41,775 nucleotides of DNA from the NCBI RefSeq assembly GCF_030694575.1, contig NZ_JAUYUS010000006.1, forward strand, positions 1 through 41,775. The letters run 5' to 3'. The translations under genes and the position numbers were made by a program. The stretch comes from Parvibaculum sp. (GTDB lineage Bacteria > Pseudomonadota > Alphaproteobacteria > Parvibaculales > Parvibaculaceae). The notes under the pieces were generated by a model. The model made no database searches. It was not told the origin of the DNA and saw nothing but the letters and a program-made list of their open reading frames with translations. The first letter of the stretch is position 1, and every line of letters starts with the position of its first letter. This document shows positions 1 to 41,775 of this stretch, one piece after another.

Positions 1-1
1 G

Positions 2-154
2 GGGCCGGATCATACATGGCGCGCCGAAGCCGCCTTGCGCGAAGGTGGCCAGCGCTACGACATCATGGGTTATACGAGGGAGCAGGTGATCGCCGACCTT
101 CTCGGCCAGTATGAGCGCCATATGCACTACCTGAACCTGCATATGACGGGGTAA
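2..154 (+). CDS. 3' end of an unidentified gene (partial)
   Basis: An open frame enters from the left edge and ends at TAA 152-154, giving 50 residues that finish ...HMHYLNLHMTG. Its composition (amphipathic, normal codon use) looks coding, and it lies 74 bp upstream of matB on the same strand. I do not recognise the family from this fragment. A shared operon with matB is possible but unproven. Confidence 0.6.
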   Translation, partial: GPDHTWRAEAALREGGQRYDIMGYTREQVIADLLGQYERHMHYLNLHMTG

Positions 155-228
155 TCTTGCGCCTCGGCAGGTGCGGGTTTGTCCGCGCTCGGCTATAAAG
201 CCGGAACCAGTCCGAAGCCGGAAGCGCC

Positions 229-1755
229 ATGAGCCTCTCCCTCTATACCCTGATCGAAGCCTCTTTCCCCGACGACCGATCCCGCATGGCGCTTGAAGCG
301 CCGGATCGGGCGCACGGCCCGCGCGAATGGTCGTTCGACCGTCTCGCCTCCATGGCCGCGCGCTATGCGGCCTTCTTCGCGGGTCTCGGGCTCAAGCCGG
401 GCGACCGGGTCGCGCTGCAGGCGGAGAAATCGCCGGAGGCGCTTGGCGTCTACCTCGCCTGCCTGCGTGGCGGTTTTGTCTTCCTGCCCATGAATACGGC
501 CTACCGCACGGACGAAATCGACTATCTCGTCGGCGACGCGGAACCCGCGCTCGTCATCTGCGACCCGTCGGCGGAAACCGCCCTGCGCGAGATCGCCGCG
601 CGGCGCGGTACGCCACACGTACTGACGCTCGACGCGGACGCGCATGGAAGCTTTATCGACGTTGTCCTGAAGGTCAGGGATGCATTGCCGCCGGCCGTCT
701 GCGCCGCGAACGATCTCGCCGCGATCCTCTACACCTCGGGCACGACGGGAAAGCCGAAAGGGGCCATGCTGAGCCACGGCAATCTCGCCGCGAACGGCAT
801 TGCGCTTCGCGATGCGTGGCGCTTCACCGAAGATGACGTGCTGCTCCACGCCTTGCCGATCTTCCACGCCCACGGCCTCTTCGTCGCCTGTCACTGTGCG
901 CTGCTGTCGGGTGCGAAAATGATCTGGCAGCAAAAATTCGACCGTGCGGATGTGATCCGCGAATTGCCGCGCGCCACCGCCTTCATGGGCGTGCCGACCT
1001 TCTACACGCGCCTTCTGGCCGGCGATGATTTCAACCGCGATCTCGTCCGGCACATGCGGCTCTTCACCTCCGGCTCCGCGCCTCTCCTCGCCGAAACCTT
1101 CGATGAGTTCCGCGCCCGCACGGGCCACGCGATACTCGAGCGCTACGGCATGACCGAGACGGGAATGAACACCTCCAACCCCTATGACGGCGAACGCCGC
1201 GCGGGCACCGTCGGCTTTCCGCTCCCGGGCGTCGAGGTCCGCGTCGTGAGCGGCGAGGGCGAGCTTCTCGGCAACGGCGAGATCGGCGGCCTGCAAGTGC
1301 GCGGCCCCAATGTCTTCGCCGGCTACTGGCGGATGCCGGAAAAGTCGGCGGAAGAATTCACGCAGGATGGCTGGTTCAGGACGGGCGACGTCGCCATGAT
1401 CGACGCCGACGGTTACGTCCATCTCGTGGGCCGTGCCAAGGACCTCATTATCTCCGGCGGTTTCAACGTCTACCCGAAGGAAATCGAGGAACTGGTCGAC
1501 GAGATGCCGGAGGTGCTCGAATCCGCTATCGTCGGCGTCCCCCATGCCGATTTCGGCGAGGCGGGTGTCGCCGTCGTCGTGCTTCGTCCGGGTCAGGCGC
1601 TTGACGAGGCGACGCTCGTCGGACGCTTGAAGGAACGCATCGCGAATTTCAAGGTGCCGAAGCGCGCCTTCTTCGTCGAAAGCCTGCCCCGCAATACGAT
1701 GGGCAAGGTGCAGAAGAATCTGTTGCGCAACGACTACAAGGACGCCTGCCGCTAA
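229..1755 (+). CDS. matB: Malonyl-CoA synthase MatB (acyl-CoA synthetase family)
   Basis: This cytoplasmic enzyme makes malonyl-CoA from malonate, ATP and CoA through a malonyl-AMP intermediate. The 508 residues carry the full set of adenylate-forming motifs: YTSGTTGKPKG at 168-178, YGMTE at 306-310, TGD at 385-387, a GRAKDLIISGGFN hinge near 401-413, and PRNTMGK with the catalytic lysine K493. The stretches MNTSNPYDGERR, NVYPKEIE and VPHADFGE match what I recall of Rhodopseudomonas MatB, which is of similar length, and favour malonate over fatty acids. The ATG start has a GGAAG element just upstream. The gene ends 6 bp before the convergent receiver gene. No malonyl-CoA decarboxylase or malonate transporter is visible in the window. 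Confidence 0.93.
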   Translation: MSLSLYTLIEASFPDDRSRMALEAPDRAHGPREWSFDRLASMAARYAAFFAGLGLKPGDRVALQAEKSPEALGVYLACLRGGFVFLPMNTAYRTDEIDYLVGDAEPALVICDPSAETALREIAARRGTPHVLTLDADAHGSFIDVVLKVRDALPPAVCAANDLAAILYTSGTTGKPKGAMLSHGNLAANGIALRDAWRFTEDDVLLHALPIFHAHGLFVACHCALLSGAKMIWQQKFDRADVIRELPRATAFMGVPTFYTRLLAGDDFNRDLVRHMRLFTSGSAPLLAETFDEFRARTGHAILERYGMTETGMNTSNPYDGERRAGTVGFPLPGVEVRVVSGEGELLGNGEIGGLQVRGPNVFAGYWRMPEKSAEEFTQDGWFRTGDVAMIDADGYVHLVGRAKDLIISGGFNVYPKEIEELVDEMPEVLESAIVGVPHADFGEAGVAVVVLRPGQALDEATLVGRLKERIANFKVPKRAFFVESLPRNTMGKVQKNLLRNDYKDACR

Positions 1756-1761
1756 CGGGTG

Positions 1762-2289
1762 TTACGCCTTGCGGTCGCTTTCGCGGCGCTTGACGATCGC
1801 CTTGCCGTCGCGGCGCCGGCGATCGGGACCGTTGAACCCTTCGGAGCGGACGATGGCGCGGGGCCGCGTCAGTATGGCTTCGATCCGCTCGATCATCTGC
1901 TGTGCGGAAAAGGGTTTGGAGAGAATTTCCGTCACGCCCGCGTCTCTCGCTTCGATGATCGCGCTGCGTTCGCGCTTCGTCGTCAGGTAGATCACGGGAA
2001 TCTGGTTCAGCTTGTCTTCCTCGGCGAGCCGGATTGCGCGCACGACGGAAAGCCCGTCCAGCGGCGGTTCCAGATCGTCCATGATCGCGAGATCGACCTT
2101 GCCGCGCATCAGTGCGGCCAGCGCGTCCTCGCCCGAGCGGGCACTCACGATATTGCGGATGCCGATCCCGCCCAGAACACCGCGCAGCAGGGTCGCCATG
2201 TGAAGCGTGTCCTCGACGAGAAGCACACCAAGCTGCGAATAGGTTTCGGGGCTGATTGTGGGTCTGCGGGTTTCGGCTCGCTGCGACAT
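1762..2289 (-). CDS. Single-domain response regulator with GPDRRR tail
   Basis: A CheY-like receiver of 175 residues. The acidic pair is E26-D27, the likely phosphoacceptor is D71 in the IMDDLEPP segment, the switch threonines are T103/T104, and the conserved lysine is K125 in LSKPF. There is no DNA-binding output domain. Instead, a basic C-terminal tail containing GPDRRRR (about 154-160) follows, an arrangement I associate with alphaproteobacterial stand-alone receivers. It lies 99 bp downstream of the glycosyltransferase on the same strand, so the two may be transcribed together. No cognate kinase is adjacent; the kinase at 11.3-13.2 kb is separated by many genes. A protein-protein signalling role is inferred. 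Confidence 0.9.
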   Translation of the reverse strand: MSQRAETRRPTISPETYSQLGVLLVEDTLHMATLLRGVLGGIGIRNIVSARSGEDALAALMRGKVDLAIMDDLEPPLDGLSVVRAIRLAEEDKLNQIPVIYLTTKRERSAIIEARDAGVTEILSKPFSAQQMIERIEAILTRPRAIVRSEGFNGPDRRRRDGKAIVKRRESDRKA

Positions 2290-2388
2290 CTGGATTCTCT
2301 CACGCTTGTCCGGGGTGACGCCGCCAATATGAGGGAAAGTCTTTAGCGATTGGTTAGTGCCGGACGGAAAAATGGCCGGAAACCGCGC

Positions 2389-4359
2389 CTACCGGTCGCC
2401 CGCCCCCAGCCGGCTTTCCATCATGCGGCTGATGCCGTGATTGGTCTTCTCCCAGTGGAAGGGTCGGGTAAGGAGCTGCCAGAGCGCCTTGTACGCCGCT
2501 GCCGAGATCAGCAGCCAATAGGCGGGCATCATCCATGTATGCGCGAAAAGCTGGGGCAGGCCGCGCGCCGAAACGGCCGCAAGCCCGGCGCAGATCGCCA
2601 GCGAATAGCCCGAAACCAAAACCAGCAGATGAAAGAATGTGAGACCCGAGATGCCTCCGAAATCGGCGGTCAGGCCGTTACGGGCGAGCGATACGGCGAT
2701 GGCGATATAGAGAAAGGGATGTATGAGGCTTGAAAGCGTCGAGCCGCCGACCAGAACCTGAAATCCGACAAAACCGCGCAGTCCGAGCGCCCGGTACAGC
2801 CGGATCGGATGGCGCATGCGCACGAGATAGGTCTGCATCCAGCCCTTGATCCAGCGTGAGCGTTGCCGGATCCAGTTCGGCAGGCTGCAATTGGCCTCCT
2901 CCTCGGTGGTCGAACGGATGATCCCGCAGCGATAGCCATGCAGCGCGAAACGCATCCCGAGGTCGGCGTCCTCGGTCACATTGTTCGGATCCCACGCACC
3001 GGCCTTCCGCAACAGCTCGGTGCGGAAATGGGTCGATGTTCCCCCGAGCGGTATCGGCAGCTGCAACCGCGCCATTGTCGGCAGCAGCAGGTCGAAGAAG
3101 GCCGCATATTCGATCGCGAATTGCCGCGTGAGCCAGTTCTCGTTCCAGTTGTAATAGTTGAGTTGGGCCTGCACACAGGCAAGGTTGTCGTCGCCGAGCC
3201 TGAACGCGGCGACCGCCTTTTTCAGTTGTCCGGGGTCCGGCGTGTCCTCCGCGTCGTAGATCACGAGGAATTCACCGCGCGCGAAAGGCAGCGCGAAATT
3301 GCAGGCCTTTGGCTTTGTGCGCGGGAAGCTCGTCGGCACCACGATGAATTCGAAATGATCCGGCAGCTTCAGCGCCTTCGCCGCTTCATAGGTCTCCCGG
3401 TCGCTCTCCTCGAAAATCAGCTTGATGTCGAGCTTCGACGCGGGATAGTCCAGCGCGCGCAACGCCGCCGCGAGAACGGGCAGCACGCGCGCCTCGCGAA
3501 AGAGAGGCACCATTACCGTATAGACGGGAAGGTCCTTGTCCGCCGGCACGCCGTAATTCGCATGAGCGAGTTCCTCGGCAGTCGGCGGCGCCATGAGCCC
3601 GATGAAAATCGACAGGTAGCGCAAGCCGGCAATTGCGAGAAAGACGATGCCGAGCATCACATTCGCCACGGTCAGGAGCTGCCCCGGCACCGTGAGAAAA
3701 CCTGCAAGCAGGAAAAGGGCGAGGCCGGCGAGGAAAATTCCCTGCGGCCGCGACAAACGGTGCGCGGCGGAACTCTCCGGCATTTGCCGGCGGAGGTCGA
3801 AAATCGCCCGGTCCGTCAGCGCCTCGCCGAATTCGCGCGTAACGGTGCGGCTGATGTCGCGCGGCGACGTCACGAATACCGGCAGTCGCCGCCCTTCATG
3901 GCCGGCGATAGCCTCGCGCGATGCGTCCGGATTTGCGGCCACATAGATCGTCTCGCCGGCACGCCGTCGCCACGGCATGCACAATTCTCGAAGATAGAAA
4001 TCGAGCCTCTCGGATTTCACCAGCGCCGTGTCGTGCGGCTCCGCCAGCATGTCGACATAGGGCAGGCCGCGCTGCCGTCCGTAGAGCCGCGCCACGTCCG
4101 CCACGCGCATCGCGCCGATGCTCACCAGTACCGCGCCGAGTGGCCCGCCCCAGCGTCCTTGCTGCTCCAGGGCCGGCGCCAGCGCGTCCGGCGCCATCAG
4201 ACCCTCCGCAACGGCCATTTCGCCGATCAGCGGACGCGAGCCAGGCTGCGCTCGCCCGCGCGGACGCCGACGGCCAAAAGCCTCTTTCGCGGGCGATGAC
4301 GATGCATCGCCCCTGTTGCTCCACGTTTCTCGCAATTCCGGCCTCGGCCCCGCACCCAA
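2389..4359 (-). CDS. Family 2 glycosyltransferase with N-terminal MshEN-like domain
   Basis: This is a 656-residue membrane glycosyltransferase. Residues about 40-185 resemble the GspE/MshE N-terminal domain (RPLIGEMAVAEG... and LGAVLVSIGAM), a fold that binds cyclic di-GMP in MshE. Two membrane helices follow (about 195-250), then a GT-A domain with DAED at 369-372, TEDAD at 462-466 and QRSRW at 499-503. The C-terminus has about four membrane helices. This matches processive BcsA-like GT2 enzymes that build exopolysaccharide. No ATPase Walker motif follows the MshEN part, so it is not a secretion ATPase. The polymer made is unknown. The long basic N-terminus (1-40) means the true start could be slightly downstream. 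Confidence 0.88.
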   Translation of the reverse strand: MGAGPRPELRETWSNRGDASSSPAKEAFGRRRPRGRAQPGSRPLIGEMAVAEGLMAPDALAPALEQQGRWGGPLGAVLVSIGAMRVADVARLYGRQRGLPYVDMLAEPHDTALVKSERLDFYLRELCMPWRRRAGETIYVAANPDASREAIAGHEGRRLPVFVTSPRDISRTVTREFGEALTDRAIFDLRRQMPESSAAHRLSRPQGIFLAGLALFLLAGFLTVPGQLLTVANVMLGIVFLAIAGLRYLSIFIGLMAPPTAEELAHANYGVPADKDLPVYTVMVPLFREARVLPVLAAALRALDYPASKLDIKLIFEESDRETYEAAKALKLPDHFEFIVVPTSFPRTKPKACNFALPFARGEFLVIYDAEDTPDPGQLKKAVAAFRLGDDNLACVQAQLNYYNWNENWLTRQFAIEYAAFFDLLLPTMARLQLPIPLGGTSTHFRTELLRKAGAWDPNNVTEDADLGMRFALHGYRCGIIRSTTEEEANCSLPNWIRQRSRWIKGWMQTYLVRMRHPIRLYRALGLRGFVGFQVLVGGSTLSSLIHPFLYIAIAVSLARNGLTADFGGISGLTFFHLLVLVSGYSLAICAGLAAVSARGLPQLFAHTWMMPAYWLLISAAAYKALWQLLTRPFHWEKTNHGISRMMESRLGAGDR

Positions 4360-4414
4360 GCAGTGTCGTTTGATAAAATCGAAAGCGCAGGGACGAGCCT
4401 AACAAGGCCCTTTA

Positions 4415-4422
4415 TTAACCAT
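4415..4422 (+). promoter_or_regulatory. Possible CtrA half-site (TTAACCAT)
   Basis: The 8-bp sequence TTAACCAT lies 56 bp upstream of the glycosyltransferase start in the 216-bp divergent gap (4360-4575). It equals the CtrA half-site described for Caulobacter. A single half-site of this length is weak evidence. Nothing else is recognisable in the gap. Confidence 0.25.
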
Positions 4423-4575
4423 ATAGTCCGAAGGGTCAGACGGGGCATAAACCTTGCTTTTCGGGGAGGGAGCGCCCTCCGTTTCCCGTGCTGACGCGAG
4501 ACGGGGAGAGCGGGCGTGTCATAATGAAACAAGGATGATGCACCATTTGGGGGCGGCATCGATCGGGCGGGCGCA

Positions 4576-5523
4576 ATGCGGTTTCTTCTCTACCTGAACC
4601 TGATAGCGATCGTCATCGTGGCCGGTGCGCTTGCCCGGCTGTACGAGGGCGCGCCGCTGCCCTGGGCCGAGGCGAGGCTCGAACGGCCCGCGCCGGCCGC
4701 GACGATGCCCTCGGCGGTGGAGGCGCCGCAGCCTTCCGCACCCATCTCGATCGATCTGGTCGTGGCCCTGCAGCTGCCGCTGCCGAACCCGGAGAGGACG
4801 CCCGCCGATGCGGCTCCCCGTCGCTTCCGCCTGCTCACCGAGGGCGACTACCCGCCATTCAACTATCGCGACGAAACGGGAGCCTTGGCCGGCTTCGATG
4901 TCGAGCTTGCGGGTGCGATCTGCGAACGTCTGAAGGCCGTCTGCAGCTTTGAGGCGAGGTCATGGGGACAATTGCTGCCGGCGCTGAAAAGCGGCGAGGG
5001 GGATGCTGTCATCGCCTCATTGCTGATCCCCGTGCCGGGCCGTGAAAGTCCCGCCGCCGATGGAGAGATCGTCTTCACCGACAGTTATTACTCAACGCCG
5101 GGCCGGTTCGCCGCGCGGAAAAGCGGCACGGTGTCATCCACGGCGCTTGCCGGGCGCCGCATCGCGGTTCAGGCCGGCTCGGTGCATCAGGCTTTCGCGC
5201 TGTCCCGCTTCCCCAATGCGCGCCTTCTCGCGTTTCCCACGCCCGAGCACGCCGCGGCCGCGCTGTCGGACGGCGAGGCCGATCTTCTGTTCGGGGACCG
5301 CAACGCGCTCCTGCGCTGGACGTCGGGCGCGGCCGGTGCGTGCTGCCGGCTTGTCGGCCCGGATTACGCAGACCCGGCCTATTTCGGGCAGGGCGCGGGC
5401 ATTGCATTTCGTGCCGGGGATGCCGCCTTGCGCGACGAATTTGATACGGCTCTTTCGGCGCTCGTCGCCGACGGCACCTATGCGCGCATCAGCGCGCGTT
5501 ACTTCACCGCCAGCATTTACTGA
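4576..5523 (+). CDS. Extracellular solute-binding protein, family 3
   Basis: A 315-residue protein with an N-terminal hydrophobic segment (about 3-21) that could be an uncleaved anchor or a signal peptide; no lipobox is seen. From about residue 78 it reads as an SBP_bac_3 amino-acid-binding fold: FRLLTEGDYPPFNYRD, GFDVELAGAICERL, SWGQLLPALKSGEGDAVIAS and a C-terminal ...ADGTYARISARYF. A Pro-rich linker (about 32-77) separates anchor and domain. No ABC permease or ATPase genes are adjacent, so it is an orphan. It may act as a sensor or periplasmic scavenger; the ligand cannot be read from sequence. It converges on the phosphatase gene with an 8-bp gap. Confidence 0.85.
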   Translation: MRFLLYLNLIAIVIVAGALARLYEGAPLPWAEARLERPAPAATMPSAVEAPQPSAPISIDLVVALQLPLPNPERTPADAAPRRFRLLTEGDYPPFNYRDETGALAGFDVELAGAICERLKAVCSFEARSWGQLLPALKSGEGDAVIASLLIPVPGRESPAADGEIVFTDSYYSTPGRFAARKSGTVSSTALAGRRIAVQAGSVHQAFALSRFPNARLLAFPTPEHAAAALSDGEADLLFGDRNALLRWTSGAAGACCRLVGPDYADPAYFGQGAGIAFRAGDAALRDEFDTALSALVADGTYARISARYFTASIY

Positions 5524-5531
5524 GGCGGCTC

Positions 5532-6071
5532 TCAGCTCCTCTCTTCGGCGCCTTCCGTCATCAGATCGCGTGGACGGACGAAGAAGACAGTGCGTGCGGT
5601 CCCTTCCTTGATTTTCGTCCAGTCGTCGACGTCGAACTCGAACACGATGAACCCGCCGGTCGGCACGCCATGCGCGATGCGCAGCGCCGTCTCCTCGTCA
5701 GGGTCGTCGGCCAGCGCCATCGCCAGCAGCACTAGCCCCGGATTATGCGCAACGACGAGGAGCGTCTCCGCCTCCGGCGGCGCGCCGTGAACTTCCTCCA
5801 GCATCTTGTCCGGCATCGCGTGATAAAGCTCGTCGCGATAGATGATCGGCACCCGGCGCCCCAGCGCCTCGCGAAGCGGCGCACAGGTCGCGGTCGCGCG
5901 CGCGGCGGTCGAACACAGCACGGTGTCGGGCCGGTAGGGCGATTTTGCGATGTACTGGGCCATGAAGTTGGCCGCCCTCGTGCCGCGCGCGTTGAGCGGC
6001 CTGTTGAAATCGTCGCTGGACGGATCGCTCCAGTCCGATTTCGCGTGGCGCAGCAGGCAAAGTCGTTTCAT
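5532..6071 (-). CDS. SixA-like histidine phosphatase
   Basis: A 179-residue protein of the histidine phosphatase superfamily, SixA branch: MKRLCLLRHAKSDW with the phosphohistidine H9 in the RHA motif, STAARA around R58, and VAHNPG with H109. These enzymes remove phosphate from phosphohistidine or small phospho-substrates. The ATG at 6071 is chosen because the RHA motif follows directly, the normal N-terminus of the family; the frame stays open far upstream but overlaps the desaturase gene. Start and upstream stop overlap by 4 bp (ATGA at 6068-6071), which implies translational coupling. The target is unknown. Confidence 0.9.
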   Translation of the reverse strand: MKRLCLLRHAKSDWSDPSSDDFNRPLNARGTRAANFMAQYIAKSPYRPDTVLCSTAARATATCAPLREALGRRVPIIYRDELYHAMPDKMLEEVHGAPPEAETLLVVAHNPGLVLLAMALADDPDEETALRIAHGVPTGGFIVFEFDVDDWTKIKEGTARTVFFVRPRDLMTEGAEERS

Positions 6072-6922
6072 GTCGTAGGCTCCCGGCTTCCCTCGTCCGG
6101 CAAGGGCCCGCCCGATAGAGTGTCGTTTGAAAATGGATTCCAGAGGCTCCAGCCCAGCCCCGACGGCAATGGCGCCGGAAAGGCCGAAAGCCCCAGCCGC
6201 ATCTCCTTGTGCCCGTCGCGGGGCTGCGGCCTGTAGGTTCCGAACAGCCTGTCCCACAAGGAAAGGCTGAAACCGAAATTGGTGTCGTGCTCGTCGCGGT
6301 GAACCGAATGATGCACCCTGTGCATGTCCGGTGTCACGATCAGCCACCGCAGCACGCGGTCCGCCGTCGCGCCGAGATCGACATTGGAATGGTTGAACAT
6401 CGCCGTCGCATTCAGCACCACCTCGAACAGGATGACGGCGGCGGCGGGCGCTCCGATAAGCGCGACCGCCGCCATCTTTATCCCCATGCTGAGCAGGATT
6501 TCGATGGGGTGAAACCGCACACCCGTCGTCACGTCGACATCGGTGTCGGCATGATGCACACGGTGCAGCCGCCACAGCAGCCCGACACGGTGGAAGACCA
6601 CATGCTGCGCATAGACGAGCGCATCGAGCGCCAGCAGCGATACGCAGAAGGCGAGAGCATAAGGCACGTCCAGCCAGTGGAAGAGCCCGAAGCCGCGCCT
6701 CTCCGCTTCCAGGGCCACACCGGCCGCGAGCAGCGGCACGGCGATGCGGAGCAGGATCGTGCCGGCACCGGCAAGCGCAAGGTTGGTCAGCCAGCGCCGC
6801 CCGCGCGGGCTTCCCGGTGCCCGCCTCGGCGACAGCGTCTCCCACAGCGCCATCAGCGCCAGCACCCCGGCAAAGGCACCGAACCGAAGGACCGGTTCGT
6901 GAAGGGTGAGAAAATCATGCAT
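6068..6922 (-). CDS. Sterol desaturase / fatty acid hydroxylase family protein
   Basis: A 284-residue integral membrane di-iron protein. The histidine clusters expected of the family are present: HRVHH at 120-124, H138 in FHPIE, FNHSN, and HRVHH at 201-205 followed by DEHDTNFG. Several hydrophobic helices surround them. Family members hydroxylate or desaturate lipids, sterols or hopanoids using O2. No sterol or hopanoid genes are visible nearby, so the substrate is open. It is the upstream partner of the SixA-like phosphatase (4-bp overlap). The upstream gap (6923-7087) contains a GC-rich inverted repeat near 6945-6970 but no clear promoter. Confidence 0.9.
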   Translation of the reverse strand: MHDFLTLHEPVLRFGAFAGVLALMALWETLSPRRAPGSPRGRRWLTNLALAGAGTILLRIAVPLLAAGVALEAERRGFGLFHWLDVPYALAFCVSLLALDALVYAQHVVFHRVGLLWRLHRVHHADTDVDVTTGVRFHPIEILLSMGIKMAAVALIGAPAAAVILFEVVLNATAMFNHSNVDLGATADRVLRWLIVTPDMHRVHHSVHRDEHDTNFGFSLSLWDRLFGTYRPQPRDGHKEMRLGLSAFPAPLPSGLGWSLWNPFSNDTLSGGPLPDEGSREPTT

Positions 6923-7087
6923 CGAAAATCGGCACGCCCTTGACTGACCCGCCCGGTTGCGCGGGCGGTCGAAAATGTACCCGGACTATAGAGCGGCCCG
7001 GGCCACAAGAAAAAGGCCGCTTCGGGCCGCCTTGAGCTAGAATGGCCCGCCGCGACTCAATGGCGCGGCTCTTCGAGGGCTGCTGCA

Positions 7088-7864
7088 ATGCCGTGGCGCG
7101 TTGTTTCCTGCTGCTTCCTGTTTCTGTTTCTCGCCTGTCCGGACCGAGCGTCCGCGCAGGAGGACGCCGATATGGGCGCCGAGATAGGCGCCGTCGCGGC
7201 GGAGGCGGCGGCCGAAGCCGACGGCCGCCGTGAGCGCGTAACGGGCGATGAAACCTTCCAGGGCGGCTTCGTCTGCCTGTCTCCCGCGGGAGCGGGCGAT
7301 ATGGGCCCCATCGTCTGCGAAAGCCAGATCAACCCCGTGCTGCCCGCTTTCCATTTCTCCCTTGCCTGGCACCTCGATCCGCAGAACCGCGACCGCGTGA
7401 TCGACAGCATTTCCATCCGCCAGAAGGGCAAGGCGGCCCCCTTCCAGGTCATCTCGGATACCGGCTCCTCCGCCATCCAGGAGATCGACAATAACGGCTT
7501 CGAGATGATCGACGTCGATTTCGACGGCTATCTCGACATGCGGCTGATCGCGCAGATCGCCGCCGGACCCAACGTGCTCTACCGCAACTGGCTCTGGTCG
7601 AAAGATGAAATGCGCTTCGTGGAAAACGCCGCGCTCGACGAAATCGTGTCGCCTGATTTCGATCCCGAAACACAGGAAATTCTCAGCCGCTGGCGCTCGA
7701 GCGCGGCGGAAGGCGGCGTCGACGTCTATACATGGGACGGCGCGACCCCGGTCCTGATCCACCGCGAAGCCGACAGGTATGACGGCCCCGCGCGCTGCAC
7801 CCGCACTTTCTTCGACCGCATCGGTGGCGAACTGAGGAAAACCGGCGAAGGCACCTGTACCTGA
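7088..7864 (+). CDS. Secreted protein of unknown function (XAC2610/FG-GAP-like)
   Basis: A 258-residue protein with a signal peptide (hydrophobic core about 6-17, cleavage expected near RASA-QE, residue 24). The middle has NNGFEMIDVDFDGYLDMRLI, a calcium-loop/VCBS-like D-x-D-x-D segment as in XAC2610-type secreted proteins, followed by a YRNWLW segment and a C-terminal beta-rich part. The protein should be periplasmic or exported. It converges with the TerB-like gene, 3 bp apart. The family name is tentative and no enzymatic motif is visible. Confidence 0.75.
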   Translation: MPWRVVSCCFLFLFLACPDRASAQEDADMGAEIGAVAAEAAAEADGRRERVTGDETFQGGFVCLSPAGAGDMGPIVCESQINPVLPAFHFSLAWHLDPQNRDRVIDSISIRQKGKAAPFQVISDTGSSAIQEIDNNGFEMIDVDFDGYLDMRLIAQIAAGPNVLYRNWLWSKDEMRFVENAALDEIVSPDFDPETQEILSRWRSSAAEGGVDVYTWDGATPVLIHREADRYDGPARCTRTFFDRIGGELRKTGEGTCT

Positions 7865-7867
7865 AAT

Positions 7868-8278
7868 CTAGAGCGGCATGTGCCGTGCGCGCGCGCCCCG
7901 TTCGATGGCGGCGGCGGTGAGCTTGTCCACGTCGAGCGTCTCGCGCAGCAATTGCATCAGGCGGATTTCCTCCGCGCCGACCGACAGGTCCGCCGCCGCG
8001 ATTTCCACGGCAAGCGCATAGCCCGTCTCGCGCATATGCGGCGGCAGCGCGTCCCGCACCAGGCCGAACACGGCATCGAGCCCGCCATCCTCCTGCAGGA
8101 TCGCGGCGCATTCCTTGGCCACCGGGATCAGCCGCTCCTCGTTGAACTCGCGAAAGGCCGGCAGCGTCCGCACGATCGTGCCGATGTCGCGCAGTTCATT
8201 GTCGCTCATCGCGCGGTCCACCGCGCTCATCGTGACCATGATGTAGATCAGGGCATTCTCGGGAGAAATCGTCGACAT
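7868..8278 (-). CDS. TerB-like (tellurite resistance TerB) protein
   Basis: A small helical protein of 136 residues. The MSTISPENALIYIMVTMSAVD start, the acidic DNEL near the first helices, and the AAADLSVGAEEIRLMQLL repeat fit the TerB/DUF533 helical fold, which binds metal in some members. ATG 8278 is chosen because the family N-terminus begins there; the frame upstream overlaps the helicase. It lies 29 bp downstream of the DinG-like gene on the same strand, so probably in one transcript. Its function is unknown, and a tellurite role should not be assumed from the family name. Confidence 0.82.
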   Translation of the reverse strand: MSTISPENALIYIMVTMSAVDRAMSDNELRDIGTIVRTLPAFREFNEERLIPVAKECAAILQEDGGLDAVFGLVRDALPPHMRETGYALAVEIAAADLSVGAEEIRLMQLLRETLDVDKLTAAAIERGARARHMPL

Positions 8279-8307
8279 TTGGCTTCCTTGCTCGATTTGC
8301 GGGGAGC

Positions 8308-11211
8308 TTAGGGGGTGGCTTTCGCCGGGGCAAGCATGGGCTCGCCGCCGGACAGGAAGCGCCGGCTCTCGGCGATCGCCTCCGCGAGCCCCACCCGGTG
8401 CACCGTCACGCCCGGCGGAAAGGCGGAGGTCAGCCGCGTCGGCAGCCGGCTGTCGAGCATCACGAAAACGCCCCTGTCCGTCGCCCGCCGGATCAGCCGC
8501 CCGAATGCCTGCTTCAGCCGCAGTCGCGTCAGCATGTCGTCGTAGCGCGCCTTGCCGAATTGCTCGCGCCGCGCCTTGTGCAGAATGTCGGGACGGGGCC
8601 ATGGCACCCGGTCGAACACGATCATGCGCAGCGAATCTCCCGGCACGTCCACGCCGTCGCGCACGGCGTCGGTGCCGAGCAGGCAGGCATGGCGTTCGGC
8701 GCGGAAAATATCGACCAGCGTGCCCGTATCCAGCGCATCCACATGCTGCGCGTAAAGCGTCAGCCCCGCTTCTTCCAGCGGCGAGACGATGCGCTCATGC
8801 ACGGCCCTCAGCCGGTGGATCGCCGTGAAGAGACCGAGCGCGCCGCCATCCGCCGCGCGAAAGAGTTCCCGGTAGGCCGAAGCCACCTGGTTGAGGTCCG
8901 TCCGGCTGACGTCGCGCACGACGAAAATCCTCACCTGCTTTTCATAGTCGAACGGCGACGCCATGAAGGCGCGCCGCGCCGGCACGGCAAGATGCGAAGC
9001 TCCCGTTCTGATCTCCGCCGTCTCCCAGCCCTCGTCGTCTTCCGTTTCTTCCACCAGCCGGTCGCGCAGCGTCGCCGACGTGATGAGCACGCCATGCGCC
9101 GGCTCCAATACGGCGTCCGCAAAGGGTATCGTCGGGTCGCGCCAGTGCCGGTGCATCCCGATGTCGATCTCGCGCCCATGGAGCCGCTCCACCGAGAACC
9201 AGTCGACGAAAGCTTCGGGCGTTGCCGCGTTCAGGCTTGCCAGCATGCTCCGCCACGACGGAATGAGAATCCGCACGCGCCGGTCGAGCCCGCGCGCGGC
9301 GGCGTCCATGCGTATGCGCGTCGCCGTGTCGAGGTCTTCCGCCTCGTCGTCGAGCCGCGCCCGCAGCCGGTCGGCGATCAGTTGCAGCGGTGCCGCCAGC
9401 CGCTTCAGCGCGTCGTCCAGCGCGGCGGCCGCTTCCGTCAGCCCCGTCACCGGCGGCATCGTCTCGGCTTCGAGCGAAAAGGGACTGTCGTTGTCTTCCG
9501 CCCGCGCGTGAACCTGCTGCCGTACCAGCGCCAGGAATTTTTCGCCTGCGCCGCGCGGCGCGCCGTCGTGAATGCGCCCCGCCCATCCGGGCGCGGGCAG
9601 GGCGGCCGCGGCGGAAAGCGCCGCAACCAGCGCTTCCTCCGCCAGCTTGTCCTCCGCGATGAGGTCGCCCACGCGTTCCTCGATGCCGCGTCCGCGCCGT
9701 CCGCGTTGTCCTTCCGCGCCGCGCACCCAGCGCCTGAGCTCCGCCGTTTCAAGCCCCGACAACGACGCCGAGAACGCGCCGTCCGCCGCGTCGAAAATAT
9801 GATGTCCCTCGTCGAACACGAACCGCGCCAGCGCCTCCCGTCCGCTCGGGGCTTCGTCTTCCGCGTTGCCGGCCGCCTCCGCTGCCTTCACCGGACGATG
9901 CGCCACCGGCCCCATCGCCTGGTCGAGCGCCGCCTGCCGCATCACGAGCGCATGGTTCGCCACCACGATCTCCGCGCGCCGCGCCTTGCGGATCGCGCGT
10001 TCGATGAAGCACTTCTTGTAATAGGGACAGGCCGTATAGACGCACTCGCCGCGCCGGTCGGTCAGCCCCGTGCGTCCGGTCACGCCGCCGAGCCGCGCCG
10101 CCAGCCATGCCGGAAAATCGCCGCCCACCATGTCGCCGTCGCGGCTTGCCTTCGCCCATCGCGCCACGAGGCCGATGGCGACCGCGCCGCCGCCCATCGC
10201 CGCCCGGTCCGCCATCTCCGCGAAATTGAGCAGGCAGAGATAATTCTCGCGCCCTTTCCGGATCACCGCCTTCTCCGCCTTCTCGGCGGGATCGGGATAA
10301 AGCCGCGAGAGCTCCTGGTCGAGCTGGCGTTGCAGGTTCTTCGTATAGGTGGAAAGCCAGACCGTGCCTTTGTTCCGCGTCGCCCAGAGGCTGGCCGGCG
10401 CGATATAGCCGATCGTCTTGCCGATGCCCGTTCCCGCTTCCGCGATCACCACATTGGGCGCGCCCGCCGCATCGCGCGGCGCGAAGGCGAGCGAGGCGGC
10501 GCCCGCGAAATCCGCCTGCCCCGTCCGCCGTTCCGCGCCGTCCCCCGCCAGCAGCGCAAGCTGCGCCCGGGCTTCCGCGTCGCTCACCGGCATCGAGCCC
10601 GCAGGCGGGCGCGGGCCCCGCTCTTCCCATTCCGGCAGTTCGTTCCATATGTCGAAGCCACGCAGCGCCGGCGGCTTGCCCTCCCGGCCCAGCGCGTCGC
10701 GCAGCGCCGCCACCACGCCCGGGCCCCACGCCCAGCCGCCTTCCGCCATCCGGTAGGCCGTGCGTGCGGCCGACGGGCGGTCGGGCAGGGCGGGGTTCTG
10801 CAGCGTCGCCAGCATTTGCGCCGCCGCCTCGCGCAGCATCAGCGCCTGGTCTTCGGGCGCCTCGCCCGCATCGAGGCCGAGCGCGCGGGCCAGCCCCTCG
10901 GCCGTCGGCAGGCAGGCTTGGGCCGGATGCACGAAGGCGAAAAGTTCCATCAGGTCCAGCACATGCGGCCCCGGCTCCCGGAACGGCCGTCCCCGCGCGA
11001 TCCGCCGCGCCGTGAAGCCCGCATGGACCAGCATCACCGGCTCGCGCTCGATCCGCCGCAGCGCCTCGTCGGGGCCCAGTTCCTCGATCTCGCCATCGGC
11101 GCTCACGGCAATGGCCCCGCCACCCTTCGCGCGCGAAGGCACCATGGCGGCGGCATCGGGCAGAAACGGCCCGCCCGCATGTATCGAATCGAATGGAGGA
11201 TTTTCCGGCAT
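8308..11211 (-). CDS. DinG/XPD-like Fe-S ATP-dependent DNA helicase
   Basis: A 967-residue SF2 helicase. Walker A is EAGTGIGKT with K265, the DEAH-box equivalent is DEGHH at 467-471, and motif VI lies in QAFGRLIRRATDRG near the C-terminus. Four cysteines, C326, C390, C395 and C401, match the 4Fe-4S cluster of XPD/DinG helicases, which unwind DNA 5'-3' at damage, R-loops or overhangs. The ~220 residues before Walker A include HAGFTARRI...VLDLMELFAF...LARALGL, which resembles an eroded DEDD exonuclease fold as found in some DinG proteins. It follows the sensor kinase by 39 bp and precedes the TerB-like gene. No strong Shine-Dalgarno precedes the ATG. Confidence 0.92.
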   Translation of the reverse strand: MPENPPFDSIHAGGPFLPDAAAMVPSRAKGGGAIAVSADGEIEELGPDEALRRIEREPVMLVHAGFTARRIARGRPFREPGPHVLDLMELFAFVHPAQACLPTAEGLARALGLDAGEAPEDQALMLREAAAQMLATLQNPALPDRPSAARTAYRMAEGGWAWGPGVVAALRDALGREGKPPALRGFDIWNELPEWEERGPRPPAGSMPVSDAEARAQLALLAGDGAERRTGQADFAGAASLAFAPRDAAGAPNVVIAEAGTGIGKTIGYIAPASLWATRNKGTVWLSTYTKNLQRQLDQELSRLYPDPAEKAEKAVIRKGRENYLCLLNFAEMADRAAMGGGAVAIGLVARWAKASRDGDMVGGDFPAWLAARLGGVTGRTGLTDRRGECVYTACPYYKKCFIERAIRKARRAEIVVANHALVMRQAALDQAMGPVAHRPVKAAEAAGNAEDEAPSGREALARFVFDEGHHIFDAADGAFSASLSGLETAELRRWVRGAEGQRGRRGRGIEERVGDLIAEDKLAEEALVAALSAAAALPAPGWAGRIHDGAPRGAGEKFLALVRQQVHARAEDNDSPFSLEAETMPPVTGLTEAAAALDDALKRLAAPLQLIADRLRARLDDEAEDLDTATRIRMDAAARGLDRRVRILIPSWRSMLASLNAATPEAFVDWFSVERLHGREIDIGMHRHWRDPTIPFADAVLEPAHGVLITSATLRDRLVEETEDDEGWETAEIRTGASHLAVPARRAFMASPFDYEKQVRIFVVRDVSRTDLNQVASAYRELFRAADGGALGLFTAIHRLRAVHERIVSPLEEAGLTLYAQHVDALDTGTLVDIFRAERHACLLGTDAVRDGVDVPGDSLRMIVFDRVPWPRPDILHKARREQFGKARYDDMLTRLRLKQAFGRLIRRATDRGVFVMLDSRLPTRLTSAFPPGVTVHRVGLAEAIAESRRFLSGGEPMLAPAKATP

Positions 11212-11250
11212 CGGCGGCGAGTATAGCGATGCGCCGCCGCAAAGATATTG

Positions 11251-13248
11251 TCAGGCGGCGAGGCTCGGATAGGCCTTTGCGAGTTCCCGCCATGTCGCGG
11301 TGATCTTCTGTTGCAGGCGCGGTACTTCGCGCATCGCAGCCTCCGCCTCGCCTTGATCGACGGCGGTGTCGATATTGCCGGCGACGGTCGAAATCGCCGT
11401 CAGGCCGAGGTCGGCCGCGGCAAGCTTCAGCGCCCGCGCGCCCTCTGCCAGCGCCGCGCCGTCCCGGCCGCTCGTCGCGCTCTCCATCTCGCGCTGCAGT
11501 TCGAGCACGCGGTGAAGGCCGGTCACGAGGTAGTCCGTGATGTGGTGGCCGCCGAGGCGCCGCTCCAGTTCATAGAGATGGTCGTGGTCGATAAGCCGCT
11601 CGGGCTTGGCCGGGCGGTGCGGCTGCTTTTCGTCGCGCAGCGTCGCGAAATAGTCCTCCGCGCCACCGGGCTCCGACGGCAGCAGAAACCAGAACGTGCT
11701 GCCTTGTCCGGCCGTGCTGTCGACATCGATATGCCCGCCCATCAGCCGCACCAGCCGCTCGCTGATCGGCAATCCGAGGCCCACGCCCGCCGTCTGCCCG
11801 GTAAAGCGGAAATCGCGTGCATCGGCGCCCTGCGCGAAGGCTTCGAAGAGCGTCGCCCGCGCCTCGTCCGAAAGTCCCGGCCCGGTATCCGTCACGGAGA
11901 AACGGAAGATCGTCTCCCCGCTCGGTACTTTGAGCGACGCCACGCGCACCACGATGCCGCCTTGATAGGTGAACTTGATCGCATTGCCGATGATGTTCGA
12001 AAGCACCTGCCGCAGCCTGTCCGGATCCGCGTTCATATACGCGTCGATGCCGGGCGCCACGTCGAGTTCGAGCGACAATCCGCGCGCGACCGCCTGATGC
12101 CGCATCATCCGCACGATGCTCGCGACAAGCTCCACCGGGTCGAAGCTGCGCGGCTTCAGTTCGAGCGACAGGGATTCGATCTCCGAAAAGTCGATCATGT
12201 CGTCGATCAGCCGCCGCAGAAGCTGGCTCGTCTCCTCGATGGAAGCGGCGATCTTGATCTGCGTTTCGTTCACCGCCTCGTCGCCGAGGTAAAGCGCCAT
12301 GTTGCGAAGGCCGTCCAGCGGCGCCCGCACTTCATGGCTGATGATGTCGAGAAATTCCTGTTTCGCCCGCATCGCCGCCACGGCGCGCGCTTCCGCGTCC
12401 TCCGCGTCGCGCCGCCGCTGCTCGGTTGCCGCATGGGCGCGCGCCATCCGCTCCACCAGGTCGGAATTCTCGAAGCGCAGCCGGAAGGCCTCGCGGTAGC
12501 CCACGTTGATCCGCCGCGTCCACCCGGCGATCGTGGCGAAGAACATCAGCGCCAGAAGCACCGTCGCAACCGCGAGCGGGTCGCCCCGCATGAGCAGCAA
12601 CCCGATTGCGGGCAGGCACGAGGCCACCGTGTAGTAAATGACGGCAGGCGGATAATTGGCACGGCTGACCGCCGTCGCCATGACCAGCGAGGCAAGCACC
12701 AGCAGGTAGAAGATTTCATGCGCGAAGGAGGAGCCCGGCAGCCAGAGCAGGGCGCCGACGCCCCATGTCGAGCCGCTGATGAGCGTCACGAGCGCATAGC
12801 GATGCGCCCACTTCGGCGCGTTTTCCACGGCATCGGGATCGGCATTGAAGCCTGCCCGCACCCGGTCGAAGGCGAATTGCGCGATGAGCTGGATCGCGGC
12901 CACCACCGCCGTCGCCCAGATCGGCGCCGTCTGGTAAAAGGCAAGGCCGACCACGAGAATGCCGCCGAACACGGTCCAGCGGCTCGCCTCGCCGAGTGAA
13001 AGCAGCAGTTTAATCTGTTCGGCCGCGATGCGGGTCTCGATGGGATGGTTACGCCGAACGGAACCGGGGAAAGGCGCCTCCCCCTCTGGGGGCACCTGGG
13101 CCGCCGCGGGCCTGTCCGTTTCGCTCGTCGTCAACTTCTCGGTCTCCGGGCGCGTCGCTGCGCTACACTCCAACAGGGCACCCCCGAACACCGCGCGGGA
13201 GCCGGCATTATGCCCGGTTCGCCGGCGCGTTGACTGGAGAATGTCCAA
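11251..13248 (-). CDS. Membrane sensor histidine kinase with degenerate C-terminal Hpt domain
   Basis: A 665-residue kinase. About six membrane helices span residues 90-235, followed by a short coiled coil. The HisKA box FLDIISHEVRAP carries H305. The HATPase domain has the N box (GNAIKFTYQGG), G1 (DTGPGLSD) and G2 (GVGLGLPISERL). A C-terminal helical domain (about 555-660) resembles Hpt, but in the EGARALKLAAADLGL segment the phosphoacceptor histidine is replaced by R605. There is no receiver domain, so no phosphorelay can run through this domain as read. ATG 13248 is the only methionine before the membrane domain. The 55-bp gap to lysK holds divergent promoters. The signal sensed is unknown. 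Confidence 0.92.
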   Translation of the reverse strand: MDILQSTRRRTGHNAGSRAVFGGALLECSAATRPETEKLTTSETDRPAAAQVPPEGEAPFPGSVRRNHPIETRIAAEQIKLLLSLGEASRWTVFGGILVVGLAFYQTAPIWATAVVAAIQLIAQFAFDRVRAGFNADPDAVENAPKWAHRYALVTLISGSTWGVGALLWLPGSSFAHEIFYLLVLASLVMATAVSRANYPPAVIYYTVASCLPAIGLLLMRGDPLAVATVLLALMFFATIAGWTRRINVGYREAFRLRFENSDLVERMARAHAATEQRRRDAEDAEARAVAAMRAKQEFLDIISHEVRAPLDGLRNMALYLGDEAVNETQIKIAASIEETSQLLRRLIDDMIDFSEIESLSLELKPRSFDPVELVASIVRMMRHQAVARGLSLELDVAPGIDAYMNADPDRLRQVLSNIIGNAIKFTYQGGIVVRVASLKVPSGETIFRFSVTDTGPGLSDEARATLFEAFAQGADARDFRFTGQTAGVGLGLPISERLVRLMGGHIDVDSTAGQGSTFWFLLPSEPGGAEDYFATLRDEKQPHRPAKPERLIDHDHLYELERRLGGHHITDYLVTGLHRVLELQREMESATSGRDGAALAEGARALKLAAADLGLTAISTVAGNIDTAVDQGEAEAAMREVPRLQQKITATWRELAKAYPSLAA

Positions 13249-13303
13249 AGCATAGGGTCCGCCCGCTTGACAAAGCCTTAAGTCATTCTTCCGGGTACAT
13301 TAA

Positions 13304-14923
13304 ATGTCTGCCGACGTTGCCGCCATAACTCCTTCCGACCTCCTCGAAGCCGCCCGCGTAAGCAAGGCCTGGCCGTTCGAGGACGCGCGCAAAATCGTCG
13401 ACAGGCTCGAAAGGGAAGGTCGCCCGGAGCGCACGGTCCTTTTCGAGACCGGCTACGGTCCGTCGGGCCTCCCGCATATCGGCACCTTCGGAGAAGTCGC
13501 GCGTACCACCATGGTGCGCCGCGCCTTCGAAATCCTGATGCCGGGCGTGAAGACGCGGCTTCTCTGCTTCTCCGACGACATGGACGGCCTCCGCAAGGTG
13601 CCGACCAATGTCCCAAATCAGGAGATGCTGGCAAATTACATCAATATGCCGCTGACCCAGGTGCCGGATCCTTTCGAAAAGTTTCCGAGCTTCGGAGAAC
13701 ACAACAACGCCCGCCTGCGTTCGTTCCTCGACTCTTATGGTTTCGAATACGAATTTGCGAGCTCCACCGATTATTACAAGTCCGGCCGATTCGACGAGAC
13801 GCTCCTCAAGGTGCTCGCGAAGTTCGACGAAATCATGGAGATCATGCTGCCCTCCCTCCGTGAGGAGCGCCAGCAGAGCTACAGCCCCATCCTCCCCGTC
13901 AGCCCCCGCACCGGCCATGTCCTCCTCGTGCCGCTCGTCGCGCGCGATGCGGCGAAGGGCACCGTGAGCTATGTCGAGCCGGGCACGAACGAAACGGTCG
14001 AAGTGCCGGTCACCGGCGGTCACTGCAAGCTGCAGTGGAAGGCCGACTGGGCGATGCGCTGGGCGGCCCTCGGCGTCGACTACGAAATGGCGGGCAAGGA
14101 CCTCATCGATTCGGTGAAGCTCGCCTCGCGCATCTGCCGCGTCCTCGGCGCGCCGCCGCCGGAAGGCTTCAACTACGAGCTCTTCCTCGACGAGGAGGGC
14201 AAGAAGATTTCCAAGTCGAAGGGCAACGGCCTTTCGATCGAGGATTGGCTGCGCTATGCGAGCCCGGAAAGCCTGCAATATTTCATGTTCCAGAGCCCGC
14301 GCGCCGGCAAGCGTCTCTATTTCGACGTGATCCCGCGCAACGTCGACGAGTATCTCGGCGCGCTGACCGCGTTCCCGAAGCAGGATGCGCGCGAGCGGCT
14401 GAACAACGCCGCCTTCCACATCCACCACGGAAATCCGCCCACGGAAGACCTGCCGATCAGCTTCTCGCTGCTGCTCAATCTCGCCAGCGCCAGCCACTCG
14501 GAAGACCGCAACGTCCTCTGGGGCTTCATCCGCAACTATGCGCCGGATGCGACGCCGGAAAATCATCCGCGCCTCGATCATCTCGTCGGCTACGCCATCA
14601 ACTATTTCCACGATTTCGTGCGCCCCGCGAAGAAGTACCGTGCGCCGACGGATCTGGAGCGTGCCGCGCTTGAGGAGCTTGCCGCCCGCCTCGAAGCGGC
14701 GGAACCGGGCGCGACGGCCGAGGAACTGCAGAACATCGTCTACGACATCGGCAAGAACCATCCCTTCGAGAAGCTGCGCGACTGGTTCAAGGCGCTCTAC
14801 GAGGTTCTGCTCGGCGAGGAACAGGGCCCGCGCTTCGGCACCTTCGTCAAGCTCTACGGCGTCAAGGAAACCGTGGCACTCATCCGCCGCGCGCTTGCGG
14901 GCGAAGACCTTTCCAAAGGCTAG
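13304..14923 (+). CDS. lysK: Lysine--tRNA ligase, class I
   Basis: This enzyme charges tRNA-Lys with lysine using ATP. The 539 residues show the class I Rossmann signatures: PHIG at 57-60 (HIGH) within [13 protein letters not shown], and KISKS at 301-305 (KMSKS). The length and the C-terminal helical domain fit class I LysRS, which is found in archaea and many alphaproteobacteria in place of the class II LysS. This is a useful lineage marker. The gene is divergent from the sensor kinase and is followed by a 108-bp gap before the lipoprotein gene. Some databases call this gene lysS. Confidence 0.96.
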
Positions 14924-15031
14924 GTCACGGAAATTTGTCGCGGCCTCGGGGCAATCTTGTGCCCGGCCATTGCGGGCCCGCGCCGCATGGCCGAACATGC
15001 GCTCCCTGTTCTTGTCCCTCGGGAGCATCCG

Positions 15032-16567
15032 GTGAACCGGACGGCGAACTCAACTGCGCGATGGCCACTCGCGCTCGGCATGGTGCTCGTGCTGGGCGGA
15101 TGCGTCGCCGTGCCGGACTGGCGTTCGGAGCCGGCCGGCGGTTCTCCGCAAGCGCGCTGCCTCTCGTTGATCGGCGGCATGGATGAAGCCGTCGCCGCGC
15201 AGGGTGTCGGCGATGCCGGTGCCGCCCGCCTGAAGACCTTCCCTTATCTCCGCATCGACCGTTTCCTGGCGAGCTTCCGCCATGAGCTCTCCGCCCCCGG
15301 CGCCTTCGAGGATTGGGCGGACCATCTGCGCTGGCTCGACGCGCGGGCACGCGAGATCGAAGCATCGAACCTGTCGGCCGATGAGCGCGCCGCGCTCGCC
15401 GCGCGTCACGGCGTCGCCGATCCCGAAGGCCTCGCCGCCGCCGCCAATAGCTGCGGCGATCTGTTGCTGCAAGCCGAAGTCCTGGCCGGACCGGCCAAAG
15501 CGCGGGACGCACTCATCCGCGCCGCCGTCCCGCCGAGCAATTACAACAACTGGGTTCGCGCCGCCGGTCTCTACCCCATTACGAATCTCGGTGCCGCCAT
15601 CGGCTATGCGCGCTGGAAGGATGAGAATATCGGATCCTTCGCGCACCCCTACGCGCCGCCCGCGCCGTCTGAAAGCGTCGTTGCCTATGTGCCTGCCGCG
15701 GTTGCCGATGCGGAAGAAGCGTCGCGCATCGTCCGCGCCGCGCCCCGCACCCCCCTCGGCCTCCCGAAATTCTCCGCAAGCGACGTGGCGCAACTCGCCG
15801 CCGCCTTCGCTCCCGTCTTCGAAATCGAAACTGAAAGCGGCGACGACCGTCTCGGCGCGCCTGTCTGGCATCGCGAGAACGGCGAGCTGCTTCCCGCCGT
15901 CGATGTCTCGCGCCCCACGGCCACCACCCGCCTCGTCTACACGCGCTTCGAGGGCAGGGTGCTGCCGCAACTCGTCTACACCGTCTGGTTTCCCGCGCGG
16001 CCCCTTCAGGGCAGGTTCGATCTTCTCGGCGGCCGCATCGACGGTTTCATCTGGCGCGTGACGCTCGATGAAAACGGCGCGCCGCTCATCTACGACGCGA
16101 TCCATGCCTGCGGCTGCTACCACATGTTCTTCCCCGTCGCGCCACTCGTCCGCGTGCCCGTGCCGGAAGACCGCGACACGCGCGAGGCCCCGCTCGTGCC
16201 GAAAGCCGCGCCGCACCTCGCCTCAGGCGAGCGCATCCACCTCCGCCTCGCGAGCGTCAGCCACTACCTGCGCAATCTCGGCGCCGGAAAACCGGCCTCG
16301 ACCCCCTCCACCTATGAACTCGAATCCGCCTGGGCGCCCCCCGCCTTCGGCGAGCGTTCCCTGCCTTTGCCGGAAGGCGGCCGCCAGAGCTTCTACGGCC
16401 CCACGGGCATCGTGCCGCATACGGAGCGTCTGGAACGCTTCACGCTCTGGCCGCTCGGCATCGAAAGCCCCGGTGCCATGCGCCAATGGGGAACGCACGC
16501 CACCGCCTTTGTCGGCGAAGCGCATTTCGACGAGCCCTTCCTGATCGAAAAGGCCTTCGCGCGATGA
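15032..16567 (+). CDS. Lipoprotein of unknown function with HxCxCxH motif
   Basis: A 511-residue protein read from GTG 15032, with GGGAG 6 nt upstream; an ATG at 14957 would add 25 residues without improving the signal. The N-terminus is a lipoprotein signal with lipobox LGGC at 21-24 (C24 lipidated). The mature protein should sit on the periplasmic side of a membrane. Residues 358-364 read HACGCYH, four candidate metal or haem ligands in seven residues. The segment around DENGAPLIYDAIHACGCYHMFFP looks strongly conserved in style, but I do not recognise a named family. The stop overlaps the next start (ATGA 16564-16567), coupling it to the TPR protein. Confidence 0.8.
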   Translation: MNRTANSTARWPLALGMVLVLGGCVAVPDWRSEPAGGSPQARCLSLIGGMDEAVAAQGVGDAGAARLKTFPYLRIDRFLASFRHELSAPGAFEDWADHLRWLDARAREIEASNLSADERAALAARHGVADPEGLAAAANSCGDLLLQAEVLAGPAKARDALIRAAVPPSNYNNWVRAAGLYPITNLGAAIGYARWKDENIGSFAHPYAPPAPSESVVAYVPAAVADAEEASRIVRAAPRTPLGLPKFSASDVAQLAAAFAPVFEIETESGDDRLGAPVWHRENGELLPAVDVSRPTATTRLVYTRFEGRVLPQLVYTVWFPARPLQGRFDLLGGRIDGFIWRVTLDENGAPLIYDAIHACGCYHMFFPVAPLVRVPVPEDRDTREAPLVPKAAPHLASGERIHLRLASVSHYLRNLGAGKPASTPSTYELESAWAPPAFGERSLPLPEGGRQSFYGPTGIVPHTERLERFTLWPLGIESPGAMRQWGTHATAFVGEAHFDEPFLIEKAFAR

Positions 16568-17391
16568 AGGGCGTGCGCATGGCGATTCTCCTCTTCGCGG
16601 TCCTGCTCGCCGCCGCGCCCGCCGCCGCGCTCGATCGCGGCCTCGCCGAGGCGCAGGCGGCCTTCGACGACGGTGCCTTCGGCCGTGCGGCCTTGCTCGC
16701 CCGCAAGCTCCAGACGGGTGCGGGCGACGCGCTCGCCTCGCGCGCGGAAATGGTACGCGGCGATTTCGGGTCTACCGGGCCCGCGCGTCTCGCTCATTTC
16801 GAGGCGGCGCTCCGCGATGGCCGCCACGCCGTCGCGCGCGAGCCGGACAGGCCCGAGGCACATCTCGCCATCGCCGTCGCGCTCGGCCTCATCGCCCGCC
16901 GCGAAGGCAGCATGGCGGCGCATTTCAAGGGCATGGCGACGGAAGCCCGCGACCATATCGACCGTGCGCTCGCCCTCAACCCGGACAATGCCTGGGCCCA
17001 CGCCGCGCTCGGCGGCTGGCATCTCGAAATCGCTTATGAGGGCGGGCCGCTCGCCAAGGTCGTCTATGGCGCCTCGGCGGAAGCCGGCATCGCCGCCTAT
17101 GAGCGCGCCCTCGCGCTCGACCCCGCCAACATGTCGATCGCCTGGCAATATGCGTTCCAGCTCGCCGGCTTCGGCAGCCGGGAGCGTGTCGCGCGCGCCT
17201 CCGAACTCATCGGCGGCATCGTCGCCCGCCGGCCGCGCACCGCGCTCGAAACCCTGCTCCGCGATGCCGCCCTCGAATTGAAACAGGCGCTCGACCGCCA
17301 CGACATGGCGGCCGCCTCCCGCATCGTCGCCCTTCGCCTCGGCCGCGCGGAGAGCCGGGACCCGCCTTCCGCCGCCACCCGCAAGAGATAG
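16564..17391 (+). CDS. Exported TPR protein
   Basis: A 275-residue protein with a signal peptide (MKGVRMAILLFAVLLAAAPAA, cleavage near residue 22) and TPR-like helices: ARDHIDRALALNPDNAWAHA and AGIAAYERALALDPANMSIA. These are protein-binding scaffolds. ATG 16564 is chosen over upstream in-frame starts because the signal peptide begins there and the 4-bp overlap with the lipoprotein stop is a common coupling arrangement. A periplasmic complex with the lipoprotein is a reasonable inference. It ends 3 bp before the convergent S24 regulator. Confidence 0.85.
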   Translation: MKGVRMAILLFAVLLAAAPAAALDRGLAEAQAAFDDGAFGRAALLARKLQTGAGDALASRAEMVRGDFGSTGPARLAHFEAALRDGRHAVAREPDRPEAHLAIAVALGLIARREGSMAAHFKGMATEARDHIDRALALNPDNAWAHAALGGWHLEIAYEGGPLAKVVYGASAEAGIAAYERALALDPANMSIAWQYAFQLAGFGSRERVARASELIGGIVARRPRTALETLLRDAALELKQALDRHDMAAASRIVALRLGRAESRDPPSAATRKR

Positions 17392-17394
17392 AAG

Positions 17395-18042
17395 CTATTG
17401 GCTCGCCCAGATGATGCGCGCCATCCAGACGATCTCCTCCGGCTTCAGCACCCGGTCGTCATAGGCCGGGTTCAGCGATTGCAGGTCGATCCGCGTCGCC
17501 GTCTTCCGCGCCATCACCTTCGCCATCACCTCGTCCGCCGTCGTCTTCACCACCACGCGGTCGCCGCGCCTTATTTCTGCGCCCGGCGACACGATGATGA
17601 TATCGCCCGCCCGGTAGAACGGCTCCATGCTGTCGCCGCTCACTTCCAGCGCATAGGCGTGCTCGTCCTTGAAGTCGGGAAACGCCACTTCTTCCCAGCC
17701 GCCGCCCACCGGAAATCCGGCATCGTCGAAAAAGCCGCCGCGTCCCGCCTGCGCCAGCCCGATCAGCGGCACATGGCGCGGCGGCGGCACGAAGGGCGCC
17801 TCGCCGTCCCCGACCAGCGAGAGAAATTCCTCCAGCGACGAGCCCGTGGCGTCGAGTATCCGCGCCAGGCTCTCGGTGTTCGGCCAGCGCGGCCGCCCCG
17901 CCGCCGTCACGCGCTTCGATTTGTTGAAGGTCGTGGGGTCGAGCCCCGCCGCCTTGGCAAGCCCCGAAGCCGTCAGCCCGTGCCGCGCCGCCAGCGCGTC
18001 GATCGCCGTCCAGAGGCGGCTGTGGGAAAGCATGCGGGGCAT
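17395..18042 (-). CDS. HTH transcriptional regulator with S24 (LexA-like) peptidase domain
   Basis: A 215-residue repressor-type protein. An N-terminal helix-turn-helix (about 21-45, GLTASGLAKAAGLDPTTFNK) is joined to a peptidase S24 domain with the catalytic dyad S138 (in GDSMEP) and K175 (in VMAKVM). An Ala-Gly pair at 99-100 (LAQAG) sits where self-cleavage occurs in LexA/CI proteins. The catalytic residues are intact, so RecA-stimulated or stress-triggered autocleavage is possible. No prophage genes surround it, so it looks like a chromosomal regulator. It is divergent from DUF952-pyrD across 137 bp. Its targets are unknown. Confidence 0.9.
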   Translation of the reverse strand: MPRMLSHSRLWTAIDALAARHGLTASGLAKAAGLDPTTFNKSKRVTAAGRPRWPNTESLARILDATGSSLEEFLSLVGDGEAPFVPPPRHVPLIGLAQAGRGGFFDDAGFPVGGGWEEVAFPDFKDEHAYALEVSGDSMEPFYRAGDIIIVSPGAEIRRGDRVVVKTTADEVMAKVMARKTATRIDLQSLNPAYDDRVLKPEEIVWMARIIWASQ

Positions 18043-18179
18043 CGGCCTGAATGAATTCCTGTCTGCGGGCGGTCTTGGGAATCATGCCACAGGCAGCCGC
18101 CCCCCGCACCCCGGAAATGCGGATTCAATTCCCATCCGCCGCCTTGTCGGCCTCCGCCCGCGCGGCTAGAGTGCGCCTC

Positions 18180-18536
18180 ATGCCGCCCGATTCCAGCCTC
18201 ATCTACAAGATCGTGAGCCAGCACGAATGGCTCGCCGCCGAGGCCGAGGGCCGTTTCATCGGCTCTGCCGTCGATATCGACGACGGCTATATCCATTTCT
18301 CCACCGCCGCCCAGGCGCGCGAAACCGCCTCGCGCCATTTCGCCGGCCGCCGCGGCCTCCTTCTCGTCGCGGTCGAGGCCGCCGCACTTGGCGAGGCGCT
18401 GAAATGGGAGCCGTCGCGCGGCGGCGCGCTCTTTCCGCATCTCTACGACGTCCTGCCGCTCCACGCCGTCCGCCGCGTCGACGCGCTCCCCGTGGATGAG
18501 GAGGGCACACATCTCTTTCCCTCGATGGAAGACTGA
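18180..18536 (+). CDS. DUF952 family protein
   Basis: A 118-residue protein beginning MPPDSSLIYKIVSQHEW, with the DUF952 hallmarks DDGYIHFSTAAQARETASRHF and LKWEPSRGGALFPHLY. The start is set by the family N-terminus; upstream in-frame sequence is not conserved in style. The TGA abuts the pyrD ATG with no gap (18536/18537), so the two are co-translated. DUF952 has no settled biochemical function. Confidence 0.9.
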   Translation: MPPDSSLIYKIVSQHEWLAAEAEGRFIGSAVDIDDGYIHFSTAAQARETASRHFAGRRGLLLVAVEAAALGEALKWEPSRGGALFPHLYDVLPLHAVRRVDALPVDEEGTHLFPSMED

Positions 18537-19583
18537 ATGGACCTCTTTCCGCTCGCCCGTCCGCTGATAAGCCTGATGGACCCCGAAACCGCGCATGGCC
18601 TCACGCTCCGTGCGCTGCGCCTCGGTCTCGGCCCCTCGCAGCGCGAGCCGGACTCGGCCTCCCTCGCGATAGACCTTTTCGGCCTCCACTTCGAAAACCC
18701 GCTCGGCATCGCCGCCGGCTTCGACAAGAACGGCGAGGTGCCGGATGCCATGCTCGCCATGGGCATGGGCTTCGCCGAGGTCGGCACGGTTACGCCCCTG
18801 CCGCAGCCCGGCAATCCGCGCCCCCGCGTCTTCCGCCTGCCGGTCCACCGCGCCGTCATCAATCGTTTGGGCTTCAACAATCAGGGCCATGCCGCCCTGA
18901 AAAAGCGCCTCCTCGCGCGCCGCAAGCGCCCCGGCATCGTCGGCGTCAACATCGGCGCCAACAAGGACGCGGCCGACCGCATCGCCGATTACGAGGCGGG
19001 CATCCGCGCCTTCGAGGGGCTGGCGAGTTATTTCACCGTCAACATTTCCTCGCCCAACACGCCCGGCCTCCGCGCCCTGCAGAACAAGGCGGAGCTGCAA
19101 AACCTCGTCGCCCGCGTCCTCGCCGCGCGCAAGGGCAAGACACCCGTCCTCCTGAAAATCGCGCCGGACCTCAACGCGGAAGAACTCGGGGACATCGCCG
19201 AGGTGGCGCTCGAGCAGGGCCTCGACGGCCTCATCGTCTCCAACACCACCATCGCGCGCGAAGGCCTCGTCTCCGGCATCAATGCGAATGAAACCGGCGG
19301 CCTCTCCGGCGCGCCGCTCTTCGCCATGTCCACCGCCGTGCTGCGCGACATGTACCGCCTCACCAAAGGCCGCCTGCCGCTTGTCGGTGTCGGCGGCATT
19401 TCGTCCGCCGCCGATGCCTATGCGAAAATCCGCGCCGGCGCCTCGCTGGTGCAACTTTATTCCGCGCTCACCTATGACGGCCCGCCGCTCGTCGGCAGCA
19501 TCAAGCGGGGCCTCGCCGCGCACCTTGCCGCCGATGGCTTCGCGCATCTGAAGGATGCCGTCGGCGCGGATGTAAATGTGTAG
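18537..19583 (+). CDS. pyrD: Dihydroorotate dehydrogenase (quinone), class 2
   Basis: This membrane-associated flavoenzyme oxidises dihydroorotate to orotate in pyrimidine synthesis and passes electrons to quinone. The 348 residues start with the amphipathic N-terminal helix of class 2 enzymes (MDLFPLARPLISLMDPETAH), then GIAAGFDKNGE, PRVFRLP, NRLGFNNQG and NISSPNTPGLR, where S172 corresponds to the class 2 catalytic serine. The FMN phosphate-binding GVGGISSA segment is present near the C-terminus. It is flanked by DUF952 (0 bp) and arsC (8 bp), forming a three-gene unit. Confidence 0.97.
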   Translation: MDLFPLARPLISLMDPETAHGLTLRALRLGLGPSQREPDSASLAIDLFGLHFENPLGIAAGFDKNGEVPDAMLAMGMGFAEVGTVTPLPQPGNPRPRVFRLPVHRAVINRLGFNNQGHAALKKRLLARRKRPGIVGVNIGANKDAADRIADYEAGIRAFEGLASYFTVNISSPNTPGLRALQNKAELQNLVARVLAARKGKTPVLLKIAPDLNAEELGDIAEVALEQGLDGLIVSNTTIAREGLVSGINANETGGLSGAPLFAMSTAVLRDMYRLTKGRLPLVGVGGISSAADAYAKIRAGASLVQLYSALTYDGPPLVGSIKRGLAAHLAADGFAHLKDAVGADVNV

Positions 19584-19591
19584 GAGCGAAA

Positions 19592-19942
19592 ATGCCGAAA
19601 CCCACCATCTATCACAATCCGCGCTGCTCCAAGTCGCGCCAGGCCCTCGCGCTGCTGGAGGAAAACGGCCACGCGCCCCTCATCGTGGATTACCTGAAGG
19701 CGCCGCCATCCGCTGCCGAACTTCAGTCGATCCTGAAAAAACTGAAGATGAAACCGCGCGACCTGCTGCGCAAGGGAGAGGCCGCCTACAAGGACCTCGG
19801 CCTCGACAATGAGACGCTCACGGACGAAAAACTCATCCGCGCCATGGTCGAAAACCCGATCCTGATCGAGCGCCCCATCGTCGTCATGGGCACGAAGGCG
19901 AAAATCGGCCGCCCGCCCGAAAGCGTGCTGGAGATTTTCTGA
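19592..19942 (+). CDS. arsC: ArsC/Spx-family thioredoxin-fold reductase (glutaredoxin-type arsenate reductase)
   Basis: A 116-residue ArsC-family protein: TIYHNPRCSKSRQAL with the redox cysteine C12, and RPIVVMGTKAKIGRPPE at the C-terminus. In arsenate reductases C12 attacks arsenate and glutaredoxin recycles the enzyme. No ars operon (arsR, arsB, acr3) is present, and the gene is tied to pyrD, so a YfgD-like general redox role is equally likely. It follows pyrD by 8 bp with GGAG just before the ATG. Confidence 0.88.
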   Translation: MPKPTIYHNPRCSKSRQALALLEENGHAPLIVDYLKAPPSAAELQSILKKLKMKPRDLLRKGEAAYKDLGLDNETLTDEKLIRAMVENPILIERPIVVMGTKAKIGRPPESVLEIF

Positions 19943-19945
19943 CCG

Positions 19946-21268
19946 TTACGCCAGCGCCCGCCCCAGTCGCGGATAGTAAAATCCGAGCGACGCGGCCCGC
20001 ATCAGGTTGAAGCCCGCGAGCGCCGCCCACAGCCCGTGATTGCCGTAAGGCAGCAACAGCCACCACAGCGTCAGGAACAATGCGCTCGATGCCAGCGCCG
20101 CGTTCCGCATCTCGGGCCCGCGCGTCGCGCCGATGAAAATGCCGTCGAGCTGGTAGCACCAGACCGACAGCACCGGCAGCATCGCCGCCCAGAAGAGATA
20201 AACCCGCGCCGCCGCGCGCACCTCCGCATCGATGGTGAGGAAGTCGATGACGAACCCGCCGAACGCGAAAATCCCGAGCGACAGCGCACACGCGATCCCC
20301 GCCGCCCACAGCGTCGAAAGCCGTGCCGAAAGATCGAAATCCTCGCGGCTCCGCGCGCCGAAGGCCTTGCCCACCAGCGCCTCGGCGGCCAGCGCGAAAC
20401 CGTCGAGGAAGAAGGCGCTCACCGTCACGAATTGCAGCAGGATCGAATTGGCGGCGAGCGTCACCGCGCCTGCCTCCGCGCTCTTCGCCGTGAACCACGC
20501 AAAGGAAAACATCAGCACGATGGTGCGGATCATGATGTCGCGATTGACGGCGACCGTCCGCGCGAGCCGCGCCGCATCCATCAGCCGCGCCCGCGTCCAT
20601 TGCCCGGGATAGAATCGCAAATGCCGCGCCGCGACCGCGAGCCCGGCAAGCGCCGCCGCCACTTCCGCGATCAGCGTCCCCGCCGCGATCCCCGCCACGC
20701 CCCAGCCGAGCCCCAGCGCCAGCGCGATGTTGAAGAAGATGTTCACCAGGTTGAGAAAGACTTGCAGCGCCAGCGCGATGTTTGCGCGCCCAAGCCCGAT
20801 GAACCATCCGACCAGCGCATAATTCGCGAGCGCAAAAGGCGCGCTCCATATCCTGATGTCGAAATAGTTTCGCGCCAGCCGCTCCACTTCCTCGCCGCCG
20901 TCGAGCAGCGCGAAGGCTGCAAGTCCGATCGGAAATTGAAGCGCGATCAGCGCCGCGCCCACCGCCCCTGCGATCAGCAGCGCCCGCCCGAGCGACGCGC
21001 GGATTTCCTCGCCGTCCATCGCGCCGAGCGCCTGCGCGGTGAGCCCCGTCGTCCCCATGCGCAGAAAGCCGAAGGTCCAGTAGACCATGGTGAAGATGAG
21101 CGCGCCGATGGCCACCGCGCCGATATATTTCGGATCGCCCATCCGCCCCATCACCGCCGTATCGGCAATGCCGAGCAGCGGCGTCGAGAGGTTGGAGATG
21201 ACGATGGGAATGGCGATGGCGAGAACCTTGCGATGGTTCACCCGCGCCTCCGCCGCCGTCTCGCTCAT
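19946..21268 (-). CDS. MATE family efflux transporter (DinF-like)
   Basis: A 440-residue protein with about twelve hydrophobic helices in two similar halves, as in the MATE family (IVISNLSTPLLGIADTAVMGRMG near the start). These inner-membrane antiporters use Na+ or H+ gradients to export drugs or metabolites. It is the last gene of a three-gene unit, with its ATG overlapping the upstream thioesterase stop by 4 bp (21265-21268). Its substrate is unknown; coupling to thioesterases suggests the export of an acid released from CoA, which is inference. Confidence 0.93.
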   Translation of the reverse strand: MSETAAEARVNHRKVLAIAIPIVISNLSTPLLGIADTAVMGRMGDPKYIGAVAIGALIFTMVYWTFGFLRMGTTGLTAQALGAMDGEEIRASLGRALLIAGAVGAALIALQFPIGLAAFALLDGGEEVERLARNYFDIRIWSAPFALANYALVGWFIGLGRANIALALQVFLNLVNIFFNIALALGLGWGVAGIAAGTLIAEVAAALAGLAVAARHLRFYPGQWTRARLMDAARLARTVAVNRDIMIRTIVLMFSFAWFTAKSAEAGAVTLAANSILLQFVTVSAFFLDGFALAAEALVGKAFGARSREDFDLSARLSTLWAAGIACALSLGIFAFGGFVIDFLTIDAEVRAAARVYLFWAAMLPVLSVWCYQLDGIFIGATRGPEMRNAALASSALFLTLWWLLLPYGNHGLWAALAGFNLMRAASLGFYYPRLGRALA

Positions 21269-21702
21269 GATGTGGTCGTGTCGTCCGCCGCCTGCAGCAG
21301 GAAGTGGCCATGCGCCGCCGCGATGGGCCGCGAGCGGTCGTCCTGCCAGGCTTCCGCGCGCACCGTTGCCACGCGCCGCCCCTGCTTCGTTATTTCCGCG
21401 CGGCCGTAAGTATCCACCGGCTTGCCGGAGCGCAGATAGTCGATGGTGAGGCCGATAGGCTTCGGCAGCGGCCCCGCGCCGCCTTCGAAGGCAAGCTGCG
21501 CGATCGCCGTCGTTTCGAGAAACGCGCCGATCACGCCGCCATGCAGCGCCGGCAGCACCGGATTGCCGATAAGCTGCTGCGAAAAATGCAGCACCGTCGT
21601 CACCTCGTTGCCGCGCTGGTCGACGGTAATGCCGAGATAGCGCGCATAGGGGATCGCCTGCATCAGCGCGTTGATGTCGACCGGCTTCTTCGTCTCGCTC
21701 AT
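21265..21702 (-). CDS. PaaI-type hotdog thioesterase (first of the MATE pair)
   Basis: A 145-residue hotdog-fold protein with the ALHGGVIGAFLETTA motif, where the HGG turn and following acidic residue mark PaaI/YbgC-type acyl-CoA thioesterases. It starts MSETKKPVDINALMQ; longer in-frame extensions overlap the next gene and are rejected. Both ends overlap neighbours by 4 bp (21699-21702 and 21265-21268), so translation is coupled along the unit. It likely hydrolyses aryl- or short acyl-CoA; the exact substrate is unknown. Confidence 0.88.
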   Translation of the reverse strand: MSETKKPVDINALMQAIPYARYLGITVDQRGNEVTTVLHFSQQLIGNPVLPALHGGVIGAFLETTAIAQLAFEGGAGPLPKPIGLTIDYLRSGKPVDTYGRAEITKQGRRVATVRAEAWQDDRSRPIAAAHGHFLLQAADDTTTS

Positions 21703-22223
21703 GCCGCGCCGTCCTTGTTCTTCGCCAGCAGTTTCATCGCTTCGTCCACGGTCTCCGGCGATATCGGCATCGGCACCGCGCGGTTCGCCGCCAGCATGAA
21801 AGTGCCGACACAGGTGGCGATGGGGTCTTCCTCGTCCGTGTGATAGGCCGTGCCGCGCACGAAGGCGATGTTCTTCGTCACCTTGTAGCAATGCGTATGC
21901 GCCATCAGGTCGAGCTTCGGCGTCGCCGGTTTCATGTAGTCGAGCCGGAGGTCGAGCGTCGCGATGGACATGCGCTCCGGCAGCGCAAGCTGCACCGCGA
22001 TGCCGCAGGCATTGTCGAGCAGCGACGTGATGACGCCGCCATGGATCACGCCCGTTTCGGGATTGCCGATCAGGTTTTCCGCGTAAGGCACCGAGAGCCA
22101 TGCCTGGCCCCGCTTCGCATCGACGACGGTGAGCCCGATCGCCTTCGCATGCGGCACATGTTCGATCAGCACGCTCTTCATCAGTTCGATATGTTCGGGC
22201 TTGAAGTCGTCGTCGGCCGCCAT
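21699..22223 (-). CDS. PaaI-type hotdog thioesterase (second, operon-leading)
   Basis: A 174-residue hotdog protein with VIHGGVITSLLDNACG and LRLDYMKPA, typical of PaaI-family thioesterases. The start ATG 22223 follows GAGG; an upstream in-frame ATG at 22298 would add a non-conserved stretch. It is clearly paralogous in layout to the next gene but diverged in sequence. It has a C-terminal helical extension (about 150-174). It leads the thioesterase-thioesterase-MATE unit. The 242-bp gap to the PAS gene holds a REP-like element. Confidence 0.88.
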   Translation of the reverse strand: MAADDDFKPEHIELMKSVLIEHVPHAKAIGLTVVDAKRGQAWLSVPYAENLIGNPETGVIHGGVITSLLDNACGIAVQLALPERMSIATLDLRLDYMKPATPKLDLMAHTHCYKVTKNIAFVRGTAYHTDEEDPIATCVGTFMLAANRAVPMPISPETVDEAMKLLAKNKDGAA

Positions 22224-22306
22224 GTTTCCTCGCTCGCTACGCCGTCCTAATAGCGCCACGCCCCCGCGCCAAGTCAACCCGCATTTCCATAAGAGCAACC
22301 CTGATC

Positions 22307-22358
22307 ACCCTCCTCTGGGGGGAGGGTCAAAATTCGCTTGCGAATTTTGGGGCGGGGG
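22307..22358 (+). repeat. REP-like palindromic element (single unit)
   Basis: The unit starts ACCCTCC and ends GGGGCGGGGG, enclosing a perfect 8-bp hairpin (AAAATTCG at 22329-22336, loop CTTG, CGAATTTT at 22341-22348). Same arm architecture as the units at 23797, 30821, 31373 and 34953, but a different stem. It is intergenic, between divergent genes. Confidence 0.75.
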
Positions 22359-22465
22359 CGCGGCGCAAACGCTTCCCCCGGTCTCGCTGTATTTTCCTTC
22401 TTGCCGCTCCGCTTGCATCGCGCCGCTCCGGCGCGCAACAATGAAGGCGGGAGGACCGGAAGCTC

Positions 22466-22945
22466 ATGCTGACGATCGAGGGAGGTCTCGCCGTCCTGAC
22501 GGACCTGGACGGACTGGCGTCGCCATTACCCGTGCTGATCTCATATTGGGACCGCAAGCGCGGCGCGAGGGAAATGCCGGCGCCCGCCGACATCGACCCG
22601 GTCGAGATCCCGCGCCTCCTTCCCTGGCTGGTCCTCGCCGACGTCACCTACGACCCGCTCGACATGCGTTACCGCCTCATGGGCACGCATGTCGTCGAGA
22701 TGGGCGGCGTCAACCGCACCGGCCAGTCGCTCCGCGAAAACCACGAGGGTGAGGCGCTGGCGGAGCGGCTCGCCGCGCTGGAGCGCCTGCTGGCGACGCG
22801 CGGGCCCGTTGCGCTCGGCGGCCGTCTCGACTGGCTGGGCCGCGGCTACCGCCGCTTCCAGTGTGTGCATCTGCCGCTCTCGGAGGATGGCGAAAGGGTA
22901 ACGCGCCTCATCGCCGCCTACGCCTTCCCTGAACTTCGGGAATAG
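22466..22945 (+). CDS. PAS_5 family protein
   Basis: A 159-residue protein matching the PAS_5 family: LPVLISYWDRKRGAREMPAP, DIDPVEIPRLLPWLVLADV, MRYRLMGTHVVEMGG and a C-terminal FQCVHLPLSEDG...LIAAYAFPE. It is a single PAS-like sensory domain with no output module, widely seen in alphaproteobacteria, often as scattered paralogues. The ligand and partner are unknown. The ATG has GGAAG 3-7 nt upstream. Confidence 0.87.
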   Translation: MLTIEGGLAVLTDLDGLASPLPVLISYWDRKRGAREMPAPADIDPVEIPRLLPWLVLADVTYDPLDMRYRLMGTHVVEMGGVNRTGQSLRENHEGEALAERLAALERLLATRGPVALGGRLDWLGRGYRRFQCVHLPLSEDGERVTRLIAAYAFPELRE

Positions 22946-23016
22946 CCGGACCGGGGCCGCCGCCTAACCGATTGATATTTCGTCATTTTTTCCGCCCCTC
23001 TCCCGCATTGAAAAGT

Positions 23017-23031
23017 TGACGATTATCGTCA
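23017..23031. promoter_or_regulatory. Candidate TetR operator (15-bp palindrome)
   Basis: TGACGAT-T-ATCGTCA is a perfect 7-bp inverted repeat with a one-base centre, 83 bp upstream of the TetR start. A further CGTCA half-motif lies at 22981-22985. The size and symmetry fit a TetR dimer site and suggest autoregulation. It is the only clear palindrome in the 168-bp gap. Confidence 0.5.
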
Positions 23032-23113
23032 TTAAGATAGAGTGAGCCGGATATCCGGACGCGCGGGATTTCGGGGGGCCGAGGTTTCCCGTGGCGTTCA
23101 TGGGGAGGAATGA

Positions 23114-23764
23114 TTGAGTACCGATCTGAAGGAAGCGCCCGCGAAATCGAAGGCGCCGGGCAAGCGCGAACAGACCAAACAGAACAACCGTGAAGCCATT
23201 CTCGATGCCGCGCGCATCGTCTTTTCCGATCTCGGTTACGGCGCGACCTCGGTGCGCGACATCATCCGCAAGACCGGCCTCGCATCGGGCACCTTCTACA
23301 ATTACTTCAAGAGCAAGGAAGAAGTCTTCGAGGCGCTGATGGACGAGGGCATGCGCCGCATCCGGCCGCGCCTGCGCGCCGAGCGCATCCGTTCGCGCAC
23401 CTTCGAGGATTTCATCCGCAACGCCTTCCGCACCTATTTCGATTATCTCGCCACCGACCGCGACACCTTCCAGGTCATGCGCCGTAATCCGAACACGGTG
23501 CGCGTCCGCATGGATTCGCCCGAAATCATCGCCGGCTTCGAGGAAATCCGCGAATATATCGAAGAAGACATCCGCAACGGCACCCTGCCGGCGGTGGACG
23601 CGGAATATCTGATGGCCTCCGTCGTTGGCCTCGCCATGGAAATGGGCGACCGCATGCTGCGCCGCCCCGAAATGGATCCCGAACAGGCCTCCGCCTTCGC
23701 CACCGCCCTCGTCCTCGGCGGCTTCCGCGCCCTCCCTCATGCAGGAAACACAGACAAGCCGTAG
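23114..23764 (+). CDS. TetR/AcrR family transcriptional regulator
   Basis: A 216-residue regulator. The N-terminal HTH (about 45-66) reads TSVRDIIRKTGLASGTFYNYF, followed by a helical ligand-binding domain. The start is TTG 23114, with GGGGAGGAA just upstream; no ATG lies in frame nearby. The basic pre-helix tail (KRSKAPGKREQTKQ-like) is usual for DNA binders. It sits 143 bp upstream of the HSL-type esterase on the same strand, with a REP-like element between. Control of the esterase or of the adjacent acyl-CoA genes is plausible but unproven. Confidence 0.9.
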   Translation: MSTDLKEAPAKSKAPGKREQTKQNNREAILDAARIVFSDLGYGATSVRDIIRKTGLASGTFYNYFKSKEEVFEALMDEGMRRIRPRLRAERIRSRTFEDFIRNAFRTYFDYLATDRDTFQVMRRNPNTVRVRMDSPEIIAGFEEIREYIEEDIRNGTLPAVDAEYLMASVVGLAMEMGDRMLRRPEMDPEQASAFATALVLGGFRALPHAGNTDKP

Positions 23765-23796
23765 CGACAGCGCAGCCTATCAAGTACTTCCTTCCC

Positions 23797-23872
23797 ACCC
23801 TCCCCGTGAGGGAGGAGCCTGCCCCCGGGCTTGACCCGGGGGTCGAAAAATCCAAAGGATTTTCGGGGAGGG
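23797..23872 (+). repeat. REP-like palindromic element (long form)
   Basis: It begins ACCCTCCCC and ends GGGGAGGG. It contains three hairpins: CCCTCCC/GGGAGG, CCCCCGGG/CCCGGGGG, and GAAAAATCC/GGATTTTC. It matches the long form at 34953-35028 in layout but not in stem sequence. It lies in the 143-bp gap between the TetR and esterase genes. Confidence 0.75.
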
Positions 23873-23907
23873 ATAAAGCCGAAGAATACAGCGGGCAAGG
23901 AAAAGAC

Positions 23908-24942
23908 ATGAACATCCAGAAAGCGATAATCCGCCTGCTGATGAAACTGCCGGACGGCGCTCTCGTCCGCCTCTCCGGCGGCAAACCCCTCGCCATAGAC
24001 GGCCGCATCATGGATGCCCGCATGCAGTTCCTCGCCGCGCAGGGTGCGCGCGGTCCCTCCATCGTGACGCTCGATCCCGTCGCCGCCCGCGCCGCCACGT
24101 CCCAGGGCCTCGCCCTTCTCGACGGCGAGCCGCGCGCGAATGTCGAAATCGCGGATCTGAAAATTCCCGGTCCCGCCGGTCCGCTCGACGCGCGCCTCTG
24201 CCGTCCGCACGGCGTATCGGGTCCGCTGCCCGGCCTCGTCTTCTTCCATTTCGGCGGCTGCGTCATCGGCGATCTCGACACCTGCCACACCTTCTGCACC
24301 ATGATCGCGGATATCGCGGGCGTCGCCGTCCTCAACGTCGCCTACCGTCTCGCACCGGAGCACAAATTTCCCGCTGCGGGCGAAGATGCCGTCGCCGCCT
24401 ATAAATGGGCCGAGGCAAACGCCGCCTCGCTCGGCATGGTCCCCGGCCGCATCGGCGTCGGCGGCGACAGCGCGGGCGGCTATCTCTCCGCCCATGTCGC
24501 GCAGGAAACGAAGCGCGAGGGCTTCGCGGCCCCCGCCGTCCAGCTTCTCATCTATCCGGTGACCGACTGGGCCTGGAAGGGCGGCTCGATGGAAAGCTGC
24601 GCCAATGTCTACCCGCTCCCCCGCGACGTGATGGACTGGTTCGGCGCGCTCTACATGAACAGCCCCGCCGATGCGAACGATCCCCGCCTCTCGCCGATGA
24701 AATCGCCGGACCTCTCCGGTCTCGCCCCCGCCATTATCGTCACCGCCGGCTTCGACGTGCTGCGCGATCAGGGCGCGGCCTATGCCGAAAAGCTCAAAGC
24801 CGCCGGCGTCCCCGTCACCTATCGCTGCGAGGACAACCTCGCCCACGCCTTCACCGCCATGACCGGAATCCTCCCCGCCGCCAACGCCGCCTGCGAACGC
24901 ATCGCCCGCGACGTCGGCGCCACCCTTCGCAAGACGGGCTGA
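23908..24942 (+). CDS. Alpha/beta hydrolase, HSL-type esterase with altered oxyanion motif
   Basis: A 344-residue esterase/lipase of the hormone-sensitive-lipase type. The catalytic triad reads S188 (GDSAGG), D283 (GFDVLRD) and H313 (LAHAF). The usual HGGG oxyanion loop reads HFGGC at 114-118 within FFHFGGCVIGDL, a departure from the family. ATG 23908 with AAGGA upstream is chosen; the frame continues upstream through the repeat element but is not coding-like there. It is followed 3 bp later by DUF3147. Substrate is unknown, likely a short-chain ester or lactone. Confidence 0.9.
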   Translation: MNIQKAIIRLLMKLPDGALVRLSGGKPLAIDGRIMDARMQFLAAQGARGPSIVTLDPVAARAATSQGLALLDGEPRANVEIADLKIPGPAGPLDARLCRPHGVSGPLPGLVFFHFGGCVIGDLDTCHTFCTMIADIAGVAVLNVAYRLAPEHKFPAAGEDAVAAYKWAEANAASLGMVPGRIGVGGDSAGGYLSAHVAQETKREGFAAPAVQLLIYPVTDWAWKGGSMESCANVYPLPRDVMDWFGALYMNSPADANDPRLSPMKSPDLSGLAPAIIVTAGFDVLRDQGAAYAEKLKAAGVPVTYRCEDNLAHAFTAMTGILPAANAACERIARDVGATLRKTG

Positions 24943-24945
24943 TCC

Positions 24946-25296
24946 ATGCTCTACGCGATCGTCAAGGCGGCGCTGTCCGGCATTCTTGTGATGATCGTTT
25001 CCGAGACGGCGAAGCGCAGCCCCGCCTTCGGTGCGCTCGTCGCGTCGCTCCCGCTCGTCTCCATTCTCGCCATCATCTGGCTCTGGCGCGAAACGGGCGA
25101 CACCGCGCGCATCGCCGCCCATGCCGAAGCAACCTTCTGGTACGTCCTGCCGTCGCTGCCGATGTTTCTGATCTTCCCCGCCATGCTGCGAAACGGTGTC
25201 GCCTTCTGGCCTGCGCTCGCCGCCGGCTGCGCCGTCACCGTCCTCCTCTATCTCCTCACCGTCTGGCTCGTGGCCCGCCTCGGCATCGCCCTCTGA
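24946..25296 (+). CDS. DUF3147 family membrane protein
   Basis: A 116-residue protein with about four membrane helices (AIVKAALSGILVMIVSETAKR at the start, then SLPLVSILAIIWLW). This matches the DUF3147 family in length and in the N-terminal SETAKRSP turn. It has no known function. It starts 3 bp after the esterase stop, so it is co-transcribed with it. It ends upstream of the riboswitch region. Confidence 0.85.
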   Translation: MLYAIVKAALSGILVMIVSETAKRSPAFGALVASLPLVSILAIIWLWRETGDTARIAAHAEATFWYVLPSLPMFLIFPAMLRNGVAFWPALAAGCAVTVLLYLLTVWLVARLGIAL

Positions 25297-25370
25297 GACG
25301 CGCCTCTGCGAGTCGTTCTCACCCCTGGCTCTCTTGCCCGCCGCAACTCTCCATGCTAATTCCACCCCGT

Positions 25371-25482
25371 CCTTAGGGGAGTAGCCGCCCTCCGCCGTCA
25401 TGGCAGAGAGGGGCGGGCGTCAACAAACTCGGGTTCCAAGCGATCCCAGACGAAGTGGACCCCGGTTCGTCGTCCGGGATCG
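25371..25482 (+). promoter_or_regulatory. yybP-ykoY (Mn2+) riboswitch
   Basis: The two signature loops of the yybP-ykoY class are present: TTAGGGGAGTAGCC at 25373-25386 and GTCAACAAACTCGG at 25419-25432. Between them lies a hairpin with arms CCCTC and GAGGGG and inner stem GCC/GGC. After the second loop a stem CGATCCC (25441-25447) / GGGATCG (25476-25482) follows, overlapping an alternative CCCGG/CCGGG hairpin. The class senses Mn2+ and controls Mn exporters. The gene 128 bp downstream is a GDT1/UPF0016 transporter, an expected partner. The 25483-25609 leader holds a weak hairpin (TCAGC-GCAA-GCTGA at 25512-25525 then TTT) and covers the ribosome site. The exact 5' and 3' limits are approximate. 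Confidence 0.88.
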
Positions 25483-25609
25483 CGACAAACAAAAACCCGT
25501 GGCGTCCGTGCTCAGCGCAAGCTGATTTGGCGAGACCTTTGGCTCATGCGTGCCCCTCTGCCGGGCGGGCGCAATGGGTCATTGTCTCGTCCGGCGCGGA
25601 GTTATTTCC

Positions 25610-26185
25610 TTGGAAGCTTTCCTCGTCTCCCTCGGTACCGTCGCCGTCGCTGAAATCGGCGACAAGACGCAGCTTCTCGCGCTCATCCTCGCCGTGCGCT
25701 TCCGTGCGCCGCTCGCGGTCGTCGCCGGCATCTTCGTCGCCACCGTCGCCAATCACGCGCTCGCCGCCCTGGTCGGCACGCTGATCGCCGAATGGCTGAC
25801 GGATCTGGTTCTCGCCTGGGTGCTCGGCCTCTCCTTCCTCGCCATGGGCGTCTGGGCCTTGATCCCCGATGCGCCGCCCTCCGAAGACGAGATGAAAGCC
25901 CCCACCCGCTTCGGCCCCTTCCTCGCCACCACCGTCGCCTTTTTCTTCGTGGAGATGGGCGACAAGACGCAGATCGCGACGGCCGCGCTCGCCGCGCATT
26001 ACCAGTCGCTCGTCCTCGTCGCGCTCGGCACCACGCTCGGCATGATGGTGGCGAATGTCCCCGCCGTTTATCTGGGCGAGGCGGCGGCGAAGCGCGTGCC
26101 GCTCCGCGTCGTCCGCGCCGTCACTGCCGCCATTTTCATCGTGCTCGGCCTCGCGGCCATTGGCGGCGCGCTCGCCTATTCCTGA
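25610..26185 (+). CDS. TMEM165/GDT1 (UPF0016) family manganese/calcium exporter
   Basis: A 191-residue inner-membrane protein with the duplicated family motif: E15-I-G-D-K-T20 (AEIGDKTQLLAL) and E115-M-G-D-K-T120 (VEMGDKTQIATAA). About six helices form two halves. Members move Mn2+ or Ca2+ out of the cytoplasm. TTG 25610 is chosen because GGAG sits 8 nt upstream and homologues begin MEAFLVS; GTG 25550 and ATG 25574 are in-frame alternatives. The upstream Mn2+ riboswitch supports Mn2+ as the substrate. Its 3' end overlaps the convergent hydrolase by 10 bp. Confidence 0.92.
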   Translation: MEAFLVSLGTVAVAEIGDKTQLLALILAVRFRAPLAVVAGIFVATVANHALAALVGTLIAEWLTDLVLAWVLGLSFLAMGVWALIPDAPPSEDEMKAPTRFGPFLATTVAFFFVEMGDKTQIATAALAAHYQSLVLVALGTTLGMMVANVPAVYLGEAAAKRVPLRVVRAVTAAIFIVLGLAAIGGALAYS

Positions 26186-27054
26186 TCGGAGCGCAGAAAG
26201 GTAATCAGCATGTCGTTGATCGCCTGCGGCTCCTCCCGGTGCACCCAGTGCGTGCCCTCCGCGAAGAACAGCGTGCCGCCGCGCTCGCACAGCGCGATGC
26301 TGCGTTTGGCGAGCGCGACATCGGCGAATTCGTCCTTCTCGCCCCAGATCAGCAGCACCGGCGTCTCGATCCGCGCCGGTTCCGCCGGCAGCTTCTTCTT
26401 CAGCAGCGCCCGGTACCAATGCACCATGGAGGTGATCGCCTTCGGCTCGCGCCACGCCTTGCGATAGGCGTCGAACTCCGCGTCGTCGAACGCGCCTGGC
26501 CTTGCCGATCCTTTCAATGCCTCCACCAGCGCGTCGAAATTCTTCCGCCTTATCATCATCTCCGGCAGCACGCGCAGGCGGAACGCCTTCACATAGCGGC
26601 TCTTCTTCCGCTGCACCTTGTCCGTGTACATCGCATTTTTCCAGATGGCCGGATGCGGCGCGTTGATCGTCGCCGCCTTCTCCATGTGCTCCGGCTTGGT
26701 CGAGCAGAGCCACCAGGCGACGCTCGCGCCCCAGTCGTGGCCGACGACGCGCAGCTTCTCCTCGCCAAAATGCTTCCCCAGCGCCACCACGTCTTCCGCC
26801 AGCTCGTCGAGATCGTAGGCCTTCACGCCGCGCGGCTTCCCGCTCACGCCATAGCCGCGCTGGTCGGGCGCGATCACGCGAAACCCCGCCTTCGCCAGCG
26901 CCGGCATCTGGTTCTTCCAGCCGAGGCAATTATCCGGAAACCCGTGCAGCAGAATGACGAGCGGCCCGTCCTCCGGCCCCATCTCGGCATAATGCAATGC
27001 CACCCTGTCGAGATGCGCCACGCCGAAGCGCGCCTCCTCCATGCCCGCAATCAT
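26176..27054 (-). CDS. Alpha/beta hydrolase, epoxide hydrolase / haloalkane dehalogenase type
   Basis: A 292-residue enzyme. The oxyanion motif is LLHGFPDN, the nucleophile is the aspartate D107 in VVGHDWGAS (not serine), and the base is H269 in GTHWVHREEP. An Asp nucleophile points to epoxide hydrolase or dehalogenase chemistry rather than ester cleavage. ATG 27054 is chosen with GAGGGA upstream; MEEARFG at 27042 is an alternative. It converges on GDT1 with a 10-bp overlap and is divergent from the quinone oxidoreductase (122-bp gap). Confidence 0.88.
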   Translation of the reverse strand: MIAGMEEARFGVAHLDRVALHYAEMGPEDGPLVILLHGFPDNCLGWKNQMPALAKAGFRVIAPDQRGYGVSGKPRGVKAYDLDELAEDVVALGKHFGEEKLRVVGHDWGASVAWWLCSTKPEHMEKAATINAPHPAIWKNAMYTDKVQRKKSRYVKAFRLRVLPEMMIRRKNFDALVEALKGSARPGAFDDAEFDAYRKAWREPKAITSMVHWYRALLKKKLPAEPARIETPVLLIWGEKDEFADVALAKRSIALCERGGTLFFAEGTHWVHREEPQAINDMLITFLRSDQE

Positions 27055-27176
27055 GTCGTCCCTCTTGCTTCCCCCGGGCCATATTCTCCGCACCCACCGT
27101 GGCGAAGTTGGGGCCGCCGCTCTATGCTCGGTCCACAAAGCAATTTGCCATAAGAGAAAATTTCGGGAGTGAAAAA

Positions 27177-28151
27177 ATGCGGTCCATGCGTGTGCATGAA
27201 CTATCGGAGGACATCTCCGTCCTCCGGATGGACGAGGTCGAACTGCCACCGCCGGGCAAGGGCGAGATCCGTCTCCGCCTCAAGGCCTGCTCGATCAATT
27301 TCCCCGACATCCTGATGGTGCAGGGCAAATACCAGTTCAAGCCCGAGCTTCCCTTCGCGCCCGGCATGGAGGGGGCGGGCGTCGTCGCGTCGGTGGGCGA
27401 GGGCGTGACGAAATTCAAGCCGGGAGACCGCGTCGTCGCGGGCCTGCGCACCGGCGGTTTCGCCGAAGAGGCGAACGTCTCGGCGGAAGCCTGCCGCCCG
27501 ATCCCCGGCAGCATGGATTTCGCGAAAGCCGCCGCCTATCCCGCCGCCTACCTCACGGCCTATGTCGCGCTTGTCTGCCGCGGCCATTTGCAGCCGGGCG
27601 AAACATTGCTGGTCCACGGCTCCACCGGCGGCGTCGGCCTCGCCGCCGTCGAAATGGGCAAGCTCCTCGGCGCCACCGTCATCGCGACGTCCGCCTCGGA
27701 CGAAAAACTGAAAGTCGTGAAATCGCGCGGCGCCGATCACGTGCTGAACGTGACGAAAGGCTTCCGCGAACAGGTGAAGGAACTGACAGGCGGGCGCGGC
27801 GCGGATGTGATCTACGATCCCGTTGGCGGCGACGTCTTCGACGAGAGCGTGCGCTGCATCGCCTGGAACGGCCGCCTCCTCGTCATCGGCTTCACCAGCG
27901 GCCGCATCCCAACCATCCCGGTCAACATGCCGCTGATAAAAGGCTTCTCCGTCATCGGCGTCCGCGCCGGCGAATACGGCCGCCGCGACCCCGAAGCGGG
28001 CAGGGCAAACATCGAAGCGGTGGACCGCCTCGCGGCCGAAGGAAAGATCGACCCCCACATCTGCGCCCGCTTCCCCCTTGAGTGCGCGGTAGACGCCATG
28101 CGCCTGCTGCAAAACCGCGAAGCCGTCGGCAAGGTCGTGCTGGAGATGTGA
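27177..28151 (+). CDS. Zinc-less NADPH:quinone oxidoreductase (MDR family)
   Basis: A 324-residue medium-chain reductase. The N-terminal GroES-like domain has KACSINFPDILMVQGKY and FAPGMEGAGVVASVG without the zinc-binding cysteines of alcohol dehydrogenases. The Rossmann domain has HGSTGGVG at 147-154 and the GADVIYDPVGG segment. These features fit the quinone oxidoreductase (QOR/CryZ) class, which uses NADPH to reduce quinones or enones. ATG 27177 follows GGGAG by 7 nt. It is followed by a 290-bp repeat-rich gap (28152-28441). Confidence 0.92.
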   Translation: MRSMRVHELSEDISVLRMDEVELPPPGKGEIRLRLKACSINFPDILMVQGKYQFKPELPFAPGMEGAGVVASVGEGVTKFKPGDRVVAGLRTGGFAEEANVSAEACRPIPGSMDFAKAAAYPAAYLTAYVALVCRGHLQPGETLLVHGSTGGVGLAAVEMGKLLGATVIATSASDEKLKVVKSRGADHVLNVTKGFREQVKELTGGRGADVIYDPVGGDVFDESVRCIAWNGRLLVIGFTSGRIPTIPVNMPLIKGFSVIGVRAGEYGRRDPEAGRANIEAVDRLAAEGKIDPHICARFPLECAVDAMRLLQNREAVGKVVLEM

Positions 28152-28160
28152 GTGTGCTGT

Positions 28161-28195
28161 GAAATAAATATAGAAGCGAAAATAAATATAGAGGT
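28161..28195 (+). repeat. A-rich tandem copies preceding family-2 repeats
   Basis: Two near-copies of AAATAAATATAGAAGCG / AAATAAATATAGAGG lead directly into a GTGTCATCCCGG element. Similar A-rich prefixes precede the copies at 28270, 29465 and 34132, so they look like part of the repeat unit. Confidence 0.55.
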
Positions 28196-28225
28196 GTCAT
28201 CCCGGCGAAAGCCGGGACCCATTGG
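28194..28225 (+). repeat. Family-2 repeat, GTGTCATCCCGG hairpin (copy 1)
   Basis: The hairpin CCCGGC-GAAA-GCCGGG follows GTGTCAT and ends GACCCA. It matches copies at 28270 (+), 28327 (inverted), 29465 and 34132. Confidence 0.8.
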
Positions 28226-28269
28226 TTCCCCCAGCAAGCGCGACTACGTTCGGCCAAAAACAAAAACAC

Positions 28270-28299
28270 GTGTCATCCGGGCGAAAGCCGGGATCCATG
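28270..28299 (+). repeat. Family-2 repeat (copy 2)
   Basis: GTGTCATCCGGGCGAAAGCC followed by GGGATCCATG. Same orientation as copy 1, with two or three changes. Confidence 0.8.
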
Positions 28300-28326
28300 T
28301 GCCTCACCTCTTGTGGAAACGTGAAT

Positions 28327-28354
28327 TGGGTCCCGGCTTTCGCCGGGATGACAC
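28327..28354 (-). repeat. Family-2 repeat, inverted (copy 3)
   Basis: TGGGTCCCGGCTTTCGCCGG followed by GATGACAC is the reverse complement of copy 1. With copies 1-2 it makes an inverted pair in the oxidoreductase-SDR gap. Confidence 0.8.
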
Positions 28355-28379
28355 TTCCATTTGGTATGCCCGCCTCACC

Positions 28380-28410
28380 TCGTCATTGCGAGCGAAGCGA
28401 AGCAATCCAG
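28380..28410 (+). repeat. Family-3 repeat (CGTCATTGCGAGCGAAGCGA...)
   Basis: CGTCATTGCGAGCGAAGCGA then AGCAATCCAG. This sequence resembles dispersed repeats I recall in many proteobacterial genomes. Only one copy is seen in this window. Confidence 0.65.
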
Positions 28411-28441
28411 TCCTCTTCTGCGTGCAAACCCCTTCCTTCCC

Positions 28442-29332
28442 TCAAACGCTCCGTTGCGCCTTGTCCTTGTCGTTCGCGCTGCGGATCATCTCGCGCATCT
28501 TGTCCCACTCCTCGTCGGACAGCTTCGACAGCCGCGCGAAATTCCCGCCGCCGCCCGAAAAGCCAGCGCCGTCGATCGCGATGCACTGGCCCGTCAGATA
28601 CTCGCAGCCATCCGCCATCAGAAACGTCGCGAGGTTCTTCAGCTCGTCCATCTCGCCCACGCGCCCCATCGGAATGCCTTCGCGCGAGCCGCCGCCATCG
28701 ACCGACTGTCCCGGCGAAAGCCGCGCCCACGCCCCTTCGGTCGGAAACGGCCCCGGCGCAATCGCATTGAGACGGATGCCGTAAGGTCCCCATTCGGCGG
28801 CGAGCGATTTCGTCATGATGTTGACGCCCGCCTTCGACATGGCGGAAGGCACCGTGAAGGGTCCGCCGTTCCAGACCCAGGTGGTGAGAATGGAAATCAC
28901 GCTCCCCTTCACCTTGTCCTCGATCCAGCGCCGGCCGATCGCATGCGTCACATAGAACGAGCCGTGGAAAACGATATTGGCAATCGCGTCGAAGCCGCGC
29001 GGCGAAAGGTCTTTTGTCGGCGAGATGAAATTCCCCGCCGCATTGTTCACAAGCCCCGTCAGCGGCCCGCCATCCGCCCAGATTTCCGCCACCATGTCGT
29101 CGACCGCCTGCGCCACGCGAATGTCGACGCTGTGCGTCTTCACCGAGCCGCCATGCTTCGCCATCAGCTCCTTCGCGGTGTCGTCGAGCACGTTTTTCCG
29201 CCGCCCGCAGATGTAAACCTCCGCGCCGAGCCGCAAATAGTCCTCGGCCATCTCCCGCCCAAGCCCCGTGCCGCCTCCCGTCACCAGAATGCGCTTGCCC
29301 TTCAAAAGCCCGTCGCGAAACATCGTCGCCAT
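28442..29332 (-). CDS. SDR oxidoreductase, mitochondrial-type 2,4-dienoyl-CoA reductase-like
   Basis: A 296-residue short-chain dehydrogenase. The NADP-binding motif TGGGTGLG lies at 18-25 and NNAAG at 96-100. The catalytic region reads VPSAMSKAGVN with K167, and the usual YxxxK tyrosine position is S163. The stretch KSLAAEWGPYGIRLNAIAPGP and the C-terminal DEEWDKMREMIR follow what I recall of mitochondrial DECR1, whose catalytic tyrosine lies further upstream; here that position seems to be W152. It likely reduces 2,4-dienoyl-CoA in unsaturated fatty-acid oxidation, though the residue change raises doubt. It is convergent with the quinone oxidoreductase across the repeat cluster. Confidence 0.85.
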   Translation of the reverse strand: MATMFRDGLLKGKRILVTGGGTGLGREMAEDYLRLGAEVYICGRRKNVLDDTAKELMAKHGGSVKTHSVDIRVAQAVDDMVAEIWADGGPLTGLVNNAAGNFISPTKDLSPRGFDAIANIVFHGSFYVTHAIGRRWIEDKVKGSVISILTTWVWNGGPFTVPSAMSKAGVNIMTKSLAAEWGPYGIRLNAIAPGPFPTEGAWARLSPGQSVDGGGSREGIPMGRVGEMDELKNLATFLMADGCEYLTGQCIAIDGAGFSGGGGNFARLSKLSDEEWDKMREMIRSANDKDKAQRSV

Positions 29333-29464
29333 CTCGTCCTCCCGTGTTTTGTTGCGGAAAGACTAGCGTGGCAGCCGCCGCCCGTCTCGCCTTTCGGGTT
29401 GACGTCGCGGAATGCGATGGGGAAGGGAGGTGGATTGAGCCGCAGCAAGAAATAAAAACAAAAA

Positions 29465-29492
29465 TGTCATCCCGGCTTTCGCCGGAATGACA
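29465..29492 (+). repeat. Family-2 repeat, symmetric form (copy 4)
   Basis: TGTCATCCCGGCTTTCGCCG followed by GAATGACA is a near-perfect palindrome, with an A-rich prefix (AAATAAAAACAAAAA). It lies in the 224-bp gap upstream of the SDR gene. Confidence 0.8.
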
Positions 29493-29556
29493 CTTTATCT
29501 CTTTGGCTAACGCATGAAGTTACTCTTCGCCCGCAACGCTCCCGCCGTCGAACGCG

Positions 29557-29829
29557 CTACTCCTTCTTCCCCCGCGCCATCAGCACGCTCCACAGCCGCA
29601 CCGCGACGAAAATCGGAATGACGACCACGGCGCCGAGCAGCAGATACTGCACCGACCAGTCGAGCGCATCGAAACCCATCGCCCATATGTTCGCGATCGT
29701 GTCGAGGAAGTCGCGCCACAGGTCGATCGGCTTGATGCCGAACACCGCCAGCACGACGCCCACCGCGATGGAAGCGATGGCGAGCTTCAGAAGTGTGGGC
29801 ACCACGGGCCCGCCGAAAAACCGATCCAT
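29557..29829 (-). CDS. Small membrane protein (DUF6460-like)
   Basis: A 90-residue protein with two or three hydrophobic helices (LLKLAIASIAVGVVLAVFGI, QYLLLGAVVVIPIFVAV) and a basic GKKE tail. It fits the small DUF6460 family by length and pattern, but this match is tentative. It lies 48 bp downstream of the MscS gene on the same strand, suggesting co-transcription and a membrane-tension or envelope role. Confidence 0.78.
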   Translation of the reverse strand: MDRFFGGPVVPTLLKLAIASIAVGVVLAVFGIKPIDLWRDFLDTIANIWAMGFDALDWSVQYLLLGAVVVIPIFVAVRLWSVLMARGKKE

Positions 29830-29877
29830 ATTCCGTCCTTCCAGATTGTCTTCCGGCGATGGCCTCGTCGTCCGGCC

Positions 29878-30729
29878 TTACTCCGCCACTTTCCTGGCGG
29901 CATTCACAGTGTAGACCGTCCGCGCGGGGAAGGGGATGGTGATGCCTTCCGCGTCGAAGCGTTCCTTGATCTTCCGCATCAGGTCGAACCGCACGTTCCA
30001 GAACTCGCTGTTCGCCACCCACACGCGCATCACGATGTCGACGGAGCTCTCTCCGAGATTGAGCACGCCGGTGAAAGGCTCGGGCTCGGCGAGGCAGCGC
30101 GCATCCGCCGCGATCTCCGCCTTGATGATGCCCATCGCCTTGCCGATATTGTCGCCGTATGAAATCCCGAAGGTAATATCCAGCCGCCGCGTCGGGTGAT
30201 AGGTGTAGTTCTTGATCGGCTGTCCCCAGATATCGCTGTTCGGCACGATGATCTGGATATTGTCCGGCGTCGAAAGTTCGGTCGTGAAAAGCGACAGCGA
30301 TTTCACCGTCCCGGCGATCCCGCCCACCTCCACATAGTGGCCCGCGCGAAACGGCCGGATGATGAGCAGCATCACGCCCGCCGCCACATTCGCCAGCGTC
30401 CCCTGCAGCGCAAGGCCCACCGCAAGGCCGGCCGCGCCGAGAACGGCGATGAGGCTCGCTGTCTGCACGCCGAATTTCGCCAGCACCGCCAGCACGGTGA
30501 AGATGATCGCGAGATACCAGACGATGGTGCCGAAGAAATTCTGCAGCATCGTGTCCATCTGCGGCATCCGCCCGAAGGCCCGCACGGTCCACAGCCGCAG
30601 CCTCCCGGCGAACCAGATGCCGAGAATGAGAATGAGGATTGCCGACAGGAGGCTGAGCCCGCCATCGACGATCTGCGGCAGCAAAACCGCGATCTGGTCC
30701 CTCAACTCCGGCGGCAACTGATCGAGCAT
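29878..30729 (-). CDS. Small-conductance mechanosensitive channel (MscS family)
   Basis: A 283-residue channel with three N-terminal helices, the Gly/Ala-rich pore helix LIAVLGAAGLAVGLALQGTLANVAAG, and the beta domain VEVGGIAGTVKSLSLFTTEL...IIVPNSDIWGQPIKNY. MscS channels open under membrane tension to release solutes during hypo-osmotic shock. ATG 30729 follows AAGGAG; upstream in-frame codons are rejected. The promoter region carries a REP-like cluster (30786-30973). Confidence 0.95.
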   Translation of the reverse strand: MLDQLPPELRDQIAVLLPQIVDGGLSLLSAILILILGIWFAGRLRLWTVRAFGRMPQMDTMLQNFFGTIVWYLAIIFTVLAVLAKFGVQTASLIAVLGAAGLAVGLALQGTLANVAAGVMLLIIRPFRAGHYVEVGGIAGTVKSLSLFTTELSTPDNIQIIVPNSDIWGQPIKNYTYHPTRRLDITFGISYGDNIGKAMGIIKAEIAADARCLAEPEPFTGVLNLGESSVDIVMRVWVANSEFWNVRFDLMRKIKERFDAEGITIPFPARTVYTVNAARKVAE

Positions 30730-30785
30730 GCGAAAACTCCTTGAACCCGTGCCCTGCAGTCTCCCACGACTGCCGCGTGATTTGA

Positions 30786-30820
30786 ACCCTCCCCCTTCCT
30801 GCCACCCTCCCCCTTCTGCC
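30786..30820 (+). repeat. Tandem partial copies of the REP-like left arm
   Basis: Two ~17-bp units (CCCTCCCCCTTCCTGCCA, then CCCTCCCCCTTCTGCCA) lead into the full unit at 30821, so the left arm is repeated about three times. This looks like slippage or repeated partial insertion. Confidence 0.6.
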
Positions 30821-30973
30821 ACCCTCCCCCTGTGGGAGGGTCAAACGGCTGCAAGCCGTTTGGGGAGGGGTAGGGGAAGGTGCCAGGAAATTCAGGACTG
30901 CATGTTTGTCCGCTGCTGCAACCCCTCCCCGAAATTCGCTGCGCAAATTTCGACCCTCCCACAGGGGGAGGGT
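30821..30973 (+). repeat. REPIN-like inverted pair, copy A (upstream of DUF559)
   Basis: A left unit (30821-30871) has arms ACCCTCCCC and GGGGAGGGGT around the stem CAAACGGCT-GCA-AGCCGTTTG. A ~50-bp spacer follows. An inverted right unit (30922-30973) has the stem GAAATTCGC-TGC-GCAAATTTC. The whole block is ~95% identical (about 7 mismatches in 153) to copy B at 31373-31525, in the same orientation. It ends 18 bp before the DUF559 start. Confidence 0.85.
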
Positions 30974-30991
30974 GGAAGTTACACTGACGTC

Positions 30992-31354
30992 ATGGTTGAT
31001 CCGGCGCTCAGGAATCTGCGGAAAAACATGACAGAGGCCGAACGCCGCCTCTGGAGCCGGTTGCGCAAGGAGGCGCTTGGATACGAGTTCCGGCGCCAGC
31101 ATCGGTTGGGCAGCTGGATCGTCGATTTCGTCTGCCTCGAAAGACGCTTGGTCGTGGAAGTCGACGGCGGTCAACACAACATGTCGGCCGGCGTTGCCCG
31201 CGATACCCGCAGAACCGAATGGCTGGAAGCCGATGGCTTCGAGGTTCTCCGTTTCTGGAACAACGACGTCCTCGCGAAAACCGACAAGGTGGTCGAAACC
31301 ATCTGGCACGCGCTGAGAAAACCTCGCCCCGGCCTGCCCCCCATCCGCGCCTGA
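30992..31354 (+). CDS. DUF559 endonuclease-domain protein
   Basis: A 120-residue protein of the DUF559/Vsr-like PD-(D/E)XK nuclease fold: MTEAERRLWSRLRKE helix, YEFRRQHRLGSWIVDF with D45, and VVEVDGGQH with E56, D58 and H62, then FEVLRFWNNDV. These are the expected metal-binding catalytic residues. The target DNA and role of DUF559 proteins are unclear. It is bracketed by two 153-bp direct repeats, each 18 bp from a gene end. No strong Shine-Dalgarno is seen before the ATG. It may be a mobile or repeat-associated nuclease rather than part of the neighbouring repair operon. Confidence 0.88.
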   Translation: MVDPALRNLRKNMTEAERRLWSRLRKEALGYEFRRQHRLGSWIVDFVCLERRLVVEVDGGQHNMSAGVARDTRRTEWLEADGFEVLRFWNNDVLAKTDKVVETIWHALRKPRPGLPPIRA

Positions 31355-31372
31355 AGTCGATCCTTCTCTATC

Positions 31373-31525
31373 ACCCTCCCCCTGTGGGAGGGTCAAACGG
31401 CTGCAAGCCGTTTGGGGAGGGGTAGGGGAATCTGCCAGGAAATTCAGGACTGCATGTTTGTCCGCTGCTGCATCCCCTCCCTGAAATTCGCTGCGCAAAT
31501 TTCGACCCTCCCCCAAGGGGAGTGT
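31373..31525 (+). repeat. REPIN-like inverted pair, copy B (downstream of DUF559)
   Basis: Same structure and orientation as copy A. The right unit is slightly eroded (CCCCCAAGGGGAGTGT). It starts 18 bp after the DUF559 stop and ends 20 bp before the helicase ATG, so it lies in the helicase promoter/leader. Confidence 0.85.
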
Positions 31526-31545
31526 GGCCTGATACGCTCTCCCCC

Positions 31546-34107
31546 ATGACCAAGCCGCTCCCCGCCCCGAAGGAAGCCGAACCGCAAGGCGCCATCCTCC
31601 CGCCCGCCTTCACCCGTTGGTTCGAGGCGCGCGGCTGGCGCCCCCGCGCGCATCAGCTCGCCCTTGTCGGTCTCGCGCGCGAGAAGAAATCCGCGCTCCT
31701 CGTCGCGCCCACAGGCGCCGGCAAGACGCTCGCCGGCTTCCTCCCCACGCTGGTCGATCTCGCCACCAATCCGCGTAAAACCCGCAAGCTCCACACGCTC
31801 TATATCTCGCCGCTCAAGGCGCTCGCCGTCGACGTGAAGCGCAATCTCGAAATGCCCGTCGCCGAAATGGGCCTCGAAATCTCCATCGAAACCCGCACCG
31901 GCGACACGCCGCAGAACCGCCGCCTCCGCCAGCGCCGCGAGCCGCCCGACATATTGATGACGACGCCCGAGCAACTGGCGCTTCTCTTGTCCTATCCCGA
32001 CGCGAAGGATTTCTTCGGCGCGCTCGACTGCGTCGTGCTCGACGAACTGCACGCGCTGGCGAATTCCAAGCGCGGCGATCTTCTCGCGCTCGGCATCGCG
32101 CGTCTCTCCCGTCTCGCGCCGGGCCTCCGTCGCGTCGGCCTCTCCGCCACCGTCGCCGAGCCGGACGAGCTGCGCCGTTACCTCATGCCGCAACCGGCGG
32201 AAGGCGAGAGCTTCAGCGAAATCGTCGTCGCCCCGCCCGGCGCCGTACCGGAAATCGCCGTGCTGACGCCGATGGAGCCCGGCGCGGAGGAGGGCGGCGA
32301 GGCGCGCATTCCCTGGTCCGGCCATTCCGCGCGCCACGCGCTCCCCGCCGTCTACGAAGCGATCCGCGCCAACAGGATCGTCCTCGTCTTCGTCAACACG
32401 CGCAGTCAGGCCGAATTCGTCTTCCAGGAACTATGGCGCCTGAACGAAGACGCGCTCCCCATTGCGCTCCATCACGGCTCGCTCGCCGCCGAAGCGCGCC
32501 GCAAGGTCGAGGCCGCCATGTCGGCGGGCTCGCTCCGCGCCGTCGTCTGTACCTCCACCCTCGATCTCGGCATCGACTGGGGCGAGGTCGATCTCGTGGT
32601 GAACATGGGCGCACCGAAAGGAGCAAGCCGCCTCCTCCAGCGCATCGGCCGCGCCAATCACCGCCTCGACGAGCCGTCCCGCGCGCTGCTCGTCCCCGCA
32701 AACCGCTTCGAGGTGCTCGAATGCGAGGCCGCCCGCGCCGCCGCGCTGGAAGGCGCACAGGATGGCATGGTCGCGCGGTTGGGCGCGCTCGACGTTCTGG
32801 CGCAACACATCCTCGGCTGCGCCTGCTCCGAACCCTTCGACCCGGATGCGCTCTACGCGGAAGTAAAATCCGCCGCACCCTACCGCGCTCTCCCGCGTGA
32901 GGATTTCGGCAAGGTGGTCGATTTCGTCGCCACCGGCGGCTACGCGCTGAAAAACTACGACCGCTTCGCGCGCCTCCGCCCCAACGCGAAGCACGAAGGC
33001 GACATGCGGCTCCGCGCCGCCTCGCCCTCCGTCATCCAGCAATACCGCATGAATGTCGGCACCATCGTCGAAGCGCCGATGCTGAAAGTCCGCATGATCA
33101 AGAGCCGCGGCCGCCGCCCGGTGGGCAGCATGGGCGGGCGCTATTTGGGCGAGATCGAGGAATATTTCATCGATCAGTTGTCCCCCGGCGACACCTTCCT
33201 CTTCGCCGGCCATGTCCTCCGCTTCGAAGGCCTCGCCGAAACCGAAGCCCTCGTCACGAAGTCGAACGCCGCCGAGCCGATGATCCCGTCCTATTACGGC
33301 GGCAAGTTTCCGCTCTCGACCTATCTCGCCGCCCGCGTCCGTTCCATGCTCGCGCATCGCGAACAATGGTCGGCGCTGCCGCCGCAGGTCCGCGAATGGC
33401 TGGAAATTCAGGCCTGGCGTTCCGTCCTTCCCGGCGAACACAATTTGCTGGTCGAGTGCTTCCCGCGCGGCGACCGCTATTATCTCGTCTGCTATCCCTT
33501 CGAGGGCCGCCTCGCGCATCAGACGCTCGGCATGCTGCTCACCCGCCGCCTCGACCGCGCCGGCGCGCGGCCCCTGGGTTTCGTCGCCTCCGAATATTCG
33601 CTCGCCATCTGGTGCCTGCGCGATTCCGGCCTCATGCATGAGCGCCACGAATTGCCGCTCGGCGAACTCTTCGCCGAGGACATGCTGGGCGACGACCTCG
33701 ACGCATGGCTCGCCGAATCGAGCCTGCTGAAGCGCACCTTCCGCGATTGCGCCATAATATCGGGCCTCATCGAGCGCCGTTATCCCGGCATGGAAAAAAC
33801 CGGCCGCCAGGTCACCTTCTCCTCCGACCTCATCTACAACGTGCTCCGCGAGCACGAACCCGACCACATCCTGCTCCGCGCCACCTATAACGACGCGGCG
33901 ACCGGCCTCCTCGATGTCGGCCGCGTCGCCGAAATGCTGAAGCGCGTAAGGGGCCGCATCACATTGAAGCGCCTCGACCGCGTCTCGCCCTTGGCCGTCC
34001 CCGTCCTCCTCGACATCGGCAAGGTCCAGATCGACGGCGAAGCCAACGAAGCCTTGCTCGCGGAAGCGAGAGACAGTCTGATAGAAGAAGCGACAAGGCT
34101 GGTTTGA
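31546..34107 (+). CDS. Ligase-associated DEXH-box DNA helicase (Lhr-like)
   Basis: An 853-residue SF2 helicase. Walker A is APTGAGKT with K60, the DExH box is DELH at 166-169, motif III (LSATVAEPDELRRYL) and motif VI (RIGRANHRLDEPS) follow, and a long C-terminal part is typical of Lhr-like enzymes. Together with the next gene it forms the ligase-associated DNA-repair helicase/PdeM pair found in many proteobacteria. The ATP-dependent ligase and exonuclease genes that often accompany the pair are not in this window. ATG 31546 is chosen, but no Shine-Dalgarno precedes it (CTCTCCCCC), so the mRNA may be leaderless. Confidence 0.93.
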   Translation: MTKPLPAPKEAEPQGAILPPAFTRWFEARGWRPRAHQLALVGLAREKKSALLVAPTGAGKTLAGFLPTLVDLATNPRKTRKLHTLYISPLKALAVDVKRNLEMPVAEMGLEISIETRTGDTPQNRRLRQRREPPDILMTTPEQLALLLSYPDAKDFFGALDCVVLDELHALANSKRGDLLALGIARLSRLAPGLRRVGLSATVAEPDELRRYLMPQPAEGESFSEIVVAPPGAVPEIAVLTPMEPGAEEGGEARIPWSGHSARHALPAVYEAIRANRIVLVFVNTRSQAEFVFQELWRLNEDALPIALHHGSLAAEARRKVEAAMSAGSLRAVVCTSTLDLGIDWGEVDLVVNMGAPKGASRLLQRIGRANHRLDEPSRALLVPANRFEVLECEAARAAALEGAQDGMVARLGALDVLAQHILGCACSEPFDPDALYAEVKSAAPYRALPREDFGKVVDFVATGGYALKNYDRFARLRPNAKHEGDMRLRAASPSVIQQYRMNVGTIVEAPMLKVRMIKSRGRRPVGSMGGRYLGEIEEYFIDQLSPGDTFLFAGHVLRFEGLAETEALVTKSNAAEPMIPSYYGGKFPLSTYLAARVRSMLAHREQWSALPPQVREWLEIQAWRSVLPGEHNLLVECFPRGDRYYLVCYPFEGRLAHQTLGMLLTRRLDRAGARPLGFVASEYSLAIWCLRDSGLMHERHELPLGELFAEDMLGDDLDAWLAESSLLKRTFRDCAIISGLIERRYPGMEKTGRQVTFSSDLIYNVLREHEPDHILLRATYNDAATGLLDVGRVAEMLKRVRGRITLKRLDRVSPLAVPVLLDIGKVQIDGEANEALLAEARDSLIEEATRLV

Positions 34108-34131
34108 CCCGCTGCCTCTCGATAAATAGAA

Positions 34132-34163
34132 GTGTCACCCCGGCGGAAGCCGGGGCCCATGGG
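34132..34163 (+). repeat. Family-2 repeat (copy 5)
   Basis: GTGTCACCCCGGCGGAAGCC followed by GGGGCCCATGGG, after an A-rich prefix (GATAAATAGAA). It sits in the 77-bp gap between the helicase and pdeM genes of the repair pair. Confidence 0.75.
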
Positions 34164-34184
34164 CCTCTCGACGGGCACCGCTGA

Positions 34185-34901
34185 ATGTATGACCTGCAAG
34201 AAAAAGAACCCCGCATAGAAACGCAGCCCTCGCTCCGCGTCTGCGGCGTCACGCTCGGTCTCATGCCCGAAGGCGCGGGCTGGTGGTCGGACGAGCGCCT
34301 CCTCGTCGTCGCCGATCTCCATCTCGAAAAAGGCTCCGCCTTCGCCGCGCGGGGCATCGCGCTCCCGCCCTACGACACGCGCGCCACGCTCGCGCGCCTC
34401 GAAGCCCTCATTGAAAAATTGAAGCCGCGCACAATCGTCGCCCTCGGCGACAGCTTCCACGATCGCGCCGCCGCTTCGCGCATGGACGCATCCGACGCCG
34501 CGCATCTAACGCGCCTCGCCAAAAATCTCGACTGGGTCTGGATCGCCGGCAATCACGATCCCGTGCCGCCTCGCGAATTCGGCGGCACCGTCATGGAGGA
34601 ACTTCGCCTCGGCCCGCTCACCTTCCGTCACGAGCCGCAGGCCGCGCCCTCGACGGGCGAGGTCGCCGGCCATCTCCACCCCTGCGCCGCCGTCCGCGTC
34701 CGTGGCCGCCGCCTCCGCCGCCGCTGCTTCGCCTCCGACGGCACGAGACTTATCCTCCCCGCCTTCGGCGCCTATGCCGGCGGCCTCAACGTCCTCGACG
34801 TCGCTTACGAAAATCTTCTCCCCGGCTTCGACTTCCACGCCTGGATGATGGGCGCAAGAACGGTTATCCCCGTCTCCGCCCGCCGCCTCGAAGCAGATTG
34901 A
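34185..34901 (+). CDS. pdeM: Ligase-associated DNA-repair endonuclease/phosphoesterase PdeM
   Basis: A 238-residue metallophosphoesterase. The metal-binding motifs are D44-L-H46 (VVADLHLEKG), G88-D89-S-F-H92, GNHD with N123-H124-D125, and GHLHP with H163/H165. These enzymes act on DNA ends or phosphodiesters in the ligase-associated repair system. ATG 34185 starts MYDLQEKE; a second ATG at 34189 is out of frame. It is probably in the helicase operon despite the repeat in between. Confidence 0.93.
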   Translation: MYDLQEKEPRIETQPSLRVCGVTLGLMPEGAGWWSDERLLVVADLHLEKGSAFAARGIALPPYDTRATLARLEALIEKLKPRTIVALGDSFHDRAAASRMDASDAAHLTRLAKNLDWVWIAGNHDPVPPREFGGTVMEELRLGPLTFRHEPQAAPSTGEVAGHLHPCAAVRVRGRRLRRRCFASDGTRLILPAFGAYAGGLNVLDVAYENLLPGFDFHAWMMGARTVIPVSARRLEAD

Positions 34902-34952
34902 TCCGTAGACGGACAAAAATACTTGTCCCCACCCCCGGCGCGCTCACTCCCT

Positions 34953-35028
34953 ACCCTCCCCCTGAGGGAGGGCCTGCCCCGGACCCGATCCGGGGTCAAA
35001 ATTTGCACAGCAAATTTTGGGGAGGGGT
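34953..35028 (+). repeat. REP-like palindromic element (long form)
   Basis: ACCCTCCCCCTGAGGGAGGG, then CCCCGGACCCGATCCGGGG, then the stem AAAATTTGC-ACA-GCAAATTTT, closing GGGGAGGGGT. It lies between convergent pdeM and ccdA-type genes in a 248-bp gap with nothing else recognisable. Confidence 0.75.
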
Positions 35029-35149
35029 AAGCCGCAGGGCAGGGCGCCAAAACCGGGGATTACTTATTTCCCGCCACCCTGAAAATCCGTTGATGACATT
35101 TTCATGACAGTTCGATGACGGTCGCCCGAAAACCGGGGATAACCACACC

Positions 35150-35929
35150 TCAGCCGAGCGTTGCCAGCACCGGAAATGTCTCCAGAATGAAGATCGCGAT
35201 CCGCTCGAAATTGCCGGTCAGCATCATCGCTCCCGTCCCCGCCAGCAGCACGCCCGCGGCGATCTCCACCTTCCGCATATGCCGCCGGAACCGCGCCGCG
35301 AAACTGAGAAACCCGCGCACCGCAAATGCGGCAAGCAGAAAAGGAATACCGAGCCCCAGGGAATAGACCGTGAGCAGAGTAACGCCGGCGCTGAGACTCT
35401 CCTGCGCCGCCGCGATCGTCAGGATCGTCGCGAGAATGGGACCGATGCAAGGCGTCCATCCGAACGCGAAGGCAAGCCCCAGCAGATAGGGGCTCGCGAA
35501 CTGCATCAACGGGCTCCGCGCTTCCTCGCCCGTACCCGCAATATGAAACCGCGCCTCGCGATTGAGAAAGGCGATCCGGAACAATCCCATGTAATGCAAG
35601 CCGAACACGATGATGACCGCGCCCGCAATGCGCGACAGCACATCCTTGTGTTCGAGAATGAAAGGATTGATCGCGCTGGCGCTCGCCCCGAGCGCCACGA
35701 AGATCGTTGTGAAACCGAGAACGAAGCCCACGGCGCCGAGCGCCACGCGCCGCGTCAGCCCTTCCGACGCCAGCGGCTTTCCCTGTTCGTCCTCGCGCGT
35801 CAGTTCCTCGAGCGACGTCCCCGCGATGAAACAAAGATAGGCCGGCACCAGCGGCAACACGCAAGGCGACAGAAAACTGATAAGGCCGCCAAGCGCCGCG
35901 GCGGCATATGAAAGTTCGAGCGTCGCCAT
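35150..35929 (-). CDS. CcdA-type cytochrome c biogenesis / thiol-electron transfer protein
   Basis: A 259-residue inner-membrane protein with about six helices and two key cysteines: C23 in FLSPCVLPL and C161 in GWTPCIGPI. CcdA/DsbD-type proteins carry electrons from cytoplasmic thioredoxin to periplasmic partners. No partner thioredoxin (ResA/TlpA/CcmG) is adjacent; it ends the TSUP-TIGR02186-hotdog operon, 27 bp after the hotdog gene. This may link sulfur-compound handling to periplasmic thiol redox. Confidence 0.92.
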   Translation of the reverse strand: MATLELSYAAAALGGLISFLSPCVLPLVPAYLCFIAGTSLEELTREDEQGKPLASEGLTRRVALGAVGFVLGFTTIFVALGASASAINPFILEHKDVLSRIAGAVIIVFGLHYMGLFRIAFLNREARFHIAGTGEEARSPLMQFASPYLLGLAFAFGWTPCIGPILATILTIAAAQESLSAGVTLLTVYSLGLGIPFLLAAFAVRGFLSFAARFRRHMRKVEIAAGVLLAGTGAMMLTGNFERIAIFILETFPVLATLG

Positions 35930-35956
35930 TTGTCCTTCGTCTTTCGAGCGCGCAGT

Positions 35957-36373
35957 CTACCTTGGATAGAGGATCATCTGGGTGCAGCGAAAGAGGGCGA
36001 TGGTGCGGTCTTTCGTCTCGTTTCGCACTTCGACATCCCAGACATGCGTGCTTTTCCCGCGATGCGCCGGCACCGCGCGCCCCGTCACGACTTCGCCTTC
36101 CTTCGCGGAGCCGAGAAAATTCGTCTTCAGTTCGACCGTCGTGAAGCTCGCGCCCTCCGGCAGGTTCGGCGACATGCCTGCCGCGCAGAGCCAGTCCGCC
36201 AGCGTGATGACGACCGGCGCCCACAGAAAACCCGTCCCCGCGACGACCGGTTCCGTTACCGTCATCCTGCCGGTAACGAGTTCCGGCTCGCAGATTTCAA
36301 GCTCGACGCCGACAAGTCCCGGATGCTTGTGCCGCGCGAATTCGTTGAGCCGTGCCACTCTCTCTTGCGACAT
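35957..36373 (-). CDS. Hotdog-fold thioesterase (PaaI-like)
   Basis: A 138-residue protein that fits the PaaI/hotdog length and fold: GVELEICEPELVTGRMTVTEP, then PVVITLADWLCAAG in place of the HGG turn, TTVELKTNFLGSAKEGEV and a C-terminal beta strand. The acidic residue of the catalytic turn is D in LADW. It is the third paralogue in this window. It sits 15 bp downstream of the TIGR02186 gene and 27 bp upstream of the ccdA-type gene in one operon. The substrate is unknown. Confidence 0.82.
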   Translation of the reverse strand: MSQERVARLNEFARHKHPGLVGVELEICEPELVTGRMTVTEPVVAGTGFLWAPVVITLADWLCAAGMSPNLPEGASFTTVELKTNFLGSAKEGEVVTGRAVPAHRGKSTHVWDVEVRNETKDRTIALFRCTQMILYPR

Positions 36374-36388
36374 GTTTTTACATCCCCC

Positions 36389-37177
36389 TTATCGCCGGTT
36401 CATCACGGCGGAAGCGAGCCACCCTGCAAATGCCGCGACGAGCACCGCGATCAATCCGTAGAGAAGCGGGTCGCTATGCGCCATGCGGAAAATGAAACGC
36501 TCCACGCCGCGCTTGTCGATATAGAGCGGCGACGAAATCGTATCGACGATTTCGCCGTCCTGCAGCAGGTAGACCTTCGCCGTGTAAAGCCCCACCGGCA
36601 CATTCGCGGGAATGTTCACCGTCGCGCGGAAAAGCGTTTGCCCGAGAAAGGTCACGCCGCCCGGCACGTTGATATAGAGCCCGTCGCGGCGCTTGTTGCG
36701 GATAAGCGCTTTCCAGAAGGCAGTCTCTTCGTCCGGCGGCAGGATCTGCACGGTACCGTCGATGGAGCGCGCCGTCGGCGCCCCCGGTCCGATATTCTCG
36801 ATGCCGATGCGCAGCGCTTTCAGCGTGTCCGCCGCCGCCGTCACTTCGAGCGGCCGCGTGCTCGCGATGGCGTAATAGCCGGGCACATTCGGATAGGTCA
36901 CGGAATCGTGGTTCACCCAGACGCCCGCCACTCTCTCCTTCCGCCGCACCATCACCGGCCGCACCGGTCCCTGCACCACGACGACGACGTCGCGGTTGAG
37001 TGCCCGCGTGCCGGGCGTCCGCGCCTCCACCGCGCCGAACAGAAGTATCTGCGTGCCGGTGAAGTTCGAGCGGATGGCGATCTGGTGTTCGGACAGGTCC
37101 GTGACAAGCTGGTCCGCGCGCGCCGCGCCCGTGAATGCGACAAGCATGAGAAGAAACGCCGCCGCCCGCCGCATCAT
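36389..37177 (-). CDS. TIGR02186 family membrane-anchored protein
   Basis: A 262-residue protein with a signal peptide (MMRRAAAFLLMLVAFTGAARA, cleaved near 21), a beta-rich periplasmic part with HQIAIRSNFTGTQILLFGAV and PTARSIDGTVQILPPDE, and one C-terminal helix (LLYGLIAVLVAAFAGWLASAVM) anchoring it in the inner membrane. This matches the alphaproteobacterial TIGR02186 family, whose members regularly sit beside TSUP exporters. The start overlaps the TSUP stop by 4 bp (37174-37177). Function unknown, probably an accessory to the transporter. Confidence 0.88.
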   Translation of the reverse strand: MMRRAAAFLLMLVAFTGAARADQLVTDLSEHQIAIRSNFTGTQILLFGAVEARTPGTRALNRDVVVVVQGPVRPVMVRRKERVAGVWVNHDSVTYPNVPGYYAIASTRPLEVTAAADTLKALRIGIENIGPGAPTARSIDGTVQILPPDEETAFWKALIRNKRRDGLYINVPGGVTFLGQTLFRATVNIPANVPVGLYTAKVYLLQDGEIVDTISSPLYIDKRGVERFIFRMAHSDPLLYGLIAVLVAAFAGWLASAVMNRR

Positions 37178-38097
37178 GGAAGCGGCTCCACTTCGATGAT
37201 GGAATAGAGATCCGGCGGCGTCGAAATGAGGTCGTAGCCGAGCCGAAGCCCGATCAGCATCAGGATCGCCGCCAGCAGCGCGCGCAATTGTTCCGCCGGC
37301 ATCTTCTCCGCCGCGCGCACGCCGTATTGCGCGCCGATGACGCCGCCGACGACAAGCAGGAATCCGAGCACGATGTCGACGGCCTGGTTCTCGGTGGCAT
37401 GCATCACGCCCGTCAGCGCCGCCACGAAGACGATCTGGAAAAACGACGTTCCGATGACGACATTGGTCGGCATCCGCAACAGATAGATCATCGCCGGGAT
37501 CATGATGAAGCCGCCGCCGACGCCCATGATGGCCGACAGCACGCCGACGAAAAATCCGACGAGAACGGGCGGGATCACGCTGATATAGAGTTTCGAGCGG
37601 CGGAACCGCGCCTTGAAGGGCAGGCCGTGGATCCAGCTGTGATGTCCGCCGCGCCGCGCCGGTTGCGCGCCGCCCCGCGCCGCGCGGATCGCGCGCACGC
37701 TTTCCACCATCATCATCACGCCGATGACGCTCAGCAAAAGCACATACGCGATGGAGATGGTGAGGTCGATCTGGCCGATGGCCGTCAGCACCTTGAAGAG
37801 ATAGATGCCGCTCAACGATCCGACGATGCCGCCGGCCAGCAACACACCGCCCATCTTGAAGTCGATGGATTTGCGCGTGAAATGCGCGAGTGCCCCGGTG
37901 ACGGACGAGGCGACGACCTGCGTCGTCTGCGTGCCCACGGCGACGGCGGGCGGAATGCCGAGGAAAATCAGAAGCGGTGTCATGAGAAAGCCGCCGCCGA
38001 TGCCGAACATGCCGGAGAGAAAGCCGACAGTCGCGCCCATGGCGAGAATGGTCAGGATGTTGACCGGCAACTCGGCGATCGGAAGGTAGATCTGCAT
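37174..38097 (-). CDS. TSUP family transporter (TauE/SafE-type)
   Basis: A 307-residue membrane protein with about eight helices and two inverted halves marked by GMFGIGGGFLMTPLL and IMGVGGGFIMIPAMI. The family exports or imports sulfite, sulfoacetate or other anions. It leads the TSUP-TIGR02186-hotdog-ccdA operon, with 4-bp, 15-bp and 27-bp spacings, and so is probably the transport partner of TIGR02186. The substrate is not readable from sequence. Confidence 0.93.
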   Translation of the reverse strand: MQIYLPIAELPVNILTILAMGATVGFLSGMFGIGGGFLMTPLLIFLGIPPAVAVGTQTTQVVASSVTGALAHFTRKSIDFKMGGVLLAGGIVGSLSGIYLFKVLTAIGQIDLTISIAYVLLLSVIGVMMMVESVRAIRAARGGAQPARRGGHHSWIHGLPFKARFRRSKLYISVIPPVLVGFFVGVLSAIMGVGGGFIMIPAMIYLLRMPTNVVIGTSFFQIVFVAALTGVMHATENQAVDIVLGFLLVVGGVIGAQYGVRAAEKMPAEQLRALLAAILMLIGLRLGYDLISTPPDLYSIIEVEPLP

Positions 38098-38163
38098 GTC
38101 GCGCGCGGCTCCGGCTGCCGGAGACCCTCAGGACCGGAAAGTCGCCCTGAAAAGGAATGAACG

Positions 38164-38196
38164 GGAATTGGGGTAGCACGTCCCCCCGCCAATTCC
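38164..38196 (-). terminator. Possible terminator downstream of the PodJ-like gene
   Basis: An inverted repeat, GGAATTGG (38164-38171) with CCAATTCC (38189-38196), lies after the PodJ-like stop, preceded by a second hairpin (GGCGCC...GGCGCC, 38206-38223). On the minus strand a short T-rich run (TTCCTTTTC) follows. There is no proper U-tract, so confidence is low. Confidence 0.35.
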
Positions 38197-38228
38197 TAGC
38201 ATGCCGGCGCCGGATCGGGCGCCGAAGG

Positions 38229-41200
38229 CTAGCTGAGCGTCGCTTCCAGCGACGCCAGCGTCTCGCGCGTCACCGTTCCTGTTGTCTCCAGCCCTTCGGT
38301 GAGCTGATATTCCAGTATGGCGTCCCGCGTGCGCGGGCCCATCAATCCGTCCGGCGATCCGGCGTCGTAGCCGAGCCGGTTGAGAAGCTCCTGCGCCCGC
38401 GCGATGTCGGCCCGCGAGGCGGGTCCGTTCGCCGTCGTCGCGCCTTCAAGCGAGGAGACCTCCCAGCTCTTCAGCGAGCTCACATCGCCATTCGCCATCG
38501 GGTCGGGCGTCTTCGCGCGCCACGTGCCGGAGGCGATTTTCGCGCGCGCCAGATCGTCGGCGCTCATCTCCGTGGCAATGGCGTCGCGCTTCGCGGCCGC
38601 GCCCTTGTCGCCGCCCTTCGCGGCGATGTCGAGCCACTTGTAGGCCTCCACCGGGTTCTTCTCGATGCCGAGCCCGCGTTCGTTCAGGATCGCGAGATTG
38701 TACTGGCTGTCACCAAGCCCGAAATCCGCCGCTTGCGTAAACCAGCGCGACGCGGTTTCGAAATCCTGCGCCGTGCCGCGTCCCTCGGCATGGATGACGG
38801 CGAGGTTGTGCATCGCCTTCACATTGCCGCCCGAAGCTGCCTTCTCGTACCAGTCGCGCGCCTTCGCGTCGTCCTGCGGCACGCCGCGGCCTTTTTCATA
38901 CTGGGTGGCAAGCCGGTATTGCGCGATGGTGAGGCCTTGGCCGGCGGCGCGCTCGAACCATCGCGCCGCTTCGGACATGTCCTGTGTCACGCCTTCGCCA
39001 TTGGCATAGCGCTGGCCGACTTCGTATTGCGCAGCCGCGTCGCCGCCCCGCGCCGCATCCATCAGCGTCACCTTGGCAGGCTCCATCGGCGCCGCGTCCA
39101 CGGGCGTCGAAGGGGCTGGCGTCAGCGAGGGTGCCGGCGTCAGCGAGGCCTGTCCCGCCGGTGTGCCGGCGGAAGGCTGCGCCGCTGCCGGAACATTCGC
39201 CGCAGGTGTCTTGGGTGCCGGCACCAATGCGTCGTCGGGCATGACGGGCACATCCGTCGACGCGTCGGTTGAAGGCGTCGACGCCGGAGCCGTGGCGGCG
39301 CTTGCAGCCGCGTCGCTGGTTCCGGCGTCTTCCGGATTGGCCTCCGGGATGTTCGGCTTCACCGGCTGGCTGTCGAGAACGGTCGGCCGGGTGCTGCCTG
39401 GATTGTCGATGCCGCTCACAGGGGAAAGGGGTGCGGCACTCTCTTTCAGCATCGCATAGGCGCCCGCGAGAACGGCAAGCACCACGAAGCTCGCGGCTAC
39501 GGCGAGAACGAGTTTCCGGCGGCGGCCTTCACTGCCGTCCTGCGCGGAGAACCGTGCTGAAGATTCCGCGAAGCCCGTTGCCGGCGCCGCGCCATAGTAA
39601 GGCTCCTGCCGCCCGGTGCTGCCGCCTTCCGCGGCTGCCTGGGCTGCGCGTCGTGCCGCGGCAAGAAAGTCGCTTGCCGCCCGCTGGCCGGCATTCTGCA
39701 TCGGCTCCACCGGGTCGGGCGGAATGATGCCGTCGTCCACTTGGCCGCGCATCTGCGCGTCGCCGTTGAAATCGTCATCGTAAGGATCGGGCCTTGTCTC
39801 CGTCGCGAAGGGCGGCGGGCTGGCTTCCTCGAAGGAGTGGTCTTCCCGTGCCGTCCGCTCGTAAGGCGGGGGCGGCGCTTCGTAGGGCGGCGGCGCGGCA
39901 ACGCTCGGTGCCGAGCGCTCCGCCTCGTACTGGCGGCCCCAGTCGCTCGGACCGAAAGACGGCCCGAGATTGCCGCCCATGCTCGGGTTCATCATCTGCG
40001 GCGCATCGAAGTTCATGCCGTATCCCGGCCCGGCGGGCGGAAAGCCGGCGGCGAGGGCGCCCACATTGAGCTGCGGCGACAGGGCGGCCTGCGCCTTCAC
40101 CGCTTTCGTTTCCTTTTCGAGCTGGCCGAGCCGGTTCGTCATGCGCTCGATCATCGCCTGCAGCGATGAAAGCGCCTCGCGGTCGCGGCTCTCGGTCGCC
40201 GTCAGGTTCTCGCCGATACCGGCAATGGCGCGCTCGACCGTCTGCGCGGCTTCCACCGTCAACTGCTCATTGTGCTGCAGCCGCTGCGCCATCTGTTCGA
40301 GCCGCTGCGCGAGTGCGTCGGGAATATGCGTGCGATGGGAAACGTCGATCTCTTCGATCTTGCGGACGATGCTCGAAACCGTCGTCTCCAGCGCCTTTGC
40401 CGTTTCGTCGCCGCGCCGTTCCGTTTGCTCGATGCGTGCCGAAATCTGTTCGATGCTCTTCTGCAGCCGGTCGATGGTGGCGCGCTGGTTTTCCGCGTTC
40501 GATTTCTCCTCGATCGCCTTCAGCGCCGCCTCCACGGCCTGCGAGCCGATCCCGCCGACGCCCGTCTCCATCTTCTCCATGCGGGTCGCGAGCTGCATCA
40601 GCGTGTCTTCGAGCGCGCGGGCGCGCTTCTTCGCCTCCTCGCGTTCGGATTCCTGTTCCGCGTTTTCGATGCGGTGCGAGAGCGATGCGAGCGACTGGCG
40701 TATTTCGATCAGCGTCTCGTCCGTCCGGCGCTCGGTCGCGTCGAGATGGTCGACGACGGCGTTCATGGCTTTCTCGAGCGTCTGGATCGCGCGCGCGTCT
40801 TCCGGGCGAAGCCCGCCGCGGCTGCGCTCCGCGCGCTCCATGCGTTCGCCGAGCTGCTGCAGCTTGCGCTCCAGCGGATCGGGCGATCTCGCTTCGGAAT
40901 ACCTGTCGTCCATGTCGTGCTCCGACCCGTCGATGCGCGCGGCGAGATGTCCCACCGTCGCTTCCAGCTTGCGCGTCATCTCCGCAGTCCGCCGTTCGCT
41001 GCTGTCCACCCGCTGCACGAGTTCCCGCACGGCTTCGGCCACGGGGCCGAGATCGATCTTGGGTTCGGGTATCGCGATGCCGGGCGCCGACTGGTGCGGC
41101 GGGGTGTAGTGGGCATGAGATGCCATGATGGACTCCTCCTGCTGCCCCACTTCGTCGGTCCCCGTATCCATGATGACCTGGTTCAGCCACGCCCCAAGCG

Positions 41201-41288
41201 TCACGCCGGCGCGCCGCGCCGCCTGCTTGGCCGCCTCCCGCGCCTCGGGCTCAATACCCTTGACGCTCCATGGAACACCCGATCGCAT
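38229..41288 (-). CDS. podJ: PodJ-like polar organelle development protein
   Basis: A 1019-residue protein built like Caulobacter PodJ, which localises polar organelles and factors. It starts with the PodJ-type N-terminus GVPWSVKGIEPEAREAAKQA, then a long coiled coil (about 60-410), a Pro-rich segment, one membrane helix (about 596-618), a Ser/Ala/Pro-rich region, four Sel1 repeats (about 745-890: QYEVGQRYANGEGV, QYRLATQYEKGRGV, MHNLAVIHAEGRGT, QYNLAILNERGLGI) and a C-terminal peptidoglycan-binding domain. ATG 41288 is chosen; GTG 41297 is an in-frame alternative with no better ribosome site. GAATC at 41291-41295 is a CcrM/GcrA-type GANTC site at the start. Confidence 0.9.
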   Translation of the reverse strand: MRSGVPWSVKGIEPEAREAAKQAARRAGVTLGAWLNQVIMDTGTDEVGQQEESIMASHAHYTPPHQSAPGIAIPEPKIDLGPVAEAVRELVQRVDSSERRTAEMTRKLEATVGHLAARIDGSEHDMDDRYSEARSPDPLERKLQQLGERMERAERSRGGLRPEDARAIQTLEKAMNAVVDHLDATERRTDETLIEIRQSLASLSHRIENAEQESEREEAKKRARALEDTLMQLATRMEKMETGVGGIGSQAVEAALKAIEEKSNAENQRATIDRLQKSIEQISARIEQTERRGDETAKALETTVSSIVRKIEEIDVSHRTHIPDALAQRLEQMAQRLQHNEQLTVEAAQTVERAIAGIGENLTATESRDREALSSLQAMIERMTNRLGQLEKETKAVKAQAALSPQLNVGALAAGFPPAGPGYGMNFDAPQMMNPSMGGNLGPSFGPSDWGRQYEAERSAPSVAAPPPYEAPPPPYERTAREDHSFEEASPPPFATETRPDPYDDDFNGDAQMRGQVDDGIIPPDPVEPMQNAGQRAASDFLAAARRAAQAAAEGGSTGRQEPYYGAAPATGFAESSARFSAQDGSEGRRRKLVLAVAASFVVLAVLAGAYAMLKESAAPLSPVSGIDNPGSTRPTVLDSQPVKPNIPEANPEDAGTSDAAASAATAPASTPSTDASTDVPVMPDDALVPAPKTPAANVPAAAQPSAGTPAGQASLTPAPSLTPAPSTPVDAAPMEPAKVTLMDAARGGDAAAQYEVGQRYANGEGVTQDMSEAARWFERAAGQGLTIAQYRLATQYEKGRGVPQDDAKARDWYEKAASGGNVKAMHNLAVIHAEGRGTAQDFETASRWFTQAADFGLGDSQYNLAILNERGLGIEKNPVEAYKWLDIAAKGGDKGAAAKRDAIATEMSADDLARAKIASGTWRAKTPDPMANGDVSSLKSWEVSSLEGATTANGPASRADIARAQELLNRLGYDAGSPDGLMGPRTRDAILEYQLTEGLETTGTVTRETLASLEATLS

Positions 41289-41520
41289 CCGAATCACTAT
41301 GCCCGTTAACCCTTCGAGCCAGTATAAACCGCGCTATCTGGTATTTCTCAACGCAGACTAACCCAAAATCTTGTTGCGGTTCTCAAGTCTCCGCCGGCGC
41401 GCAAACAATCGGCGGGACGTGCTGCTTCCAGCACCGCCAATAAAGCGGCAATGTCGGTAAATACGGCGTTAATAACCGGACCTAAGTGCGCGCCATGGCG
41501 CAATTATTTCAAAAGCTGGC

Positions 41521-41775
41521 TCAGCCCGCCGGATGCCGGTTCCGGAGCGAGAGCATCGCCGCCTCGCTCCATTCCGACCAGGCCCGAGCCTTGGCGAGAT
41601 AATCGCCATAGGAGGCCGCCACGCGTCCCGCCAGGTCGCTTGTCGCCGCCAGCTCCGCGAGAACCTCGCCCGACACCTTCGCCATCGCCGCCGCCACGGG
41701 CTCCGGCCACTGGCGAAGTTCCGTGTCCCCTGCCTCCATCAGCCCGGCAAAGGCCTCGATATTGTGGAAGGTGAA
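41521..41775 (-). CDS. TRAP transporter substrate-binding protein, C-terminal part
   Basis: The last 84 residues of a protein that enters from the right edge (reading FTFHNIEAFAGLMEAG... leftward). The pattern ELRQWPEPVAAAMAKVSGEV, LAATSDLAGRVAASYGDYL and ARAWSEWSEAA matches the C-terminal helices of DctP/mannitol-type TRAP periplasmic binding proteins, which bind C4-dicarboxylates, keto acids or similar ligands. The gap to the PodJ-like gene (41289-41520) shows no recognisable element besides a GCGCCATGGCGC palindrome. Confidence 0.78.
   Translation of the reverse strand, partial: FTFHNIEAFAGLMEAGDTELRQWPEPVAAAMAKVSGEVLAELAATSDLAGRVAASYGDYLAKARAWSEWSEAAMLSLRNRHPAG

Follow-up and report, generated by a model that had tools for sequence, protein, structure and literature searches.

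A RAYT gene is described as bracketed by two REP repeats (Nunvar 2010, PMC2817692; Di Nocera 2013, PMC3733652), and the REPs of the CGTC class of the second paper stand outside the RAYT world, with no known enzyme. Another group of repeats consists of the intrastrand-triplex motifs of Holder et al. (2015), for example CCCTCTCCC..GGGAGAGGG with a G-rich third strand, which are present in many copies in more than 260 genomes. TM_ECO has 23 sites in E. coli MG1655, the motif loops are 1–6 nt long, and the authors state that genetic-mobility activities were never found around triplex motifs or TM_ECO sites (PMC4666352).

The locus described here lies in a 41,775-nucleotide stretch of DNA that was analysed as a whole and is called the window. 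Like the REP/RAYT arrangements (REPtrons, REPINs), it combines dispersed intergenic palindromes, often inverted doublets, with a small nuclease gene that has a repeat on each side. Unlike RAYT, the enzyme is a DUF559 protein of the Vsr-like PD-(D/E)XK type and not an HUH/Y1 transposase. The DUF559/repeat pair is not a member of the RAYT family because the HUH/Y1 enzyme is lacking. Judged by sequence, the repeats appear similar to BoxC/PIT/TM_ECO in having a pyrimidine arm, a loop, a purine arm, a second loop, and a G-rich third strand. A CC[CT]TC[CT]CC-type core, as in BoxC, recurs at DUF559 loci. Unlike the short loops of Holder et al., the second loop in the window's clade is a hairpin of variable sequence with a median length of 23 nt.

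Its position between repeat copies, here and in many other bacteria, makes DUF559 a strong candidate for mobilising or maintaining these repeats. We conclude that DUF559 is probably the dedicated nuclease of widespread triplex-type palindromic repeats of the BoxC/PIT class, working like the RAYT/REP pair. A broader proposal is put forward tentatively. DUF559 proteins, including E. coli YcjD, and BoxC/PIT-type palindromes may constitute a second class of selfish element, present in at least eight bacterial phyla, that mobilises repeats without RAYT. The nuclease would recognise the folded form of its lineage's repeat and, by cutting and copying, drive the spread of repeat and gene. If the partnership is true, the same pairing with palindromic repeats evolved in two unrelated nuclease folds. 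Our search of the open-access literature found no link of DUF559 or ycjD to these repeats; subscription papers and preprints lay outside this search, and absence from print is not claimed.

The window locus and its enzyme

The open reading frame of the DUF559 gene begins with ATG at 30992 and ends with TGA at 31352–31354, and an 18-bp gap separates it from the repeat block on either side (Table 1). The earlier note had placed two same-orientation 153-bp blocks, about 95% identical, 18 bp from the gene. Its coordinates are right, and the blocks are identical at 146/153 positions (95.4%). The repeat search returned the pair as 161 nt at 94% identity (30815–30975 and 31367–31527). The same note had read each block as an inverted pair of REP-like units, which is borne out by arm complementarity and by the DNA fold. 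The 30-nt arms of the left block are 93% complementary, and the left unit (30819–30875) folds into two hairpins at -18.4 kcal/mol (z -4.16), with 0/200 shuffles as good. A unit runs from the hairpin ACCCTCCC..GGGAGGGT through a second hairpin to a G-rich run, GGGGAGGGGT or GGGGAGGGG, and each block holds two such units in inverted orientation. Hairpin 1 of the inverted right-hand unit of the left REPIN occupies 30953–30973 and ends 18 bp before the start codon. The palindrome CCTGCCCC..GGGG interrupts the single units at 23797–23872 and 34953–35027, between the GGGAGG(G) arm and the TC at the start of the second hairpin.

Table 1. Repeat units and the DUF559 gene in the window
Feature	Position	Strand	Basis or remark
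Single REP unit	22307..22358	+	Relative G013 has a similar unit at the corresponding syntenic position
Single REP unit, interrupted by another palindrome	23797..23872	+	Uninterrupted unit at the syntenic place in G013
Tandem repeats of partial hairpin arms, ACCCTCCCCCTTCCTGCCACCCTCCCCCTTCTGCC, to the left of the left REPIN	30786..30820	+	Repeat search
Left REPIN, two inverted REP units	30821..30973	+	Repeat search; also dispersed genome-wide
Hairpin 1 of the left REPIN, ACCCTCCC..GGGAGGGT	30821..30841	+	DNA fold
Second hairpin CAAACGGCTGCAAGCCGTTTG into the G-rich run GGGGAGGGGT, putative third strand of a triplex-type motif	30842..30871	+	Repeat search, fold
Right-hand REP unit of the left REPIN, inverted	30921..30973	-	Repeat search, fold
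DUF559 gene, 120 aa, Vsr/homing-endonuclease-like PD-(D/E)XK fold	30992..31354	+	Profile match, fold match
Right REPIN	31373..31525	+	Repeat search; outermost hairpin 31505–31525 decayed
Single REP unit with an interruption at nearly the same point as in the 23797–23872 unit	34953..35027	+	G013: remnant only

The 705-bp stretch from 30821 to 31525 has 99 matching pieces, itself included, in the 3.8-Mb draft genome, and the core hairpin ACCCTCCCN{3,6}GGGAGGGT is present in 117 copies compared to 0 for the reversed pattern. The abundance of the repeat in this genome is far beyond chance. A profile search found two DUF559 genes in the genome, both bracketed by the same repeat; the second (contig C78) is followed by a full REPIN and immediately preceded by a single hairpin. 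The profile search gave no match to the Y1 transposase PF01797 in the window's genome, which rules out a RAYT in disguise. PF01797, the RAYT-type transposase, was not found in 39/40 genomes of the window's family, the window's genome among these. Seventy-three distinct units, taken from fetched loci of the window's genus and a few others, contain the arm, the middle segment, and a GGGG(A/C)GGG(G) run in that order. The middle segment, the 23-nt (median) stretch between the purine arm and the third strand, folds into a separate stem of 6 bp or more in 60/73 units. These stems comprise 23 different 8-mers, and 27% form a stem when halves of different units are joined as a control.

The window is syntenic with G013 over 41 kb at 83–93% identity. 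The gap between the mechanosensitive-channel-like and helicase-like genes (named from their translations) was read by eye in each relative. It contains no repeat in G026 and G028, a remnant in G018 and G034, one REPIN in G015, other repeats in G013, G017, and G037, and REPIN-DUF559-REPIN in the window. Near 29418–29555, G013 has a full REPIN and the window has none. The empty, REPIN-only, and other-repeat states among relatives show that repeats come and go between close relatives. The earlier note had suggested looking for a precise single-repeat empty site. The relatives carry no repeat, one REPIN, or unrelated repeats, and no clean single-repeat empty site, precise excision junction, or target duplication was found at the window site in the syntenic relatives compared. 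At 29418–29555 the window carries an unrelated palindrome, GTCATCCCGGCTTTCGCCGGAATGACA, and other dispersed palindromes fill such sites in relatives.

The same gap bears on the idea that a mobile nuclease gene lands or persists chiefly in repeats because these are safe intergenic sites, the repeats being independent of the nuclease. The site beside the helicase gene is repeat-prone in relatives without DUF559 there, with the REPIN of G015 and the other repeats of G013 as examples, and insertion sequences are known to target REPs (PMC1525189). Such passive landing is strained by the co-occurrence of gene and repeat in two phyla, by the within-family contrasts, and by the tracking of nuclease lineage by stem type (all described below), and we consider it highly improbable.

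To our knowledge, Pfam assigns DUF559 no function. The 120-aa product matches PF04480 with E=2.5e-37 (127.5 bits against a cut-off of 20.6), and PF04480 and PF18741 are its only matches. Its AlphaFold model has a mean pLDDT of 82.7. Foldseek matched the model to N. gonorrhoeae ngo0050 (3hrl, 1e-7) and the homing endonuclease I-Bth0305I (3r3p, 2e-5), and more weakly to PvuRts1I (4oq2, 3e-3) and Vsr (1vsr, 4e-3). A profile search of structures gave 3hrl at E=2e-39 and 3r3p at E=9e-5. On the basis of the model, I-Bth0305I and Vsr appear to have the catalytic fold in common with the window DUF559, but the window protein (120 aa) is a short catalytic-type domain only. A defence-system library returned weak matches only, to a homing endonuclease (22.8 bits), DpdF (20.1), and Hhe (13.3). 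Residues E17, D45, E56, D58, Q61, and H62 are invariant in 27 aligned sequences. G005a, in which D45, D58, H62, and W89 are changed, has no Y/R hairpin within 170 bp. YcjD has been counted among the known PD-(D/E)XK members (PMC1189080).

These relatives support two other interpretations in part. The presence of I-Bth0305I among the nearest solved structures favors the main rival, in which DUF559 is a free-standing homing endonuclease that cuts gene-less repeats. The gene and its flanking repeats would then be copied in by recombination between repeats, and the repeats would be the target, spread by something else or by break repair only. We judge this unlikely, and return to it with the geometry and density of the repeats. 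The distant relationship to Vsr suggests a host repair nuclease, either for Vsr-like mismatch repair or for hairpin or triplex resolution, that is needed in repeat-rich genomes, with the nearby repeats acting as regulatory or terminator elements. Caulobacter VsrA (CCNA_02930) is a DUF559 protein, like the window product, that is tied to cytosine methylation and the SOS response; a DNA-damage response depends on VsrA in cells without the methyltransferase ScmA, and the authors interpret VsrA as acting in mismatch repair of methylated sites (PMC12907096). The word start 'palindrom' is absent from the main text of that paper. Against a housekeeping role, the Vsr model NCBIfam TIGR00632 gives 28.3 bits, far below its cut-off of 97.85, and a housekeeping gene need be neither bracketed by its own substrate on both sides nor present in 0–10 patchy copies per genome. 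We regard this role as improbable. A partnership of DUF559 with the repeats would allow the VsrA-dependent DNA damage to be interpreted differently.

Repeats beside DUF559 genes in other bacteria

Repeats flanking DUF559 were scored by local alignment, in either orientation, of the 250 bp to the left of the domain with the 250 bp to its right, and a score of at least 16 was counted. Neighboring ORFs and random intervals from the same loci were the controls. In the window's family, 26/41 DUF559 domains reached this score compared to 5/383 ORFs and 1/675 random intervals; the 41 include three DUF559 domains inside ~1600-aa proteins (G005b, G019c, and G003) that were omitted from later counts. 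In the class set, 75/107 scorable DUF559 genes among the matches listed reached it compared to 1/134 ORFs and 18/772 random intervals. This set is without the partial matches G109:C501 and G260:C170 and matches weaker than ~E=1.5e-25, and 2/109 genes were too near a contig end. In named genomes (the best 80 of more than 500 matches), the counts were 49/79 for DUF559, 1/100 for ORFs, and 7/602 for random intervals; one of the 80 loci was unscorable and the score of L273 comes from a run of N, so the strict count is 48/78, and both loci were kept among the 227 loci described below. The comparison of DUF559 with other genes that the earlier note had called for thus shows enrichment for flanking repeats in all three sets. 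Its suggestion that a nuclease takes the place of RAYT beside the repeats is supported as a RAYT-like association because DUF559 flanks are strongly enriched for repeats compared to control ORFs. Its further ideas, that DUF559 cuts or mobilises the palindromes or that gene and repeats moved or duplicated together as a cassette, are kept here as hypotheses. Among the named genomes, convincing bracketed cases are found in Pseudomonadota, Myxococcota, Thermodesulfobacteriota, Omnitrophota, Planctomycetota, Melainabacteria, Nitrospirota, and Chloroflexota; several of these are metagenome bins, and single phylum assignments may therefore be wrong.

Pattern searches gave the same picture. A fixed core pattern, which misses the window's own repeat type, was found within 150 bp on both sides of 62/145 DUF559 genes compared to 0/555 ORFs and 0/1582 random intervals, and on at least one side of 112/145 compared to 5/555 and 9/1582, respectively (2/147 genes had flanks shorter than 100 bp). 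A looser hairpin pattern was found within 250 bp on both sides at 123/227 DUF559 loci and 2/591 control ORFs, and on at least one side at 207/227 and 21/591. The remaining 20/227 DUF559 loci had no hairpin on either side within 250 bp by the looser pattern. One of the 227 loci is a likely duplicate, since L241 and G035b are probably one locus. Of the 546 hairpins in the 1.57 Mb of sequence analysed, 455 fall in the 11.8% that lies within 250 bp of DUF559. These loci were picked for holding DUF559, and the rates therefore describe the neighborhood and not genomes.

The repeats bracket the gene at 101/147 loci and are inverted at 67/101. Among 255 oriented cases, the G-rich run points toward the gene in 198 and away in 57, and it faces the gene on both sides at 59/227 loci. 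The gene therefore often looks as if it were inserted in a REPIN, an arrangement that favors homing. The window's clade has the minority orientation, with the G-rich run pointing away from the gene, and one geometry does not fit all loci because the run faces the gene overall.

DUF559 recurs at a few sites in the family, named here from translations. These are a carA-carB-like gap (L045, L049, L043, L044, and L059), the interval between imuB-like and dnaE2-like genes (L046 and L047), and the region upstream of an asd-like gene (L057, L062, L064, and L068). L059 (G005:C1, ~1101576–1101887) is a degenerate DUF559 in the apparent carA-carB gap; several of its conserved residues are altered, no hairpins were seen there, and its flanks are a direct duplication of a stretch of the upstream gene's 3' end, with a flank score of 54. 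In a Legionella evolution experiment, segments with a transposase and a DUF559 gene are reported as mutation and recombination hotspots (PMC12308824).

Nuclease lineage, repeat type, and repeat density

The hairpin stems vary between loci around a common pyrimidine-rich arm, mostly of the CC[CT]TC[CT]CC kind. In a tree of 38 DUF559 proteins from the window's family, the 36 rows with an assignable stem carry five stem types that require four changes, the minimum. With the 19 genomes as labels, the same tree requires 32 changes where the minimum would be 18. Stem types were assigned by hand, a few rows were typed from one side, G005a and G039 were omitted for want of an assignable stem, and G031 was counted as without clade I. 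In the window's family, stem type follows nuclease lineage, not host genome. G013 has two lineages in one genome, with ACCCTCCC and CCCTCTCC types. In genomes with several bracketed DUF559 genes, a nuclease with a relative of at least 65% identity in another genome that is closer than any same-genome paralogue has repeats that resemble the relative's in 18 cases and the paralogue's in 1, with 1 tie. Without the identity threshold, the same test gave 22 versus 14 with 2 ties (p=0.24, not significant), and between distant paralogues the correspondence of repeat sequence and nuclease is lost. The idea that the repeats are genome-specific and merely lie near DUF559 is weakened, since stem type tracks nuclease lineage. 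Lineage-specific pairing inside single genomes is also unexpected of a housekeeping nuclease, and homing alone does not predict that one stem type is kept per lineage.

Copy number was compared with nuclease content in the genus. Clade-I hairpins have a median of 44 in the 11 genomes with a clade-I nuclease compared to 1 in the 16 without (p=6e-4). Four genomes (G020, G025, G028, and G034) contain 15–48 clade-I hairpins without a detected DUF559, in assemblies that are 83–93% complete. The CCCTCTCC stem type has a weak link to its own nuclease, with medians of 12 and 4 in 9 and 18 genomes (p=0.04), and G032 has 42 hairpins of this type and no DUF559.

The link extends to the class. In 289 class genomes, a generic hairpin pattern has a median of 5.81/Mb with DUF559 (E<=1e-20, n=67) compared to 0.44/Mb without (n=196), about a 13-fold difference for DUF559 of this type (p=4e-25, AUC 0.92). 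The 26 genomes with weaker matches only, treated as a separate group, have a median of 0.50/Mb. The medians are 6.06 and 0.73 in class genomes of at least 2.5 Mb (56 versus 82, p=1e-17). An excess over the control of at least 5 hairpins/Mb is found in 35/67 genomes with DUF559, 3/26 with weak matches, and 2/196 with none, and an excess of at least 3/Mb in 8/196 without DUF559. Fewer than 1.5 hairpins/Mb are found in 10/67 genomes with this DUF559 type. Kinship was handled by within-family contrast only; in 21 of the 25 families holding both kinds of genome, those with DUF559 have the higher density (sign test p=9e-4). G315, with 63 hairpins and a reversed control of 44, was kept in the class and within-family counts. 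In 14 named genomes with a DUF559 locus (from the best 80), the hairpins number from 4 to 250, with Herbaspirillum (4), Legionella anisa (6), and Thiocapsa (11) at the low end.

A prediction drawn from the class result was tested in a second phylum, that of a Melainabacteria genome (244 genomes). The medians are 7.36/Mb with DUF559 (112 genomes), 0.56 with weak matches (53), and 0.50 without (79) (p=1e-18, AUC 0.87). An excess of at least 5/Mb is found in 64/112, 5/53, and 3/79 genomes, respectively, and 9/10 top DUF559 loci have hairpins on both sides. Homing into pre-existing repeats alone does not predict a repeat density that depends on whether the nuclease is present. Five genomes (G256, G279, G357, G509, and G510) have at least 5 hairpins/Mb over control and no detected DUF559, which may reflect a lost nuclease, an assembly gap, or another enzyme.

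The association could also be a product of chance or of composition in GC-rich genomes. Short C/G-rich words are common in such genomes, the random intervals of the class set did reach the flank score at times, and the reversed-pattern control in the class is also somewhat higher with DUF559 (0.70/Mb) than without (0.39/Mb, p=0.006). However, this difference is far smaller than that of the pattern itself, the same-locus controls are low, and the second phylum shows the link as well, with a median of 0 for the reversed-pattern control in all three groups. The probability of this explanation is close to nil, and we take it as ruled out by the low control rates in ORFs and random intervals and by the reversed-pattern controls.

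What was observed is the linkage of gene and repeat, their pairing by lineage in one family, their co-occurrence in two phyla, and the lack of a Y1 transposase hit in the window's genome. From these data we propose a model in which DUF559 acts as the nuclease of its own repeats. The repeats around a DUF559 gene would be the autonomous element, and scattered repeats and REPINs would be its non-autonomous derivatives. A repeat made single-stranded during replication or repair could form the Y-R hairpin, with the G-rich tail able to serve as a third strand. We infer that the enzyme of the matching lineage would recognise this folded structure and nick at or beside the hairpin. Repair of the break from another repeat-bearing locus would then copy repeats to new places, in some cases together with the gene that they flank.

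E. coli ycjD and BoxC

Tying DUF559 to the repeats gives both an assignable job that is testable in E. coli K-12 with YcjD and BoxC. K-12 ycjD is a DUF559 gene (PF04480 E=1e-49) and provides an independent case: TM_ECO/BoxC no. 9, one of only 23 sites, is found 167 bp past the 3' end of the gene. The number of sites expected within 250 bp of a gene this length is ~0.003 (18 sites, 4.64 Mb). The hairpin 5' of ycjD is not BoxC, and a similar hairpin follows sapF in SMS-3-5. No BoxC was found by the pattern used in the fetched 16 kb of SMS-3-5, which is without the ycjD region. The E. coli control genome of the profile searches had no PF04480 match and possibly belongs to a strain that lacks this gene.

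Of 5426 E. coli genomes, 3362 carry the ycjD region over at least 80% of the query. In a 60-row spread sample, near-identical BoxC pieces beyond the ycjD place have a mean of 3.3 in 37 genomes with ycjD and 1.6 in 22 without, a comparison that is confounded by phylogroup; row H90, which matched a BoxC piece only, was left out. Strain 2021CK-01784 carries a full BoxC that overlaps ycjD at its 3' end and has the third strand on the side of the gene; K-12 is without ~12 nt there. The 41-nt full form is present in 186/5426 E. coli genomes, and all 20 rows among the matches listed are at ycjD. A 12-nt ycjD difference has been noted for ST69/ST182 (PMC12817139), and the missing ~12-nt BoxC piece appears to be this difference. 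The ycjD length difference among lineages (loci L321 and L323) seems to be the missing BoxC piece.
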